64,000 bases of DNA from Pirellulales bacterium (GTDB taxonomy: Bacteria; Planctomycetota; Planctomycetia; Pirellulales; Lacipirellulaceae). Under the pieces are notes generated by a model. It was not told the DNA's origin and did no database searches. It was given only the letters and a program-made list of their open reading frames with translations. A program made the translations under genes and the position numbers. Where the stretch lies: NCBI GenBank assembly GCA_022448265.1, contig JAKVCC010000010.1, forward strand, positions 124,001 to 188,000, read 5' to 3'. Positions 1-64,000 of this stretch are shown piece after piece (the stretch's first letter is position 1; each line of letters opens with the position of its first letter).

Positions 1-86
1 CATCCCCCCCCAGGCCGCAGGCCCATTTCTTTGCCCCAACCGATAAAAGGTCAACCAAACCACATGTAGCGGGTAGGAGCCGTTGG

Positions 87-332
87 TCATTGGTCGTTAT
101 CTCTTCTTCCCCTTCGCCGAACCTTGGCCACGCGGATCCACAGCACCAGGGCCCACAGCAACAAAAACAGGCCCATCGTGGCGGCGACCATCAGAAGTTT
201 ACGCGGGTCCTTGGCCTGCGCTTCGTCGGCCGGAGCCAGAAAAGCCCCCAGCGATAGCAGGATAGCCCAAGCTGCCAAGGCACCTGCTACCACGACGACA
301 GGCAGCCATTTCTGTTTGAACTCGCTGTGCAT
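87..332 (-). CDS. Small two-helix membrane protein, function unknown
   Basis: An 81-residue protein I do not recognise. It has two clear hydrophobic segments, about residues 11-33 and 47-67, separated by a short charged loop (ADEAQAKDPRK). It ends in a strongly basic tail (KVRRRGRRDNDQ), which by the positive-inside rule would sit in the cytoplasm. The start is the ATG at 332; no convincing Shine-Dalgarno sequence precedes it, as is common in planctomycetes. It stands alone on the minus strand at the left edge, so its operon context cannot be judged. The hydrophobic pattern is unlikely to arise by chance in a shadow frame, and no better frame competes here. Confidence 0.6.
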   Translation of the reverse strand: MHSEFKQKWLPVVVVAGALAAWAILLSLGAFLAPADEAQAKDPRKLLMVAATMGLFLLLWALVLWIRVAKVRRRGRRDNDQ

Positions 333-491
333 AGGTGAACGATTGTAACCGACGACGGCCTGATTCCGTCAACCGGCGCGTGTGTTAGACTACCGTTTTC
401 GCTCAGAACCTCGGCCCAGAGCCCATGGAGACCAATTGAGTGCCGAAGTGCACTGTCGGCGCCCACCACCCGACAGATGAGTCGAGCCCCT

Positions 492-737
492 ATGATCATG
501 GAAGCCTGCCGTGGAATCAATCGCAACAAATACCGTGTCCCCATACTGCCTGTTGGCGTCTACGAACTCGGGCGTCGCGGGAACCAAGTCCTGATTGCGG
601 CCGGTGCTGTCGCGGGATCCGGTCTGGTGGACCAAGAATACCAGGACAACGGTGCCGAGATTGTGGGGGGGCAGCCGACATCTTTGACCAAAGCAGATTG
701 GGTCCTCAAAGTTAAAGAATCCCAGCCAAGCATTTGA
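492..737 (+). pseudogene. Alanine dehydrogenase N-terminal fragment (truncated)
   Basis: The reading frame from ATG 492 gives about 81 residues that align by eye with the start of the AlaDh/PNT N-terminal domain of alanine dehydrogenase. The matching parts are a RVPILPVGVYELGRRG segment (family: RVALTPxGVxxLxxxGH), a GAVAGSGLVDQEYQDNGAEIV segment and the closing KVKESQP (family: KVKEPxP). The frame stops at TGA 735-737. A real alanine dehydrogenase has about 370 residues, so the catalytic and NAD-binding parts are missing, and I see no continuation before mtnA. It resembles alanine dehydrogenase more than the PntA homologue at 47688, because of the KVKE ending. The likely reading is a decayed gene with a large deletion. 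Confidence 0.6.
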
Positions 738-840
738 TCAAAAAAACACTCGGCACCCGAGAGTTGCGCCGTCTAACTTGAATCTGGGCGGACAGTGAGT
801 TGGCCAACCGGTTTGATTGCAGAGGTGGATTACTTATCTC

Positions 841-1920
841 ATGCATAAAACGATCGCAACGCTCCGCTGGGAAGGCGGCATTGATGGCTACCTGGTACTA
901 CTCGACCAAACTCGTCTGCCTGGTACGGTGGTAGAAGTCGAGTGCCGCGATGTTGATACGGTTTTGGACGCCATTGTCCGACTGTGCATCCGAGGCGCGC
1001 CGGCGATCGGGTGTGCCGCCGCCTATGGTGTTTGCGTAAGCCTGCGCGGGCTACCAAGTGGAGGGAAGCTTTCTCTTGCCAACGCCAAGCAATTGGTCGA
1101 GCACGCATGCGATTCTCTCGCCACCAGTCGCCCCACCGCTGTAAATCTATTTTGGGCCCTCGATTCGATGCGGCAGATCGCCCGCCAAGCCACGGCGACC
1201 ACCACGACCCAACTTGCCGAGTTATTACTCGCCGAGGCCCGGGCGATTCACGAAGCCGACGTCCAGATGTGTGCCGGCATCGGCCGACACGGGGCAGACC
1301 TGCTCGCTGATTTACCAGTGGGAAGCAGCATACTTACCCACTGCAACGCCGGCGCACTGGCGACCGGAGGCGATGGCACCGCGCTCTCAGTTATTTTCGA
1401 ACTGGCGCGCCGCGGCCGCGAGCCTCACGTATGGATAGATGAAACCCGCCCCCTCTTGCAAGGCGCCCGGCTCACCGCATGGGAATTGCAACAAAGAGAG
1501 ATTGCATGCACGCTCATTTGCGATTCGGCCGCCGCTCGGGTGATGAGCGAGGGGCTTGTCCAAGCCGTTGTCACCGGCGCAGACCGCATTTCGGCCGCCG
1601 GCGATGCGGCAAATAAGATCGGCACGCAAAGCGTGGCCGTACTGGCGCGTCACTTTGATATCCCTTTCTATATTGCTGCCCCCACCAGCACCTTCGATCT
1701 GTCAGTTGACCAGGGCACTCAGATTCCGATCGAACAACGGGCCGCCGAAGAAGTCATATGCGGCTTCGGCATTACCACGGCCCCGGAGGGTGTCGCAGTT
1801 TACAATCCGGCTTTCGACGTCACGCCCGCCGCGCTGATCAACAAAATAGTCACTGAGCGGGGGTGCGTTGCCGCCTCGCTTCCAGCCATTCAGAAGCTAT
1901 TCCAGGAGAAATGCTCCTAG
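841..1920 (+). CDS. mtnA: S-methyl-5-thioribose-1-phosphate isomerase
   Basis: A 359-residue enzyme that converts 5-methylthioribose-1-phosphate to methylthioribulose-1-phosphate in the methionine salvage pathway. Family signatures visible are CIRGAPAIGCAAAYG near residue 55, LTHCNAGALATGG around the catalytic Cys, DETRPLLQGARLTAWEL, and the GADRI motif with the conserved Asp, followed by NKIGTQ and the closing APTSTFD. Length is normal for MtnA. I chose ATG 841 because the protein then begins HKTIATLRWEGG, as in homologues; an in-frame TTG at 817 would add eight residues, and an AGAGG lies just after that TTG. No other salvage genes are adjacent; a kinase and two decayed genes surround it. 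eIF2B-like proteins are the main alternative, but the ETRP and GADRI context favours MtnA. Confidence 0.93.
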   Translation: MHKTIATLRWEGGIDGYLVLLDQTRLPGTVVEVECRDVDTVLDAIVRLCIRGAPAIGCAAAYGVCVSLRGLPSGGKLSLANAKQLVEHACDSLATSRPTAVNLFWALDSMRQIARQATATTTTQLAELLLAEARAIHEADVQMCAGIGRHGADLLADLPVGSSILTHCNAGALATGGDGTALSVIFELARRGREPHVWIDETRPLLQGARLTAWELQQREIACTLICDSAAARVMSEGLVQAVVTGADRISAAGDAANKIGTQSVAVLARHFDIPFYIAAPTSTFDLSVDQGTQIPIEQRAAEEVICGFGITTAPEGVAVYNPAFDVTPAALINKIVTERGCVAASLPAIQKLFQEKCS

Positions 1921-1960
1921 GCACAGCCGGGCTGCCCAAACGGAAAACCCGCCTGTTAAC

Positions 1961-2244
1961 GGGGTCGACAGCCCGTCGATTGACGAGCATTTAATCCAGA
2001 GAGTGCAAGATTATGGTATCGCCGACATCTTTGGCATCCTGGGCAAGTTTGACTTCAATAATATTCACCCGTGACACTATCCTCGACTACCGCTATTGCT
2101 GCGAGGTGGCACCGGTCATGAAATCAATGCCGAAGGCAAATTCGACGCCGCCCTGAACGCCGCCCGAGCCGATACGACGGGGGGGCAGCATCTTGCAAGG
2201 TCCACCTGAATTTCCTGGGCTGCAGCCGCACCGTGATTCAGTAG
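1961..2244 (+). pseudogene. Remnant of a pyruvate/indolepyruvate decarboxylase-type ThDP enzyme
   Basis: Two pieces of one gene appear joined by a deletion. The first (about 1961-2070) reads SPSIDEHLIQRVQDYGIADI then FGILGKFDF. It matches the start of alpha-keto-acid decarboxylases (family: xIGEYLIxRLxxYGIxxxFGxPGD), but the key Gly-Asp is altered and a stop follows at 2072. The second (about 2094-2244) reads GTGHEINAEGKFDAALNAAR and, after a +1/-1 shift near 2190, KVHLNFLGCSRTVIQ. It matches the C-terminal end of the same family (GxGxxVxTEGEFDAALxxA...VHLDPxDCS). A full gene would be about 1.6 kb, so roughly 1.4 kb is missing. The match is by eye only. Confidence 0.55.
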
Positions 2245-2254
2245 AGCCCGCCGC

Positions 2255-3259
2255 TCATACACCCCAGAAAATGGCCATCGCGATCAGTGCCGCGATTGCC
2301 AGCACCCCCACCAGGATTCGCATCGCGCCTGGATTTTCTCGTAAGGCGACTTCTTCCAAATAGGGCAGACTGGGTGTCAATTCTCCCAGATTGGCTCCAA
2401 ACTGCTCTTCCAATTGATCTTTGATATTTCCTTGGACGGCACGAGCGTTGAAGGGTCGCCGTTCAGGGTCTTTTTCGAGCAGTTGCATGACAAGTTCTTC
2501 CAACCACAAGGGGCAATCGATCCCTGCAGCGCGCAAACCGCCTGGTTTCTTATGGAGGTGCTGATCCCAGATTTGAGCGAAGTTATTTCCCCAAAACGGA
2601 GGCTTTCCCGTCAGCATTTCGACCATAACGCAACCGAGGGAATAGAGATCGGCTTTGCCCGAGATTTCTTTGTCAGCGCAGATCTGCTCCGGCGACATAT
2701 ACGCGTAGGTCCCAACGGTGATACCATCACCCGTCAAATCTGACTCATGGACGTCCCGGGCAATCCCGAAATCACCGAGTACAACTGCGCCGCTGTCGTC
2801 AAAAAACAGATTGCTGGTTTTCAGATCGCGGTGGATGATACCGTGGTTATGGGCATGCTGCAGGGCGGAAGCGATTTGCGCGCTGTAGGCGGCCGCTTGA
2901 GTCCACGGCAACGGCCCATGCTTTTGTAAGTGCGTTTTGAGTGTGCCATAATTCAACAACTGCATCGCATAAAAGTATTGGCCATCCATCAATCCACCCC
3001 CGTAGGTGTGTACGATATGGGGGTGGTTGAGCCGCTCCATGATCGCAATCTCGCGCTGAAAACGGTTCACGATACGAGGATCATGCGCGATGGTGGGGTG
3101 CAGGAGCTTGATGGCGACCGGTTGATCTATGTCGGGGCTCTCCGCGCGAAAGACCGTGCCGACCGTGCCCACACCCAGCGGCTCCAAAAGGCGGAAAGTC
3201 GCGGCAGTTGGTAAGAACTTCAACTTTTTTTGCGGCACTGATGCCGGAGAGTCACACAT
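2255..3259 (-). CDS. Membrane-anchored serine/threonine protein kinase (PknB-like)
   Basis: A 334-residue Hanks-type kinase that should phosphorylate Ser/Thr on unknown partners. The catalytic set is complete: glycine-rich loop GVGTVGTVF (29-37), VAIK lysine at 51, HRDLKTSN (143-150) with catalytic Asp and metal-binding Asn, DFG (163-165), and YMSPE in place of APE. A single hydrophobic segment closes the protein (about 313-332), so the kinase domain faces the cytoplasm and there is no extracellular sensor domain. ATG 3259 is preceded by GGAAAA about 8 bases upstream. It is transcribed divergently from the glutamine synthetase genes and converges on the decarboxylase remnant. Substrate and signal are not evident from the sequence. 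Confidence 0.9.
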   Translation of the reverse strand: MCDSPASVPQKKLKFLPTAATFRLLEPLGVGTVGTVFRAESPDIDQPVAIKLLHPTIAHDPRIVNRFQREIAIMERLNHPHIVHTYGGGLMDGQYFYAMQLLNYGTLKTHLQKHGPLPWTQAAAYSAQIASALQHAHNHGIIHRDLKTSNLFFDDSGAVVLGDFGIARDVHESDLTGDGITVGTYAYMSPEQICADKEISGKADLYSLGCVMVEMLTGKPPFWGNNFAQIWDQHLHKKPGGLRAAGIDCPLWLEELVMQLLEKDPERRPFNARAVQGNIKDQLEEQFGANLGELTPSLPYLEEVALRENPGAMRILVGVLAIAALIAMAIFWGV

Positions 3260-3678
3260 ATCGGATTTTCCGTTGCTCCCGATCAGCTCACACGATGGGC
3301 AGGGATTGCATTGCCTCTGAGCAATTCCGACACCTGCCCCCTCTCATGACAGCCCGGAACGGCTCCGGTCGAGGTCAATCCTAACTGAAAACCCTGGTAG
3401 GCAGTATTGCACCACCCGGGAATTATGACCAAATCGGGGACTAGAAAATCTTCCGCCCGGGCCTTACGATGTGGGATCGCCCGGTTATTCTGCTCCGTCT
3501 GGGAATCAGGAGCTGACCGCTACCCCCGTACCGTTGTCAGTGTTGGCCTTCCCGGGTTGAACACTCGGGGCTTCCTGGGCCGAGAACCCGCAGGGTCGAT
3601 CTCTCAGGACAGGCGACGTTTTCCGCCTACGAATGCCAAAATACAATTTCAATCTTTTTTTGAGGAGCTAAATACAAG
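3260..3678. other. Divergent intergenic region between kinase and glutamine synthetase II
   Basis: About 420 bases between two divergent genes; it must carry both promoters. I see no credible small gene. A strong AGGAGC Shine-Dalgarno sequence lies about 10 bases before ATG 3679. I looked for a sigma-54 site, because nitrogen genes often have one, and found only a TGG...TTGC pair near 3395 with the wrong spacing. Confidence 0.5.
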
Positions 3679-4668
3679 ATGAGTTACAAGCTTGAATACA
3701 TCTGGTTGGACGGCTACACGCCGGAACCCAATCTCCGCAGCAAGACCAAAGTCGTTGAAAGTGAACCCGCGAGTGTCTCCGACTGCCCAGGCTGGTCCTT
3801 CGATGGCAGTAGCACGGAGCAGGCCGAAGGTAACTCATCCGACTGCCTGTTGAAGCCCATCAAAATAATCGCCGACCCGCAGCGGGACAATGCGTCGATG
3901 GTGCTCTGTGAAGTATTGAACGCCGACAGTTCCGTCCACCCGAGCAACGGCCGCGGCGACTTCGAAGACGATACGGATCTGTGGCTCGGTTTTGAGCAAG
4001 AATACACGATCATGAACGGCACCAAGCCGCTCGGTTTTCCGTCAGACGGCTACCCCGGCCCACAGGGACCCTACTATTGCTCGGTTGGCATTGACAACTG
4101 TGTTGGCCGCGACATCGTTGAAGATCACCTCGATACCTGCTTGGAGGCTGGCTTGTCGGTCACAGGCATCAATGCCGAAGTGATGAAAGGACAATGGGAA
4201 TATCAATTGTTCGGAAAGGGTGCCAAAAACGCTTGTGATGACCTATGGTTGTCGCGCTATCTTCTGCACCGAACTGCTGAGCGGTATGGCGTGACCATTC
4301 AACTGCATCCCAAGCCGATCAAAGGCGACTGGAATGGCAGTGGCATGCATACAAACTTCTCCAATACCGACATTCGCACGAAGGGTGGCGAGGATATGAT
4401 CAGGGGTATCTGCGAGAAGTTCCGTTCGCGCCACGAGGCCCATATCGCATCGTATGGATCAGACAACGACCAACGCTTGACCGGCCTACACGAAACGCAG
4501 GCGATTGATGCCTTCAGTTACGGTGTCAGTGACCGGGGTGCCTCGATCCGGATTCCTGTCGGCACAGTTCAAGACGGCTGGAAGGGTTACCTGGAAGACC
4601 GGCGCCCTGCCTCGAATGCCGATCCCTATAAGGTCGTGAGCGAAATACTGATGACGCTACGATCGTAG
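3679..4668 (+). CDS. glnII: Glutamine synthetase type II (GSII, eukaryotic-like)
   Basis: A 329-residue ATP-dependent glutamine synthetase of the GSII class, joining ammonia to glutamate in the cytoplasm. It begins [20 protein letters not shown] and [13 protein letters not shown], the beta-grasp domain of the eukaryotic/rhizobial GlnII family. The catalytic domain shows [38 protein letters not shown] and ASIRIP. Length equals rhizobial GlnII. GSII enzymes lack the adenylylation loop of GSI, so control is probably transcriptional or by feedback. A TTTTTTTGAGGAGC leader gives a strong ribosome site. The type I enzyme glnA follows 208 bases downstream on the same strand, an uncommon tandem pair. 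Confidence 0.95.
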
Positions 4669-4876
4669 TGTCGAGGCACCGATTTCGCGCTCCATGCACC
4701 GCGATTTAGTGCTTGGTTCGCGTCCCATTCGGCCTACTGCCCCTTTTCGCCTCCTGCTGGCGGTGAGGGGTATTTTTTTGTTATGGTGTTTTTTTGGCTA
4801 TCGTCACTTGGAAAGCAAGCAGGTCTTTCTGCGGCAGTCGTTGGACAGTCTGCCAACATTTCTAAAGGGGAAGGTT

Positions 4877-6304
4877 ATGTCGCCGCAAGATGTATTGGCA
4901 CTCTGCCGTGAGCATGATGTAAAAGCGGTTGATCTGCGGTTCATGGATTTCCCGGGGCTGTGGCAGCACTTCACGATCCCCGTAGGCAAACTTGAAGTGG
5001 AGGTTTTTGAGGATGGCCTCGGATTCGATGGTTCAAGTATCCGCGGCTGGCAGGCGATCAACGAAAGTGACATGCTCCTTGTGCCACAGCCGGATACAGC
5101 ATTCCTCGATCCATTTACGGAGTTGTCAACGCTGTGCATGATTTGCAATATCCAGGATCCGGTTACCCGCGAAGACTACACGCGCGACCCGCGCAATGTG
5201 GCCCGCAAAGCAATCAATTATCTCAAGAGTACCGGTATTGCAGAGACCTGTTACATCGGCCCCGAGGCCGAGTTCTTTGTTTTTGACGACATCCGATTTG
5301 ATCAGACACCCAGCGCGGGCTTCTTCTTTATCGACAGCGTCGAGGGTGAGTGGAATCGAGGGACTGATTATCGCGCACGGGGAGAAGGCCCTAACTTGGG
5401 ACACAAGCTGCGTCACAAGGAAGGTTACTTTCCCGTCCCGCCTGCCGATCAGTTGATGGATCTGCGCAATGAGATGATGCAAACGATGATCGATTGTGGC
5501 CTGGACGTCGAAGCTCAGCATCACGAGGTGGCTACGGGCGGGCAGTCGGAAATTGATTTGAAGTATGCCAACCTGGTCGAAATGGCCGACGCCATGTGTC
5601 TGTACAAATACATCATCAAGAACGTGGCCCACCGGCACGGAAAAACGGCCACATTCATGCCAAAACCGATTTTCAGCGACAATGGCTCGGGCATGCATAC
5701 GCACATTTCGCTCTGGAAAGGCGACCAGCCCTTGTTTGCCGGCGGCGGCTACGCGGGGCTCAGCGACGAGGCCCTGTATGCAATCGGAGGCATCCTAGCC
5801 CACGCACCGGCCGTCTTGGCGTTTACCAATCCGACGACCAACAGTTACAAGCGGCTAGTTCCCGGTTATGAGGCCCCGGTGAACCTTGCTTACTCGCAGC
5901 GCAATCGATCAGCTGCATGTAGAATCCCAATGTACAGCCCCAACCCGAAGTCAAAGCGGATTGAATTTCGATGCCCCGACCCGAGTTCCAATCCATACCT
6001 AGCTTTCTCGGCGCTGATGATGGCGGCTTTGGACGGCATTCAAAACAAGATTCATCCAGGCGAACCGCTGGACAAGGACATCTACGATCTGGAGCCCGAA
6101 GAATTGTCGAAGGTGCCAACCACTCCTGGATCGCTAGCCACGGCCCTCGACGCCCTGGCGGCGGATCATGAATTCTTATTGCGGGGCGATGTGTTCACTC
6201 AAGACGTGATCAACACATGGATCGCCTACAAGATGCAGAACGAGGTCGACGCCCTCGCTTTGCGGCCTCATCCGTATGAGTTTTGCTTGTACTATGACAT
6301 TTGA
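4877..6304 (+). CDS. glnA: Glutamine synthetase type I
   Basis: A 475-residue dodecameric-type GSI. Motifs in order are MDFPGLWQH, the beta-grasp [27 protein letters not shown], the ammonium-site region [25 protein letters not shown], and the glutamate-binding [10 protein letters not shown]. Near the C-terminus [11 protein letters not shown] keeps the Tyr (about residue 403) that is adenylylated in GSI-beta enzymes, so GlnE-type control is possible. I placed the start at ATG 4877 because the frame's upstream 61 codons are non-homologous and AAGGGGAAGG lies just before this ATG. With the preceding glnII it forms a tandem of two unrelated-class glutamine synthetases. A hairpin terminator follows at 6371. 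Confidence 0.95.
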
Positions 6305-6370
6305 TCGGGGGATATTTGATCCAGATTCTTGAAGTGCCCTTTCAATAGGTGCGTCAACATCGGACAAACA

Positions 6371-6404
6371 AAGAAGGGCGTGGCGCGAAAGCCACGTCCT
6401 TCTT
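6371..6404 (+). terminator. Hairpin terminator after glnA
   Basis: A 14-base stem (AAGAAGGGCGTGGC with GCCACGTCCTTCTT, one G-T mismatch) closes around a six-base GCGAAA loop, a GNRA-like loop. It lies 66 bases beyond the glnA stop and ends in TTCTTGT rather than a pure T run. The position and stem strength make an intrinsic terminator the simplest reading. Confidence 0.75.
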
Positions 6405-6406
6405 GT

Positions 6407-6504
6407 CTAGAGCCCTTCCGAAACCATCCGTTTCAAAATCATCAGACGGCAGAAAAATCTCCGGCGAATTAGGTCCGCAGACCAGATTTTGAAACTGGTT
6501 CTAG
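6407..6504. repeat. 98-base imperfect palindrome, candidate non-coding mobile repeat
   Basis: The ends mirror each other: CTAGAGCCC at 6407 against GGTTCTAG ending at 6504, and GTTTCAAAATC (6430-6440) against GATTTTGAAAC (6485-6495). No frame of useful length lies inside. It sits in the roughly 300-base gap between glnA and the MMPL gene. The size and terminal inverted repeats suggest a MITE-like or REP-like dispersed element, but only one copy is visible in this window, so that is inference. Confidence 0.5.
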
Positions 6505-6606
6505 TTGTGGCCCATTCTATTGCGATCCGTATTCAATCCTGGTACCGGCGCCGAACCCATGCAAGCGCCCCTCCGTCCTGATAGCCCTTTCACATCGCGT
6601 CTCTGG

Positions 6607-8883
6607 CTAGTCGGCCGAGCTGACTCGGATAAGCCAGCCAAGCATCGCCGGGACCAAAACAGTCCGGACGAAAAAAGTGTCGATCAGAATGCCTAGCGAC
6701 AGGGCAAAACCAAGCTCAACCATGCCGTTGAGCTCAGCTGTGGTCATCGAGACGAATGTGCAAGCCATTATGATGCCGCAGCTGGTGATGATGGCGCCCG
6801 ACTGCACAAGCGCGTGGCGCAGCCCCTCAAGCGGGCCGAGCCGGAGCTGCTCTTCGCGCACGCGGGTCACCAAATAGATATTATAATCTTGGCCAACGGC
6901 AACCAGGATCACATAAAGGAATAATGGGACTTTCCAATCGAGGCCAACATAAGTATCGCCGCGGAGCGCGTGAAAAACCAAATCCGTAATACCTAACGTG
7001 ACGAGATAGCTCAAGATCACCGTCGCGATCAAATAGCAACACACGGCTGGCTGACGCAAGAGGATCACCAAGACGACCAACACGGCCGCCGCGACCAAGA
7101 TTTGAATTCGTCGGCGATCGGCAACGGTGACTTGCTCTAAATCACGGATCCCGGCAGTGGGGCCGAGCAATTCGAACGTAGCATTGTGCCAGTCGGAATT
7201 GGGATCGGTACGCAACCGGTCCAAGACCAGTTCCACTTGCTCGCATGTTTGCACGGCTTGAGCCGAGAACGGCTCATTATTTACAATAAGAAACAATCGC
7301 GTGACTTTTCCAGCCAAATCGCCTTGTTGCGAGACGAAAACTGCCTGTGTCAACGGACTTCCCTTGACAGCTAGAGATTGGAGTCCTTCGCTGGAAAAAA
7401 ACCGCACCGTCCCAGGCGGATCTCCGGTCGGTCGGTAAAGACTTCTTACTTCGGCAATCCCAGGCAAATCGTCGAGCGGTTTCGCGAGCTTCGCAATCCG
7501 CATCTGGCCGTCCACCGATGCGAGATCGCCATTGTGATGTTTTGCCAACACGACGAGCGGACCAATCTCACCAGGCGGAAAATGTCGCTCGAGCAATTGG
7601 GTTCCCCGCCTGGACTCCCGCTGCAGGTCCAATTCGCCCAGGAGATCGTAGGTGACATCCGTCCTCGCGCCGATCCAGGCTAACGGACTTACCGCCAGCA
7701 GACTGCCAACCAGGATCCAGCCAGGACGACTCAATACCCGAACTGCCAGCCAGTTCCAAACCGGGTGCGCCTCACCGCTGCCGGTGGCGGCATTTGCCGT
7801 GTTGCCTACTGCCGCCGCACCCAGGCGGGTCGTGAGCAGGGCAGGCATCAGCGTAAGACAGGCAACGAGTGTCACCCCAAGGCTAACGGCAATAGCGGGG
7901 CCACTGTAGGTGAACTTGCCAAAATCTGCCCAAGCCATCATGGCCAGCCCAGCAATCGTGGTCAGTGCACTGGTAGTCAGCGCAGCGCCCACGCGACCGA
8001 GTGCGGTAGCCACTGCTTCGCGATGCCCAAGACCTGCGGCGCGCTGCTCGCGAAAACGGGCTGTAAGAAACAAGCAATAATCCGTGCCAGCTCCGAATAG
8101 TAGCACGATCACGAAGATCTTGGTCGTGGTAAAAATACGGATACTCGGCCATGCGGCTGGATAGACGCGACTCCAATCAGCCAATAGAGCCAGCAAATCG
8201 ATTGACACCGAAGCCGCCACCCCGATCGTCAGCAGGGGTACCACGACTAGCAAAGGTGACCGATAGATAACCAGCAAGCCGATGCCAACCAGCAAGATCG
8301 TCGTTCGGTGGGTACTGGCAACGCTCGCTGCCGCAGCCGACAGCATATCGCCACCAATCGCGGCAGATCCCGTAATGCCAAGCTCTAATCCAGCCGGGGC
8401 CCGATATCGCTCCGCGGCCACCAAGTCGCTTAGCGATTTCAGGATGCGAATATTGTCAGTCGCCATAAACTCATTGGTCAGCCGCACGACGACTCGTACC
8501 GCTTGCCGGGAAGGACTCCGCAGTCGTCGGCCTACCAAGGCGGTCTTCTCTGTCCAGACATCCACGACCCCCATGTCCGGAAGTCGCTCAAGCTGTTGTC
8601 CCATGTCCAAGGCAAACTGGCGATCTTCTACGGAAAGCTCTTGGTCGCTGCGGGCAAAAACCAGCACGATTTGGCTTTGCGCTCGATCGTCGGGAAAGGC
8701 CTCGGAACTCAAGAGTTTGCCGCGGGCCGTCGTCGTAGTCGCGGGCAAGTGCTCCAAATCCCCGTCTCTGGCAACTTGGGACCAGGACGGCGCAAGGAGT
8801 TTGAGCAACACCGTAATCAGAAGCCAAGCAGCGATCACTGCCACGCGGTAGTTAGTAAGCCATCGGCCCAAGGCAAAAAACAT
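6607..8883 (-). CDS. MMPL/RND-family exporter
   Basis: A 758-residue membrane protein of the MMPL (RND-type) transporter family. It opens with one helix (RVAVIAAWLLITVLLKLL), then a large extracytoplasmic domain, a block of five to six helices (about 190-345), a second extracytoplasmic domain (about 400-570) and a second helix block to the C-terminus. The internal duplication is the RND plan. FGAGTDYCLFLTARFREQ and VAVGQDYNIYLVTRVREEQ are the paired GxGxDYxxxLxxR motifs of the two halves, with the Asp of the proton relay. It starts 39 bases after the Wzc-like gene on the same strand, so it probably shares its transcript and exports a lipid, glycolipid or polymer-linked product. The substrate cannot be read from sequence. 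Confidence 0.88.
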   Translation of the reverse strand: MFFALGRWLTNYRVAVIAAWLLITVLLKLLAPSWSQVARDGDLEHLPATTTTARGKLLSSEAFPDDRAQSQIVLVFARSDQELSVEDRQFALDMGQQLERLPDMGVVDVWTEKTALVGRRLRSPSRQAVRVVVRLTNEFMATDNIRILKSLSDLVAAERYRAPAGLELGITGSAAIGGDMLSAAAASVASTHRTTILLVGIGLLVIYRSPLLVVVPLLTIGVAASVSIDLLALLADWSRVYPAAWPSIRIFTTTKIFVIVLLFGAGTDYCLFLTARFREQRAAGLGHREAVATALGRVGAALTTSALTTIAGLAMMAWADFGKFTYSGPAIAVSLGVTLVACLTLMPALLTTRLGAAAVGNTANAATGSGEAHPVWNWLAVRVLSRPGWILVGSLLAVSPLAWIGARTDVTYDLLGELDLQRESRRGTQLLERHFPPGEIGPLVVLAKHHNGDLASVDGQMRIAKLAKPLDDLPGIAEVRSLYRPTGDPPGTVRFFSSEGLQSLAVKGSPLTQAVFVSQQGDLAGKVTRLFLIVNNEPFSAQAVQTCEQVELVLDRLRTDPNSDWHNATFELLGPTAGIRDLEQVTVADRRRIQILVAAAVLVVLVILLRQPAVCCYLIATVILSYLVTLGITDLVFHALRGDTYVGLDWKVPLFLYVILVAVGQDYNIYLVTRVREEQLRLGPLEGLRHALVQSGAIITSCGIIMACTFVSMTTAELNGMVELGFALSLGILIDTFFVRTVLVPAMLGWLIRVSSAD

Positions 8884-8922
8884 AGATTAGCCTGGGCCCA
8901 CTGGCCCCATCCGATATCGAAG

Positions 8923-11205
8923 TCAGCTTTCGACAGCTTCAGACAACTTTTTCGGCTTCGCATTCAGGTTTCGGTGCAAACGGGTGATGCGGCGATCCGC
9001 TTTCAGTGGAACGCCGTTGACCACTGAACCTAGCACCCGAATTCCGAGACTTCGCAACAATTCTGTGGCCTGATAAATCTTGCGTACCTCACTGTGATCG
9101 CGCAATACCGTAAGAATAACCCCATCAACATGCTGCCCTATAGAGAGAGTATCGGCAAGTCCGAGTACAGGCGGTGCGTCGATAACAACAAAATCAAAAT
9201 CTGCACGCAACTTTTCGAAAACGAGCTGGAGCTGATCCGTCGCCAAGCTATGGATGGCGTCCATATCACATACGCCCGCCGGCAACAACCAGAGCCCCTC
9301 GGTATTCGTTGGACGAACAGCGTCAGAAATATCGATCTCAGATCGCAAAACCTCGCACAAGCCATCTTCTGCCGGCATACCAAAGAGCTTATAAAGCGCT
9401 GGTTCTCGCAGGTCACCGTCAACCAACAAGGTCCGACGCCCGGCACGGCTAAGGCTCAGGGCCAGATGGCTGGCCACAGTGGTCGTTCCTTCCATCGTTC
9501 CCGGGCTGGTGACAAGAACCACCTGTCGGCCGCGGGAGGTAGAATCGTGCATAATTGTGGTACGGACATTGTCGATGGACTCAGAAAGCTGCAGCGCAAT
9601 CGGGCTGCCAGGCTGCATGGCCGATCGCGACGCAATCGGGGGTAACGTGCCTAGAACTCGGATTCCCAACCCCTCATCCACGTCCGACGCGCCATTCAGG
9701 CGACGACGACGAAATTCGACCATCGCTACCAAATAGCACGTCCCACAAAAGGCACCAACGGCGCCCAGACCCGCGATGGCGCATCGCTCTATGATATTAA
9801 TCTGCTCTTCGGCATACGCGTGCTGAATGATGCGGATATTGTCTCGGGAGGTTTGATCCTGGACACTCGCGCTACGCAATTGGTAGTCCATCGTACTGGC
9901 AATCGAGCGAAGCTGCTCGATCTCCGAAAATTTCATCGCCAGCATCGCCGATTTTTCCCCTCGTATTTGCAACTGCTCGTATTTTTCTTGTCGATCTTCC
10001 TGCAAGCCTGCCAGGACACCGTTAATTTGGTCGCGACGCGTCATGTATTCGACCATCGCCAAACGCACAGCTTCACTAGGTCGCGAGCTGAGCTCTTTTC
10101 GCAATTCGCTTCCTTTTTGGTACTCGTACTGCTGAATCGCTTGGGCAAGCTGCTGTGCCTGCCTCTGTAAACTCTTGATCTTGGCTGAACTGCCCTTGCC
10201 GATTGACTGCAGTGCACGAATGCGCTCTTCAATACTGTATACCTCGGTCTGGTAGCCCATCATTGTTGGGTCTTCGGCCAACTCAGCGGCGATCGCATCG
10301 TCAACCGCGGCAGGGCTATTAGCAGTCTGCATGATGAGTTGTTTCGCTACCTCTATTTCAACCTTTTCTTTGTTGGCATCGATGATTGCGCGATCAATCC
10401 AACGAATGTCGTTACCTAGCATAGCAACGATTTGCGTAGCAATCGGCGAATCACCACCACCCAGGGTCTCGATAAGCTTGTTGTACTCATCCAGCTTGTC
10501 TTCCAGCTCTTTAGACTGTTCCCGGTGTAACTGCTCTAGCTTTTCCACGACTACTTTGTTTTGAAGACTCTTGGTATCACTTATCTCCTTTTGGTAAGCT
10601 TTGACCACAGAATCAACAATCTTTACCATCTCCTCCGCATTCTCTTCGCCGTCATAACGGACCTCAAGAATCTCACCCATAAAAGTGGTCCTGAGTTCTT
10701 CGGTAAGCCATTGCAAGGCATTGGAGCCTTCTTTCCTTACCGCCTCGAGCTGAGCGATGGACTTTGGGGTAAGTGCGCGTTTAAGAACGAAGGCACTCTT
10801 GAGCAACGCCTTTTGCGTCTCCTGAAAAAACTCTAATTCTTTGATCTGCATCTTCTGTGTTTCACCGTCCCAAGTCTGTTCCTCTTGCGCTTGGACTTCG
10901 AGCAGCGCGGTCACCGACGAAGAAAGCGGGAATATCCACAACAGAAAAATGGCAGCCAGAACGGCCGACAGCAGACCAAAGAGCATGGCCGCCATCCATC
11001 TTCGCCGGAGACCGTTGAGTAGCCAGGTTTGATTGAACGAGCCGTGAATGATTTCAGGTCCCTGCGGCATGCCCGGTCCAAACCCGGTCATGGGAGGGAA
11101 CGCGACCGGTTGGGCCGCAACCATCGCGCGGGAAGCATCCTGATTTCCAGCTAACGGGGGGTACATTACCTCGGAGCCACCAAGACCTGGATCATAATTA
11201 GACAT
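8923..11205 (-). CDS. Wzc/CpsD-like exopolysaccharide chain-length and ATPase protein with altered Walker A
   Basis: A 760-residue polysaccharide co-polymerase. After a proline-rich cytoplasmic start it has a helix at about 70-92, a long coiled-coil periplasmic region (about 110-470), a second helix (about 485-505), then a BY-kinase-type nucleotide domain. That domain keeps Walker A' (LLVDGDLREP) and Walker B (FVVIDAPPVLG). The Walker A reads SPGTMEGTTTVA: the invariant Lys is Thr (codon ACG at 9484-9486). The C-terminus (RNLNAKPKKLSEAVES) lacks the usual Tyr cluster. It may therefore regulate chain length without tyrosine autokinase activity. I chose ATG 11205 (MSNYDPG), with GCGAGGTG upstream, over an upstream in-frame start at 11277. 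It lies between exosortase and MMPL genes, all on minus. Confidence 0.87.
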   Translation of the reverse strand: MSNYDPGLGGSEVMYPPLAGNQDASRAMVAAQPVAFPPMTGFGPGMPQGPEIIHGSFNQTWLLNGLRRRWMAAMLFGLLSAVLAAIFLLWIFPLSSSVTALLEVQAQEEQTWDGETQKMQIKELEFFQETQKALLKSAFVLKRALTPKSIAQLEAVRKEGSNALQWLTEELRTTFMGEILEVRYDGEENAEEMVKIVDSVVKAYQKEISDTKSLQNKVVVEKLEQLHREQSKELEDKLDEYNKLIETLGGGDSPIATQIVAMLGNDIRWIDRAIIDANKEKVEIEVAKQLIMQTANSPAAVDDAIAAELAEDPTMMGYQTEVYSIEERIRALQSIGKGSSAKIKSLQRQAQQLAQAIQQYEYQKGSELRKELSSRPSEAVRLAMVEYMTRRDQINGVLAGLQEDRQEKYEQLQIRGEKSAMLAMKFSEIEQLRSIASTMDYQLRSASVQDQTSRDNIRIIQHAYAEEQINIIERCAIAGLGAVGAFCGTCYLVAMVEFRRRRLNGASDVDEGLGIRVLGTLPPIASRSAMQPGSPIALQLSESIDNVRTTIMHDSTSRGRQVVLVTSPGTMEGTTTVASHLALSLSRAGRRTLLVDGDLREPALYKLFGMPAEDGLCEVLRSEIDISDAVRPTNTEGLWLLPAGVCDMDAIHSLATDQLQLVFEKLRADFDFVVIDAPPVLGLADTLSIGQHVDGVILTVLRDHSEVRKIYQATELLRSLGIRVLGSVVNGVPLKADRRITRLHRNLNAKPKKLSEAVES

Positions 11206-11523
11206 CGAACACCTCGCTCTCATCCGATTGGTTGGGTAAGTCGCGAGAATTACCTGCAAGTTGCGGACCAAAACCAACGGCCCTCGTTAGTTTTGGACGG
11301 AAGGTACCGCCACGCACACTCTACAAGCGAGTGGGCGTGGTGTTTCCTCAACGTCAGGTTGCGTACTTGCAACACTGGTTCAGGCAGCCATCAGTGGCTT
11401 CCAGTTCGTGGATTCTAATCCGTCGCTTCCATTCCCCAAGTACTCCGAAGCCCCAATAAATAGCGAGCCCAAATCCAACCAAGGACTCAGCGGGGCGCCG
11501 CCTGGGGACACCGCCCAGCACTG
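11206..11523. promoter_or_regulatory. Gap between exosortase and Wzc-like genes with a GC-rich hairpin at 11310-11340
   Basis: About 320 bases without a gene. CCACGCACACTC (11310-11321) can pair with GAGTGGGCGTGG (11329-11340) around a 7-base loop, with one mismatch. There is no T run on either strand, so it is more like an RNA structure or attenuating hairpin in the leader of the Wzc-like gene than a terminator. The role is inferred from position only. Confidence 0.4.
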
Positions 11524-12645
11524 CTAACCGGCTGCTGCATCGAAAGCTGCATAGTCGTCGACATCGATGGGTATAGAGATTCTACGCAATAGCTCCAATT
11601 CAGCCCACAAGATTCCCATCGCGACAGGCATCATACCCAGACCGGCCCAATCGTGGACCCATTCCTTCAATTCTTCGCTCTCTGGAAAAAACTTGAATAG
11701 CAGAGCCGTAACTGTGATGCGGATTACGTTTGTAACAAGGGCCACAGGAATTGCGCTCAGCAGAATGATCAAGCGATCCCACCAGGGCCGCTCAACCATT
11801 AAAATGGCCAGCGCCACCGACATGGCCCCAAAGATCGTCGCCATGCGCAAGCCACTGCAAGCATCGGCAATATCAAGCGGAATCTGATCGATCAGTATCT
11901 TATTGCCGTCGCGCATCGCCGAACAACCAAGTAGTTGCAGAGTCCAGGTACTGGCAACTGCGGCAACTCCCTGCAATTTCATGAGTACGGTTGTTTCCAG
12001 CATCGCCGGAAGCGGGAACATGAAAATGGAAAACCCCAGGGGTGGCCCCGCCCAGGTCAGCATAGCCGTACCCCCTACAATCAGACACGCACTTAACAGG
12101 GCCCCAACGAAGCTCAATCGATCCAGCGGGTTCCAGTCGAACTCGGCCGCCACAAGACGTATGAGCAGGCACACCACAAGGATCCCGACACCGGCCCACC
12201 GTACTCCGACCGCGACCTCCCTGAGCTGCGCAGTCCGCAGGTGATAAAAACATAGCCCGAGCAACACTAACACACCAACAAGCACGACTGAGGATGGTGT
12301 GGATTCTTGAATCACAGCAACAGAAAAAATACCCAAAGCAACCAACAGGACGGCGGCAGAGGCAAGCAGCTCATTGGTAGTCGCCCTTATATCCACTCCC
12401 GAGCGCATGAATAGTAAAAGAATCGTGATCAACGGCAAGATCCAACCGTGAGAATAGAGCCCTTTTTGCCAGTGGCTCGAAGTGTACTCGATCATATTCC
12501 AGTAGCCGGCCGTCATGCACATGACAAGCACGGCAAACACGGCCCACATCTTGGAATTGGCTGCGGAATCAAGAGGCGCTGCGCTCGCCGCATATTCCAT
12601 CTCGGACGTGACGCCGGCACTGAAGGGATGTTGCTGATCTGACAT
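11524..12645 (-). CDS. Exosortase (membrane transpeptidase family)
   Basis: A 373-residue polytopic membrane protein with eight to ten hydrophobic segments. The exosortase/archaeosortase catalytic triad is in place: Cys in DIADACSGLR (about residue 263), Arg in TNVIRIT (about 309) and His in WVHDWAGLG (about 331). The family cleaves C-terminal sorting signals of secreted proteins such as PEP-CTERM proteins and links them to the cell surface or exopolysaccharide. No substrate with such a tail is evident in this window. The start is uncertain: ATG 12645 (MSDQQHPF) has a GGTGG about 10 bases upstream, while in-frame ATGs at 12663 and 12675 would add up to ten residues. It heads the minus arm of the polysaccharide locus; EpsI is on the plus arm. 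Confidence 0.9.
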   Translation of the reverse strand: MSDQQHPFSAGVTSEMEYAASAAPLDSAANSKMWAVFAVLVMCMTAGYWNMIEYTSSHWQKGLYSHGWILPLITILLLFMRSGVDIRATTNELLASAAVLLVALGIFSVAVIQESTPSSVVLVGVLVLLGLCFYHLRTAQLREVAVGVRWAGVGILVVCLLIRLVAAEFDWNPLDRLSFVGALLSACLIVGGTAMLTWAGPPLGFSIFMFPLPAMLETTVLMKLQGVAAVASTWTLQLLGCSAMRDGNKILIDQIPLDIADACSGLRMATIFGAMSVALAILMVERPWWDRLIILLSAIPVALVTNVIRITVTALLFKFFPESEELKEWVHDWAGLGMMPVAMGILWAELELLRRISIPIDVDDYAAFDAAAG

Positions 12646-13367
12646 CAAGAAACCACCGTCCATCGCGTGAAGCATGTCATTCGTAGGAAGTCGGCCCGCC
12701 AGCCGTCTGGGACCAAATACGATCCACCGGCAAGTTGAGACAACAAGTCACAAGGGCCCGCAACTCGCATCACCCCTCCGCAAATTGGGACTATCCGCGG
12801 CCGCCTCAAACCATGGAATCCGTCAAACCGTGGATACTGCCAACCGAGTCGACCAGACCCCACCAAAACGGCCCTAGGGCACTTCCCAGGACGCGCCGAG
12901 CCAAACCCACGTCCTCCACCAAGCTCTGCAATAGCAGGCACCGGCAGGCCCGTTGAGCGTGGCTCATCCTTAGTTTGAGAATACGCGAGCTTAGGAAATC
13001 TGTCAAACGTCAGGGAAATTAGGTGAGACAGCTAAACCTATTGCGTGCCTAGGTTTAGCGATCCCGGTGCCACTAGCAATCGGCATGCTGCATGGACCCC
13101 TCATTCTAGCCTGCCTGGCCTCTGGGACTGACTGGGCCACCAATGTAGGGACTGCTAAGGAACGAGTTGCAGCAGATCGCACAAAGCTAGCACGCTTTCG
13201 TTTCAGGTAGTTTTTGTGCGGTAGGCAAGTTCAGGCCAAAGTCGAAGTTAGATTTTACCGATTGTAGAAATTGTATGCGTTAGCGAACGCCTAACGACTG
13301 GACGTTGATTGCCAATCGGCTGCAAGCTGTTGCCGACCCCGCGCATCTCAGCAAGAGAGACCATCCC
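12646..13367. other. Divergent intergenic region of the exopolysaccharide locus
   Basis: About 720 bases separate the exosortase arm from the Wza arm. Open frames inside have no recognisable homology and poor start contexts, so I call no gene. The notable element is the inverted repeat at 13031-13059, listed separately. A length this great for a promoter region leaves room for a regulatory RNA or binding sites, but nothing else stands out. Confidence 0.5.
13031..13059. promoter_or_regulatory. Perfect 10-base inverted repeat, candidate operator
   Basis: GCTAAACCTA (13031-13040) and TAGGTTTAGC (13050-13059) are exact reverse complements separated by nine bases. There is no flanking T run, so a terminator is unlikely. 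It sits between two divergent arms of the polysaccharide/exosortase locus, where a dimeric regulator could act on both. Function is inferred from symmetry and position. Confidence 0.5.
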
Positions 13368-14432
13368 ATGACTAGATACAACCTTGGCATTTTTCATGCC
13401 GGCAGAATCTTCGGCTTGGCCGCTCTCTGGGGTAGCACACTCGGATGCACGGCTTTTTTAGCTCCTCGCGAACCGTTTCCCGCAACTCCACCGCCACCCC
13501 CCCTCGAAAGTAATGTGCCGCGCGAACTCGACAAGGTAACGCTGCCCCGTTACATGATCGAGCCACCCGATATTCTGCTCATTGAAGGAGTAAAGCTGGT
13601 TCCCAAATCGCCGCACAAGATTGAGACTTTTGACGCCTTGCTAGTACGCGCCATCGGCACCTATGACGAGTTTCCGATAGACGATGCCTATACGGTCGAC
13701 GCGGATGGCAGTATCAATTTTGGCCCGACCTATGGACGGATCAGCGTCGTTGGAGAAACCATTGGGGAGGCCGAAGATAAAATCAGGTCGGAATTGTCGA
13801 AGATCCTCTCGCAGGTCGACGTTTCTTTGTCGTTGCTGCAGGGCGCCGGCGCCCAGCAAGTGACGGGGCAGCACTTAGTGGGTCCCGACGGCCGGGTGAA
13901 TTTGGGTACCTACGGGTCGGTTTTTGTTGCCGGCATGACCATTGAGGCGGCCCAAGCCGCAGTCGAAGAACAGCTCAAGGAAAAACTGGAGGATCCCCAG
14001 GTATTCGTTGACGTGCTGGCCTATAACAGCAAGGTGTACTACGTCGTTACTCAAGGAGCTGGCTTTGGTGACGAAGTCCGCCGCCTGCCCATCACGGGTA
14101 ACGAAACTGTGCTAGACGCCGTCGCCCTTATAGGAGGCCTCTCGCGTTTTTCCACCACCAAGCTTTGGATTGCCCGGCCCGCACCAAATGGCGTCGGCTG
14201 CGAGCAAGTTTTGCCCGTCCAGTGGGAAGACATCACCGGAGGCGCTTCGACGGCGACCAATTACCAACTGATGCCGGGCGACCGGCTGTTTATCGCCGAA
14301 AACAAGATAACCAAGGTCAGCGAAGTTGTTGCCAACGCGCTACGACCGTTCGAAACCGTGGTGGGCTTTGTTTCACTTACGACATCAACGGCGAACCGCA
14401 TTGTTCGATTTGGTCTAGGGAACACATTCTAA
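13368..14432 (+). CDS. Outer-membrane polysaccharide export lipoprotein (Wza-like, PES/SLBB)
   Basis: A 354-residue export protein. It has a lipoprotein signal with lipobox STLGC near residue 30, then the polysaccharide export domain (YMIEPPDILLIEGV, then TVDADGSINFGP and GRISVVGETIGEAEDKI), and SLBB-like repeats (HLVGPDGRVNLGTYGSVFVAG, then the segment around VYYVVTQGAG). A DGxINxGxxGxVxVxGxT pattern occurs twice, as in Wza relatives. It should form the outer-membrane channel for the exopolysaccharide whose inner-membrane partner is the Wzc-like protein. I chose ATG 13368 over the TTG at 13305 because it places the signal peptide at the N-terminus. Two genes follow on the same strand. Confidence 0.9.
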   Translation: MTRYNLGIFHAGRIFGLAALWGSTLGCTAFLAPREPFPATPPPPPLESNVPRELDKVTLPRYMIEPPDILLIEGVKLVPKSPHKIETFDALLVRAIGTYDEFPIDDAYTVDADGSINFGPTYGRISVVGETIGEAEDKIRSELSKILSQVDVSLSLLQGAGAQQVTGQHLVGPDGRVNLGTYGSVFVAGMTIEAAQAAVEEQLKEKLEDPQVFVDVLAYNSKVYYVVTQGAGFGDEVRRLPITGNETVLDAVALIGGLSRFSTTKLWIARPAPNGVGCEQVLPVQWEDITGGASTATNYQLMPGDRLFIAENKITKVSEVVANALRPFETVVGFVSLTTSTANRIVRFGLGNTF

Positions 14433-14487
14433 TCTCCCGCACTACGGAAGGACCAAACGAAATCGCCACCCAACAGAGGATTTGTAG

Positions 14488-15162
14488 ATGTTAGATCATT
14501 GCCCTGCGAAACAGCGCCTGGTACTTGCTACCGCGATCCTACTACTGGGCATGTCGCCCATGGACGCTGCCGACGGCGCCACCGGTTGTCAGCAGCCAAT
14601 ACCGAGTCCATGCGCGGCCGACGGCATATGCCGGCCAAACCTCGAGTGGGGTTATAGTCACACCCGATGGCGCCCCTGGCCCGGGGATACAGCCCTTGAC
14701 GCTCCGTCCGAGGACAACGCAACAGCACCCGAAGACGAAGAAGTCCTTCTGGAGCCGTATGAACTGCCCAAAATCGAGGAGGAGGATTTGCGAGGACCTG
14801 CAAAAAAGAAGAATCCGGTAGCCGATGCAAAGCGTGCGGAAGATGCGTCCCATCCATTGCCAGATGAAAGCGAATTACCTGAGCAGGACGAAATTGATTT
14901 CCGGGCAATCGACGTGGAGGGGGCACAGATTGACCGTCAGGACAACAGTTGGATGCGTCCAGCCCGTGATGCCGACGGGCCCCCTGCACTGCCCGCAAGC
15001 CTTCGTGAAGTGGCCAGCCTCCAGTACCAACCCTCGCGGAGTCCATTCTTCGAACAGAAGCCCGATCCAAAGTTCGTCCCTGCCCATGTAGACCAACCGA
15101 CCAGTATTCGCTGGATCAACCCGGCCGCAGCAACTCTATCCACAGAATCACCGGCAACTTAG
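14488..15162 (+). CDS. Acidic secreted protein of unknown function in the exosortase locus
   Basis: A 224-residue protein I do not recognise. It has a signal peptide (hydrophobic run LVLATAILLLGMSPMDAADG), then two or three Cys residues in a short CQQPIPSPCAADGICRP segment, then a low-complexity region rich in Glu, Asp and Pro (EDNATAPEDEEVLLEPYELP, around residues 77-97) that looks disordered. There is no PEP-CTERM-like tail, so it is not an obvious exosortase substrate. AGAGGA precedes ATG 14488. It lies 55 bases after the Wza-like gene and before EpsI, which suggests a periplasmic role in export or processing. Confidence 0.7.
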   Translation: MLDHCPAKQRLVLATAILLLGMSPMDAADGATGCQQPIPSPCAADGICRPNLEWGYSHTRWRPWPGDTALDAPSEDNATAPEDEEVLLEPYELPKIEEEDLRGPAKKKNPVADAKRAEDASHPLPDESELPEQDEIDFRAIDVEGAQIDRQDNSWMRPARDADGPPALPASLREVASLQYQPSRSPFFEQKPDPKFVPAHVDQPTSIRWINPAAATLSTESPAT

Positions 15163-15464
15163 ACCCGGCGGTAGTCGATGATTTGCCTGCCTTGGGTCGC
15201 GATCCCAGCCCGCGCATCGCAGCCAGAACGTAATAGGCTCGTGACCGAAGCTCCTCACTCGAATTGCTTGACACGGGCCGGCATCAGGCATAACGTAAAG
15301 TTCAGCATTTCCGGAGGCCCCCCTGCACTCCCAGTGGGACAATATCAGCTTGATGGGCACACTTTGATAGTCTTGGGGGGGGAGTGATAAAACCTCTGCG
15401 TGATAATGTTTGCGCGATAAGCTTTGCGCCACAATCTCAGTCCAACAAGAAATGAGTCGTGACG

Positions 15465-16235
15465 ATGAGTCGTGCCATCTTTCCCCTTGCTGCTGCCTTC
15501 TTGCTAATTATCTCACTTTCATTGGTAGAGGGCGTGATGCGCGATCGCTGGGCCGAACCCGGGGCGGAGGCCGCGGAGTTAGGTGAGCGATTTAAGAACG
15601 TACCCATGCAAATTGGTGATTGGCAAGGCGAGAATTTGCCGGTGGACGAGGTGACCAGAAGTACCGCGGGAGCGGTCCGCTATGTTTCGCGCCGTTACGT
15701 CCATAATGACACGCAAAACACTGTGCGAATTTGGTTGATCGTGGGTCACTCGCGTGACGTTTTGCGGCACACACCTAATATCTGCTACCCCAACCAGGGC
15801 TTTCGTGCAGTGGGCAGTCCGCTGAAACATCCGATAGAAATTACCGGGCAGAAATCCGCTGAATTTTACACGGCCAAGTATTCTAAGGAGGACCCCTCCG
15901 GGCGACACGCGGAACGCGTATTTTGGGCGTGGAATCATCCCGACAATAATCGCTGGGAAGCGCCCGATAGTCGGCGAACACATTACGGATTGGTAAAGGC
16001 GCTCTATAAACTCTATTTTGTTAGCAATGTGGGCCGCGACGAAGACACGGTCGAAAGCAACGTTTCGATAGAATTCATGGAACTTATGCTTCCGGCGCTG
16101 AGCGAAGCGCTGTTTCCTGAGGAGGGGGCCAACGAAGGGGAAACAACCGCGAGCTCTGACTCCTCGAGTTCGGAGGACGTGGCAAGTGCGGACACAGCCC
16201 AACCGTTGGGCGAAGCTGGCTCCGATTCAGAGTAA
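15465..16235 (+). CDS. EpsI/DUF3485 exosortase-associated protein
   Basis: A 256-residue protein of the EpsI family that accompanies exosortases, sometimes fused to them. After a signal anchor (FPLAAAFLLIISLSLVEG) the family pattern follows: VPMQIGDWQGENLPVDE, VRIWLIVGHSRDVLRHTPNICYPNQGF with the conserved Cys, then the AERVFWAWNHPDNNRW region. The family's biochemical role is unclear; it is thought to assist exosortase-linked surface polymer assembly. The tail is rich in Ser, Glu and Asp. The start is ATG 15465; a GTG two codons earlier is in frame, and the sequence ATGAGTCGTG occurs twice around the start. About 300 bases separate it from the preceding gene. Confidence 0.85.
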   Translation: MSRAIFPLAAAFLLIISLSLVEGVMRDRWAEPGAEAAELGERFKNVPMQIGDWQGENLPVDEVTRSTAGAVRYVSRRYVHNDTQNTVRIWLIVGHSRDVLRHTPNICYPNQGFRAVGSPLKHPIEITGQKSAEFYTAKYSKEDPSGRHAERVFWAWNHPDNNRWEAPDSRRTHYGLVKALYKLYFVSNVGRDEDTVESNVSIEFMELMLPALSEALFPEEGANEGETTASSDSSSSEDVASADTAQPLGEAGSDSE

Positions 16236-16546
16236 TCTCAGAAAAATCTCTGCAGTGCTGGGGCGCACGTCAGCAAATGCTGCTACACCACGCGAAACGA
16301 TCATTGCAGCCGCTCCTCAATTTAGGCATCACTTCTCCGAGAGTTGAATCCTTGCGACGCTCGCGACGCGCCTCAACTCGGAAGCCAAGAAGAGCCTTTG
16401 CGCTTAAACAATAGTCCGCCCGCACACTTCAGTTCACCTGCCTACCAATAGACCCATCCAATAAAAACGGGGCCCCGTGCAGGCACCCCGTGGGGATCGA
16501 TCGGACCGCTAGAAGCGACAACGAAGTCCAATCGCCCAAACTCAGA
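16236..16546. other. Convergent gap between EpsI and DUF1559 genes
   Basis: About 310 bases between two convergent genes. Apart from the minus-strand hairpin terminator at 16463-16492 I see nothing gene-like. Confidence 0.5.
16463..16492 (-). terminator. Intrinsic terminator for the DUF1559 gene
   Basis: On the minus strand ACGGGGTGCC, a short loop and GGGCCCCGT form a GC-rich stem with one bulge, followed directly by TTTTTAT. It lies about 55 bases beyond the stop of the DUF1559 gene, the expected place for its terminator. Confidence 0.7.
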
Positions 16547-17638
16547 TCAATAGTCGTTGTCGCTGGGTTGAGTTAAATCGCGATCTGAAATCGTCCCCGC
16601 GGCGTTGACAAGGTCCGACTTCTTGTGGTTGGAGGTCATGAGCTGCGCGTACACAACCAGATCGATCTGGTCGACGATGCCCACAACCTGACCACCTACA
16701 AATGCCACGTTGACCAATCCATTGTGATTACTGGAGGGGAAACCATCGTTGATAAGCATTTCACCCACACTGTCATAACTATCTGATTCTCTCTGGCCAT
16801 TGATGCGGCGAAACTGCAGACCCGTCTTGGGATCGGCGTTCGCCGACGCACCTTGCAACGCGTCCACCACGAGCTTCGGTTGTTCCCACATAAAACCGAA
16901 GTGATACTTTTTGTCGGGCGTGCTGTTGCGATCCGCTTCCGTGCTATACCCCCAGTGGACCGCATTCATATTCTCCGACAACATCATCGTGTGCGTCGTG
17001 CCATCGCCTTTGGCTTGCAGATAAGCGATCGTCATAACAATTTCTGGGTCTGGCCCGGGCATGTCGCGGCAATCGGCTGGGCCTGCCGAACTTTTCAGTG
17101 GATTGCTGATTACCCGCGTTCGATCAAAAAACACTCCGTTGGCCGGATTCTCCTGATAATGATGATGATGGCCACCAGGCGCACTTTCGTTCTGCGCAAA
17201 GCCAGCGTTTGCACAGTAGGACAGGCTGGGAATACCCGGGGTAACCTGCGGATCACTGGGGCAATTGAGAATCTCGAGTTCTGCAAAGTAGTCGCTAACG
17301 ACACTTCCATCCTGAAAACCCAGGCTCCAACGATCCCACAAGGCATTTGCTTCCATATAGGGAAACGTCATTACGACCCAACTCGCCCGTTGTTGCTGTG
17401 CGGCCGGCGCACCATTAATGCCAATTTTGTTGATATAACCCGGCAGGTCGCCGACAGACGACTCGCGTGAGGCCAGCGCCTTGACGAACTGGGTCAAGTT
17501 GTTTTTGCATGTGTTGTTCCGCGCTGCCTCCCGCGCCGCCTGCACCGCCGGCAACAACAACGCCACCAGGGTGCCGATGATGGCGATCACCACCAGCAAT
17601 TCAACCAATGTAAACGCGTATTTCCGAATTGGCCTCAT
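16547..17638 (-). CDS. DUF1559 prepilin-type surface protein
   Basis: A 363-residue member of the DUF1559 family that is greatly expanded in planctomycetes. The N-terminus is a type IV prepilin methylation motif: a short basic leader, then [20 protein letters not shown] with Glu at +5, so cleavage before Phe by a prepilin peptidase is expected. This is followed by [21 protein letters not shown], the DUF1559 hallmark. The C-terminal part keeps a degenerate version of the SRHPGGxNxxFxDGSV segment ([20 protein letters not shown]). The family is thought to be secreted and pseudopilin-like; its actual role is unknown. It stands alone, divergent from fae, with its own terminator. Confidence 0.92.
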
Positions 17639-18226
17639 CTCTGATTCCTCCTAGGCACGAACAAATGACCAATAGCCTCGACAGGGTATTTCGAGAGGTC
17701 TCCGCTCCAAAGACCCTTCGTTCCGACAGGGCTATCTCAACCGCCCCCCACTACAGCCAGCCCGTGCAAACAGGACCTATTGCAATGGCTCCGTCAGGCA
17801 AACTTCCGCCGCCGCGTGCCACAAACACGAATGAAAATAATAGCGATTTCGCGCGCATACTGCGTCATCCTACAGACACCCTATTGTCTCAGATTTAGCT
17901 CGTTTTGTCTAGCAAGCACCGCCGGTGGCGGCGCCCTTGCTCAGAAATAGGAGGTTTCTCGCAACTCTACTGAATGCCTTTGATTGCGCCTTGGACGAGG
18001 GCAGTTGATCCCAAGCATAAGACGATGGTATGTTGTCGGGCTAATAACTGATTCCCGTGGAACGCCCCCTAGGGCGTGCGCGTCCAGATGCCGTACGGCC
18101 AGAGCCACTTGCAAATGGGGCGGCCCTGAATTTCGCTGGCAATACCGCTGGGACCATTTTTCGTTTTGTTGGGACCATTTCTGATACAACCTTTTTTCGG
18201 TAGATCCACTGAGGAGATAAAGAACC
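17639..18226. promoter_or_regulatory. Divergent promoter region of DUF1559 gene and fae, with a direct repeat near fae
   Basis: About 590 bases. Close to fae, TGGGACCATTT occurs twice, at about 18149 and 18171, on a spacing of roughly 22 bases, or two helical turns, which suits a tandem regulator site. A GAGGAGATAAAG ribosome site lies just before ATG 18227. The small frames here have no recognisable homology and I call none of them. Confidence 0.4.
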
Positions 18227-18724
18227 ATGTCGATGTTTGTAGGCGAAGCCCTGGTTGGTGATGGCAATGAAATCGCGCATATTGATCTGTTGATTGGTAG
18301 CAAAGAGGGCCCCGTGGGCACCGCCTTTGCAAATGCCTTGGCTCGGCAGAGTGAAGGGCACTCCAATCTATTGGCTGTTCTGGCACCCAACCTAGCCGTC
18401 AAGCCGTCCACCGTGATGATCACGAAGGTTACGATCAAGGGCATGCGTCAAGCAGTGCAAATGTTTGGACCCGCGCAAGCCGCAGTCGCTAAGGCAATCG
18501 CTGACTCGGTCGGCGACGGCGTGATCACCCAGGCTGCTGCCGAAGACCTTGTCTGTGTCTGCGGCGTGTTCATCCATCCCGAAGCTGCCGACGACAAAAA
18601 GATTTACGAGTACAACTACGAGGCAACAAAGCTTGCTGTCAAAAGTGCGATGGAGAACAAACCCTCTGCCGGTGAAATGCTGGCGGGTAAGGAAGCAGCA
18701 GCGCACCCATTCCGCGGTTTCTAG
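18227..18724 (+). CDS. fae: Formaldehyde-activating enzyme
   Basis: A 165-residue enzyme that condenses formaldehyde with tetrahydromethanopterin to give methylene-H4MPT. The family start is clear: FVGEALVGDGNEIAHIDLLI carries the catalytic His (residue 18). Other conserved parts are GSKEGPVGTAFANAL, NLLAVLAPNLAVKPSTVM, QAVQMFGPAQAAVAKAIADS and the YNYEATKLAVKSAM ending. Length matches characterised Fae. ATG 18227 has GAGGAGAT about 12 bases upstream. mtdB begins five bases after the stop, so the first two steps of the pathway are encoded together. The later steps (mch, fhc) are not in this window. In planctomycetes the pathway probably serves formaldehyde detoxification or C1 oxidation. Confidence 0.96.
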   Translation: MSMFVGEALVGDGNEIAHIDLLIGSKEGPVGTAFANALARQSEGHSNLLAVLAPNLAVKPSTVMITKVTIKGMRQAVQMFGPAQAAVAKAIADSVGDGVITQAAAEDLVCVCGVFIHPEAADDKKIYEYNYEATKLAVKSAMENKPSAGEMLAGKEAAAHPFRGF

Positions 18725-18729
18725 TCACA

Positions 18730-19602
18730 GTGAAAAAGATCCTTGTTTGTCTGGATACTGACCCCCAGCCCAGCGTATTCGATGGCATCGTGGCCATCGA
18801 TGCTGGGGTGGACCACCTCTTTCGCCATGCCGGGGTCGAGCCCGCAGATGTTCGAGATCTAGTACACGGTGCGCTGTTTACGCGAGGCGGCAGCGACCTA
18901 CGGAATACGGCGATCTTCATTGGCGGCTCGGATGTGCAGGCGGGCGAATTATTGATGGCCGCTACCGAAGAGGCTTTTTTCGGACCAATCCGTGTTTCGG
19001 TAATGCACGACAGCAATGGCTCGAATACGACGGCTGCTGCGGCAGTAGTCGCCGCCCGCCGTCATCTGCCCTTTGGGCCGGAGACTATCGCAGCCGTGCT
19101 GGGCACAGGACCTGTAGGCCAGCGCGTCGCGCGGATGCTAGCCCAGGAAGGGGTGGAAGTGCGCTTTGCCTCTCGGCGCATGGCGCGTGCCGAGGCGCAA
19201 TGTCATCACATCGCCCAAGCCGTGGAAGGCGCTCGGCTCACACCCTACGCCACCGAGGGGGCCGGTGTATCGCGATTGCTGGACGGCGCCCAGCTTGTGG
19301 TGGCGGCTGGCGCCGCAGGTATTGAACTGGTCGATGAGGACTCGCAGCGAGCCGCCTGCTCGCTACGCGTGGCCATCGATTTGAATGCCGTACCGCCGGT
19401 GGGCTTGGCTGGAATCCAACCTCAGGAAAATGCCGCCGTGTACAACGAGCAAGTCCGGTATGGCGCTCTGGGCATAGGAAGTCTAAAAATGAAGATCCAC
19501 AACAAGGCGATCGCCCGCCTCTTCGAAACCAATGACGCAGTCCTCGATGCGGATGCAATTTACTCGCTTGGAAAGAAGATCACGGCAACCGGATGTCTTT
19601 AA
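18730..19602 (+). CDS. mtdB: NAD(P)-dependent methylene-tetrahydromethanopterin dehydrogenase
   Basis: A 290-residue oxidoreductase that oxidises methylene-H4MPT to methenyl-H4MPT, the step after Fae. It begins KKILVCLDTDPQPSVFDGIV, the MtdA/MtdB signature, followed by VDHLF and the HGALFTRGG segment. The Rossmann motif AAVLGTGPVGQRVARMLA is at about 115-132, with SRR (around 145) at the end of the second strand, which suits NADP binding. The C-terminal part has VAIDLNAVPPVGLAGI and ALGIGSLKMKIHNKAIARLF. The GTG start at 18730 fits family N-termini. It is translationally close to fae (five-base gap) and overlaps the convergent secreted-protein gene by 23 bases. Confidence 0.92.
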   Translation: MKKILVCLDTDPQPSVFDGIVAIDAGVDHLFRHAGVEPADVRDLVHGALFTRGGSDLRNTAIFIGGSDVQAGELLMAATEEAFFGPIRVSVMHDSNGSNTTAAAAVVAARRHLPFGPETIAAVLGTGPVGQRVARMLAQEGVEVRFASRRMARAEAQCHHIAQAVEGARLTPYATEGAGVSRLLDGAQLVVAAGAAGIELVDEDSQRAACSLRVAIDLNAVPPVGLAGIQPQENAAVYNEQVRYGALGIGSLKMKIHNKAIARLFETNDAVLDADAIYSLGKKITATGCL

Positions 19603-20923
19603 GCTTGAACTTGACCGACATGCGCAGGATGGCGGCCGGAGTTCGATAAACCCACGTGTATCTGTCAATTTTTTCGTCCGGCAAGTCGAAAAGATAGGCC
19701 AGGCCGATTTCCCGCTTGGTTTGCATGGTGGTCTCAAAACCAGCGTGGTCGATCATCTCGCCCTGGTCGTTGAGAAGATAGCTAAGGTTTTGAAACACCC
19801 AGCCTCGATGCGATTCAAGCGCCGGCTCTTCCCCTTCGACGGTCAGCCTCATGTGGACTTCCCAAAACTGCTGATTCTTTCGCACCGCAGTGAGTCCCAC
19901 TTTTACGCCACCGTGTTGCTGCTCCACACGCTTGTTCTCAGCTAAATCCTCGAACCGGAATTCCACGACTCTACCGGGCACCAGCGCCGACATCTGGCCC
20001 TCCAGCGATGCTAAAGTCGACACGCTTCGCTGCGGAAGTACAAATGGAATTCTAAGCTCCGTCGCGTGGCTCCCAGGCTGGACTTCAACGGAAAAAATCT
20101 TGCGGTCATCGGCCAGCCGCACCGGCGAACCGTCGTTGGCAATAATGACCAGCGATTCGGCAGACTGCGAGATCGCAATAGGGCGCAGCCGAGGCTCCCA
20201 GGCGATTTCGAGTTCCGCACGGGCCCCTTGCTGGTCCGGTAGGCGCAAGTTGCGCTGCGTGACAATGTTGACCGCTTCGATCCGAAAAGGCCCTGCGTAG
20301 CTAGCACGCTCTGCGCGGGAGTTCGCGCCTTGGGGGCGATTGATCACCGCCAGCGATTCCTCGCCCGAGTAAGGATACAGGCCTAGACTTGCCTGATCGA
20401 GAATCTTGTCCATACCCGACCAGAACGACTCGTCATGAAGATCGATCGCCACGCTCAGCCGCGTAGCCTCTTGCCCGAATCGCTCACGATAATCGGTGAG
20501 CCGATTGCCTGTCTGCCGATGAACTTCCTTGAGCAGGTCGTCCAGCGCCATCCCTGATGTTGATACGGTCAGCCGGCTGGCCGCCAAATCCTGTTCGACG
20601 CAGGCGACTTCGATCTGCCGCCGAATTCGCGCCAGCCGGAGCCGCACTTCAGCCGGCATGCCAATTGCAGCCCTGCCAGTTACCGGTTTGGGCAGTTGTG
20701 CCAAAAACGCATCGCACTTGTCGACGTTTTCGGTGGGCGCGAGCTTAACGAGCGCCTGCTCTGCCTGGTCGCGCACTGTACTGTCAGCATCGTTCAATAG
20801 CCCAATATGTTTTTCAATTTGTTCCGCCCAGGTGCCCTGTCCTTCCGCCTCAAACGCACTGGCTGGGATGAACGCGCCCAGCGCCAACAGTCCCATTTGC
20901 ACCGCCAGGCTGAACCCTCGCAT
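19580..20923 (-). CDS. Secreted protein of unknown function
   Basis: A 447-residue protein I cannot assign. It opens with a signal peptide (FSLAVQMGLLALGAFIPASA). A helical stretch (about 30-110) contains DADSTVRDQAEQALVKLAP, resembling a HEAT-like repeat. A segment SGMALDDLLKEVHRQTGNRL resembles the secretin/TonB short N-terminal (STN) fold often seen in planctomycete proteins. The remainder is beta-rich and ends TWVYRTPAAILRMSVKFKLK. I chose ATG 20923 so that the signal peptide starts the protein; a start at 20962 would add 13 residues. It converges on mtdB with a 23-base overlap. A surface or periplasmic role is likely, but no enzyme motif is visible. Confidence 0.75.
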   Translation of the reverse strand: MRGFSLAVQMGLLALGAFIPASAFEAEGQGTWAEQIEKHIGLLNDADSTVRDQAEQALVKLAPTENVDKCDAFLAQLPKPVTGRAAIGMPAEVRLRLARIRRQIEVACVEQDLAASRLTVSTSGMALDDLLKEVHRQTGNRLTDYRERFGQEATRLSVAIDLHDESFWSGMDKILDQASLGLYPYSGEESLAVINRPQGANSRAERASYAGPFRIEAVNIVTQRNLRLPDQQGARAELEIAWEPRLRPIAISQSAESLVIIANDGSPVRLADDRKIFSVEVQPGSHATELRIPFVLPQRSVSTLASLEGQMSALVPGRVVEFRFEDLAENKRVEQQHGGVKVGLTAVRKNQQFWEVHMRLTVEGEEPALESHRGWVFQNLSYLLNDQGEMIDHAGFETTMQTKREIGLAYLFDLPDEKIDRYTWVYRTPAAILRMSVKFKLKDIRLP

Positions 20924-21457
20924 CGTCGCCCCACGTGGCACATGTTGAGTAAGAGAGTACACAATTTTATTGTAACGAGCCTGAGTCTTGTGGCGAGAGG
21001 CTGAACCGCATCCACAACCTAGAGCTTAAGGCGAAGTTGATCTAGGCAATAATTCACAACCGCAGCCAGACGAATTCAAATAGCAGCGCGCGGCAGCCGG
21101 CCAGGAGTGACAGTGAATCCCGAAATGATCTAATTCACAGCGCCCGGCCTATGACTGATCATCCGCAATGTCTCTACCAATCGGCCCTTACTAAGAATCA
21201 GCACCCGACTGCTCACCTCCTCGACTTACTAAAAGCACGTGAGGCGAAAATAGTACGGTCTTCTCCGCAGCCTCTGCCTCGCACAACATTTGCAGCACGC
21301 GGTGCGGGGGCTGGAACCGAACTTAGGGGTTGTCGAGGACCAATAGGGAAGTGTCGGCTGTCAGGACGCGTTTTTTCCGCATACCGGCCAACATCCGCAC
21401 CCGCCCATGGCTTCCAACACTGGATGCCAAGCCACTTAAGAACACAGGGGGAAACCG
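20924..21457. other. Intergenic region downstream of citrate synthase
   Basis: About 530 bases between two minus-strand genes. I see no recognisable gene, no strong hairpin with a T run and no repeat. It must hold the promoter of the secreted-protein gene and the end of the gltA transcript. Confidence 0.4.
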
Positions 21458-22756
21458 TTATCTTTGGTCTATGGGCGTAATTGCCCGCTGATTATCGCCG
21501 GTGTAAACCTGCCGCGGTCGACATATCCGTTTGGTCGCGCTAGCGTGCATCTCGCGCCAATGCGAGATCCACCCGGGCAGACGGCCAATCGCGAACAGCA
21601 CCGTGAACATCTGCACGGGAATGCCGATTGCCCGATAGATGATACCCGAGTAGAAGTCGACGTTGGGGTAGAGCTTACGCTCCACGAAATACTCATCATT
21701 GAGTGCCACCTCTTCCAACTGCTGGGCAATTTCAAAGATGGGATCATTGATGCCACGTTTTTTGAGCAACTTGTCGCAAGACGCCTTGATAATGGTCGCT
21801 CGCGGATCGAAGTTTTTGTAGACGCGATGGCCAAAGCCCATCAACCGATAATCGCTGTTCTTATCTTTGGCCATTTTTACGTATTTTTGCACATTGCCAC
21901 CATCCTGGCGAATTTGCTCGAGCATCGCCACGCAGGCCTCGTTCGCGCCACCATGAAGGGGGCCCCAAAGCGCGCTGATCCCGGCAGCAATCGAGGCAAA
22001 GAGATTTGCATTCGACGAACCGACCATCCTGACGGTCGATGTGCTGCAGTTCTGTTCGTGATCTGCATGCACGATGAGGAGCAAGTTCAGCGCTTCGACG
22101 AAGTCGGGATCACATTCGTATTCTTCGCTGGGAACAGAGAACATCATCCGCAAAAAATTCTCGCAGTAGGTCAGGTTGTTGCGAGGATAGACAAACGGTT
22201 GGCCGACCGATTTCTTGTGTGCGAAAGCGGCAATAGTCGGAAGCTTCGCCACCAAGCGTACAATTGATTCATAGACTTGCCCGCTATCGTGCGGATCGAG
22301 CGAGTCCTGGTAAAACGTGGATAAAGCACCCACCACTGAACTCAAAATAGCCATGGGATGCGCGTCACGTGGAAAGCCATCGTAAAACAATCGCATGTCT
22401 TCGTGCAGCATCGTGTGTCGCCGCAACTTCATGCGGAAGTTTTGCAATTCCTCAGAACTCGGCAATTCACCGTGGATCAGCAGGTAGGCAACCTCGACAA
22501 AATCGCACTGGCTTGCCAACTCCTCGATCCCATAGCCGCGATAGCGCAAAACTCCCCGTTCGCCGTCTAGAAAGGTAACCGCACTTCGCGTCGATCCGGT
22601 GTTGACGTAACCGTCATCAAGTGTGACCAAACCAGTCGTCGCACGCAGCTTGCCGATATCCAAGGACCGCTCTTGCTCAGTGCCCTCGATAATCGGCAAT
22701 TCAATTTCTTGATCTCCAACAATGAGCTTCGCTACGTCGACGTCAGCTTGATTCAT
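21458..22756 (-). CDS. gltA: Citrate synthase (type II)
   Basis: A 432-residue enzyme that condenses acetyl-CoA and oxaloacetate to start the citric acid cycle. Catalytic parts are visible: the first His in ISALWGPLHGGANEACV, the second in MGFGHRVYKNFDPRA, and the Asp in NVDFYSGIIYRAIGIP. HADHEQNCSTSTVR is also typical. The N-terminus (ITYLDGERGVLRYRGY-like: VTFLDGERGVLRYRGYGIEE) fits the hexameric proteobacterial class. I chose ATG 22756 (MNQADVDVAK) because AAGGA lies seven bases before it and the length matches E. coli GltA; in-frame ATGs at 22786 and 22801 lack a ribosome site. It is a single gene on minus. Confidence 0.96.
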   Translation of the reverse strand: MNQADVDVAKLIVGDQEIELPIIEGTEQERSLDIGKLRATTGLVTLDDGYVNTGSTRSAVTFLDGERGVLRYRGYGIEELASQCDFVEVAYLLIHGELPSSEELQNFRMKLRRHTMLHEDMRLFYDGFPRDAHPMAILSSVVGALSTFYQDSLDPHDSGQVYESIVRLVAKLPTIAAFAHKKSVGQPFVYPRNNLTYCENFLRMMFSVPSEEYECDPDFVEALNLLLIVHADHEQNCSTSTVRMVGSSNANLFASIAAGISALWGPLHGGANEACVAMLEQIRQDGGNVQKYVKMAKDKNSDYRLMGFGHRVYKNFDPRATIIKASCDKLLKKRGINDPIFEIAQQLEEVALNDEYFVERKLYPNVDFYSGIIYRAIGIPVQMFTVLFAIGRLPGWISHWREMHASATKRICRPRQVYTGDNQRAITPIDQR

Positions 22757-22944
22757 TCCAGATTCCTTTTCCAAAGTTCCACTCATAGCATCTGACTGCA
22801 TATGTGGTTGTGTTAAAGATCCGCTAAAAGAAGTTTAGCGATCCAGTCGCGCCTGTTCAATCGGCAGCTTGCCGAAAGCGTTCCCGCAGGGCAGAAAACA
22901 AGGAGTTTAAATCGACTGCCGGACGAAAATCTAGGCCACAAGAA

Positions 22945-24273
22945 TTAGCTGCGATCGCGATTGGCCATTATTTCTTCAAGTCGTGGCCCACTCAGATCGC
23001 CGTCGAAAATGGTCCAGACACGGCTCTTTTTGCGAAGTTTAACCATTTCGGCCTCAACCAACTCGCGCTGCCGCTGCTTCTGGAGTTGTTTGCGGATTTC
23101 GGCCTGCGCTTCGGTAAACGGAGTCCGGCCCGCATCCTTCCGGTCTAACACGCGGATGATATGAAAACCGTCTTCCGATTCGATGATATTGCTCATTTGC
23201 CCTATTTCCAACGTAAAGAGGGCTTCGTTGATCGCATTACACCGAAGGGCCCCCTGGGTTGTCCATTTGTGCACGCCACCGTCTTCCGCGGAAAATCCAT
23301 GGGAGTTGTTTTTCACGATTTCTGCAAACACCGCGCCGCGAAGTTGAGGATCCCGGGCTACTTGTTGCCAAATCTCATTCCCCATGTGAGCGCAGGCCTC
23401 CCAGGCAGCCGCTCGATTGCCCTCAACCGCGCCAAAGCGAATCATGGCCTCTTCCCATTTTGCCTGAGCCGGATACTCATACTTGTGCTGATGCTCGGAG
23501 TAGAATGATAGTAATTCTTCATGTGTCACTGGCTTGGGCTTCGGTGCCAATTGGCGCAGCCATTCGCCCGCAATCGTGCGTTCGCTAAATTGTCGCTGGA
23601 GATCTTTGATCGAAGTCTCGTTCCTGTCCAACAATTCGATTAGGCCGTGGCGGTTCTTTACGCGCAAGGTTTTTACTAGCCGCGGAATCTCCATATCCTC
23701 AAACGGTTTCACCAGGTTCTTTTCGATCGAGGGAATGTTTTCGGGGGGTACCTTCCGCAGAAAATCAGAGTAGAGCAATTTGGTATCGACCAACTGCATC
23801 ACTTGTTGCCGGAGCAGGATGCGGCGTGCCTTGTCGGTTTCCTGGGGCGGGATGGAAGCACGATTGGCCTGGATGATCTGGTTCACTTGCCAGAGGACGT
23901 CGCTGGCCAAGACGATTTGCCCGTCCACGCGAGCAACGATCTCGCCGCCGGCCAGCGGTTGGGCCTCGGTGGTCGAAGTCGGACGTACATCCTGGCCCGA
24001 AGGTGGCGCTAGTGCTGGGGGAGTGCCGGGAGACGCTTGAGCGGGAATTGCCGGAGCCGCCTGGACGGGGATCGCCACGGTTGCCGGGGAAGGCGGGGGA
24101 CCGGAGGGGTTGTAGACACCACGGACATTGGAAAGCGTCCCAGATGGTGGCAAGGGTGGCGGTGCAAAGGCCGCCTGGGCCATCGCAGTCGGAGCCTTGG
24201 CGGTCACCAAGCAGCCCACGAATAATCCTAGGCAGACGGCTGGCCACAATGCACGCCGACCTGAATCAAGCAT
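22945..24273 (-). CDS. Periplasmic peptidyl-prolyl isomerase, SurA/PpiC type
   Basis: A 442-residue secreted foldase. It has a signal peptide (RRALWPAVCLGLFVGCLVTA... AMAQA), then a Pro/Ala-rich linker to about residue 120, a SurA-like helical N-domain (EIVARVDGQIVLASDVLWQV is the hallmark), and one PpiC rotamase domain (about 290-400: RGAVFAEIVKNNSHGFSAED, GGVHKWTTQGAL, IESEDGFHIIRVLDR). It probably assists outer-membrane or periplasmic protein folding. I used ATG 24273 (MLDSGRRALW), because the upstream frame to 24411 is not signal-like. mfd lies 168 bases upstream on the same strand, and the two may be co-transcribed. Confidence 0.88.
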   Translation of the reverse strand: MLDSGRRALWPAVCLGLFVGCLVTAKAPTAMAQAAFAPPPLPPSGTLSNVRGVYNPSGPPPSPATVAIPVQAAPAIPAQASPGTPPALAPPSGQDVRPTSTTEAQPLAGGEIVARVDGQIVLASDVLWQVNQIIQANRASIPPQETDKARRILLRQQVMQLVDTKLLYSDFLRKVPPENIPSIEKNLVKPFEDMEIPRLVKTLRVKNRHGLIELLDRNETSIKDLQRQFSERTIAGEWLRQLAPKPKPVTHEELLSFYSEHQHKYEYPAQAKWEEAMIRFGAVEGNRAAAWEACAHMGNEIWQQVARDPQLRGAVFAEIVKNNSHGFSAEDGGVHKWTTQGALRCNAINEALFTLEIGQMSNIIESEDGFHIIRVLDRKDAGRTPFTEAQAEIRKQLQKQRQRELVEAEMVKLRKKSRVWTIFDGDLSGPRLEEIMANRDRS

Positions 24274-24441
24274 TAGGCCCGGAGTAGCCCGCCCGCGCAC
24301 TGTTGGGTTGGGCGCGCAGGGCGGTGAAAAGAATTCGAGTTCATAACTCGGCACGTCGGCTACCTGCAAATAGTGATGAGGCATTCGGGGCCACCGGGCT
24401 CGGAGGGACATCGTCCCGGGAAAAGCAAAAGCGGGCGGATT

Positions 24442-27400
24442 CTAGTGGCCCGCTGCTTGCGGCCGCAAGAGCAATTTCAGCTCGTCCAGGATCGCCTGGA
24501 CATCGCTAAACCCTTCCCCCAAAGGAAGATAGGCACTTCGGTCGTCGGCCACCCGAAGCCGTCTGTCGTCACGGAGGACGAGTTCATCCACTTGTTGGCG
24601 ATCGGTATAGCCCAATACAACATATTCACCTTCTAGATGAATCGAGTCCAACTTCCAGGCAAAAGCCCAGATCCTCAACCGGGCCAGATCCAGCAGCTGT
24701 GAGACGGCGGCGGGCAACGGGCCAAAGCGGTCTGCCAATTCGGCCCGAAAGTCCTCCAACTGGGGCTCGGAGGAGATCTTTCCCAGTCGGCGGTATAGAT
24801 CGATCTTGACGCGCATGTCGGTCACGTACTGGCGCGGAAAATACGCGCCCACCGGCAAATCCACCGCCACATCCACCGTCTCCTGAGGTGGCAGTTGCTT
24901 GAGCTTGCGTACGGCCTGTTCCAGCAGAGCGCAGTAAAGCTCGTAGCCCACCGTAGCGATGTGGCCGCTTTGCTGCGTACCTAACAGATTGCCCGCGCCG
25001 CGCAGTTCCAGATCGCGCATTGCCAGCGAAAATCCAGCTCCCATCTGGCTGAACTCTTCGATCGCGCGGAGGCGGCGGGCCGCCTCGGGTGAAAGATGCC
25101 GATTCTCGTCTACCAGCAGATAGCAATACGCCCGATGCTTATGGCGGCCAACCCGACCGCGCAGTTGATGCAGGTCGGCGAGACCGTAACGATCGGCATC
25201 GTCGATAAACATCGTATTAGCGTTGGGAATATCCATGCCACTTTCAATAATGGTTGTCGCGAGAAGTATGTCGAACTCGTGGCGAACAAAACCTAGAATC
25301 ACTTCTTCCAATTCCGATTCAGGCATTTGTCCATGCCCAATGCGAATCGTGGCCTCGGGCACAATCCGCTGCAACCGGTGGCCTAGTGCCTGGATGTCGT
25401 GGACACGATTGTGGACAAAATAGACCTGACCTTTGCGACCAAGTTCCCGCAGGATTGCGTGCCGTATAAGGTTGTCGTCAAAGCGGGCAATGCGCGTTTC
25501 AACGGCCAATCGGTCCTCAGGAGCGGTCTCCAAGTTAGAGATGTTCCGCACTCCCAGCAGCGACATGTGCAGCGTACGGGGGATTGGCGTCGCGGTCATC
25601 GTAAGCACGTCGACACTCGTCCGCAGCGCTTTGAGCCTTTCCTTAACAGCCACACCAAATCGCTGCTCTTCGTCAATGACCACTAGGCCCAGGTTCTCAA
25701 ACTGGACATCGGGCGAAACCAGCCGATGGGTACCAATCAGCAAGTCAATCTTCCCGGAAGCCGCCCGCGCGACCAGTTCGCGCTGCCGCCGCCTGGTACA
25801 AAAGCGTGAAAGCGAGGCAATTTCAAAGGGGAATTCTGCCATTCGCGCAGAGAACGTGCGGTGATGCTGTTCAGCGAGTACGGTCGTTGGCACCAGCACC
25901 GCAACCTGATAACCCGCATCGATCGCCTTAAACGCGGCGCGGATAGCGACCTCAGTCTTGCCGAATCCCACGTCGCCGCACAGCAACCGATCCATCGGCT
26001 TAGGCTGCTGCATATCGTCTTTGATCGCAACCAGCGCTGCAAGTTGGTCGGGCGTTTCCTGATAAGGAAATGCCGCATCGAACTCCAGCTGCCAATTGCT
26101 GTCGGCCGGAAAAGCGATGCCACGACGCGCACTACGGGAAGCCTGGAGCTGGAGCAGATCCGCAGCCATGTCGGTAACGGCCTGGACGGCGGACTTTTTT
26201 TGCCGCAGCCAGGATTTGCCACCTATGCGTGCCAGCGACGGTTTGGTCTTACGGCCGCCGATGTATTTCTGCACTAGGTCGATCTTACTCGTGGGCACGT
26301 AAATCCGGGTGCCGCCATGGAATTCGACCTCTAGATGCTCTTCGGCGCCACCTTCCTTCTCCAGCAGCTTGATGCCGCGATAGCGGCCAATACCATGCGC
26401 GATATGGACGACCAGGTCGCTTTCTTGAAGTTGCAGAAAGCTGTCGATCGGACGACCCGTGGTGCGTCGCGACGGGCGGGCCCTATCTTCACGCTGGAAC
26501 AATTCACTCGCACTGATCAACACAACTTCTTCGCCAACAAACCGAAAGCCCCTGCTCAAACGGCCCAGCACAAACTGCAAGCGATCTTGGGCACTCAGTT
26601 CGGTTCCCGAAAACAGCTCATCAAGCCGCTGCGCCTCCGCTTCGGTCTCAACGACCAAATAAACCCGATGTCCCGTGGCCGCCGAGTCGAGTTCTTCACG
26701 CACCCGATGCACATCGCCACTAAATCGTTCAATCGACTCAAATTGCAAATGGGCAGTCGTCTCAAAGGAACCAGCCGGAATTCCCGAAGCAGTGACCGAT
26801 GGGAACTTGTAAATCTCCTGCAGTGTGGTAGTGGTTGCAAAAAAGTCGCCAGGACTCTCCAGGCGTTGGTGGTAGCAGCGGCCTTCTTCCTGCAACTCCG
26901 CCGGTTCGACCAACATGAACCAACTTTCGGGTTGCAGGTAGCTGGTGAAATGTGTCCGATCGGATTGCGCTGGCTGCAGTGGCGTGACATCCACAGCTGA
27001 CATGGACTCAATACTTCGCTGGCTAGCCACATCGAACGTGCGGATGGAATCAATTTCTTCGCCAAATAATTCGATCCGCACCGGGTGCTCGGCGTCGGGA
27101 GAAAAAATATCTAGAATGCCTCCACGAAGCGAAAACTCGCCCGGAAGCTCGATCGCGGTTGTGCTGGTGCAACCCTGCTCCACCAGCCATTTGGCCAAGG
27201 CTTCAGGATCTAGCACATCGCCAACAACTAACCTGCGCGTCGCGGCTCGCAAGTCGGACACACTCGGCACCGGCTGCAGCAAGCTTTGAATTGCCGTGAC
27301 CACACACCTTCTTTCGGGTGCCCGCTGGTCATCTGAGTTCGCCCGTCCGGAAGCCCCGTCGAGTATTTTGAGCAAACGTAGACGCTGGCCGTAGATCTCG

Positions 27401-27723
27401 TCATGGAGCACCCGCTCGCCGGCCCCCGTTTCCCAGGCAGGGAACGGATGGGAGGGCACCGCGCTGAACAGCGCGAAATCGTCAATGAAAGAATCCACGT
27501 CACCAGCGTGGGGCAACACGACTACTAGCGTCGCGGGACACGCGCGGGACATCGCCGCCGCTACTAGCGCGCACGACGACCCCCAGACACCGCCCAGCGT
27601 GCCGCCATGTCCAGCTTGTAGGCTGGCCAGGACATGGGCGAAATCTCGATCCTGCTCAATTTGAGTTGCCAGATCGCCAAGCTCTTGGGCAGCCGTCGAC
27701 CTGGCCGTGACGACTGTTTTCAT
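24442..27723 (-). CDS. mfd: Transcription-repair coupling factor
   Basis: A 1093-residue DNA translocase that removes stalled RNA polymerase and recruits UvrA. The N-terminal third is UvrB-like. The RNA-polymerase-interacting domain follows (about 440-500: VHIAHGIGRYRGIKLLE ... LEVEFHGGTRIYVP). Helicase motifs are GDVGFGKTEVAIRAAF (Walker A, about 580), DEEQRFGV (Walker B, about 685), TMTATPIPRTL, and QLRGRVGRHKHRAYCYLL (motif VI). The TRCF C-terminal domain (VDVAVDLPVGAYFPRQYV) completes the family plan. Length is slightly under E. coli Mfd (1148). ATG 27723 starts MKTVVTARSTAAQEL. The PPIase gene follows downstream. Confidence 0.97.
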   Translation of the reverse strand: MKTVVTARSTAAQELGDLATQIEQDRDFAHVLASLQAGHGGTLGGVWGSSCALVAAAMSRACPATLVVVLPHAGDVDSFIDDFALFSAVPSHPFPAWETGAGERVLHDEIYGQRLRLLKILDGASGRANSDDQRAPERRCVVTAIQSLLQPVPSVSDLRAATRRLVVGDVLDPEALAKWLVEQGCTSTTAIELPGEFSLRGGILDIFSPDAEHPVRIELFGEEIDSIRTFDVASQRSIESMSAVDVTPLQPAQSDRTHFTSYLQPESWFMLVEPAELQEEGRCYHQRLESPGDFFATTTTLQEIYKFPSVTASGIPAGSFETTAHLQFESIERFSGDVHRVREELDSAATGHRVYLVVETEAEAQRLDELFSGTELSAQDRLQFVLGRLSRGFRFVGEEVVLISASELFQREDRARPSRRTTGRPIDSFLQLQESDLVVHIAHGIGRYRGIKLLEKEGGAEEHLEVEFHGGTRIYVPTSKIDLVQKYIGGRKTKPSLARIGGKSWLRQKKSAVQAVTDMAADLLQLQASRSARRGIAFPADSNWQLEFDAAFPYQETPDQLAALVAIKDDMQQPKPMDRLLCGDVGFGKTEVAIRAAFKAIDAGYQVAVLVPTTVLAEQHHRTFSARMAEFPFEIASLSRFCTRRRQRELVARAASGKIDLLIGTHRLVSPDVQFENLGLVVIDEEQRFGVAVKERLKALRTSVDVLTMTATPIPRTLHMSLLGVRNISNLETAPEDRLAVETRIARFDDNLIRHAILRELGRKGQVYFVHNRVHDIQALGHRLQRIVPEATIRIGHGQMPESELEEVILGFVRHEFDILLATTIIESGMDIPNANTMFIDDADRYGLADLHQLRGRVGRHKHRAYCYLLVDENRHLSPEAARRLRAIEEFSQMGAGFSLAMRDLELRGAGNLLGTQQSGHIATVGYELYCALLEQAVRKLKQLPPQETVDVAVDLPVGAYFPRQYVTDMRVKIDLYRRLGKISSEPQLEDFRAELADRFGPLPAAVSQLLDLARLRIWAFAWKLDSIHLEGEYVVLGYTDRQQVDELVLRDDRRLRVADDRSAYLPLGEGFSDVQAILDELKLLLRPQAAGH

Positions 27724-28133
27724 ATGATTTGCAGTGGATTGTAGCCGTTTGCCACAGGCGCGAATAGAGAGGGTCCTGCGCCGGCTCGGGCGGCGTTGCC
27801 AAGACAGTTACCTCGTCCGTCACACCTATTGCCGCCAGAAAAGTCGACGATGCACTGGGTCCTACGACGAGTAACAATAGGGTGCGGAGGCACAAACGGA
27901 ACCAAGATTTTCCGTTTCTCGACATGGCGCTATGTGTACCAGATGCGCCGGACGTTTCGCACCCCGTCCTCGTTATAACCGCAGCGATCATTGCGACTGG
28001 TCGCCGTCTGCCTCGAAGGACGCTGCGGGAGCTGTATCGTGTTTCAGCTTGCCCGTTTGCCGCGCCGATAGGGCTGATGGTGGATGGTCCGCTGTGTCCT
28101 ATCAGAGCCCCTGATCAACAAGGAGTAGCATCT
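27724..28133. other. Divergent region between mfd and a small membrane protein gene
   Basis: About 410 bases. A minus-strand frame starting near 27925 begins with a signal-like hydrophobic run (LCLRTLLLLVVGPSASS) and overlaps the mfd start. Its tail is not convincing, so I leave it as a possibility rather than a gene. No repeat or terminator seen. Confidence 0.35.
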
Positions 28134-28358
28134 ATGTGGCGGTCGCTTTTCCTGGCGTTTGGCGCCTACTCATGTTTGCTGGGCGTTGAAGCGCTCGCCC
28201 TCGAAAAGGCTGTCTTGAAGAAGCCCGTCGAGGGCCAGCCAAACCAATACGTCCATGAGGACTTGGTGCCTCCCGAATGGGCTCCCTGGAGCCTGATGAG
28301 TGGCGGAGCCGTGGTGGTACTGTATTCCTTCACGCTCCCCCGCCGGGCCAAGGGGTAG
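28134..28358 (+). CDS. Small single-helix membrane protein, function unknown
   Basis: A 74-residue protein starting MWRSLFLAFGAYSCLLGVEAL, with a signal-anchor-like N-terminal helix. A charged middle (KAVLKKPVEGQPNQYVHEDLVPPEW) follows, then a second hydrophobic run (WSLMSGGAVVVLYSFTLP) ending in RRAKG. The start is decided by an AAGGAG ribosome site eight bases before ATG 28134; the open frame extends upstream to 27882 but that part has no signal or homology. I do not recognise the family, although the two-helix plan and conserved-looking core suggest a real gene. ilvB begins about 240 bases downstream on the same strand. Confidence 0.7.
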   Translation: MWRSLFLAFGAYSCLLGVEALALEKAVLKKPVEGQPNQYVHEDLVPPEWAPWSLMSGGAVVVLYSFTLPRRAKG

Positions 28359-28548
28359 TCGGCTCTCGATCGGCAAAGGATTGACTTGCGACCCATGATG
28401 GCCAAATGCCCATTGGCGTTTTCCAAACTCTTTGTTGGCAACTCGGGACAATGGTCATTTATGCTTTCCTGAAGGCAAAAAGACCCACTGCCCCAAGGCC
28501 TAAAACCTTGCTTTTTATCCGGCTGAATGTGTAGGATGCAGAGGTTTA

Positions 28549-28568
28549 GGGATCGGTAAACTGATCCC
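28549..28568. promoter_or_regulatory. Short inverted repeat in the ilvB leader
   Basis: GGGATC (28549-28554) and GATCCC (28563-28568) form a six-base perfect stem with an eight-base loop, about 30 bases before the ilvB start. It could be a leader hairpin or an operator. There is no T run and no visible branched-chain codon-rich leader peptide, so classical attenuation is not supported. Confidence 0.3.
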
Positions 28569-28599
28569 AAGGAAACTCCGTTTATTTCGAGGTGAAGTT

Positions 28600-30369
28600 G
28601 TGGCTACTATTGCCAAATCTCCAACCAAGGCAGAAATGACCAGCGGCGCAGACATTGTGATCCAATCATTGGTGAATCACGGTGTCGATGTCATCTTTGC
28701 CTACCCTGGCGGCTGCAGTATGCCCATGCATCAGTCGTTGATCAGGTTTCAGGACAAAATGCGGACGATTCTGCCTCGTCATGAACAAGGGGGCGCGTTT
28801 GCCGCCCAAGGTGTTGCCCGCAGCACCGGCAAGGTCGGCGTTTGTATGGCAACGAGCGGACCGGGTGCGACCAATCTTGTGACGGCTATTGCTGACGCCA
28901 AGCTCGACAGTATCGCCATGGTTGCCATCAGTGCTCAGGTGCCGGTCAAGGCCATTGGCTCAGACGCGTTCCAGGAAACTCCAATAGTGGAAGTGTGCCG
29001 TGGGATTACCAAACATCACTATTTGGTCACCGAGGTCGGTGACCTGGCACGCGTTATTAAAGAGGCCTTTTTGATCGCCGCGACCGGTCGCCCCGGACCT
29101 GTGCTGATCGATATCCCTAAGAGTGTGCAGCTCGATGCTTGTATTCCCGATTATGATGTGCCGCCTGATCTTCCAGGTTACAGTTTGGAGAAACCGCGCG
29201 CTAGGTCGGAGCAAATCAATCAGATAGCTGCCGCGATCCGCCTCAGCAAACGTCCGGTCATCTATGCCGGTGGTGGCATCATTCTGGCAGACGCGAGCGA
29301 TCAGTTACGGCAACTTGTCAGCAAGACGGGCATTCCGATCACCACAACGGTCATGGGCCTGGGCGCGTTTCCGGGAACGGACCCCCTGTCACTGGACATG
29401 CTGGGCATGCATGGCTCGGTTTACGCGAACTATGCGGTGGACCAGGCCGATCTGCTTATCGCCCTGGGCGTGCGTTTCGACGATCGCGTCACCGGCAAGG
29501 TGGAAGAATTCTGCAAGCACGGAAAAATCATCCACGTCGATATCGACGCATCGGAACTCAACAAGAACAAGCCCGCCCACATTCCAGTATGTAGTGATGT
29601 CCGATTTGTTTTAGAGGAACTTAACAAAATTGTCGATCCGCCAGAGGACATGGCCGACTGGATCGATCAGTGCATGCGTTGGAAGACAAAGGATCCGTTC
29701 AAATTCGACACCAGTTACCAAGGCATAACCCAGCAATTAGCGATCCAAGAGCTATGGAAACTCACTGCCGAAAACAACCCGATCATCTCCGTTGGCGTTG
29801 GGCAACACCAGATGTGGGCCGCCCAATACTTTAAGTTCTCCACCCCGCGCACTTGGCTCAGTAGCAGCGGCCTGGGCACGATGGGATTTGGATTGCCGGC
29901 TGCCATGGGCGCTCAAGCAGCCCACCCAGATCGACTTGTGATCGACATCGATGGCGACGGTAGCTATCTGATGAATATTCAAGAAATGGCGACATGCGTT
30001 TGCGAAAAATTGCCTGTGAAGGTATTGCTACTCAACAACCAGCACTTGGGAATGGTCGTGCAGTGGGAAGATCGATTTATGAAAGGCGTGCGAGCGCACA
30101 CTTATTTGGGACCGGTTGACAACCCAGAAGCTAGCGGAGAAGGCGACGGCATTAGTCCTTGCGACCGCTACCCCAACTTCGTCGACATCTCCCGAGGATT
30201 TGGCTGGGGGACAAGCTTTGTTAGAGACAAAGCCGATCTCGTGCCCGCTTTAGAGGAGATGATTGCCTACGACGGCCCCTACTTGCTCGACGTCGAAGTG
30301 CCTTATCAGGAACATGTGTTGCCCATGATCCCAGGCGGGCACACGGTGAAGGACATGATTAAAGAGTAA
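28600..30369 (+). CDS. ilvB: Acetolactate synthase large subunit
   Basis: A 589-residue thiamine-diphosphate enzyme that makes acetolactate or acetohydroxybutyrate for valine, leucine and isoleucine. The N-terminal domain has [17 protein letters not shown] and [18 protein letters not shown], with the catalytic Glu. [19 protein letters not shown] follows. The middle FAD-type domain holds [13 protein letters not shown]. The C-terminal domain carries the ThDP motif [16 protein letters not shown] and [15 protein letters not shown]. The start is GTG 28600, with GAGGTG six bases upstream. The regulatory small subunit IlvN is not in the window. A convergent small gene lies 21 bases downstream. Confidence 0.94.
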
Positions 30370-30390
30370 GCGCCCACAAAAAATTTCTGG

Positions 30391-30627
30391 CTATGGGCTC
30401 GCTTGGGACTCAGCAGCGACAGCTTCGGTGTCCGTATCGGCCTCTTCCTTTTTCTTCTTCTTTTTCATCACGAGCTTCCGCACGCGCACTTTGGGCAAGC
30501 CGAAGGGCGAATCTCCCTCACTCCAGCGCTCGGTCTCCTTGAGTTTTTCCAGACGCTCAATCCGGGTCAACACACTACGGTTCGTTGAGCCGCCGCGCTT
30601 AACTTTGAGGCTTTTGTCGATCGTCAT
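30391..30627 (-). CDS. Short basic protein, TIGR04137-like (Planctomycetes/Verrucomicrobia/Chlamydiae)
   Basis: A 78-residue protein beginning MTIDKSLKVKRGGSTNRSVL, then TRIERLEKLKETERWSEG and SPFGLPKVRVRKLV. This matches my recollection of the TIGR04137 short basic protein found across the PVC group, in some lineages next to rRNA genes. This copy has an additional Lys-run (KKKKKKEE) and a low-complexity acidic/Ala tail. Its role is unknown; ribosome or nucleic-acid association has been proposed from charge and gene neighbourhood. No rRNA gene is nearby here. It converges on ilvB and is the last gene of a minus-strand series. Confidence 0.82.
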   Translation of the reverse strand: MTIDKSLKVKRGGSTNRSVLTRIERLEKLKETERWSEGDSPFGLPKVRVRKLVMKKKKKKEEADTDTEAVAAESQASP

Positions 30628-31040
30628 CGTCTACTCCAGACCGTTACTAAAAGGCGGCCGCTGGGCAAATGCTTGCTTGAAGCCATTCGGTCAAAAATTG
30701 CCAAACTACCAGTATACGTGCTTTGGTGTGCCGCCGCAATCCAGTCGAACCAACCGAAAGTCCGCCAACCGCTGGCGGCACCTGTGCTCACCCTGGCTTG
30801 CCCTGGGCTTTGGACCTGCGGCGTAGGATATCGACCAGACCTCGCCCAAGGGCGGCCAGACTGTGGTAACAGGCCCAGAAGCAAGGTAGGGCATTCCAGA
30901 CGCTGGACCTCATATTCGTCCATGGGCTGCTGATTATGCGAGTCAGGAACCGGGGCATAGATATACATTCGCTGCCCGCTTAGGTGTTGCGCAAGGCAGC
31001 CAATACGTCCAGGCTCGCTGGCATGGGCTACAGGAATGTG
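30628..31040. other. Intergenic region upstream of the short basic protein gene
   Basis: About 410 bases with no recognisable gene on either strand. It should contain the promoter of the short basic protein gene. No obvious hairpin or repeat. Confidence 0.4.
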
Positions 31041-31130
31041 TTACTGAAACCCAGCAAGTCCCAGAAAGAATCTCCGTAAAAACATTAAAACAGCCGCCAA
31101 GGCCGCCGCCAAAAGAATGCGCCCCGTCAT
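31041..31130 (-). CDS. Putative 29-residue membrane peptide
   Basis: An ATG at 31130, preceded by a near-ideal CGGAGGTAGAGC ribosome site, opens a 29-codon frame ending at TAA 31041. The peptide is one hydrophobic helix with a basic break: TGRILLAAALAAVLMFLRRF followed by FLGLAGFQ. It lies 67 bases after the kinase gene on the same strand. The evidence is the strong ribosome site, one of the best in this window, joined to a coherent membrane-helix composition. No homology is claimed. Confidence 0.45.
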   Translation of the reverse strand: MTGRILLAAALAAVLMFLRRFFLGLAGFQ

Positions 31131-31197
31131 GCTCTACCTCCGCAACCTAGGAGCCCGTCAAAAAATTTTCTCGAAGTAAAAGACGTCTTGCCGTTGG

Positions 31198-32082
31198 CTA
31201 ATTCTTGTCTTTGTCCTCGTGCTTCAAAGAGGCAATGGAAGCCACAAAATCCTGCATCGTCTGCATTCGCCGACTCGCCTCGGGTTCAAGACACTTGAAT
31301 ATCGCCTGCTCGATCGTGGGATGAACGGCTGGGTAGTGCTTCGACAACGGCAAAGGCCGCGTCAATCCGTGGTTCATGGCTGCCCGGCCGTCGCCGGTGC
31401 CACGCTGCCACGGCAGTTCAAAGGCAAACATCTCGTACATCGATACACCGAAGGAAAAAATGTCAAGTCGCTGATCCGTATGCCTTCTCCGCACGACTTC
31501 CGGCGACATGTAATTCGGCGTTCCAGTTCGAATCCCCGGTTGCATAAATTCGGGTCGGGCTGGAACAGTGAGCCCAAAGTCGATTAATTTCAGTGAGGTC
31601 GCATCGGGCGAACAAACGTAGTTCCGCGGACAGATGTCGCGATGAATGTAGCCGGCTTTGTGAACGACTTGCAGGGCTTCTGCAGCTTGACGCATCAACA
31701 CAAGGCGATTTCCATCGAGAAGGTTGCTGCGCCCCACGACAAGCGAATTGAGACCCGGTCCATCGAGAAACTCCATGACCAGAAACTGCTGTCCCTTGCT
31801 GGTAATTCCATAACTTTGTGTGACAACAATACGCGGGTGATCAAAAGAGCTAGCAATTTCTCCTTCGCTTGGTTTGTCGAGCCCGCGAAAGCGCATTTCC
31901 AGCTGTTCGTACTTTTCCTTATCCAGGATCTTCAGTCCAACAAGCTGTTCCGTCTTCCGATCCCGCGCCATGTGAAAATCGGACATGGTGCCCGATACGG
32001 CATCGCGCAGGATTTCGTATCGTTTAGAGATATCGACCTTGCCCCCCTCAAGGATTGACTTGAAAAAGGAGCTTATACCCAT
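31198..32082 (-). CDS. Atypical serine/threonine protein kinase next to accD
   Basis: A 294-residue soluble kinase. It keeps the VGLKIL lysine (51), HRDICPRN (147-154) with catalytic Asp and metal-site Asn, DFG (168-170) and YMSPEV. Two features are unusual. The glycine-rich loop is degenerate (RDAVSGTMSDFHMAR, one Gly). The catalytic loop lacks the HRDLKxxN lysine and has HRDxxxRN instead, a pattern closer to tyrosine kinases. It may be active with altered specificity or weakly active. There is no membrane helix. It begins 33 bases after the accD stop on the same strand, so the two are probably co-transcribed; a link to fatty-acid synthesis is inference from that position only. Confidence 0.88.
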   Translation of the reverse strand: MGISSFFKSILEGGKVDISKRYEILRDAVSGTMSDFHMARDRKTEQLVGLKILDKEKYEQLEMRFRGLDKPSEGEIASSFDHPRIVVTQSYGITSKGQQFLVMEFLDGPGLNSLVVGRSNLLDGNRLVLMRQAAEALQVVHKAGYIHRDICPRNYVCSPDATSLKLIDFGLTVPARPEFMQPGIRTGTPNYMSPEVVRRRHTDQRLDIFSFGVSMYEMFAFELPWQRGTGDGRAAMNHGLTRPLPLSKHYPAVHPTIEQAIFKCLEPEASRRMQTMQDFVASIASLKHEDKDKN

Positions 32083-32115
32083 GGTACTTCCACGTTCTGG
32101 ATCACCGTTGCCGGA

Positions 32116-32967
32116 CTACTGCCCGCAATAGTCGATGACACGGGCGATTTCGCTTTTCAGATCGGCTCGTTTGACAATTCGATCGATGTAACCGTGCTCA
32201 AGCAAAAACTCGCTGGTCTGAAAGCCTTCGGGGAGCTCGATACGAATGGTGGCTTTAATCGTGCGCGGACCAGCAAAGCCGATGAGCGCTTTGGGTTCGG
32301 CAAAAATGATGTCGCCCAACGATGCAAAACTGGCCGCAACACCACCCATCGTCGGATTTGTCAGCACAGAAATAAACAAACCTTGGGCCGCACTGTAGCG
32401 AGCCAATGCGGCCGAGACCTTTGCCATTTGCATAAGCGAGTAGATGCCTTCGTGCATGCGGGCTCCGCCCCCTGAACCACTAATAATAATCAGTGGCAAG
32501 TGCTCTTTAGTCGCTCGTTCAATCAATCTCGCAAGTCGTTCACCCACCACCGAGCCCATGCTTCCCATGATAAATGCGGAATCCGTAACTCCAAAAGCAA
32601 CACGCCGCGCACGAACCATTCCTGTCCCAGTCAGCACAGCGTCGCTAAGACCAGTCCGTTCCTGCTCAGCTAGAAGCCGGTCTTTGTACTTTTTCTTATC
32701 CTCAAATTCCAAAGGATCGTTGGGAGCTAGATTCGCGTCCCATTCTTCGAAAGTACCTTCATCGAGGACCGCACAAATCCTGCCGCGAGCGCTGAGATAC
32801 ATGTGGTATCCGCACTCGGGGCAAACGTTTTTCAGACGCTCAGCTTCCTTGCGGAAGATCATCTCGCCACAGTCCGTGCAGCGCAACCACAAACCACCCG
32901 GAACACCGCGCTTCTCGCGAAGTGGCTTGCCTTGTTCGCTCGGAGGTTCGCGCTCGCGGGTCGCCAT
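32116..32967 (-). CDS. accD: Acetyl-CoA carboxylase carboxyltransferase subunit beta
   Basis: A 283-residue subunit that, with AccA, transfers the carboxyl group from carboxybiotin to acetyl-CoA to make malonyl-CoA. The N-terminal zinc ribbon has Cys at 30, 33, 49 and 52 ([11 protein letters not shown] ... VCPECGY). The crotonase-like core includes [18 protein letters not shown], the oxyanion region [25 protein letters not shown] and [15 protein letters not shown] 32967 ([12 protein letters not shown]) starts just before the zinc ribbon; an upstream frame to 33084 lacks homology. The histidine-phosphatase-like gene lies upstream and the atypical kinase downstream, all on minus. Confidence 0.95.
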
Positions 32968-33105
32968 GACAGAAATATTTCCGGAAGACTTCCAAAGAGT
33001 GAGAAGTTCAAGAATGTAGGACAGGGGACAGAGATACCAGTGTAGCAACCGTGTCTGTTGCAAGCCATGCCGTCTGGGCGACAACCCTGCCGAAAACGGG
33101 AGGCG

Positions 33106-33684
33106 TCAACCGGACGCAACCGTGGCTGGCATCTCAATCAGTTCCCAGGGTGGCTGCCGCTCGCAATCCACCTGCCAGAGATTCCCCAGGTCGTCGTCAC
33201 GCAATACATTCCGCAAGACGCTAGTAACCGGCTCAGACACCACAATTGCAACGATTCCCGACTTCTGCCTTTTGGCAATCTTGGCCATCGCATGACGCAA
33301 TCGCTCGCGCACCGCTTGGAGCGACTCCCCCTCGGGCGGACACATGGTTTCGGGATGCTCCTGCCATTGCCGGTAGACCTTCGGCTGTTTGGCCTTTACG
33401 TCCTCAATCAACATTCCCTGCCAAAGGCCATGGTTGAGGTTCTGAAGCTCCACCACCGTTTTGGCTTTTAGCTGCAGTTGCTCAGCCAGAATTTCAGCCG
33501 ACTGCTTTGTTGCCCGGCATGGCCCCGCGTACATAGCATCGATGCTTCCCGTGCACAGTTGGTTGGCGACGAGCTCGACTTGCTGCCGGCCATCTTCGCT
33601 GAGGGGAATGTCGAGCGTTCCCTGCACGCGACCCTGGCCATCGTATTCCGTCGCGCCCGTGCGAATCAACACAATGTTTAACAT
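33106..33684 (-). CDS. Histidine phosphatase superfamily protein lacking both catalytic histidines
   Basis: A 192-residue protein with the phosphoglycerate-mutase/phosphatase fold: LIRTGATEYDGQGRVQGTLD then IPLSEDGRQQVE, matching the LVRHGxTxxNxxxRxQGxxDxPLxxxG pattern. The phospho-accepting His of RHG is Thr (residue 9, codon ACG), and the second catalytic His (VSHG) is Glu (VVSEPV, residue 151). The phosphate-pocket Arg in PCRATKQSAE is kept. Without the two His the classical reaction is not possible, so a binding or regulatory role is more likely. It lies between rpe (30 bases upstream) and accD on minus, in what looks like one transcript. Confidence 0.9.
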   Translation of the reverse strand: MLNIVLIRTGATEYDGQGRVQGTLDIPLSEDGRQQVELVANQLCTGSIDAMYAGPCRATKQSAEILAEQLQLKAKTVVELQNLNHGLWQGMLIEDVKAKQPKVYRQWQEHPETMCPPEGESLQAVRERLRHAMAKIAKRQKSGIVAIVVSEPVTSVLRNVLRDDDLGNLWQVDCERQPPWELIEMPATVASG

Positions 33685-33714
33685 AATGCTAGGATTCCTG
33701 GGAAATTTATTCCA

Positions 33715-34419
33715 TCACTGCATGGATGCAAGCGCCCGCAGGCGCGCCATGCTGGCAGCGTAGTCTGCCTGGCCGGTAATTGCCGAACCGACAACCAATA
33801 ACTGCGCGCCGGCCGCTACGCAGTCGACAATCGTCTCTTCGTTCACACCGCCATCGACTTCTAGTACCGTACCCTTGGGCACTCGTGAGCGAAGGTCGCG
33901 GAGTTTCTTCAGTGCAATTTGGTCGAGCGATTGACCGCCAAATCCTGGCATCACGCTCATCACCAAAACGAGGTCGCACAGCGGCAAAGCTGCTGCGATA
34001 GTGTCCAAGGGAGTCGGCGGATTGATCGCCAAACCGGCTCGCGCTCCCAAAGCCCGTATTTCTTGCAACAGCGGACGCGGGTCGTCAAGCACCTCGGCAT
34101 GGACCGTTACGATATCTGCTCCTGCCTCGACATACCTGGCAACGTATTGGGTCGGATTGGCAATCATTAGATGGACGTCCAGAGGCAATTCCGTCAAACG
34201 ACGGATCGCCTCGATCACAGGAAATCCGAAACTCAAATTTGGCACAAAATTGCCGTCCATCACATCCAGGTGAAGACCCTTTGCACCCGCTTCCTCCAGA
34301 CGCCCTATTTCTCGTTCCAGATTTCCGAAATCACATTGCAGTACCGACGGCATCACAACAGGCGCCGAGGCACACAAATGACTAAGGTCACCAGAGAAAG
34401 ACGCAGCTTTTTGAGACAT
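33715..34419 (-). CDS. rpe: Ribulose-phosphate 3-epimerase
   Basis: A 234-residue TIM-barrel enzyme that interconverts ribulose-5-phosphate and xylulose-5-phosphate. Active-site parts are PSVLQCDFGNLEREI (Ser and Asp-linked start), LHLDVMDGNFVPN (metal His and Asp), VHLMI (His), VMPGFGGQ (phosphate loop) and LEVDGGVNEETI (Asp). The start is uncertain. ATG 34419 (MSQKAASF) is taken here. The frame continues upstream to 34551 through a hydrophobic segment (GIWAALVVALVAAPGSI) that is not part of normal Rpe, and no candidate has a good ribosome site. scpB lies about 550 bases upstream; the pseudo-phosphatase follows after 30 bases. Confidence 0.93.
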   Translation of the reverse strand: MSQKAASFSGDLSHLCASAPVVMPSVLQCDFGNLEREIGRLEEAGAKGLHLDVMDGNFVPNLSFGFPVIEAIRRLTELPLDVHLMIANPTQYVARYVEAGADIVTVHAEVLDDPRPLLQEIRALGARAGLAINPPTPLDTIAAALPLCDLVLVMSVMPGFGGQSLDQIALKKLRDLRSRVPKGTVLEVDGGVNEETIVDCVAAGAQLLVVGSAITGQADYAASMARLRALASMQ

Positions 34420-34973
34420 GAACGTTCGTAATTCCATCGGCCATCTGTTGATCGAGCCGGGAGCAGCAACTAGCGCTACAACCAATGCCGCCCATATGCC
34501 AAGGCGTCTCGATATTGGAAACTTGAATACGGGACTCACGCCTAGGATCAAAGATTGCCTGAAAAACTTAAAAGCCCCTGATCAAATAAATGCGTGCGCG
34601 GCATGCAGCAATGCAGATCGGGTCGGATAGGCTCTCGTTGGAAAGAAGGATTGCAGCAAGGCTCATTCGACAAGCGGGTGTCATCAATGCCACTACCAGT
34701 AATACTCTGTATTGGCAGTACTTAGTATTCGCTGAATGAGGTCGAGATTTTAGCAAGCTCCCGCTCGACCGCCAGGGATGCATTCCCAAATAATTTACTT
34801 AAACATCTATTATTAAATGACTTAGAGGCTGTCTAAGCACCTCAAAAATGCTGCCTTTGCCGTCATCGTGGTGCCGCCAACGATCGGCCAAGTGCGAACC
34901 ACAAAGGTCTGCACTGGCGAATGACTTTGCCGCCCAAGCCTTGAAAGCCGACACCCAAGCCCCGGCCGCGGCT
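34420..34973. other. Intergenic region between scpB and rpe
   Basis: About 550 bases. AT-rich stretches (TTATTAAATGAC near 34810) suggest a promoter for the rpe gene string. The phrase GAGGCTGTCTAAGCACC near 34827 looks like an insertion-sequence end, but no partner end or transposase remnant was found, so none is called. Confidence 0.35.
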
Positions 34974-35675
34974 CTACTTGTCGTCTAATTCCTCGGGCGT
35001 AGGTAGATCTTGCGGCGAGTCGATATGAAATAACCGATTAAAGCGTTCGGTCGTCAAGTAAGTGGGCTTGCGTGGTGAGTCCTCGGGGCGCTCTATTCCA
35101 AGAAGCCCGCGTCTTACCAACTGATTGAGAATGGCAAGGCTTCGCGAGCCGCGCAAGCGCGTAACCTCTTCTGCCGTTACGGGTTGACGATACGCGACGA
35201 CCGAAAGAACTTCGATAGCCGGTGTTGTAAGCTTGGCTTCACGCACGCGACCGTAAAACCTTTGCCGAATCGATTCATATTCCTGCTTGACTTGCATCCG
35301 ATAATCGGATCCCTGACTCGCAATTTCGTAGGGCACTCCGGCCTCGTCATAGGACGCATTGAGCTCCTTAATGAGCCGGTCGACTTCAGTCGGAGAAACA
35401 TTGCGAATGCTGGCGGCCATTTCTCGACTACTGAGCAGCCCACCCTCATCACTGCCAACAAAGAGCATGCCTTCGACAATCATACGAGGCGATAGCACCT
35501 CGCCCGTCCACATAGACTGGGGTGCCGGATCTTGCAATTCATGTAATGCATCGGCAATACTCGGCGTCGCCTCCTCCGCAGCGCCAGTGCCGGTCAATCG
35601 GGCAAACGCGGCCGACAATCCATGCAAAGAAAACCGTTCGCGCGCATCGGCTGCAGTGGTTTCAGAACCTGACAT
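34974..35675 (-). CDS. scpB: Segregation and condensation protein B
   Basis: A 233-residue winged-helix protein that works with ScpA and SMC in chromosome condensation. The first wHTH (MIVEGMLFVGSDEGGLLSSR ... VDRLIKELNASYD) and the second (KLTTPAIEVLSVVAYRQPVT, then LRGSRSLAILNQLVRRGLLG) match the family, with EDSPRKPTYLTTERFNRLFHI near the end. An N-terminal extension of about 50 residues is species-specific. ATG 35675 is the only reasonable start. It is the first gene of the minus series leading to rpe and accD, although the 550-base gap suggests a separate promoter for those. Confidence 0.93.
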   Translation of the reverse strand: MSGSETTAADARERFSLHGLSAAFARLTGTGAAEEATPSIADALHELQDPAPQSMWTGEVLSPRMIVEGMLFVGSDEGGLLSSREMAASIRNVSPTEVDRLIKELNASYDEAGVPYEIASQGSDYRMQVKQEYESIRQRFYGRVREAKLTTPAIEVLSVVAYRQPVTAEEVTRLRGSRSLAILNQLVRRGLLGIERPEDSPRKPTYLTTERFNRLFHIDSPQDLPTPEELDDK

Positions 35676-36350
35676 GCTCTGAATGATACGGCTGGCAGAA
35701 AAAGGCGGGCAAGGCCGATCGCGTGCTAGCAGTCATGAAAACTGAAGCCAGGCTGCCGCCTGTTGCTGTGAACACAGACCAAGCCAGCAGCTAGCTAGCC
35801 TGAATATTTTGTCCTTCTCCTTCTGCGAGTCTGAAAAGCACTACGTCTGCTGCGTTAAACAGAATTTTTGGGTTGCTCCCGTATCGCCCTGCGGGTCGCA
35901 GCGATGTCGAGATCGGCCCATCCTGCGCCGCCGATATCGACACCACCCGCGTCCCGCTCCGGTGGGCATTTGCTTTAGTGGGACTATTGGTCGACGACCC
36001 CGAGCCGGTAGTCGTGCTGACTGGTCTGGGGAATCGTCGATCGACCAGTTGGTGCGAGACTGGGCGCGACAGTACGGCTACAAGAAGGCCAAGCAGGTAC
36101 TATTCTAGCTGTGAAAGTCATCCTGAATCGCGCGAGCATCGATATCCCCCATCTCCACATCGATCCTGCGAGCGTAGGCCCCAGCGGCTAGTGCGGGGTA
36201 GGATTGTCCGTGAGAGCCGCTGGGGTTAGTTTGATTGGCGGAGCGCTTACGCACACTCGAAATGACCACCGTGGATAACGGCCAGGAACGGCCCCGACCA
36301 ATGGGTTGGACCACAGAGCCGCTTGTCTAGGGCAAACAGAAAGCGAATCG
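35676..36350. other. Divergent region between scpB and fumC
   Basis: About 675 bases. It contains the possible frameshifted gene remnant listed at 35861-36108. The remainder, upstream of fumC, should hold the fumC promoter. No repeats or terminators noticed. Confidence 0.4.
35861..36108 (+). pseudogene. Possible frameshifted remnant of an unidentified gene
   Basis: One frame reads RIFGLLPYRPAGRSDVEIG, then TRVPLRWAFALVGLLVDDPE and VVVLTGLG. The next frame continues ESSIDQLVRDWARQYGYKKA and stops at TAG 36108. Both parts have a normal amino-acid mix with a hydrophobic core, and together they look like the C-terminal end of a protein broken by a single shift near 36035. I do not recognise the family. 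It may also be chance. Confidence 0.25.
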
Positions 36351-37766
36351 ATGACAAAGTTCCGCACCGAACGAGACACAATGGGCGAAATGCGCGTACC
36401 GGCCAATGCGTTGTACGGCGCTTCGACGGCTCGCGCGGTAGAGAATTTCCCGATTGCTAAGGAGCCAATACCCGCCGCTGTGATCCACGCCTTCGGCTCT
36501 TTGAAAGGCGCGTGTGCTCAAGCAAACCTCGACTTGGGCAAACTTGATCTGCGCATCGCAAAGGCGGTGATTGCCGCGTCCCACGAGGTCGCCGCGGGCA
36601 AGCATGACGCACACTTTCCGGTCGACATCTACCAAACCGGGTCAGGCACGTCGACTAATATGAATGCCAATGAAGTCATCGCTAATCTGGCAAACGAAAA
36701 CCTGGGGTTAGGTGTCGGAGCGAAAGGCGAGGAAGGGGCAGTACACCCAAACGACCACGTCAACATGGGGCAGTCGTCGAACGACACCTTTCCCACAGCG
36801 ATGCACATTGCGGCTGCCACAAGCGTATGGCAGTATCTGATTCCCGCCCTGACGCGACTGACCGACGCGCTCGGCGCCAAAGCCACCGCTTGGGACAACC
36901 TGGTAAAAATTGGTCGTACCCATCTGATGGATGCCACACCAATCCGGGTAGGCCAGGTTTTTTCGGGCTATGCATCCCAGGCAGGCTATGCCGTGACCCG
37001 CGCCGGTCGCGCCCTGCGGCGAATCCAGGAAAACTTGCCCATTGGTGGTACCGCAGTCGGCACCGGCATCAACACGCATCCAGAGTTTGCCAGCCGCGTC
37101 TGCCAGGAGCTATCCGCTCAACTTGGGATTGAATTTACTGAAGCCGCGAATCACGTGGAAGCGCAGGCGGCCAAAGACTCCTTTGTAGCTGCTCACGGGG
37201 AGCTGAAGACGATTGCCGTGTCGTTATCAAAGATCGCCAACGACATCCGCCACCTGGGATCGGGGCCTCGCTGCGGATTGGGCGAACTGAATGTTCCGGC
37301 CATCCAGCCTGGCTCGTCGATTATGCCGGGAAAGGTGAACCCGGTTATCTGCGAGTCCGTTGTGCAAGTTACCTGCCGCATTATCGGCAATGACAGCACC
37401 GTCACGACCGCTGGGCTAGGAGGTGTTGGCTCGCTGTTCGAGCTTAACGTCGCCATGCCGGTAATGATTGACGCGTTTTTGGAATCCGTAAAGCTCCAGG
37501 CCAACGCAACCAACGTGTTCGTAGACAAACTGCTCAACGACCTAGCCGTGAACGAAGCGCGTTGCCAGGAACTAATCGATCAATCGCTGATGATGGTCAC
37601 GTCGCTAGCCCCAAAAATCGGCTACGAAGCCTCAGCAGCGCTGGCCAAAGAGGCGTACCACACTGGCAAGACCATTCGGACGCTGTGCCTGGACAAGAAG
37701 GTGCTTCCCGAAGATGAGCTCGACGCGTTACTCGACCCCAACGCGATGACCCGGCCAAGCGTTTAG
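36351..37766 (+). CDS. fumC: Fumarate hydratase class II
   Basis: A 471-residue enzyme that hydrates fumarate to malate. The superfamily signature GSSIMPGKVNP is at about residue 323, with the flexible catalytic Ser. TGSGTSTNMNANEVIAN, HPNDHVNMGQSSNDTFPTAM and GRTHLMDATPIRVGQVFSGY (catalytic His) are the class II markers that separate it from aspartase and argininosuccinate lyase. The C-terminus GYEASAALAKEAYHTGKTIR is also FumC-like. I set the start at ATG 36351 (MTKFRTERDTMGE), as in homologues; the in-frame ATG at 36306 adds 15 residues without homology. Citrate synthase (21458) is the only other citric acid cycle enzyme here. Confidence 0.95.
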   Translation: MTKFRTERDTMGEMRVPANALYGASTARAVENFPIAKEPIPAAVIHAFGSLKGACAQANLDLGKLDLRIAKAVIAASHEVAAGKHDAHFPVDIYQTGSGTSTNMNANEVIANLANENLGLGVGAKGEEGAVHPNDHVNMGQSSNDTFPTAMHIAAATSVWQYLIPALTRLTDALGAKATAWDNLVKIGRTHLMDATPIRVGQVFSGYASQAGYAVTRAGRALRRIQENLPIGGTAVGTGINTHPEFASRVCQELSAQLGIEFTEAANHVEAQAAKDSFVAAHGELKTIAVSLSKIANDIRHLGSGPRCGLGELNVPAIQPGSSIMPGKVNPVICESVVQVTCRIIGNDSTVTTAGLGGVGSLFELNVAMPVMIDAFLESVKLQANATNVFVDKLLNDLAVNEARCQELIDQSLMMVTSLAPKIGYEASAALAKEAYHTGKTIRTLCLDKKVLPEDELDALLDPNAMTRPSV

Positions 37767-37969
37767 GCTTTCAGCGCGCAATGCTATCAACAGCAGCTTG
37801 ACTTGTTCTCTCAAGGGCACAGTGGTCAATCCGGGGTGCCTAGGTAGATTTTTTCGGTTGTTCTGCCTGATTGGGTTGCAGTGAGTTTGCCGATTAGTCG
37901 ATACCAACCATGGAATCGCAAATATGCAGGTGCGCCACGCGACTTATAATTCCCTCTGGAACACTATTC

Positions 37970-39478
37970 ATGGGCTCAACGATCTTCCCCAAGTTCGTGC
38001 AACAACTGGCCGCAATCACACCTATGCTGATGATTGTGTCTGTCCCTGCTTCAGAATTGAGCTTTGCGGAGACCCGAGAATCGGCAGCTGCATTTGTGAC
38101 CGGAGTGGGCAAAGGGGCCGACACGAATGCCTCTCCATCGGCCAAATCAGAGCTGCGGTTTACCCAGTCGCCCGTCGCTCAGCTGCCTGTGCCGTTAGTG
38201 AAACGGCGGGCCCCTAAGGCTTCGCACACCCAGTGGCATGGCCCGCCTCCACGGCTGCAGCTGGTGCCCCCGAAAACGGAGTCAGTTGACCAACCTAGCG
38301 AACACCAACAACCGACAAGCCACCGTGGTGGCGCGCGGGTAATTTCCGAGCACCTAAGGGAACGTCCAAAGAAACGATTGTCATCCTCCCTCTATACGGT
38401 CAACACGCAGCCGGTCACTCAAGCTAAACACCGCGCGGCCAGGCACGCGAGTCACCAGCAGAGGGCGCCGTCTGCCGCACCAGTAAAACCGAGCACAAAA
38501 CTCTTGATCGGCGCCCACAAATTGTCTTTGCAGGCGACCACCGAGGAGCACTATACAGCGATCACTGAGCTATGTAGCGAAGCGCTGCAGCTGGGTGCGG
38601 ATGGCGAAAAAAATAAGTTTGGGCGACATTTATTCTCTTGGGCCATGAATCGGCGGGGACAATTGCGGTTGGGTACGCGGGAGCACTTGGCGGCCAATGC
38701 CGACTTTCAAACGGCCCTTGACTATCACCCCAACAATTGGCGTGCCTTGCACAACCGGGGCGTATCGCACGCCCAAAACCAGCGTTATGCAGAGGCTTTT
38801 GATGATTTTAATCGCGTGATCGAATTGCGTCCCGACTACGCAAAAGCCTACACGAATCGGGCTACGCTGTTAGTCAAGGCTAATGATCTGGCGTCGGCGA
38901 TGGTGGACTATGAACGCGCCAATCTCCTGGACCCCAGTCTGGCCGCTGCCCACGTCGGACTGGGCAATGTCTGCCATCGGCTTGGCCGCTTGGACGAAGC
39001 CGTAAAGAATTTTGGTAAGGCAGTTCATATTGATCCGACCAATGTAAGTATTATTTGCAGCCGTGGCGACTTGCTAGCCGACATGGGCCATTATGCTGCC
39101 GCACTAGCCGATTATGCGAGGACAATCGAGATAAATCCCGACTATGGCCATGCCTACCGAAACGGCGCCTGGCTACTGGCGACATGCCCGATTAAAGAGT
39201 TCCGCGATCCAGAAAACGCGCTGTTGGGCGCGAGGAAAGCCCTGGAAATCAACTACGGCGAGCGTCACGTGGCACTGGACACGCTGGCCGCAGCCCTGGC
39301 AAGTTCCGGAGATTTCGACAAGGCGGTTGCCACCATCTCGCAGGCGATCGAGCTGGCCCCAGAAGGGGCAGCATTTGCTTATCTTCCACGACAGCAGATG
39401 TATCAGGAGCGACAACCATTCCATACGGAACCGGTCGGCAACATCGCCCACGCTGTCTACGAAGCGCCAAAAAGATAG
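37970..39478 (+). CDS. Secreted tetratricopeptide-repeat protein
   Basis: A 502-residue protein. It starts with a signal-like segment (KFVQQLAAITPMLMIVSVPA), followed by a basic, Pro/Gln/His-rich low-complexity region to about residue 180. At least five TPR units follow (about 230-470): for example WRALHNRGVSHAQNQRYAEA, YAKAYTNRATLLVKANDLAS, AAHVGLGNVCHRLGRLDEAV and YGHAYRNGAWLLATCPIKEF. The TPR array should form a protein-binding solenoid. I chose ATG 37970 so that the hydrophobic signal is N-terminal; an in-frame ATG at 37910 would add 20 residues. It lies about 200 bases after fumC, and a convergent CPBP protease follows. Partner proteins are unknown. Confidence 0.85.
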   Translation: MGSTIFPKFVQQLAAITPMLMIVSVPASELSFAETRESAAAFVTGVGKGADTNASPSAKSELRFTQSPVAQLPVPLVKRRAPKASHTQWHGPPPRLQLVPPKTESVDQPSEHQQPTSHRGGARVISEHLRERPKKRLSSSLYTVNTQPVTQAKHRAARHASHQQRAPSAAPVKPSTKLLIGAHKLSLQATTEEHYTAITELCSEALQLGADGEKNKFGRHLFSWAMNRRGQLRLGTREHLAANADFQTALDYHPNNWRALHNRGVSHAQNQRYAEAFDDFNRVIELRPDYAKAYTNRATLLVKANDLASAMVDYERANLLDPSLAAAHVGLGNVCHRLGRLDEAVKNFGKAVHIDPTNVSIICSRGDLLADMGHYAAALADYARTIEINPDYGHAYRNGAWLLATCPIKEFRDPENALLGARKALEINYGERHVALDTLAAALASSGDFDKAVATISQAIELAPEGAAFAYLPRQQMYQERQPFHTEPVGNIAHAVYEAPKR

Positions 39479-39557
39479 CCGTAGGCCCCATCAGCCAGCG
39501 GCCGGCGCCCACCAGCTGACTCCTCGCTACGCGATTCTCTACCGCTGCCCCTCACCC

Positions 39558-40529
39558 TCACATCAATTGCCACTGATCCCAAACAACGACATACACCCCT
39601 AGCAGAAAATTGGTCACCGCGTGGGCGACCACACAGTCCCAAATATTTCGGGTGCGCACCATGAGCCAAGTGACCATGCTGAACCAAACGAAGGCAGCTA
39701 ACAGTTCACCCGGATGCATAAGCATTGGCACCAGCGTGCCGACGACAACTGCCATTCTATTGACTTCGCCCAGCGGCAGCTGCCACCACGTTTCGTGTTG
39801 GACATAGCGCATCAAAAAACCACGTAGAAAAAACTCCTCCATCACAGGAACGAGCATCGCCAAGCCGAAAAAACGGATCGCCAAGAAGGCATAGGCCCAG
39901 GCCGGCGAATCGGACAGTTGCTCCAACGGGTTAAAGGCACTCCGCTCGCCCGCATCCAAAATGCCCATAAGGCCGACACTGGCAGTGTCGCCTTCTTCCA
40001 GACCAGGAATAAAGCCGCCTAGAAAGCGATCCACTGGCCCGATGATCTTGGGCTCAAGACGGAGCTGGCACAAGGCGATCCATAAAACGACACCCACCAC
40101 TCCGACGCAAACGCTCAGTCCGCTCACCCGCACCGGAAATGCCTGATAGCCGCGCCAAACCAGGACCATCGCCAACAGCGTCAGCACGACTTTGGTCGTG
40201 TAGACCCATGGGTAGATTCGGTACGGCCGCGTTAGCCAAGATTGGGTGCTGGGGGGCCGCTGGGCGACTTGGTCTTGCAGCTCACTGCCAGCAGGCCGTT
40301 GCCGAACGGAATCCACGGGGCTCAGCGCATCCGAGTCGGCAGCCACTTTTTGGGGGCTAGATGGACGCTGCACGGGCAGGGTTGGCTCCTGGCTGCCCAC
40401 CAGCATATAGACTGCCATGGGTAGCACAAAAGTGACCCATGGCCATTTTGAGAGCCATCCCTGAGGTAAGCCTGACGCAGCGCTAGGCAGCGCTGGCTCC
40501 GCTCCACGAGCTGTTGGGAAATTTGTCAC
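39558..40529 (-). CDS. CPBP-family intramembrane protease (CAAX protease-related)
   Basis: A 323-residue membrane protein of the CPBP/Abi (Rce1-like) family. Motif 1 is PVMEEFFLRGFLMRY with the Glu-Glu pair and Arg; motif 2 is MLMHPGELLAAFVW with His; motif 3 is DCVVAHAVTNFLLG with His and Asn. These are the metal-site and catalytic residues of glutamic intramembrane endopeptidases. A long Pro/Gln-rich loop (about 50-95) separates the first helix from the rest. A subfamily of such proteases (TIGR03008) co-occurs with exosortase systems, and this genome has one at 11524, though 28 kb away, so a link is only possible. The start is GTG 40529, with no clear ribosome site. Confidence 0.87.
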   Translation of the reverse strand: MTNFPTARGAEPALPSAASGLPQGWLSKWPWVTFVLPMAVYMLVGSQEPTLPVQRPSSPQKVAADSDALSPVDSVRQRPAGSELQDQVAQRPPSTQSWLTRPYRIYPWVYTTKVVLTLLAMVLVWRGYQAFPVRVSGLSVCVGVVGVVLWIALCQLRLEPKIIGPVDRFLGGFIPGLEEGDTASVGLMGILDAGERSAFNPLEQLSDSPAWAYAFLAIRFFGLAMLVPVMEEFFLRGFLMRYVQHETWWQLPLGEVNRMAVVVGTLVPMLMHPGELLAAFVWFSMVTWLMVRTRNIWDCVVAHAVTNFLLGVYVVVWDQWQLM

Positions 40530-41100
40530 AACGCACTTATCTAAATGCAGGAAAAGAACTTACAATAACGATAAACGGCTCCATGCAGGCCAATCGCGAC
40601 CTCGAGTCGTCCATGTCAACGAAACAGATTAACATGATTGGAGCCACTTACTCACTTTCATTCTATTCCAAAATCAGTCTTTTCGGTCGGCGACTTGCTA
40701 CCTACTATCCAAGTTATTCGGGCACAGACACTGGCGATACGTGCTGGAACCAGGGCAACCGCAAACCGCATGTACCCCAAAATCCTCCATTTGCACTAGC
40801 AGCCAGGAGCACGTCCAGCAACAATAGTAAGGTTATGCAGCCTCACAACAGGGTGACAGCTAGCCGCCCTTTTTCTAGAGCGTTCCCTGCTCTATAGAAT
40901 TTTGGCAGGGCCCAAGATGTGCCTGCGGTGAGAGTGTGTCTCGCGGGCATTCCTTCCCGTGCGTCTGTGAGGTTGGTTTCCGGTGGCTAGTATCCAAGAG
41001 TTATGTCCGGAATTGCATCCGGTAGCTGCCCTTTAGGCCGGCGGCGGTTGACCATTCCGTTTTGTATTTTTTGAAGTTCGATTCAGGTTGAGGCAGTGAC
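40530..41100. other. Region upstream of fusA with a hairpin at 40873-40899
   Basis: About 570 bases. The open frame at 40514-40897 has no homology and an unlikely composition, so I reject it. TTCTAGAGC (40873-40881) pairs with GCTCTATAGAA (40889-40899) around seven bases with a two-base bulge, followed by TTTTGG. It could be a terminator or leader hairpin, but no plus-strand gene precedes it. The remainder presumably holds the fusA promoter. Confidence 0.4.
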
Positions 41101-43200
41101 ATGGACCTTCGCAACGTTCGAAATATTGGCATCTCCGCTCATATCGACTCGGGTAAAACAACCCTCAGTGAGCGCATCCTGTTTTACTCAGGACGCATTC
41201 ACAAGATCGAAGATGTCCGGGGCGGCGGTGACGGCGCGACAATGGACCATATGGAATTGGAAAAGGAACGCGGCATCACGATCACTAGCGCCGCGACCAG
41301 CCTGGATTGGGATGACCACAGCATCAACTTGATCGATACGCCAGGGCACGTTGATTTCACCGTCGAAGTGGAGCGCAGCTTGCGCGTGCTTGACGGTGCG
41401 GTCCTTGTGCTTTGTTCGGTTGGCGGCGTTCAGTCGCAATCGATGACCGTGGATCGGCAAATGAAGCGCTACCACGTTCCGCGACTGGCCTTTATCAACA
41501 AGATGGACCGCACCGGTTCAAATCCGGAATCGGTAGTGGAGCAGGTGCGCGACAAATTGGGGACCACCCCCGTCGCCATGCAACTTCCAATCGGCAAGGA
41601 AGACAACTTTGCAGGTGTGGTCGATTTGATCACGATGAAAGCGCTTTACTTCGATGGCGCCAATGGCGAAACCGTTCGTGAAGAAGCGGTTCCTGCGGAA
41701 CTGGCCGCGGACGCTGAGGCGGCTCGCAACCACATGCTTGAAGAGCTATCAATGTATAGCGACGAGTTGATGGAGCTATTGCTTTCGCAAGAGCCGGTTC
41801 ACGAAGACTTGATCCACAAGATTTGCCGTGACGCCACGATTAACCAGGGCTTCACGCCTGTCTTTATGGGATCGGCATTCAAGAACAAGGGCGTGCAACC
41901 TTTGATGGACGCGATCAATCGCTATCTTCCGTGTCCTCTCGACCGCGAAGTCCATGCCAGCGATTCTCAAGATCCAAGCAAGAAGATTCGCTTGGAGAGC
42001 GACCGCTCCAAGCCGTTTGTAGGCATGGCGTTCAAGATTGCCGACGACGAATACGGCCAGCTTACTTTTATGCGCATTTATCAAGGCGAAATCAGCAAGG
42101 GGTCACAATATTTTAATCAGCGGATCGGAAAAAAAGAGCGATTCAGCCGCATCGTGAAGATGCACAGCGACAAGCGAGAAGAGATCGAAACGGGCACGGC
42201 AGGCGACATCGTGGCGATCATGGGTATTGACTGCGCCAGCGGTGATACTTACAGCTCTGAGCAAAAGTACTGCAACCTAGAGAACATCTTTATTGCAGAT
42301 CCGGTCATTAAGATGTCGATCAACCCGCTGTCCCGCGACAATGCCGACAAACTTAGCAAGGCCTTGCAGCGGTTCCGAAAAGAAGATCCCACTTTCCAGG
42401 TCGCAACCGATGAGGAAACGGGCGAAACAGTGATCGCAGGCATGGGGGAGTTGCACCTTGAAGTTTATATTGAGCGCATCAAGCGCGAATATGGCGTCGA
42501 GGTAGATGTCGGCGCCCCCAAGGTAAGTTACCGTGAAAGCGGCACCGTGGCATTCGCCTACGACCACAAGCGCAAGAAGCAAACAGGCGGATCCGGGCAG
42601 TACGGGCATATAGTGGGCACGATCAGCCCCATGAGCGACGAGGATCGGGCGGAGGCGGGTGACGACGAAATGCTATTCGTCGACAAGGTAACCGGTGGCC
42701 GGATCCCAAAAAACTTTATTCCAGCCATCGAAAAAGGCTTCCGCAAAATGATGGAAAAGGGACCTGTCGCCGGTTATCCGGTAGTGGGACTAAAGGTCGT
42801 TCTGGACGATGGGACCTATCATGACGTCGATTCCTCTGATATGGCGTTTATGCTAACCGCGCAAGAATGCTTCCGTGAGAACTTCGCCCGCATGAAGCCG
42901 GCGCTGCTCGAGCCAATCATGAGTACGGAAATCGAATGTCCGGAAGAATTTCAGGGGGCCGTCGTAGGGCAAGTTTCGAGTAAGCGCGGGATGATTGTCT
43001 CCACCAACACGCTAAACAAAGTCACCACCATCCTGGCCGAGGTGCCGCTGGCCGAAACGTTTGGCTACTCAACTGAACTGCGAAGCCTCACCCAAGGGCA
43101 AGGCACCTTTACGATGGAGCTGTGCAAGTATGCAACCGTTCCGGCCAATATTCAAACGGCAATCGTCGCCGAACGGCGAGCGGAAATGCAGCCCGCGTAG
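41101..43200 (+). CDS. fusA: Elongation factor G, mitochondrial EFG1-like type
   Basis: A 699-residue translational GTPase that drives tRNA-mRNA translocation. The G motifs are [15 protein letters not shown] (G1), [10 protein letters not shown] (G2), [16 protein letters not shown] (G3), NKMDR (G4) and [16 protein letters not shown] (G5 region). Domains II-V follow, with [20 protein letters not shown] in domain III and the domain IV loop [12 protein letters not shown]. The [28 protein letters not shown] and SAATSLDWD wording resembles mitochondrial EFG1 and the spd group of planctomycetes and spirochaetes more than E. coli EF-G (AGKTTTTERILFYTG). The gene stands alone, not in a str operon with rpsL/rpsG/tuf. 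ATG 41101 follows a GAGGCAGTGAC leader. Confidence 0.93.
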
Positions 43201-43490
43201 CGCATAGCATAAACGCCGGGCAAACGCACATCAGCACCACACCTAGAGCGGTGTTCGCAATCGGGTGCTTGGTCAATTAGACGGGCGCGCCGGCGCCAAA
43301 CGCGAGGCCCGAAATGCAGAAGTTGTTATTGAGCTATTTCCGACCGCCTCTTGATGATTAATCTGACCGACCGGTTTGGCAATGTATTCGTCCAGCTGCC
43401 TCGGCCACAACATCCTCGGGCCGCAGCGCGGCCAGCGCGGCAGTTCTACTTGTCGCCGATTCGAACCAACTGACCCTTCAGATACGCGGG

Positions 43491-44180
43491 CTAAATCAAT
43501 CCGGCCATCGTGGTCAGTCCCAGGGGCTCTCGGCAGCCGAAAGGTTCACCGTATTTCGTGCCAATCGATTTCCCCCAGTAGGCAGCCTCGTCCCGCAAAG
43601 AATCGAGAAAAGTCGGCGGCTCGATGGAACGGCCAGTCACGAATTGACTCTGGTAGCACCGAATCGCCGCCAGCTTCTGTTCCCACTGGTCGCTAATATC
43701 CAGCACAAACGCCGGTTGCAGGGCGAGCTTGAGGTGCACGCATAAATAATTATAAATCCGCTCGGGATGGTGGGGCTGGCCCGGCAAGTGGGTCTTGGTA
43801 AGCTTCGCCCAAAAACGAGCCGCCTCGACCAACTCGGTTGCAGCCACATGGTCGGGATGCGCATCGACCCAATAAGGGGCAAACAGCCAACGGGGACGGT
43901 GCTGGCGAATTACGCCGGCCAACTGCTCGCGAGCTGCAAGTGAAGCCTGCAAGGACCGATTGGGAAGGCCCAAGTTGCCACGCCACTCCAGGCCCAATAT
44001 CTCGGTTGCAGCACTGGTTTCCTGGGCGCGAATTTCGGGGGACCCGTGGGGCGTCGGTTCACCACTGGTGAGATCCAAAACACCAACACGTAAACCTTCG
44101 GCCTTGAACTTGAGAATTGCACCGCCCATGCCGAGTTCTGCGTCGTCGGGGTGGGGCGCGATAACGAGGATGTCGAGCAT
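43491..44180 (-). CDS. PIG-L/BshB1-type N-acetylglucosaminyl deacetylase
   Basis: A 229-residue zinc deacetylase. The metal motif is APHPDDAELGMGG (His, Asp-Asp), with the third ligand in HPDHVAATELVEAARFW. LTSGEPTPHGSPEIRAQET and RLPNRxL-like LGLPNRSLQA fit the BshB1 subgroup, which deacetylates N-acetylglucosaminyl malate in bacillithiol synthesis. BshA and BshC are not in this window, so bacillithiol is only a possibility; related enzymes act on other GlcNAc conjugates. I chose ATG 44180 (MLDILVIAPHPDD), as the upstream frame is non-homologous. It is divergent from the carboxypeptidase gene. Confidence 0.88.
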   Translation of the reverse strand: MLDILVIAPHPDDAELGMGGAILKFKAEGLRVGVLDLTSGEPTPHGSPEIRAQETSAATEILGLEWRGNLGLPNRSLQASLAAREQLAGVIRQHRPRWLFAPYWVDAHPDHVAATELVEAARFWAKLTKTHLPGQPHHPERIYNYLCVHLKLALQPAFVLDISDQWEQKLAAIRCYQSQFVTGRSIEPPTFLDSLRDEAAYWGKSIGTKYGEPFGCREPLGLTTMAGLI

Positions 44181-44352
44181 AAAAAGAACGCGGATCGACA
44201 AAAGAACAGTACAGTTGTGCCCAAGCCGCGCTGCCACGCGACACTATGAAAAGCGCCGCCATCCTGCAAAACGCACTTGTGCGGTGTGCTCCCCTTGCGT
44301 TCCAATCTGGCTTAGGAGAGATGACGCGTCAACGCTTGGGCGAGAATTTAAG

Positions 44353-45876
44353 ATGGTTCGCGACAAAACACACCAAGAAACGTACGAAAAATTGTGCGAC
44401 ACTGCCCGCGAAGCGGCGATGCTCGACCGAATTCAGTGCCTGCTTGAGTGGGACGAGCGGACCAAGATGCCGCCCGCAGGGGGCGCCTATCGGGCCGATC
44501 AAGCCGCCTACATGGCAGGGCTCACCCATCAAAAGAAGACGGCTCCGGAAATTGGCGCGTGGCTCGGCGCGCTCGCCGATTGCCCCCTGGCCGCAGATCC
44601 AAACAGCGATACAGGCACCGTCATCCGCTGCCTGCAGCGCGACTACAACAAACGGGCTCGTCTCCCACAATCCCTGGTCGAAGAACTTACGCGAATGAGC
44701 GTATTGGGCCAGCAGCGATGGGCGGAGGCGCGGCGAGACAATGACTTCACTGGTTTCCAGCCTCTGCTTCAAAAGATGGTTGACCTCAAACGCCAAGAGG
44801 CGGCCGCCTTGGGATACGAGACGACGCCCTATGATCCCTTGCTGGACGACTACGAACCAGGCGCATCAACCGCCGAAGTTGCACGCGTACTAAAAGAGCT
44901 ACGGGAAGCACTTGTGCCGCTGGTGGCGGCCATTGCCGATAGTCCCCACGGTGTGGATGCCTCGATCGTCACCCGAAATTTTCCCATTGAAGCGCAGGAA
45001 TCTTTTGGCACGGAGGCCGCTGCGGCCATTGGGTTTGATTTTGCAGCCGGTCGGCTCGACGTGACCGACCATCCTTTTTGTACGGGACTCGGCCCGGGCG
45101 ACGTGCGAATCACGACGCGCTACGATGAGCACGCCTTCTCGGACGCGTTTTTTGGCATCTTGCACGAGGCCGGTCACGGCATCTACGACCAAGGGCTCCC
45201 GCGCGCGGATTACGGACTGCCTACCGGAGAAGACGTGTCGCTGGGGATTCACGAGTCGCAGTCGCGCCTGTGGGAAAACCAGGTGGGCCGTAGTCTCGCT
45301 TTTTGGGAGTACTTTTTTTCGGCCGCGCAGCGAGCGTTTCCAAGCGCCTTGGGCAGTGTGCAACTGCCTGAATTCTACAGCGCGATTAACGACGTCCGGC
45401 CCTCGCTCATTCGGGTCGAAGCCGACGAGGTGACCTACAATCTACACATTCTTATCCGCTTTGAGTTGGAATTGGCATTGATCGAGGATCACCTGCAAGT
45501 GGCTGATCTGCCTGCTGCCTGGAACGAAAAGTATCAGCACTACCTGGGTATTGCACCGCCCAGTGACGCCGAAGGTGTACTGCAAGACGTCCACTGGAGC
45601 GCAGGGCTGTTTGGGTACTTCCCCACATACGCGTTGGGCAATCTGTACGCGGCCCAGTTTTTTGCCCAAGCCCAACAGGATTTGGGTGGCTTAGAAGAGC
45701 CCTTTCGCAGGGGTCAGTTCGGCCCATTGCGTGAATGGTTAAGAGAAAATATCCATGCGCAGGGACGACGTTACACGCCTGCGGAATTGGTCCAGCGAAT
45801 CACCGGCAATCCCCTTTCCCATGAGCCCTTGATGGCCCACCTGACAAGTAAATATGGGGAAATCTACCGTCTGTAG
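44353..45876 (+). CDS. M32-family metallocarboxypeptidase
   Basis: A 507-residue zinc carboxypeptidase of the Taq/Pfu M32 family, which removes C-terminal residues in the cytoplasm. The zinc motif is GILHEAGHGIYDQG (HExxH, about residue 271), and the third ligand lies in DVSLGIHESQSRLWENQVGRS. Other family marks are DVRITTRYDEHAFSDAFFG, VRIEADEVTYNLHILIRFELE-like RVEADEVTYNLHILIRFE, and DVHWSAGLFGYFPTYALGN. Length fits (about 500). I chose ATG 44353 (MVRDKTHQETYEKL); the frame continues upstream to 43960, but that part overlaps the divergent deacetylase gene and lacks homology. Confidence 0.94.
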   Translation: MVRDKTHQETYEKLCDTAREAAMLDRIQCLLEWDERTKMPPAGGAYRADQAAYMAGLTHQKKTAPEIGAWLGALADCPLAADPNSDTGTVIRCLQRDYNKRARLPQSLVEELTRMSVLGQQRWAEARRDNDFTGFQPLLQKMVDLKRQEAAALGYETTPYDPLLDDYEPGASTAEVARVLKELREALVPLVAAIADSPHGVDASIVTRNFPIEAQESFGTEAAAAIGFDFAAGRLDVTDHPFCTGLGPGDVRITTRYDEHAFSDAFFGILHEAGHGIYDQGLPRADYGLPTGEDVSLGIHESQSRLWENQVGRSLAFWEYFFSAAQRAFPSALGSVQLPEFYSAINDVRPSLIRVEADEVTYNLHILIRFELELALIEDHLQVADLPAAWNEKYQHYLGIAPPSDAEGVLQDVHWSAGLFGYFPTYALGNLYAAQFFAQAQQDLGGLEEPFRRGQFGPLREWLRENIHAQGRRYTPAELVQRITGNPLSHEPLMAHLTSKYGEIYRL

Positions 45877-46097
45877 GGCCACCCCCTTAGCGATCTGCCG
45901 GTTAGCTATCAGGTAAGCACGCCAGTGGGTGTCGCAGGGCCGCATGTTCGGTGGCGAAGCACTAATAAAATCGGTCCCGACGAAAGTCGGCGTCCGTGCT
46001 AAAATACAGGCCGTTAAGAAGATCGCTGCGGCCCATTCGCGACTGATCTTTCTTGGATCCGAACTATTGCGCATTGCGCTGCCAAGAAGCCACCACC

Positions 46098-47585
46098 ATG
46101 GCCAATATCACCACTTGCCCAGAATGCGGGGTCCAACTGGCAATACCGGACTCGACCACTTCTGATAGCCACGCCCAGTGCCCGGAGTGTATGGCAAAGT
46201 TTTCCCTTCGCGAAACTATCCAACTGTCCCTACCCAAGGCGCGGATTCTGCCAGCTGTTGTAATGCCTGCCGCAACCAATTTTGCGCATGATGCGGATGG
46301 TACAAGTCCTGCACCGAAACTGCCGGCCAACGCGCCCCTTTCGAGCTGGGAAACGCGGCCGAAAAACGCAGTTGACTTGAATTTGGGCACAGAGCCAAAT
46401 ATTGAAACGGCGCACACTATCGATGCCAAGCAAGGGCTGGAAAAATCGGCAGCGGGTACCACTCCCGACAAGCCCCCTGTGTACAAATCGCCTACATTCG
46501 GCAGCGGAAATCAATTCGACCCTCCGGTGAGCGCCGAACCTGCCAAGCGCACGACCGACCCGACCGCAGCTAGACCCGAAATTAGGTCCCTGTACCCGGC
46601 TCTCACTACTCCCGACACGGCGAGTACGGCCCACTTGAGCCCATCCGTTGAGGCAACGCGCGAAACGCCCACCATCCCTTCAGAAACCGTACGCCCGCCC
46701 CGGAATCGGTGGCCCAGAGTCGCAGCCGCCGTGCTAGGCGGACCCATCCTGGGAACTTTGCTTGGCTTTTACGGCTTGCTGTGGATGAAGGGCCCGTCCG
46801 CCGACTATTTGAGATTAACGAAGGCCTTGCCTGCGGCCCTGTTGCCACAGGGTCCCACCGAGGCGGCCCTTGCGCAAGACCGGACGGACCCGCTGCCAGA
46901 TAAAACAGGTCTAGTCACCGTGGCACCAAACAACCGGCCCGTCCCCGTCGTCCTGCACCGTGATGAGCAAGTGCATCACGCCGCCGCCCTACATCCGCCC
47001 AAACCTAGGAACTTGCCCGATGGCATCTCCGCCGAAACGTTTGGCCAACTGGTTGTCAAAGCCAAGGCGGCTGTTTCACCCTTTGTGCAGGGCAGCTTGT
47101 CTGATCAGGCGTCGCTCAAGCGTAAGGGCCAGGCTTATATGGCCCTGTGTCGTCTGGCTGAGCAGTTTGGGTTTATGAACGAGTTGGGCCTGTCGCCACA
47201 ATCGCATCAGCAGATTCGGCTTGGCCAACAGGTGTTTCGCGAGACGACCACCGAAACCGACGGACTGGCTGACCTGAGTCAACTTGTTTCGCGTTGGTGG
47301 GAGTACCAGGAGCGCACTAGTCAAGGCATATTCTTTGTAGGCCACATTGGACGGGTCGAAGCGGTTGGATCCCAGTTGCTCTGCCACCTCGCCCTTGTTG
47401 AAAGCACAGGCGTCGAGATTGCGGTCTTATTTGATCAATTGCCGTTTGCCGAGGGAGAAATAATTGGCGTGGTTGGCAGGATTAGCAACGGATCCGGCTC
47501 GCTGGATGGATCGGGGGATCCGCTCCCATACCAGATTGTGATCCCACATTATTGCTACGCTCTCAATGCGGATTCGTCGCGATAG
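46098..47585 (+). CDS. Membrane protein with N-terminal zinc ribbon (MJ0042-like), function unknown
   Basis: A 495-residue protein. An N-terminal zinc ribbon has CPEC twice (Cys 7, 10, 28 and 31: TTCPECGVQL ... AQCPECMAKFSLRE). A long disordered Pro/Ala/Thr-rich stretch runs to about residue 205. One membrane helix follows (about 209-231: VLGGPILGTLLGFYGLLWM). After a linker, a C-terminal globular domain of about 180 residues begins around LVVKAKAAVSPFVQGSLSDQ and ends in a beta-rich segment (VEAVGSQLLCHLALVESTGV). This plan of cytoplasmic zinc ribbon, helix and extracytoplasmic domain is common in planctomycetes, but I do not recognise the C-domain. ATG 46098 starts directly before the zinc ribbon. 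Confidence 0.82.
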   Translation: MANITTCPECGVQLAIPDSTTSDSHAQCPECMAKFSLRETIQLSLPKARILPAVVMPAATNFAHDADGTSPAPKLPANAPLSSWETRPKNAVDLNLGTEPNIETAHTIDAKQGLEKSAAGTTPDKPPVYKSPTFGSGNQFDPPVSAEPAKRTTDPTAARPEIRSLYPALTTPDTASTAHLSPSVEATRETPTIPSETVRPPRNRWPRVAAAVLGGPILGTLLGFYGLLWMKGPSADYLRLTKALPAALLPQGPTEAALAQDRTDPLPDKTGLVTVAPNNRPVPVVLHRDEQVHHAAALHPPKPRNLPDGISAETFGQLVVKAKAAVSPFVQGSLSDQASLKRKGQAYMALCRLAEQFGFMNELGLSPQSHQQIRLGQQVFRETTTETDGLADLSQLVSRWWEYQERTSQGIFFVGHIGRVEAVGSQLLCHLALVESTGVEIAVLFDQLPFAEGEIIGVVGRISNGSGSLDGSGDPLPYQIVIPHYCYALNADSSR

Positions 47586-47687
47586 CCGTTTTTTCTGCTG
47601 GAGAGCCACTACAGCCCAGGGGCAAAATGTGCCACAATTCTTCCTGTCCATTTGCCGTGTCCTTTTGGATCAACACCGCGCAGTGCC

Positions 47688-48899
47688 ATGAAAGTTGCAG
47701 TTGTCCGCGAAACTTATTCCGATGAACGCCGGGTGGCGCTCATCCCGGCCGCCCTTCCGCTGCTTGTCAAAGCGGGTTGGCAGGTTCTTGTGGAATCAGG
47801 CGCCGGACTATCAGCCGGTTTTTCCGATGCCGACTACGAAGCCAGGGAAGCCCAGGTGGTAGGCGACCGCCAGACCGCGTTTGCTGAGGCCGATGTCATA
47901 GTGCAGGTGCGCGCGCTGGGTGCCAATAGTGAGGCCGGCCGAGCAGACCTAGGCCTGTTGCGCGCCTCGCAGGTGGTAATCGGCAGTTGCGACCCCTTGG
48001 GAAATCCGCAAGCTGTGAAGGATATTGCCGATACCAGGGCGATGCTGTTTGCCCTGGAATTGATTCCTCGCATCACTCGAGCTCAGAGCATGGATGTGCT
48101 CTCGTCGATGGCAACGATCGCCGGCTACAAGGCGGTGCTAAAGGCGGCCGATCACCTGCCCAAGCTGTTCCCCATGCTGATGACCGCAGCGGGCACGCTG
48201 GTAGCCGCCAAGGTGCTTGTGATTGGGGCAGGGGTGGCCGGCCTTCAGGCGATTGCCTCGGCGCGAAGATTGGGCGCGGTAGTGTATGCCTACGACGTGC
48301 GCCCCGTTGTCAAAGAACAAATCGAAAGCCTGGGTGCCAAATTCGTTGAACTTCAACTCGACACGGCCGATGCAGAAGGCCAAGGGGGCTACGCCAAGCA
48401 GTTAAGCGACGAACAAGTAAAAATGCAGCAGTCGCAGTTGGCCGATATCATTGCTGAGTGCGACGTCTGCATCAGCACGGCCGCGATTCCCGGCAAGCGG
48501 TCACCCGTGTTGATAACATCCGATGCAGTCAAGCGAATGCGGCCGGGCTCGGTCATTGTCGATCTGGCGGCCGAACGGGGTGGCAATTGCGAGCTGACCC
48601 GCGCTGACGAAACGACGGTCGCCGAAGGGGTCAACATTTTGGGCCCCACTAACTTGCCAAGCGAAGTACCGCAGCATGCCAGTCAAATGTACGCCAAAAA
48701 CGTTGTCAATTTTTTGTTGAACATGACCAGCAACGGCAAACTCGACATCAGCCTGGAGGACGAGATCGTCCGCGACACACTTGCCGCCAAGGACGGCCAG
48801 GTACACAACCAGCGCCTGCGCGACATGCTCGACTTGGGCCAGCTCGTCCTGCCCGATGAGGAGCCCCCCGTCGAGCATCTGGCAGGAGGAGACAACTAG
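47688..48899 (+). CDS. pntAA: NAD(P) transhydrogenase subunit alpha, part 1
   Basis: A 403-residue NAD(H)-binding subunit (domain I) of the proton-translocating transhydrogenase, which makes NADPH from NADH using the proton gradient. The AlaDh/PNT N-domain begins KVAVVRETYSDERRVALIPA. The NAD-binding Rossmann motif is VLVIGAGVAGLQAIASARRL, with DVRPVVKEQIESLGAKFVEL after it. The mobile-loop region GGYAKQLSDEQVKMQQ and the AERGGNCELT segment are typical. It lacks membrane helices, so the alpha subunit is split as in Rhodospirillum rubrum. ATG 47688 fits family N-termini. pntAB and pntB follow on the same strand. Confidence 0.94.
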   Translation: MKVAVVRETYSDERRVALIPAALPLLVKAGWQVLVESGAGLSAGFSDADYEAREAQVVGDRQTAFAEADVIVQVRALGANSEAGRADLGLLRASQVVIGSCDPLGNPQAVKDIADTRAMLFALELIPRITRAQSMDVLSSMATIAGYKAVLKAADHLPKLFPMLMTAAGTLVAAKVLVIGAGVAGLQAIASARRLGAVVYAYDVRPVVKEQIESLGAKFVELQLDTADAEGQGGYAKQLSDEQVKMQQSQLADIIAECDVCISTAAIPGKRSPVLITSDAVKRMRPGSVIVDLAAERGGNCELTRADETTVAEGVNILGPTNLPSEVPQHASQMYAKNVVNFLLNMTSNGKLDISLEDEIVRDTLAAKDGQVHNQRLRDMLDLGQLVLPDEEPPVEHLAGGDN

Positions 48900-49148
48900 C
48901 CCGGAGTGGCCTGGACAGCGCCAGCTTTGATCAACTGCAAGGCCTTTTCCGACATTTTTCAGGAAGGGCGGAAGTGCCTCCGCTCGTTCCGACCACAAAC
49001 CAATCGTTCTCGTGCTCGCAGTCGAAATAAGAATTGTTGATGACCGACACCATCCTTGGCGGCAATTGCCCCGCGGCATTCCGTTGGGCCCTTGCAAATT
49101 AACGTCACCTATCGAATCAACCAACTCACTTCCTGAATCGAACATCTC

Positions 49149-49415
49149 ATGGACTTCATCACCGCGATTACCATATTCGTCCTGGCCGTATTTGTGGGCT
49201 TTGAAATCATCACCAAGGTGCCGCCCACGCTGCATACACCGCTCATGAGCGGCTCCAATGCGATCAGTGGCATCACGCTCGTCGGGGCGCTCCTCGCCGG
49301 TAGTGATTTTTTTGGAAGCCTGTTCGGATTACTTGCCATCGTATTTGCCACGGTGAATGTTGTGGGCGGTTTTTTGGTTACTCATCGCATGTTGGCCATG
49401 TTTGAGAAGAAATAG
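49149..49415 (+). CDS. pntAB: NAD(P) transhydrogenase subunit alpha, part 2 (membrane)
   Basis: An 88-residue membrane subunit, part of domain II of transhydrogenase. Three helices are visible: ITAITIFVLAVFVGFEIIT, ISGITLVGALLAG and LFGLLAIVFATVNVVGGFLV. The loop FEIITKVPPTLHTPLMSGSN AISG and the ending VTHRMLAMFEKK are family hallmarks. It forms the proton channel with PntB. It starts about 250 bases after pntAA, a wide gap for subunits of one complex, and is followed 85 bases later by pntB. Confidence 0.94.
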   Translation: MDFITAITIFVLAVFVGFEIITKVPPTLHTPLMSGSNAISGITLVGALLAGSDFFGSLFGLLAIVFATVNVVGGFLVTHRMLAMFEKK

Positions 49416-49500
49416 GCTTGCGTGCCAACCGGCCTTGCGCGCGTTACCGCTCGCCGGGCACACCTGGCCTGCCAGCGCACCAAGAAAAGGGTCCTACCTC

Positions 49501-50982
49501 GTGATCAATAATTTGCAAAACATGCTTCTTATATCGCAACAAGAACCACTTCTGGAAGTTCCGGAAGCAATGGTCGAAATTGTCCAGAAAACCGCCGAGG
49601 TCGCCTCTACTTCGCCGGCGACCAATCTTGGCTACCTAATCGCCGCAGTTCTTTTTATTCTGGGCATTAAGGGAATGACCCATCCCAGGACCGCCGTACG
49701 CGGCAACTTCCTGGGAGCACTAGGCATGCTGATTGCGGTGCTGGTTGTGCTGGGCGGCGGGCGGGTGAGCTGGTCCCTGGTGATCGTCGGCATGCTTATT
49801 GGCACCGCCGGTGGTGTTTGGCTCGCTAACAAGGTGCAAATGACGCAAATGCCCCAGTTGGTGGCGCTCTTTAATGGCTTTGGCGGCATTGCCTCAGTGC
49901 TGGTAGCCGGAGCCGAAATTTTGCGGGGGACCGCTGCGGGATGCGACCCAAAGGTTGCCGGGTTTGCCGCAGGACTTACAGGGCTGATCGGCTCAGTCAC
50001 CTTTACCGGATCGCTCGTCGCTGCCGGAAAACTTCATGAGCTGCCCCAATTCAAACAACCCTGGACCTTCGGTGGACAACAATGGGTTGTCGCCGCACTG
50101 CTGGTCGTGGGGCTACTGTTTTGCTGGGGGATGACCGACGGCGGTGGAGAGTATCTTCCACTAGTTGTGCTTGCGTTTGCACTTGGAGTGCTGCTGGTCA
50201 TGCCCATCGGTGGAGCCGACATGCCAGTGGTGATTGCCCTGCTCAATAGCTATTCGGGTCTGGCTGCGGCCGCAGCAGGATTTGTGATTGGCAATAATGT
50301 GCTGATCATCGCCGGATCGCTCGTTGGTGCATCTGGATTGATTCTTACCAACATCATGTGCAAGGCCATGAATCGCTCGCTAGGAAACGTTCTGTTTGCC
50401 AAATTTGAAAGCAGTGGCGCGGTCGCCGACGCCGACGAGGTCTACGCGGGCAAGATCAAGAAAACTTCGCCCGACGAGGTCGCCATGATGCTCGACGGGG
50501 TGCAGCGGGTCGTGATTGTTCCGGGGTACGGCCTAGCGGTGGCGCAGGCGCAGCACGCCGTGCGGGAGCTTGCCAATCTGCTCGAGACTGGGGGTGTGGC
50601 CGTGGAGTACGCCATCCACCCGGTCGCCGGGCGGATGCCAGGGCACATGAACGTACTGCTTGCCGAGGCTGATGTGCCCTACGACCAATTGAAGGGCATG
50701 GACGAAATCAACCCAACCTTTGCCCAGTGCGATGTGGCCATTGTGATCGGAGCCAACGATGTGGTGAATCCGGTGGCAGAAACCGACCCCGGCAGCCCCA
50801 TTGCCGGCATGCCAATCCTTAAGGTAGGCGAAGCGCGCACAGTAATCATGATCAAACGCAGCCTGAGCCCCGGTTTCGCGGGCATTCCGAATCCTCTGTT
50901 TGCAGCCGACAATTGCCTGATGCTATTTGGTGACGGCAAACAAGCGCTGGTCGACCTGATAGCGGCGTTCAAAGAAAACTGA
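49501..50982 (+). CDS. pntB: NAD(P) transhydrogenase subunit beta
   Basis: A 493-residue membrane and NADP(H)-binding subunit. The N-terminal half has about eight or nine helices (NLGYLIAAVLFILGIKGMTH, then ALFNGFGGIASVLVAGAEIL, then IVTxxxTFTGSLxAxxKL-like GSVTFTGSLVAAGKL). The domain III NADP fold carries IVPGYGLAVAQAQHAVRELA, HPVAGRMPGHMNVLLAEADV, IGANDVVNPVAETDPGSPIA and IMIKRSLSPGFAGIPNPLF. The start is uncertain: GTG 49501 has AAGGG upstream and is used here; ATG 49522 and ATG 49570 are alternatives. It completes the three-subunit enzyme with pntAA and pntAB. Confidence 0.94.
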   Translation: MINNLQNMLLISQQEPLLEVPEAMVEIVQKTAEVASTSPATNLGYLIAAVLFILGIKGMTHPRTAVRGNFLGALGMLIAVLVVLGGGRVSWSLVIVGMLIGTAGGVWLANKVQMTQMPQLVALFNGFGGIASVLVAGAEILRGTAAGCDPKVAGFAAGLTGLIGSVTFTGSLVAAGKLHELPQFKQPWTFGGQQWVVAALLVVGLLFCWGMTDGGGEYLPLVVLAFALGVLLVMPIGGADMPVVIALLNSYSGLAAAAAGFVIGNNVLIIAGSLVGASGLILTNIMCKAMNRSLGNVLFAKFESSGAVADADEVYAGKIKKTSPDEVAMMLDGVQRVVIVPGYGLAVAQAQHAVRELANLLETGGVAVEYAIHPVAGRMPGHMNVLLAEADVPYDQLKGMDEINPTFAQCDVAIVIGANDVVNPVAETDPGSPIAGMPILKVGEARTVIMIKRSLSPGFAGIPNPLFAADNCLMLFGDGKQALVDLIAAFKEN

Positions 50983-51066
50983 TTGAAATCTTCGTGATTA
51001 AATCTCTATTGCTTTTTCCTCTGCGTCTCTGGGGCTCTCCGTGAGCCTTTTCTTTTTGAACTCAAA

Positions 51067-52176
51067 ATGACAACGGATTGCATTCACCCTCCGCCATTCG
51101 ACGCGCGCTGGAAGCAGTACTTTCGTCGGCGGCTACTCAATTGGTATGCCCAACATGCGCGCGACTTGCCCTGGCGCAGATCAAAAAATCCTTACCGCAT
51201 CTGGGTCAGCGAGGTGATGCTGCAGCAGACTCAGGTCGAAACTGTAAAACCCTACTTCCAGAGATTTCTCAAGGCATTTCCCAACGTAAAGCGCCTGGCA
51301 GCGGCCAAAGAGGAAGAGGTGCTGCGACTCTGGGAAGGCTTGGGGTACTATCGCCGCGGACGCCAGTTGCACGCGGCAGCGGTAAAAATTGTTGACGAGC
51401 ATGGCGGCCGCTTTCCACGCGAGGTACCAAGCCTGCTCGCTCTACCAGGAATTGGTCGTTACACTGCCGGGGCCATTGCGTCGATCGCTTTCGACAGGCG
51501 GGCACCTATTTTGGAAGCCAACACAATCCGGTTGCACGCACGTTTGATAGGCTACCGCCAAGATCCAGCCAAATCGGCCGGCCAGAAGTTGCTCTGGGAG
51601 GCCGCTGAAGATGTTCTGCCTCGCAAGGAAGTGGCCCGTTTCAATCAGGCCCTGATGGAATTGGGCTCGCTGGTATGCACGCCCCGCCGGCCCCGCTGCG
51701 AACAGTGTCCCGTGTCGAACCTCTGCGCAGTTTTTGCTGCTGGACTACAAACAAATGTGCCTTACAAAAGCCCAAAGACCCGGTTAACGAACCTTACCGA
51801 AGCGGCAGTCGTGGTGCAAAAGAGGGGCCGAATTCTAGTTCGCCAATGCGAGGCCGGCCAACGTTGGGCCGGATTGTGGGATTTTCCTCGCTTTGAGATC
51901 GAAAGCGAACATCCCCGGCAAATCCAGGACGAACTAGTTGCCAAGGTCCGCGCCCAGACGGGCATCGCGGTCCAACCTGATAAATTACTCAAAACGATCA
52001 AGCATGGAGTTACCCGTTACCGGATTACGCTTGACTGTTACGCAGCAAGCTTTGTGTCGGGAACCATCTGCAAAAGCCGCGCAAAAGATATCCGGTGGTT
52101 CCCCGTGCATGAGTTGGACAAACTGCCGCTGAGTTCCACCGGACGCCGTATCGCACAAATGGTCAATTCCTCGTAA
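51067..52176 (+). CDS. mutY: A/G-specific adenine glycosylase
   Basis: A 369-residue base-excision repair enzyme that removes adenine paired with 8-oxoguanine. It has SEVMLQQTQVETVKPYF with catalytic Glu 49, the helix-hairpin-helix LLALPGIGRYTAGAIAS (123-139), an iron-sulfur cluster with Cys 204, 211, 214 and 220 (C-x6-C-x2-C-x5-C), and a C-terminal NUDIX-like recognition domain (from about 245, EAAVVVQKRGRILVRQCEAG). Where family members have the catalytic Asp (ILDGNV), this protein has Glu 150 (PILEANTIRL, codon GAA at 51514). Glu may substitute in part. The gene follows pntB by about 85 bases; the gap holds a CTCTGCGTCTCTG phrase seen in many bacterial intergenic regions. Confidence 0.92.
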   Translation: MTTDCIHPPPFDARWKQYFRRRLLNWYAQHARDLPWRRSKNPYRIWVSEVMLQQTQVETVKPYFQRFLKAFPNVKRLAAAKEEEVLRLWEGLGYYRRGRQLHAAAVKIVDEHGGRFPREVPSLLALPGIGRYTAGAIASIAFDRRAPILEANTIRLHARLIGYRQDPAKSAGQKLLWEAAEDVLPRKEVARFNQALMELGSLVCTPRRPRCEQCPVSNLCAVFAAGLQTNVPYKSPKTRLTNLTEAAVVVQKRGRILVRQCEAGQRWAGLWDFPRFEIESEHPRQIQDELVAKVRAQTGIAVQPDKLLKTIKHGVTRYRITLDCYAASFVSGTICKSRAKDIRWFPVHELDKLPLSSTGRRIAQMVNSS

Positions 52177-52244
52177 CACTGCAGTGCCAAGTGGTGTGCG
52201 CCGATATTAATCCACCACTACAAGCTTGGCAGCGATTCACTCGG

Positions 52245-53291
52245 CTAGCTGAGCGAATCGAGAATCTGACTTATTGAGAATTGAGCTCCGCAAATCACAG
52301 TATCGGATGCTCCGTAGTAGATCGTCAGCACGTCACCGTCGACCACGTGGCCGTTGGTAAAGATGACATTGCCGAAAAAACCCTGTTGTTCGTAGGGCTC
52401 TACCGGTTCCATGATTGGTTCGACGGATCGAGCAATAACCCGCCTCGGCTGTTCGGGGTGCAACAGCATCGCCCCGAGGCAATAACGATGACCGTGGTTT
52501 GCTCCGTGGTAGATCTCTAGCCAGCCCTCAGAAGTTCGGATTGGCGCGGCCCCTGCACCAACGCGAGCACTGTCCCACATCCCGGGCCGGCTATGGACAA
52601 GGCAATGGTGGTTGCCCCAATGCACCAGGTCAGGCGATTCGGCAAGCCAAATATAATTGCCGCCCAGGTTTGGGCTACTGGGGCGGTGGAGCACGTAGTA
52701 CTTATCACCGATTACCTCATCAAAGATCGCGCAATCCTTGTTGTGCGGGGGCAACATCATGCCGTGTTCAGTAATCGTGTGCCAGTCTTGCGTGGTCCTC
52801 AGTCCTACCCCTACACCGTGCTGCGAAACTTGCGTGTAGGTCAGGTAGTAGGTATCGCCAATCTGAGCCACACGACAGTCTTCGATGCCATAGGATTCCA
52901 GCGGCCCGCTGCCGCTCAAGAGGCCGTAGTCAGGCTCAGCTTCAAAATGAATGCCATCGGTACTCGAAACCAGTCGGAGGTGTGACATAGTCGTCAAGTA
53001 CTCTCGGCCATCGTACCGGATGACGCGCGGATCGTCTCGATCGAGTTTCGGATCGTCGTTGTTAAATTCCAGTATCTCAATCTGGCCCGTTTCGCCGACG
53101 ATCGGCAGAGATGTGATGCCCGGATTTTGCTCCGGTCGCTCAGCGACACGCACTAAGAGCCAGGTCTTACCGGAAAACCTAAATACCCCTGGGTTCAGCA
53201 AGCACTCGATGCGCATGCCAGGGGCGCTGGGCGCCAAGTCCGCTGGGGCGAGAATTGGATTAGAGCCAAATCGATTCGCGAGATTAGCCAT
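52245..53291 (-). CDS. Glycoside hydrolase family 130 phosphorylase-like protein
   Basis: A 348-residue five-bladed beta-propeller of the GH130 family. GH130 enzymes phosphorolyse or hydrolyse beta-mannosides. Visible family segments are NPGVFRFSGKTWLLVRVAER, ESYGIEDCRVAQIGDTYYLT with the Asp that acts as proton donor, DCAIFDEVIGDKYYVLHRPS, WDSARVGAGAAPIRTSEGWL and LEIYHGAN. The phosphate-binding Arg and His residues appear present, so phosphorylase activity is plausible, but substrate cannot be assigned. It is the last gene of a minus-strand set after an Nramp transporter and two Gfo/Idh/MocA oxidoreductases, which together suggest a sugar-processing operon. Confidence 0.88.
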   Translation of the reverse strand: MANLANRFGSNPILAPADLAPSAPGMRIECLLNPGVFRFSGKTWLLVRVAERPEQNPGITSLPIVGETGQIEILEFNNDDPKLDRDDPRVIRYDGREYLTTMSHLRLVSSTDGIHFEAEPDYGLLSGSGPLESYGIEDCRVAQIGDTYYLTYTQVSQHGVGVGLRTTQDWHTITEHGMMLPPHNKDCAIFDEVIGDKYYVLHRPSSPNLGGNYIWLAESPDLVHWGNHHCLVHSRPGMWDSARVGAGAAPIRTSEGWLEIYHGANHGHRYCLGAMLLHPEQPRRVIARSVEPIMEPVEPYEQQGFFGNVIFTNGHVVDGDVLTIYYGASDTVICGAQFSISQILDSLS

Positions 53292-53426
53292 TTTCTTGCG
53301 TCAAGCGGTTTGCGGAAGAGCCAGTTTTGTGGTGACTTGAGATTATTCCGAACAACCAGCTGTTGAGCACCGGTCCCGGATTTTGCGTCTTAAAAAAAGT
53401 TAGAATCAGAGACCCACAACGGGGCG

Positions 53427-54581
53427 TTAATACTCTACTGCCGTCCACCGCTTGTCGCGGCTGCTCTTGAGTACTGCATCACAAATAGCGATTTCGTTGT
53501 GCCCGTCGACAAACGTGGCAAAATCTCCGCCGCTACGCGTGCCTGCAATGAATCCGTAAACGTTGCGGAACAAATTCTTCGGCCCATCAGGGTAGGCTTC
53601 GTTGTGCCCACCCGGATAGTGGACGTAGTCACGAGCCTCTTCATACAACAGACTGGGATCTTTAAGGATCGTTTGGTTCGGACCGTCACGACGACCGACC
53701 CACAATTCGTTGGGCCGCTCCTGATCCCAGGCGAGTGCACTCTCGCTGCCGTCAATTTCAAAATACAGCCGGTTTTTCCGCCCCGCAGCGCACTGGTTGA
53801 CGGTGAGTACCCCGTGCATGCCAGAGTCAAATTCGAGCAGGATAGACCCGTAATCTTCAGTGCCGATTGGCACGTCTTCTAAATCCTCGGGCTTGAGGAC
53901 CTTGCCCGCATAGGTCTCCACCTCCATCTTGGGTCGCTTTCGCACGGGGTGAATCGTGACCAAATCAGCCATCACTTGGCAAATCTTCTGTCCCGTGATG
54001 AATTGAATGAGATCACACCAGTGCGAGCCAACATCGGCCACCGCCCGCGATTCGCCGCTCAACTCCGGTACCAGCCGCCAATTCCAATCGGTTTCTTGCA
54101 GCAGCCAATCTTGTAGGTACGAGCCGTGAACAGCCAACAATCGTCCGACGTCGCCGCTTGACTGACACATTAAGCGGGCCTGTTGTACCAGCGGCATATA
54201 TCGGTAGTTGAAGTCGATGGCATGGACCACACCTGCGCGCTCTGCCAGCTGCACAAGCTCGCGCGACTCGGTCGAATTCATCGCCAACGGCTTCTCCGAA
54301 ACCACATGCTTGCCGGCAGCCAGGATATCGCGGTTCACTTCGAAGTGGAGATGGTTGGGCGTGCAGTTATGAACGACCTGTAGGTCAGGATCGGCCAACA
54401 ACTCACGATAGTCGCCGAAGGATTTCGGAATCGAGAGCTCCTCTGCTTTGGCTGCGGCTAGATCGGCATCGCGCTCCGCCACTGCCGCAACTTCCACGTT
54501 GCCCAATCGGCGCAACGCTTCAACGTGCGCGGGGCCGATGAACCCAGTGCCGATTATGCCGGTCTTTATTCTCGTGCTCAC
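53427..54581 (-). CDS. Gfo/Idh/MocA-family oxidoreductase
   Basis: A 384-residue NAD(P)-dependent sugar or inositol dehydrogenase. The Rossmann start is KTGIIGTGFIGPAHVEALRR. The EKP motif is VSEKPLAMNSTE (Lys of the active site). The C-terminal domain has SHWCDLIQFITG with the His and Asp expected near the active site, and AVADVG just before. The start is GTG 54581 (VSTRIKTGIIG), because the upstream frame to 54644 overlaps the previous gene and is not homologous. It begins 35 bases after the companion oxidoreductase, and GH130 follows after 135 bases. Substrate unknown; related planctomycete proteins act on sugars or inositols. Confidence 0.92.
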   Translation of the reverse strand: MSTRIKTGIIGTGFIGPAHVEALRRLGNVEVAAVAERDADLAAAKAEELSIPKSFGDYRELLADPDLQVVHNCTPNHLHFEVNRDILAAGKHVVSEKPLAMNSTESRELVQLAERAGVVHAIDFNYRYMPLVQQARLMCQSSGDVGRLLAVHGSYLQDWLLQETDWNWRLVPELSGESRAVADVGSHWCDLIQFITGQKICQVMADLVTIHPVRKRPKMEVETYAGKVLKPEDLEDVPIGTEDYGSILLEFDSGMHGVLTVNQCAAGRKNRLYFEIDGSESALAWDQERPNELWVGRRDGPNQTILKDPSLLYEEARDYVHYPGGHNEAYPDGPKNLFRNVYGFIAGTRSGGDFATFVDGHNEIAICDAVLKSSRDKRWTAVEY

Positions 54582-54616
54582 CGGGTTAATTGATCTCTTT
54601 TGGGTTGATAAAAAAC

Positions 54617-55780
54617 TTAAGCAATCATTTCGACGCCCGCCCAATGGCCCGCCTCAATCGACTGGTCGACCGCTTCCAGAACGGCAACACACTGGGCCCC
54701 ATCCTGGAAGTCTGGCTGGCAAGGCTGATCGTGGACAATACATTGCACCAGATCGCTGACGGCATTGGCGAAACCGTGTTCGTACCCCAGCATGTGGCCT
54801 GGCGGCCACCAACTTCCGGCGTAGGGATGCTCGCCTTCGGTCGCCAGGATCGTACGAAAACCTCTCGCGGTGCCCGGATCGGCCGTGGAGTAATACTCCA
54901 ACTCATTGAGCCTTTCAAAGCACCAAACGAGCGATCCTTGGCTGCCATTGATCTCAAATCGATTGTAGTTTTTTCGGCCCGGCGCCATTCGCGTCGCCTC
55001 AAAAGTACCCAGCGCACCGCCGGAAAACTTGGCGAGAAATACCGAGCAGTCGTCGACTCCGACCTGTTCAGTCCCTTCTCCGGCGGTGGCGGTAAGTCCG
55101 CTGGAAGTACCTTCAGCGGGACGCTCGGTGATAAAGGTTTTTTTCATGCCCACCACGTCGCTGATCTCGCCAACCAGGAACCGTGCCAGGTCAATAGAGT
55201 GGGCGCCCAAGTCGCCATGGGCTCCCGAGCCGGCTGTTTCGGGACGCAGGCGCCAGTTCATCGGAAACTGCGGATCGACCAACCAGTCTTGCAAATAGGT
55301 ACACCGGATGTGTCGAATTTCGCCCAGTTCGCCCCCATCGATCATTTGCTTGGCGAGTGCCACAGCCGGGTAGCGGCGATAATTGAAATTGACCATGTGC
55401 TTGACGCCTGCTTCGCGCGCGGCGGAAAGCATCTCTTTGCTTTCCTTCACCGTGAAGGCCAGCGGTTTCTCGCAAAAAACATGTTTCCCAGCCTGGGCGG
55501 CCGCTACCCCGATCTCGCAATGCACGTGGCCAGGCGCCGAAATATCGACTACATCTACGTCATCGTCTCGCACAGCCTGCTGCCAATCGATCGTTGATCG
55601 CTCCCACTTCCAGCGCTCGGCAAAATCAGCGAGGGCCGCTGCATCCCGGCCGCATACGACTTTCAGAACGGGCTGCGCGTCGAGATCGAAAAAACGGCCC
55701 GCGGTACGCCAAGCCTGGCTGTGGGCCTTGCCCATGAATTTATAACCGATAAGACAAACATTCAGCTTCGGTTGAGGCAT
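54617..55780 (-). CDS. Gfo/Idh/MocA-family oxidoreductase
   Basis: A 387-residue paralogue of the next gene. The Rossmann segment is NVCLIGYKFMGKAHSQAWRT, where the usual GxGxxG is GYKFMG (second Gly replaced by Lys), as occurs in some subfamilies. The EKP motif is VFCEKPLAFTVKESKEM. GDLGAHSIDLARFLVG contains the His/Asp pair of the active site. ATG 55780 (MPQPKLNVCLIG) is preceded by GGGAG. The two oxidoreductases are only 35 bases apart and differ enough to have separate steps, for example oxidation and reduction of a keto-sugar intermediate; this is inference. Confidence 0.92.
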   Translation of the reverse strand: MPQPKLNVCLIGYKFMGKAHSQAWRTAGRFFDLDAQPVLKVVCGRDAAALADFAERWKWERSTIDWQQAVRDDDVDVVDISAPGHVHCEIGVAAAQAGKHVFCEKPLAFTVKESKEMLSAAREAGVKHMVNFNYRRYPAVALAKQMIDGGELGEIRHIRCTYLQDWLVDPQFPMNWRLRPETAGSGAHGDLGAHSIDLARFLVGEISDVVGMKKTFITERPAEGTSSGLTATAGEGTEQVGVDDCSVFLAKFSGGALGTFEATRMAPGRKNYNRFEINGSQGSLVWCFERLNELEYYSTADPGTARGFRTILATEGEHPYAGSWWPPGHMLGYEHGFANAVSDLVQCIVHDQPCQPDFQDGAQCVAVLEAVDQSIEAGHWAGVEMIA

Positions 55781-55853
55781 CTGCCTGGCTCCCGTTAATT
55801 GCCGTTCTTGCGAAAACAATTATTTTAACAGGTGCGTGCTCTGAGCCAAGGAG

Positions 55854-57362
55854 CTAAACGGCCGACACCCCGGCGGATAGCGCCTGCTGAAGTTGACTCC
55901 ACAAGGCCCTGCCGGAGATCACGGAAACCGCAAGCAGCAGGATTGCCGAAAGTACGCCACCGGTCAGCATCCACCAGCGGGTCCGGTAGGGACTTGGCAG
56001 CTGAAAGTTCAAGTAGAGCGCTGCCACCATAGCCAGCGTCACGCCCAGGTTGGTTGCCAGAAATGCGACGATGAGTGTGAGCAGATGGAAGTCCCAATCC
56101 GACCACAGCACGGCAAGTGTCGCCAAGAGAACGTAACCGCATGTCCAGAGCTGTACCGCGCGGGGCCGCCAGTTTCGACGAGGCGCAATGGCCCGACCGA
56201 AGCTGACGATGCCCCGAGCGTAGATGTCAGGATAAGCCTGCAAGGTGCCCCAGAGGGCAACCAGGATGCAAACGTAATACACCCATACCAGCGCCGGATG
56301 AATTGACTCCCAAACCATCGCCTGGTCCGTAAGCAAACTCCACTGATTAAAGACGCCGGACAACTCACCTGAAGCAATCTTTGGATGCATGACCGCAGCC
56401 CCCGCCAGCATAAATGACGCCGACACGGCCAGTAGCACCACCGCGCCACATCCAACATCCCAACGGAGTGGCATCAATGAGCGGCGCACCTCGGTAATGG
56501 CCCCCTGGTCTTCCGGTAGATAGTCGCCCGGTTTGCCGTGGGCGGCCCGGTAGCGAATTTCGTCGATCTGTGCGTGCCCGGTGAGTCCCCACCCGTGAAG
56601 TGCGATCCAGTCTGTGTAGACCAGGTAGGTCATCACACTGCCGCCAACATAGCCGAACGTTACCGCCAACAGGGGCAGTGGATTGGCGCGAACCTCAGCC
56701 GGCGCCCCCAGCAGTTCGGGCATCCTTCCCACCGAGAACAAGCCACGCAGTGTCGCCCCTATGTCAGGGTGCACCATGAGTGTGCCCCCCACCGTACCCA
56801 GGACCAAAATGCTACAGATAATCAGTTGCTGCCGTTCTAACCGGTCGTAGGTAATCAGCAGGCTAAGGCCCAGTGCCAGCACCACAAAAAACGTCGAGAA
56901 GACGCGCGGGTCCAGCGCGTGAGCCTGGCCCCAGGAAACGAACAGGTAGTGCACCAATTCGCCACACGGCCGGGAAATGGCCGCCCATAAAGGGCCGGCG
57001 GCTGCGAGTTCCAACACTAACAACAGAATCAGCAGCCAGCCTCGCGGTCCGGGCAGCTTGACGAGGCGCTCGCCCAATAGTTCGCCGCTCACCGCTGTGT
57101 AGCGGCCCAGCAGGTAGGTTGCAAACACGCCTTTGACCAAAACGCTCAGCAGCACCAGCCACAGCAACCCGTACCCAGCCCACGCTCCGGCTCGCACCAC
57201 CATGATCGTTTCACCCGCGCCGATGGCGACCGATGCAACAATTGCGGCTGGGCCAAACATGGACAGCAACGCGCGGAATTTTTTCCTCGACCAGGGGTCG
57301 GCCGCGATTTTGGACGGTTCGGGCGGACTAATTTTTCCAGTATTGCTAGAGTACTGTGGCAT
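55854..57362 (-). CDS. Nramp-family transporter
   Basis: A 502-residue polytopic membrane protein with about 11-12 helices. The Nramp helix 1 region is MFGPAAIVASVAIGAGETIM, where the family's DPGN metal motif is replaced by the Ala-Ser-Val-Ala and GAGE sequence. This suggests a substrate other than a classical divalent metal, as in distant Nramp relatives. Other segments are YTAVSGELLGERLVKLPGPR and YVGGSVMTYLVYTDWIALHG. ATG 57362 has AGGAAA six bases upstream. It lies 73 bases before the first oxidoreductase gene on the same strand and may import the compound that those enzymes process. Confidence 0.85.
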   Translation of the reverse strand: MPQYSSNTGKISPPEPSKIAADPWSRKKFRALLSMFGPAAIVASVAIGAGETIMVVRAGAWAGYGLLWLVLLSVLVKGVFATYLLGRYTAVSGELLGERLVKLPGPRGWLLILLLVLELAAAGPLWAAISRPCGELVHYLFVSWGQAHALDPRVFSTFFVVLALGLSLLITYDRLERQQLIICSILVLGTVGGTLMVHPDIGATLRGLFSVGRMPELLGAPAEVRANPLPLLAVTFGYVGGSVMTYLVYTDWIALHGWGLTGHAQIDEIRYRAAHGKPGDYLPEDQGAITEVRRSLMPLRWDVGCGAVVLLAVSASFMLAGAAVMHPKIASGELSGVFNQWSLLTDQAMVWESIHPALVWVYYVCILVALWGTLQAYPDIYARGIVSFGRAIAPRRNWRPRAVQLWTCGYVLLATLAVLWSDWDFHLLTLIVAFLATNLGVTLAMVAALYLNFQLPSPYRTRWWMLTGGVLSAILLLAVSVISGRALWSQLQQALSAGVSAV

Positions 57363-57545
57363 GGTTTTCCTGTCGCTTTTGGAGTCGAAACGACCGGCTT
57401 TCAATGTGATTCACGTTTTGTGCGCGCAGTGCTGGCATCGCACCCGAAACAATCGCTGAAACGATCTAGCTGATCGGTGAGGCGATTGCTATGATCCCCG
57501 CCACTTTACCCAGCCCCTTGCGGGCACACACCCCTGAGTCTAACC

Positions 57546-58634
57546 ATGCTTCCCACCACCCTCCACCGGCTAGTCTATTTGGCAATCGTAGGGCTTGCCG
57601 GTACGGCGCAGTGGGCTGAAGCACAAAACACCTTGGCTCCCCAAAACGAAATTGGCCGGACAGCACCCGTGGGGCGTCTCCAACCGCAACCATTGCCCGC
57701 CGTGCAAGGAACGCACGTTCCAGGTGCCCCTCTGGCCCAAGTCGCCAGTTTACTACCAGAAGCGAGGAGCGCCCAGCAAGCGGAACCGGCCGGGCAGCTT
57801 GGGCCGCCGGCAGCCCAGCCAGGCTTCGGTGGGCCGCCGTTCCAGCTGGATCGTGTTGAACAGCAATTCGTCGATCAGATTCTGCATATGTGGGAGACCG
57901 AAAGCGCAAAAATCAAAACGTTTGATTGTCAGTTCGAACGCTGGGAATACGATGCGGTTTTTGGACCTGGCCACAGTATTCCGATGGTCAAGAGTGAAGG
58001 GCAGCTTTCCTATTCAAAACCAGACAAAGGAAGCTTTAAGATTAACAAATTGCGTCGATGGAAAAAAGCGAATCTTGGACAAGAAACATGGGAGCCTGGC
58101 GACTGGGTATTGGAGAAAGATCAAGTCGGCGAGCACTGGGTCTGCGATGGCAAGGCCATACATGAGTACAATCACTTGAAAAAACAGCTTGTTGTCCGGT
58201 TGCTGCCTCCCGAGTTGCACGGAACAGCAATCGTCGATGGTCCACTGCCTTTTTTGTTTGGTGCAGAAGCAGAAGGACTCAAGGCCCGCTACTGGATTCG
58301 CAGCCCCGCATCCGATCCGACCTCCATCTTCCTGGAAGCCTATCCTCGCAGACAAGCCGATGCGGCAAACTACCAGCGCGTCGATGTCAGGCTCGACCGC
58401 AAGCGGATGATGCCCACGGCCATTCAAGTCCACATGCCCAACGGCGAGAGCCGGGCGGTATACATGTTTGAGAAACCCACGGTAAACGGCAAACTGAATG
58501 CCCTGTTCGGCGAAATCTTCAACGCCCCCCGCAAGCCCCTCGGTTGGACCCGTATCGTTGAAGACCTGCCACGCAACTCTCCATCTCCAGGCCCCCAGGC
58601 ATCGGCCCCACAACCGGATAGCGCCCGAAAATAA
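57546..58634 (+). CDS. TIGR03009-type planctomycete secreted protein
   Basis: A 362-residue secreted protein. It has a signal peptide (LVYLAIVGLAGTAQWAEAQN), a Pro/Gln/Ala-rich linker to about residue 95, and then the domain I know as TIGR03009 in planctomycetes: QFVDQILHMWETESAKIKTF, CQFERWEYDAVFGPG, GQLSYSKPDKGSFKI, EHWVCDGKAIHEYNHLKKQL and GPLPFLFGAEAEGLKARYW. The fold resembles the LolA/LolB-like outer-membrane lipoprotein carriers, which may hint at lipid or lipoprotein handling. The function is not established. It is divergent from the Nramp operon and convergent with DUF1501. Confidence 0.85.
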   Translation: MLPTTLHRLVYLAIVGLAGTAQWAEAQNTLAPQNEIGRTAPVGRLQPQPLPAVQGTHVPGAPLAQVASLLPEARSAQQAEPAGQLGPPAAQPGFGGPPFQLDRVEQQFVDQILHMWETESAKIKTFDCQFERWEYDAVFGPGHSIPMVKSEGQLSYSKPDKGSFKINKLRRWKKANLGQETWEPGDWVLEKDQVGEHWVCDGKAIHEYNHLKKQLVVRLLPPELHGTAIVDGPLPFLFGAEAEGLKARYWIRSPASDPTSIFLEAYPRRQADAANYQRVDVRLDRKRMMPTAIQVHMPNGESRAVYMFEKPTVNGKLNALFGEIFNAPRKPLGWTRIVEDLPRNSPSPGPQASAPQPDSARK

Positions 58635-58791
58635 GAAACGCAGTGCTGCCTGCCGAATACCGAGCGACCGTCGGCCCTGTGCCGAGAGTAACAAGCACTA
58701 ATGCGGAGGGGTCAGCCACGGCAAGTTTACCGGGGGGCACAAGTTGCCAGCTGTCATCGCCCAGGCCAGTAATGATTGCGAAGAGCCCAAC

Positions 58792-60060
58792 TCACACAAA
58801 CAACTCGCCGATCACCTTTCCCCCGCCAGCAATCTTCATTGGCCGGCCATTGCCCGCCGCGAAATTTTTGTTGAGCCCAATGCCCATCGCCTGACAAACC
58901 GTCGACATTAAGTCCTCCGAACTGTAGGGCTCAGTGATCACACGAGTACCGTCCTCGTTGGTGCCGCCGACGACTTTCCCGCCGGTAATGCCTCCGCCAC
59001 CGATCACCACACTCCAGCTCCTGGCCCAGTGGTCGCGACCGGCATTCTCATTGATTCGCGGCGTGCGGCCAAACTCGCCCATCCAAAGGATCACCGTATC
59101 CTCCAGCAAACCGCGACTCTGCAGGTCTGCGACCAGCGTGCTCATTGCCTGGTCGACCTCGGGCAGTTTTTGCTGTTCTCCGTCGAAACAGTTCTGGTGC
59201 AAATCCCAGCCACCCATGTTGACCTCAACAAAGGGAACGCCCACTTCCACGAGCCGCCGAGCCATCAGACACCCCCGCCCAAATCCAGTATCGCCATACG
59301 CGTCGCGCATGTTTTCCGGCTCCGATTGCACCTTGAATGCTCCCATCTGCGCGCTGTTCAAAAGCGTAACCGTGTTGCCGAGCACCTTGGCGTGTTCGGT
59401 AGCAGCAGGTCCCCGATTCTCCCTTTCAAATCGCTTTTCCAGCAGACCCAGCAACTTCATGCGGTCAGACATGCGGGCTGCGGACGTGTAAGCCTTGGCG
59501 TCGCGAATCTGCCCATTGGAACTAACCTGGAACGGCGCGTACGCCATCCCCAGGAATCCTGGGCCCTCACTGGCCCCTCCGATCGAAACAAAGGGCGGGA
59601 TTTCCAGCTCGTGCAAGTCCGTTTTAAGTTCGTGAGCGATCACCGAACCGTAGCTCGGATGCTCAACGTTGGGATTGGGAACAAATCCAGTGTGCATGTA
59701 GTAGCGGCCCCGCTCGTGGTCTGCTTCGCGGGTACTCATCGAACGGACGATGGAGAGGTGGTGCATCTGCTGAGCCACTTTGGGCAACAGCTCGGTAATT
59801 TGACCTTCGCCGGTGGTGCCAATGGGCCTGAAGTTACCTCCGGTCGCGGCGCCCGGCTTCATGTCCCAAATGTCAATCGTCGGCGGACCGCCCCCCATCC
59901 ACAACAAAATACACGACTTATGATTTCGTTTCAGGGTGGCCGCGTGAGCGGTCAGATTGCTGGTCAGCGAGAGCGCAGAGACAGCCATGGCCGAAGAGCC
60001 GGCCAAATGAGACAGGAAGTGACGGCGATTCATGCCATGGGGCGTTGGAAGAAAAGTCAT
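58792..60060 (-). CDS. DUF1501 protein (Tat-exported sulfatase/alkaline-phosphatase-like)
   Basis: A 422-residue protein of the DUF1501 family, abundant in planctomycetes. It has a twin-arginine signal (NRRHFLSHLAGSSAMAVSAL). The alkaline-phosphatase-like fold follows: CILLWMGGGPPTIDIWDMKP, SIVRSMSTREADHERGRYY, VEVNMGGWDLHQNCF, VILWMGEFGRTPRINENAGR, DHWARSWSVVIGGGGITGG. His and Asp residues typical of metal sites are present, but the reaction is unknown. ATG 60060 is chosen because GGAG lies seven bases upstream; ATG 60033 also starts a complete Tat signal. It follows the DUF1549 gene by 73 bases, the usual order for this pair. Confidence 0.9.
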   Translation of the reverse strand: MTFLPTPHGMNRRHFLSHLAGSSAMAVSALSLTSNLTAHAATLKRNHKSCILLWMGGGPPTIDIWDMKPGAATGGNFRPIGTTGEGQITELLPKVAQQMHHLSIVRSMSTREADHERGRYYMHTGFVPNPNVEHPSYGSVIAHELKTDLHELEIPPFVSIGGASEGPGFLGMAYAPFQVSSNGQIRDAKAYTSAARMSDRMKLLGLLEKRFERENRGPAATEHAKVLGNTVTLLNSAQMGAFKVQSEPENMRDAYGDTGFGRGCLMARRLVEVGVPFVEVNMGGWDLHQNCFDGEQQKLPEVDQAMSTLVADLQSRGLLEDTVILWMGEFGRTPRINENAGRDHWARSWSVVIGGGGITGGKVVGGTNEDGTRVITEPYSSEDLMSTVCQAMGIGLNKNFAAGNGRPMKIAGGGKVIGELFV

Positions 60061-60133
60061 AGGTTTGCTCCGGCGACACTACAAGTCGCAATGAACTTTG
60101 ACCGCTGCCAGCCAACAGGCGACAGCCCAATAA

Positions 60134-62029
60134 TCAATGGATCAGGATAAACTCGTTACTGTTGAGTATGGCCCACCAAATGTCCTGCAAGGTTTCCACG
60201 ACATCGCCATCGCGCGACGCCAGGAGCTCGTTGCATATATTGATCTCTTCAGCGATCGGCTCACGTGCCACCGCGGCCCAATAGAGATATTTGATCTTCT
60301 CCCGACTGGACAGGTCGGCGCTGGTGGCAACCTTGTCCAAGAAGCTACCACTCCCCGTGCTACAGGCGAGGCGAGTGAGCTCGCCGTTCATCATCATCAG
60401 CGTCTGCGGAATCGAGCCGTTGAATGTGGTCGCCTCACCGCCGTCGTCCGTGCCAAAGGCCGTGCTGAATTGGCGCAGCCAGCGTTCGCGCGTCTGGCCT
60501 TGCCGTTCCGCCGAAACGGTCGCGTCGGCCTGGGTTGCCACCAAGAGCGATTCGTAGACTTGCTCTGCCTCCATCTGTCGTACGTAAAATCGGCTGAACT
60601 GCGGCGGCACTCCCAGCGCAGGATCATCTTTGCGGTTGCCTCTGCTGATCTTGCTACTGAGCGCATAAGCTTCGGTAAGTACGATCCATCGCAGCACGTC
60701 TCTCACGCGAAAGCCGGACGCCCGAAATTCAAGACCAAGCTTGTCCAGCAGCTCGGGATGCGAAGGCGGGTTGTGGGGGCCCATGTCGTGAACCGGTTTG
60801 GTAAAACCATGCCCAAAAAAGCGGGCCCACATTCGGTTCACCAGAGCCCGATCGAACTCGCGCGCCGCTACCAAATATTGAGCCAACTCCTGTCGCCGAT
60901 CCACGTGCTCCAAGTAACCACTATTGCCGTACTCCGACCCTCGATCGGCCAACGTATGGGCGAGCGCAGTGCCGTCTACGAATACCGGGTACGCGACCTG
61001 CATCTGCCCGTTTCGCAGTTCGTAGTAGATGGGTGCTTCCGTTTGCCTCGCCGCATCGCGGTCGAAGAATTTTCCGTTTCGCACTTCCAAAAAGATTTCA
61101 CTGCGATCATCGCGGTACAGAGTGCGCCCCTCTCCGGCAAAGTCGCGATTGACGATTTGCCCGATCTGGCGATTCTCGCGTTCCGGGTGGGGAATGCGCT
61201 CCACCCGCGCCTGGCGAAAAAATGCACTCATTTCCCAAAACTGATTCTGGCGATATTCGTTGAATGGATGATTGTGGCATTGCGTACACTGGACGGCGGT
61301 ACCGAGGAAAATCTCAGCTGTTTTGGCCGTGGCTTGAACGCCACCATCACCCAGCTTTTCGACCAGGAAGTTAACCGCTCCGTTAAAGTTTTCACCCAGC
61401 GGATCGGCGCTTCCCTCGGCGGTGATCAATTCGCTGGCCAGCCGATCAAAGGGCTTATCTTCGCGCAACGATTGCTCTAGGTACTTTTCCATGGCGGAGC
61501 GATTCACCAGAGACCGGCCCTGCCGGCCTCCCGTGCGGCCAATGAGTATGTTGGTCCAAACAGTGGTCCAGTGTTTGCTGAAATCGTCGGCGTATTCGCT
61601 ACCTAATAAACGATCCACCCATGCGCGGCGTTTGCTCCGCGACTTGTCGGACCGAAATGCGTCCAGTTCGCTCACCGTCGGGACACGTCCGAGCAGGTCA
61701 AGAAAGACCCGTCGGCACCACTCCGCGTCGGTGGCCGCGCGGGCCGGCCGCAGATTGTTTTGTTCCCACGCCACGCGCAGCCGTTGGTCGATCATCGCAA
61801 TAACCGCCTCATCTTTGGCGGAAAAGGCGGAAGTACCACTCGCGGAACTTTTAGTGGCCGGAGAGCTGCCGGCAGACCCTTGGCCTGAAGGAGCTGTAGC
61901 TGCTAAGCCCGCGCCCGCTGAGGCTGAAGTGGACGGGTCTTCAGCATCCCTGGCGGAGCAGGCACAGCCGGCGAGGAGCCAGCCTCCGGCTAGGCAGAGC
62001 GAGGAAAGAACAAGGCGCCCGACCCACAT
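60134..62029 (-). CDS. DUF1549/DUF1553 planctomycete surface protein
   Basis: A 631-residue lipoprotein. A signal with lipobox LLAGC (VLSSLCLAGGWLLAGCAC) begins it; a Ser/Ala-rich linker follows. DUF1549 starts near LRPARAATDAEWCRRVFLDL and GRVPTVSELDAFR and contains CTQCHNHPFNEYRQNQFWEM, a CxxCH motif (about residue 247) that could bind heme or simply be structural. DUF1553 covers the second half (RALVNRMWARFFGHGFTKPV, LEFRASGFRVRDVLRWIVLT, AILNSNEFILIH-like end). The family is paired with DUF1501; function is unknown. Start ATG 62029 is preferred for the lipoprotein signal, over in-frame ATGs at 62122, 62152 and 62185. Confidence 0.88.
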   Translation of the reverse strand: MWVGRLVLSSLCLAGGWLLAGCACSARDAEDPSTSASAGAGLAATAPSGQGSAGSSPATKSSASGTSAFSAKDEAVIAMIDQRLRVAWEQNNLRPARAATDAEWCRRVFLDLLGRVPTVSELDAFRSDKSRSKRRAWVDRLLGSEYADDFSKHWTTVWTNILIGRTGGRQGRSLVNRSAMEKYLEQSLREDKPFDRLASELITAEGSADPLGENFNGAVNFLVEKLGDGGVQATAKTAEIFLGTAVQCTQCHNHPFNEYRQNQFWEMSAFFRQARVERIPHPERENRQIGQIVNRDFAGEGRTLYRDDRSEIFLEVRNGKFFDRDAARQTEAPIYYELRNGQMQVAYPVFVDGTALAHTLADRGSEYGNSGYLEHVDRRQELAQYLVAAREFDRALVNRMWARFFGHGFTKPVHDMGPHNPPSHPELLDKLGLEFRASGFRVRDVLRWIVLTEAYALSSKISRGNRKDDPALGVPPQFSRFYVRQMEAEQVYESLLVATQADATVSAERQGQTRERWLRQFSTAFGTDDGGEATTFNGSIPQTLMMMNGELTRLACSTGSGSFLDKVATSADLSSREKIKYLYWAAVAREPIAEEINICNELLASRDGDVVETLQDIWWAILNSNEFILIH

Positions 62030-62822
62030 GCGGAAACCCAACCGCCGGCCGCGCCATTGCCAGCCACACAGTTGCAGCCCAAGGAATCGCTGGGCGGACG
62101 TCGTTCGACCTCGTTGCACCATCGTCGCAATTCCTGGGAACAGGAGCGTCATGGGCCGGTCTTCCACAGCGGCAAAGGCTTGCAACTGAGGCCGAGCAAC
62201 CCTGAAAGGGGGCGATTCACCCGATACACTGCATCCTACCCGAATTGGATGCCGCCACCAGTTGCCACCACCTCTCTAGTCTGGATTTAACCAATCCGAT
62301 GGCAAGCGGTTACGAAATCTATGAGTTTTTATTTTTTTTATAAAGCTCGTCTCACGACTCGCGAAAACCACCCCTTAGTGTTGTATTGAAATAGTACATG
62401 TGTTTAATTTTAATACATACCTAAAGAAACAGGCGAGCCAGATCTGACGCTTTACGTCTAGCTGGCTCGCCTGTCCTCTGGGACCTGCGACAACAACGAT
62501 TGACGGCTCCATGGGGAGGGACAAGCCGTCAAAAGTTGTTGCCTCTTCTTGCTTTAAGGTCCTTTACTAATTTCCTCTTCTCAGCCGACCCCGGTATATT
62601 AGCCGCTGCTCTGTTCCGGCCCAGTCCTGTGTTCCAAGCATTTCCAAGCCAACCAAGCAATCGGTCGTTACCAAACAGTAGTAGCAAAGCGCGTGCCAGA
62701 ACCTGGAAATCCCCTAGGTAGACCCGAAGGGGTGGGAAAGTGGGCCACAGTGAAAAGTAGTGTGGGCTGCGAGCACGCCTGTCGGCATGCTGCGAGAATG
62801 GGATAACTAAATGGAGCTTTAG
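62030..62822. other. Divergent region between DUF1549 gene and flavin oxidoreductase gene
   Basis: About 790 bases, unusually AT-rich around 62300-62430 (a T-run near 62325-62340 and TTTAATTTTAATAC near 62404), which suits a promoter. The strong hairpin at 62429-62474 lies inside. No credible gene is seen; part may still belong to the DUF1549 N-terminus if an upstream start is used. Confidence 0.4.
62429..62474. terminator. Perfect 13-base hairpin, terminator or RNA element
   Basis: ACAGGCGAGCCAG (62429-62441) and CTGGCTCGCCTGT (62462-62474) are exact reverse complements. Inside, GACG (62445-62448) pairs with CGTC (62455-62458), so one long stem with a small internal loop forms. There is no T run right after, and both flanking genes point away from it, so a terminator for neither gene is evident. 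It may mark a small RNA ending here. Confidence 0.5.
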
Positions 62823-64000
62823 ATGGACAGTTTCGTCAAATATCCGAAGGTAGCCCAGTTGAAGAGCACCGCGGCGCTCCGCGCGCGGTACGCGGAGTTG
62901 GGGCTCTCCCTACCGATCGATGACCAGTGCCTGTCCGCCACCGCAGGCTCTCCGCTAGCTGCGGAGATTGACGTGGGTGGATTTCAGGTAGCGAATCGCT
63001 GGTGCATCCAGCCTATGGAAGGCTGGGATGCCAACCGCGGCGGCAACCCCACAGCCCACACACTGCGGCGTTGGCGGCGATTTGGTCTGAGCGGCGCCAA
63101 GCTAATTTGGGGCGGCGAAGCGGCAGCCGTTCGCCCGAGCGGCAGAGCTAACCCCCATCAGATCCTGGCCACTGAAACAAATCGGTCCGGACTGAGCGAT
63201 CTGCTGGCTGCTCTTCAAGCGGCCCACCGTGAAAAAACCGGGTCCCTCGATGGGCTGCTGGTGGGGCTGCAGCTCACCCACTCCGGCCGATTCAGCAAAC
63301 CAAACGATCACCGCCGCCCCGAGCCACGCATCGCCTATCACCATCCGCTGCTTGACCCGCTGGCGGGGATCGCGCCGGACGACCCGTCGGTGGTGTGGAC
63401 AGACGAAGAGTTGGATGAGTTGATCGACGATTTTGTTAGCTCGGCGCGGCTGGCTTACGAAGTGGGATTTCAACTTGTCGACATCAAGGCTTGTCACGGA
63501 TATCTGTTACACGAGTTTTTGAGTGCCCGCCACAGGCCTGGTCCGTTTGGGGGTGATCTGGCAGGACGCAGCCGATTGCTTATGAAAATCGTCCGACAGG
63601 TGCGCGCGGCGGTTCCTCAGCTTCGGGTGGGTGTACGGATCAGCGTGTTTGATATTGTGCCCTACTGCAACCAGGGCGAGGGAGCGCAACCAATGGCCTT
63701 TGACACGCTCTTGCCGTACGAGCTTGGGTTTGGCACCGATCAGGACAAACCACTGGAGTACGACTTAAGCGAGCCCCGAAAGCTGATCGGTCAATTGGTC
63801 GACGCGGGTGTGGCGGCGATCAATTTGAGTTGCGGCTGCCCCTACTACAATCCACACATCGTACGTCCAGCCATCTTTCCCCCCAGTGATGGTTACCCTC
63901 CACCTGAAGACCCACTGGCAAGCGTGTGGCGACAAATTGACGTCGTGCGTCAGTGCAAATCTGTAGCCGGTCACGTTCCGCTAGTTGGCAGCGGCTATTC
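62823..64000 (+). CDS. NADH:flavin oxidoreductase (Old Yellow Enzyme family), 3' end beyond window
   Basis: The open frame from ATG 62823 runs to the window edge (392 complete codons). It reads MDSFVKYPKVAQLKSTAALR and then NRWCIQPMEGWDANRGGNPT, where OYE-family proteins bind FMN. QLTHSGRFSKP, VDIKACHGYLLHEFLSA, RVGVRISVFD and INLSCGCPYYNPH are the family TIM-barrel motifs, with the His/Asn-type substrate pair partly replaced (KACHGYLL). GGAG lies seven bases before the start. The C-terminal FMN phosphate-binding strand should begin near LVGSGYS at the edge. Substrate unknown; related enzymes reduce activated C=C bonds. Confidence 0.88.
   Translation, partial: MDSFVKYPKVAQLKSTAALRARYAELGLSLPIDDQCLSATAGSPLAAEIDVGGFQVANRWCIQPMEGWDANRGGNPTAHTLRRWRRFGLSGAKLIWGGEAAAVRPSGRANPHQILATETNRSGLSDLLAALQAAHREKTGSLDGLLVGLQLTHSGRFSKPNDHRRPEPRIAYHHPLLDPLAGIAPDDPSVVWTDEELDELIDDFVSSARLAYEVGFQLVDIKACHGYLLHEFLSARHRPGPFGGDLAGRSRLLMKIVRQVRAAVPQLRVGVRISVFDIVPYCNQGEGAQPMAFDTLLPYELGFGTDQDKPLEYDLSEPRKLIGQLVDAGVAAINLSCGCPYYNPHIVRPAIFPPSDGYPPPEDPLASVWRQIDVVRQCKSVAGHVPLVGSGY

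Follow-up and report, generated by a model that had tools for sequence, protein, structure and literature searches.

The window (the whole stretch of DNA that was analysed, 64,000 nucleotides) carries on its minus strand, at positions 33106–33684, a gene for a protein of 192 amino acids counted from an ATG, which matches the Pfam family His_Phos_1 (4.5e-37) and which we refer to as pseudo-histidine-phosphatase (pHP). On the same strand, rpe (ribulose-phosphate 3-epimerase, 33715–34419; Pfam Ribul_P_3_epim, 2e-66) lies upstream across a gap of 30 bp, and accD (acetyl-CoA carboxylase carboxyltransferase beta, 32116–32967; Pfam Carboxyl_trans and Zn_ribbon_ACC) lies downstream across a gap of 138 bp, in agreement with the first-pass annotation, which had placed the homologue between these two genes. 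An alternative earlier in-frame start would extend rpe to position 34551. Beyond accD follows a protein kinase-like gene (31198–32082, minus strand; Pfam Pkinase, 2e-34) with both the HRD and the DFG motif. Upstream of rpe lies scpB (34974–35675, minus strand; Pfam SMC_ScpB, 1.1e-34), which occupies this place at numerous loci within the same order. In the genome of the window, accA is found on another contig than accD (G000:C21:7573-8493).

Predicted fold and missing catalytic residues

Membership of pHP in the family is supported by a score of 128 bits against Pfam His_Phos_1 (PF00300), for which the cut-off is 21.7. The best named model is that of phosphoserine phosphatase PspA (NF045917), with 117.5 bits against an equivalog cut-off of 350, and none of the NCBIfam models claims pHP at its own cut-off. 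By sequence, the closest solved structure is that of the metal-independent phosphoserine phosphatase PspA of Hydrogenobacter (4ij6 and 4ij5, E-values 1.2e-26 and 2.3e-26). The two proteins align without gaps over residues 1–177, so that they share one numbering, and both display the motif HGxWxGML. An AlphaFold2 model of pHP, based on an alignment of 7 rows, reached a mean pLDDT of 86.2 and a pTM of 0.84, with block means falling to 60–66 and lower from about residue 161 onward. PspA is ranked top for this model both by Foldseek (TMq 0.82) and by VIA-align (Z 24.2 to 4ij6; Z 23.7–24.2 and rmsd 2.1–2.2 over 186 residues for 4ij5/4ij6), and a further match to PhoE is consistent with the alpha/beta fold of the family. 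As modelled, the fold of pHP is that of the active enzymes, and the earlier claim that the histidine phosphatase fold remains agrees with this.

PspA possesses H9, R58, E82 and H150, which, together with the pocket positions, are established as the catalytic and phosphate-pocket residues of the superfamily. All four are absent from pHP, where the alignment places Thr9 instead of the nucleophilic histidine of RHG, Ala58 instead of the second phosphate-pocket arginine, Asn82 instead of the acid Glu/Asp, and Ser150 instead of the second histidine. Arg8 is kept, and Asn15 is replaced by Asp. The first-pass annotation had thus been right that neither catalytic histidine is present, but its count of two lost residues missed the substitutions at 58 and 82, and the loss comprises four. 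Its reading of VSHG as VSEP holds as far as the loss of the histidine is concerned; the replacement was misassigned, since the histidine aligns with Ser150 and the Glu is the neighbouring residue. Likewise, the phosphate-pocket arginine said to remain is correct for Arg8 and incorrect for the second one, the nearby R57 being off by one position. From these substitutions we infer that pHP cannot hydrolyse phosphate esters.

Homologues in Planctomycetota

A protein search in 296 genomes of the same order gave a match in 261 at E<=0.001, the weak matches among which may be catalytic paralogues. This order is probably Pirellulales, since a Thermoguttaceae record (L033) codes for a homologue identical to that of G122, which belongs to the order. 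With a profile of 10 rows, most of the genomes searched in the class gave a match (265/397 at E<=1e-20, a few catalytic matches possibly included), as did 118 of the 392 genomes searched in the phylum at E<=1e-15, a threshold at which, beyond the class, many of the matches that were read turned out to be catalytic. Loci were fetched by sequence score and not by context. The 211 fetched loci yielded 168 homologues after removal of identical domain sequences, 141 without His9 (one per genome) and 27 with it. As His9 itself defines the inactive and the catalytic set, the informative part lies in the other positions and in the genomic context. Planctomycetia contribute 132 homologues to the inactive set, of which 128 were assigned through their kinship to the window as given by the search and 4 belong to named planctomycete records; the other 9 belong to the phylum outside this class. 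Planctomycete genomes also account for 26 of the 27 catalytic rows, the remaining one (L038) being a Clostridia record.

None of H9, R58, E/D82 and H150 is present in 131 of the 132 Planctomycetia homologues, the exception being a single Arg58 (L050, 1/132). The second histidine was scored anywhere in residues 146–153, as the column slips in some rows, and no histidine was found there in any of the 132 or in the 9 other inactive rows. The His9-bearing homologues, on the other hand, hold all four residues without exception (27/27). Position 9 in Planctomycetia is Pro, Thr, Ser or Ala throughout (Pro in 100, Thr in 14), and positions 9, 58, 85 and 150 drift among small residues, proline and others in the inactive homologues. 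Conservation of the window's Thr and Glu in orthologues, for which an alignment had been proposed at the outset, is therefore seen in part: Thr is a minority residue at a position that is mostly Pro, and Glu151 is found in 101/132, yet it does not stand at the histidine position.

Other positions are held firmly in the Planctomycetia homologues: Asn82 in 132/132 (0/27 of the catalytic ones), Cys115 in 119/132 (1/27), Pro152 in 129/132 (1/27) and Pro116 in 130/132, with Asp15 in 108/132 and Arg8 in 116/132. Residues that are so common here and absent or rare in catalytic homologues (Asn82, Cys115 and Pro152), as well as the frequent Asp15, could be taken to indicate a new enzyme, in which the old pocket has been rebuilt around Asn82, Asp15, Glu151, Arg8 and, at the rim, Cys115 for a chemistry that does not involve phosphohistidine. 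However, the drift at positions 9, 58, 85 and 150 is unlike that of a working active site, and outside Planctomycetia Cys115 is absent from 8/9 and Asn82 from 9/9 inactive homologues. We regard a new enzyme as improbable.

Neither histidine nor Arg58 is present in the 9 inactive homologues of the phylum outside Planctomycetia, whereas 7 of them keep Glu82, which suggests that the histidines and Arg58 were lost first and that the loss of Glu82 followed later, in Planctomycetia. The homologues that retain Glu82 (7 of the first 9 listed loci) possibly represent a step midway towards a protein without catalytic function. Inactive homologues adjoining accD outside Planctomycetia were observed at L172-L177, L183, L184, L190 and L242.

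A maximum-likelihood tree was computed from 63 inactive rows and 28 catalytic ones, PspA and PhoE among the latter, after removal of columns 8–10, 58, 82 and 149–151. All 63 inactive rows fall on one side of a branch with support 100/99, found in 100% of 200 bootstrap trees, in a tree whose bootstrap was not fully settled and in which three end branches are long. The catalytic residues were most likely lost once, early in Planctomycetota. The gene is under purifying selection: dN/dS amounts to 0.016–0.254 in the 46 computable of 54 pairs with at least 80% identity. Conserved loss of catalytic residues among orthologues together with purifying selection is what characterizes a pseudo-enzyme, and both are found here. 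Decay confined to one strain, in which case orthologues would have retained the two histidines, was considered and rejected on account of the class-wide loss of the residues, the invariant Asn82 and the dN/dS range. Among the matches listed, all of the inactive homologues (35/35) lie beside accD, and neither histidine is kept at this address.

Conservation was measured as mean pairwise identity in a core set reduced to 63 rows by thinning at 60% identity. It peaks in residues 82–120 (0.61), followed by residues 2–30 (0.56), 121–165 (0.36), 31–81 (0.32) and 166–185 (0.26). This most conserved stretch, encoded at 33325–33441 on the minus strand, includes Asn82, G-L-W-Q-G, the lid helices and C115-P-P-x-G-E, and from the predicted fold and general knowledge of the family we take it to be the lid. 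The same peak is displayed by the 9 rows of the phylum outside Planctomycetia (0.445 versus 0.13–0.40), whereas identity in residues 82–120 is 0.32 among the 27 catalytic rows, a set of more diverse composition. Constraint on the lid and the rim of the pocket is thus stronger than in the enzymes, while positions 9, 58, 85 and 150 drift, a pattern that suits a binding surface more than it does an active site.

Linkage to rpe and accD and repeated loss of the gene

Genomic context was counted in 100 loci from 100 different genomes, each with an inactive homologue. In 77 of them rpe lies upstream and accD downstream, both within 1 kb. Another 11 keep rpe and have no accD despite at least 3 kb of downstream sequence, and 10 keep accD and have no rpe despite at least 3 kb upstream. 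The last 2 belong to none of these groups, as L049 runs into a contig end and the match to rpe in L173 lies 1002 bp away. Within 1.5 kb and on the same strand, rpe and/or accD is present in all 100 loci. The median gap, measured from match edges, is 47 bp to rpe (n=89) versus 164.5 bp to accD (n=88). Shared downstream genes were sought in 7 of the 11 loci without accD, and none was common to all 7; two genes are common to L057 and L074, both of family f15. No match to Rpe, AccD, kinase, ScpB, IlvB or FumC was found inside the open reading frames of the 141 inactive homologues, which speaks for no fusion with any of these. A plasmid search returned 96 records, all below 60% identity; the five listed are 27–32% identical and annotated as histidine phosphatases.

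A kinase-like gene after accD was observed in Planctomycetia at 37/68 accD loci with pHP and 12/21 without, and at the remaining accD loci (those beyond the class or lacking a family code) at 3/13 with pHP and 0/20 without. The kinase-like proteins contain HRD in 53/55 and DFG in 55/55 cases, and judging by these motifs the accD-linked kinase is probably active.

The catalytic homologues are located differently. While the family is common to both, and 26 planctomycete rows keep all four residues, 25 of the 27 catalytic homologues have neither rpe nor accD within the fetched 5.7–12.6 kb, and one (L044) follows accD. The gene order in L044 is rpe, inactive homologue, accD and catalytic homologue (7696-8349, plus strand); the latter has all four residues and groups with the catalytic L192 and L194 of other genomes of the same order. 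Linkage to accD is, by this example, not exclusive to the inactive form.

Such an arrangement raises the question of a regulatory subunit, i.e. of pHP forming a heterodimer with a catalytic histidine phosphatase. Pseudo-enzymes can regulate active relatives, according to a review (PMC10211241), and 13 genomes among those read encode a catalytic homologue in addition to the inactive one; the two flank accD in L044. In the other 12 of these genomes, however, the catalytic copy read was elsewhere, and the genome of the window has no PspA-like paralogue. The only other His_Phos_1 match in that genome (L002, G000:C23:198372-198587) shows RHA and GHA motifs, and we presume it to be SixA-like. A heterodimer with a PspA paralogue was rejected for the window's genome, as none such is encoded there, while a catalytic homologue just after accD exists elsewhere, in L044. 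Overall, a role as subunit of an active relative seems very unlikely.

To follow the absence of the gene, accD was searched in 60 genomes, mostly chosen for having no strong pHP match, of which 52 gave accD. Among the 53 accD loci inspected in these genomes, a few of them with little upstream sequence, a histidine phosphatase was present in the stretch in only one (L242), and this one is also inactive. In many loci without the pHP gene, rpe directly adjoins accD. In an AccD tree with 134 rows, the gene being present for 87 and absent for 47, its presence requires 14 changes, at least 8 of them forced by starred branches; the tree is a quick one with long branches, and the gene-less genomes were picked as such. 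By these sequence comparisons, the gene is ancient within the phylum, repeatedly lost, and dispensable for AccD or Rpe as such, as repeated loss that often leaves rpe beside accD indicates that both enzymes can work without pHP. Columns of AccD and Rpe that track presence of the gene were sought, and no clean one was found. Weak tracking was seen at F198 and S216 of AccD and at C29, L51, T105 and P158 of Rpe; that of S216 fails outside Planctomycetia.

In two genomes of one genus (L201 and L203; f22, g150; about 2914-3783), the copy located between rpe and accD is extremely divergent, with a branch length of 2.38 and QPG in place of RHG.

Repeated loss and very divergent copies such as these would also be expected of a decaying relic that is merely carried along by the operon. 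In view of the low dN/dS values, the Asn82 found in every Planctomycetia homologue and the persistence of the gene in most genomes searched in the class, we consider this explanation to have hardly any probability. Being old yet repeatedly lost, and dispensable to AccD and Rpe, the gene would rather have an accessory or regulatory role.

Possible role of pHP

On balance, we favour the view that pHP is a PspA-like pseudo-enzyme, kept as a non-catalytic binding or regulatory protein of the rpe–accD operon. The catalytic residues of a PspA-like histidine phosphatase would have disappeared, most likely in a single event at an early point in Planctomycetota, and the inactive protein would have been kept as a non-catalytic binder encoded between rpe and accD. 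The lid face (residues 82–120) and the rebuilt pocket (R8, D15 and N82, with small residues at 9, 58 and 150) may bind either a protein partner or a small ligand. In this way, pHP could tune a partner from its operon, in the first place AccD (commitment to fatty-acid synthesis) and in the second Rpe (pentose-phosphate pathway), as an accessory and not an essential factor. The proposal of a pseudo-enzyme conserved in a core operon, made in the first-pass annotation, gains support from the residue loss in 131/132 homologues, from purifying selection and from the conserved address; the binding or regulatory role, and a partner from the operon, are what we infer from these data.

AccD is put first because three loci outside Planctomycetia that have no rpe (L172, L184 and L190) keep the pHP gene next to accD. 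The shorter gap to rpe, on the other hand, argues for Rpe as the partner, and linkage as a whole does not separate the two (10 loci with accD only, 11 with rpe only). One may even speculate about a link between Rpe and AccD that would join NADPH from the pentose-phosphate pathway with fatty-acid synthesis. Operon linkage alone is no proof of a functional link. Only tentatively, and with more doubt than confidence, do we suggest that a dead fold of the phosphoserine-phosphatase type has given rise to a non-catalytic regulator specific to planctomycetes, with the old lid and pocket as the binding face, which would act on acetyl-CoA carboxylase or connect Rpe with AccD.

In eukaryotes, pseudo-enzymes with related folds have been described. 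The flea salivary XcAP proteins are histidine acid phosphatases of branch 2 of the superfamily, and STYX and MTMR13 have other phosphatase folds than histidine phosphatase. The bacterial pHP family was not found in the open-licence PubMed Central literature searched. In the searched passages of an essentiality study of Planctopirus limnophila, the pHP gene is not named (PMC10632474). The sections of the flea study that were searched describe acid phosphatase-like proteins that have lost catalytic residues, have no activity and bind amines and leukotrienes, with XcAP-1 holding a C16 fatty acid whose carboxylate is directed towards the substituted catalytic residues (PMC10728186). As far as those sections go, XcAP-1/2/3 resemble pHP in being acid phosphatase-like and in having lost catalytic residues, and became binders; however, they are secreted animal proteins with one or two residues lost (PMC10728186), while pHP is encoded in a bacterial operon and lacks all four. 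Unlike in the flea setting, the loss in pHP is preserved within a whole class and extends beyond it. Pseudophosphatases such as STYX and MTMR13 are inactive folds used for binding or allosteric control, in the searched part of the source (PMC10211241); they share with pHP an inactive phosphatase fold, are eukaryotic, and homology to pHP is not claimed.

The precedent of flea XcAP (PMC10728186), of the same general fold, and the retention of Arg8 in 116/132 homologues may point to a ligand sensor, in which the emptied pocket binds a metabolite (e.g. an acyl or carboxylate group on Arg8) and reports to AccD or Rpe. Considering that Arg8 is lost in 16/132 and that the pocket residues vary, we hold this form of the idea to be rather unlikely, if less so than a new enzyme; it overlaps with, and does not oppose, a binding pseudo-enzyme.

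Annotation by family alone would label pHP a phosphatase or a phosphoglycerate mutase, and for the Planctomycetia homologues read, this label is very probably wrong as far as their residues tell. With a fixed address, a single, well-supported inactive group and natural losses, pHP makes a good system for studying how a dead enzyme gains a new job, and the catalytic relatives inside some of the same genomes (13 read) add to its use. If pHP acts on AccD, the first committed step of fatty-acid synthesis would be subject to a kind of control that is new for bacteria.
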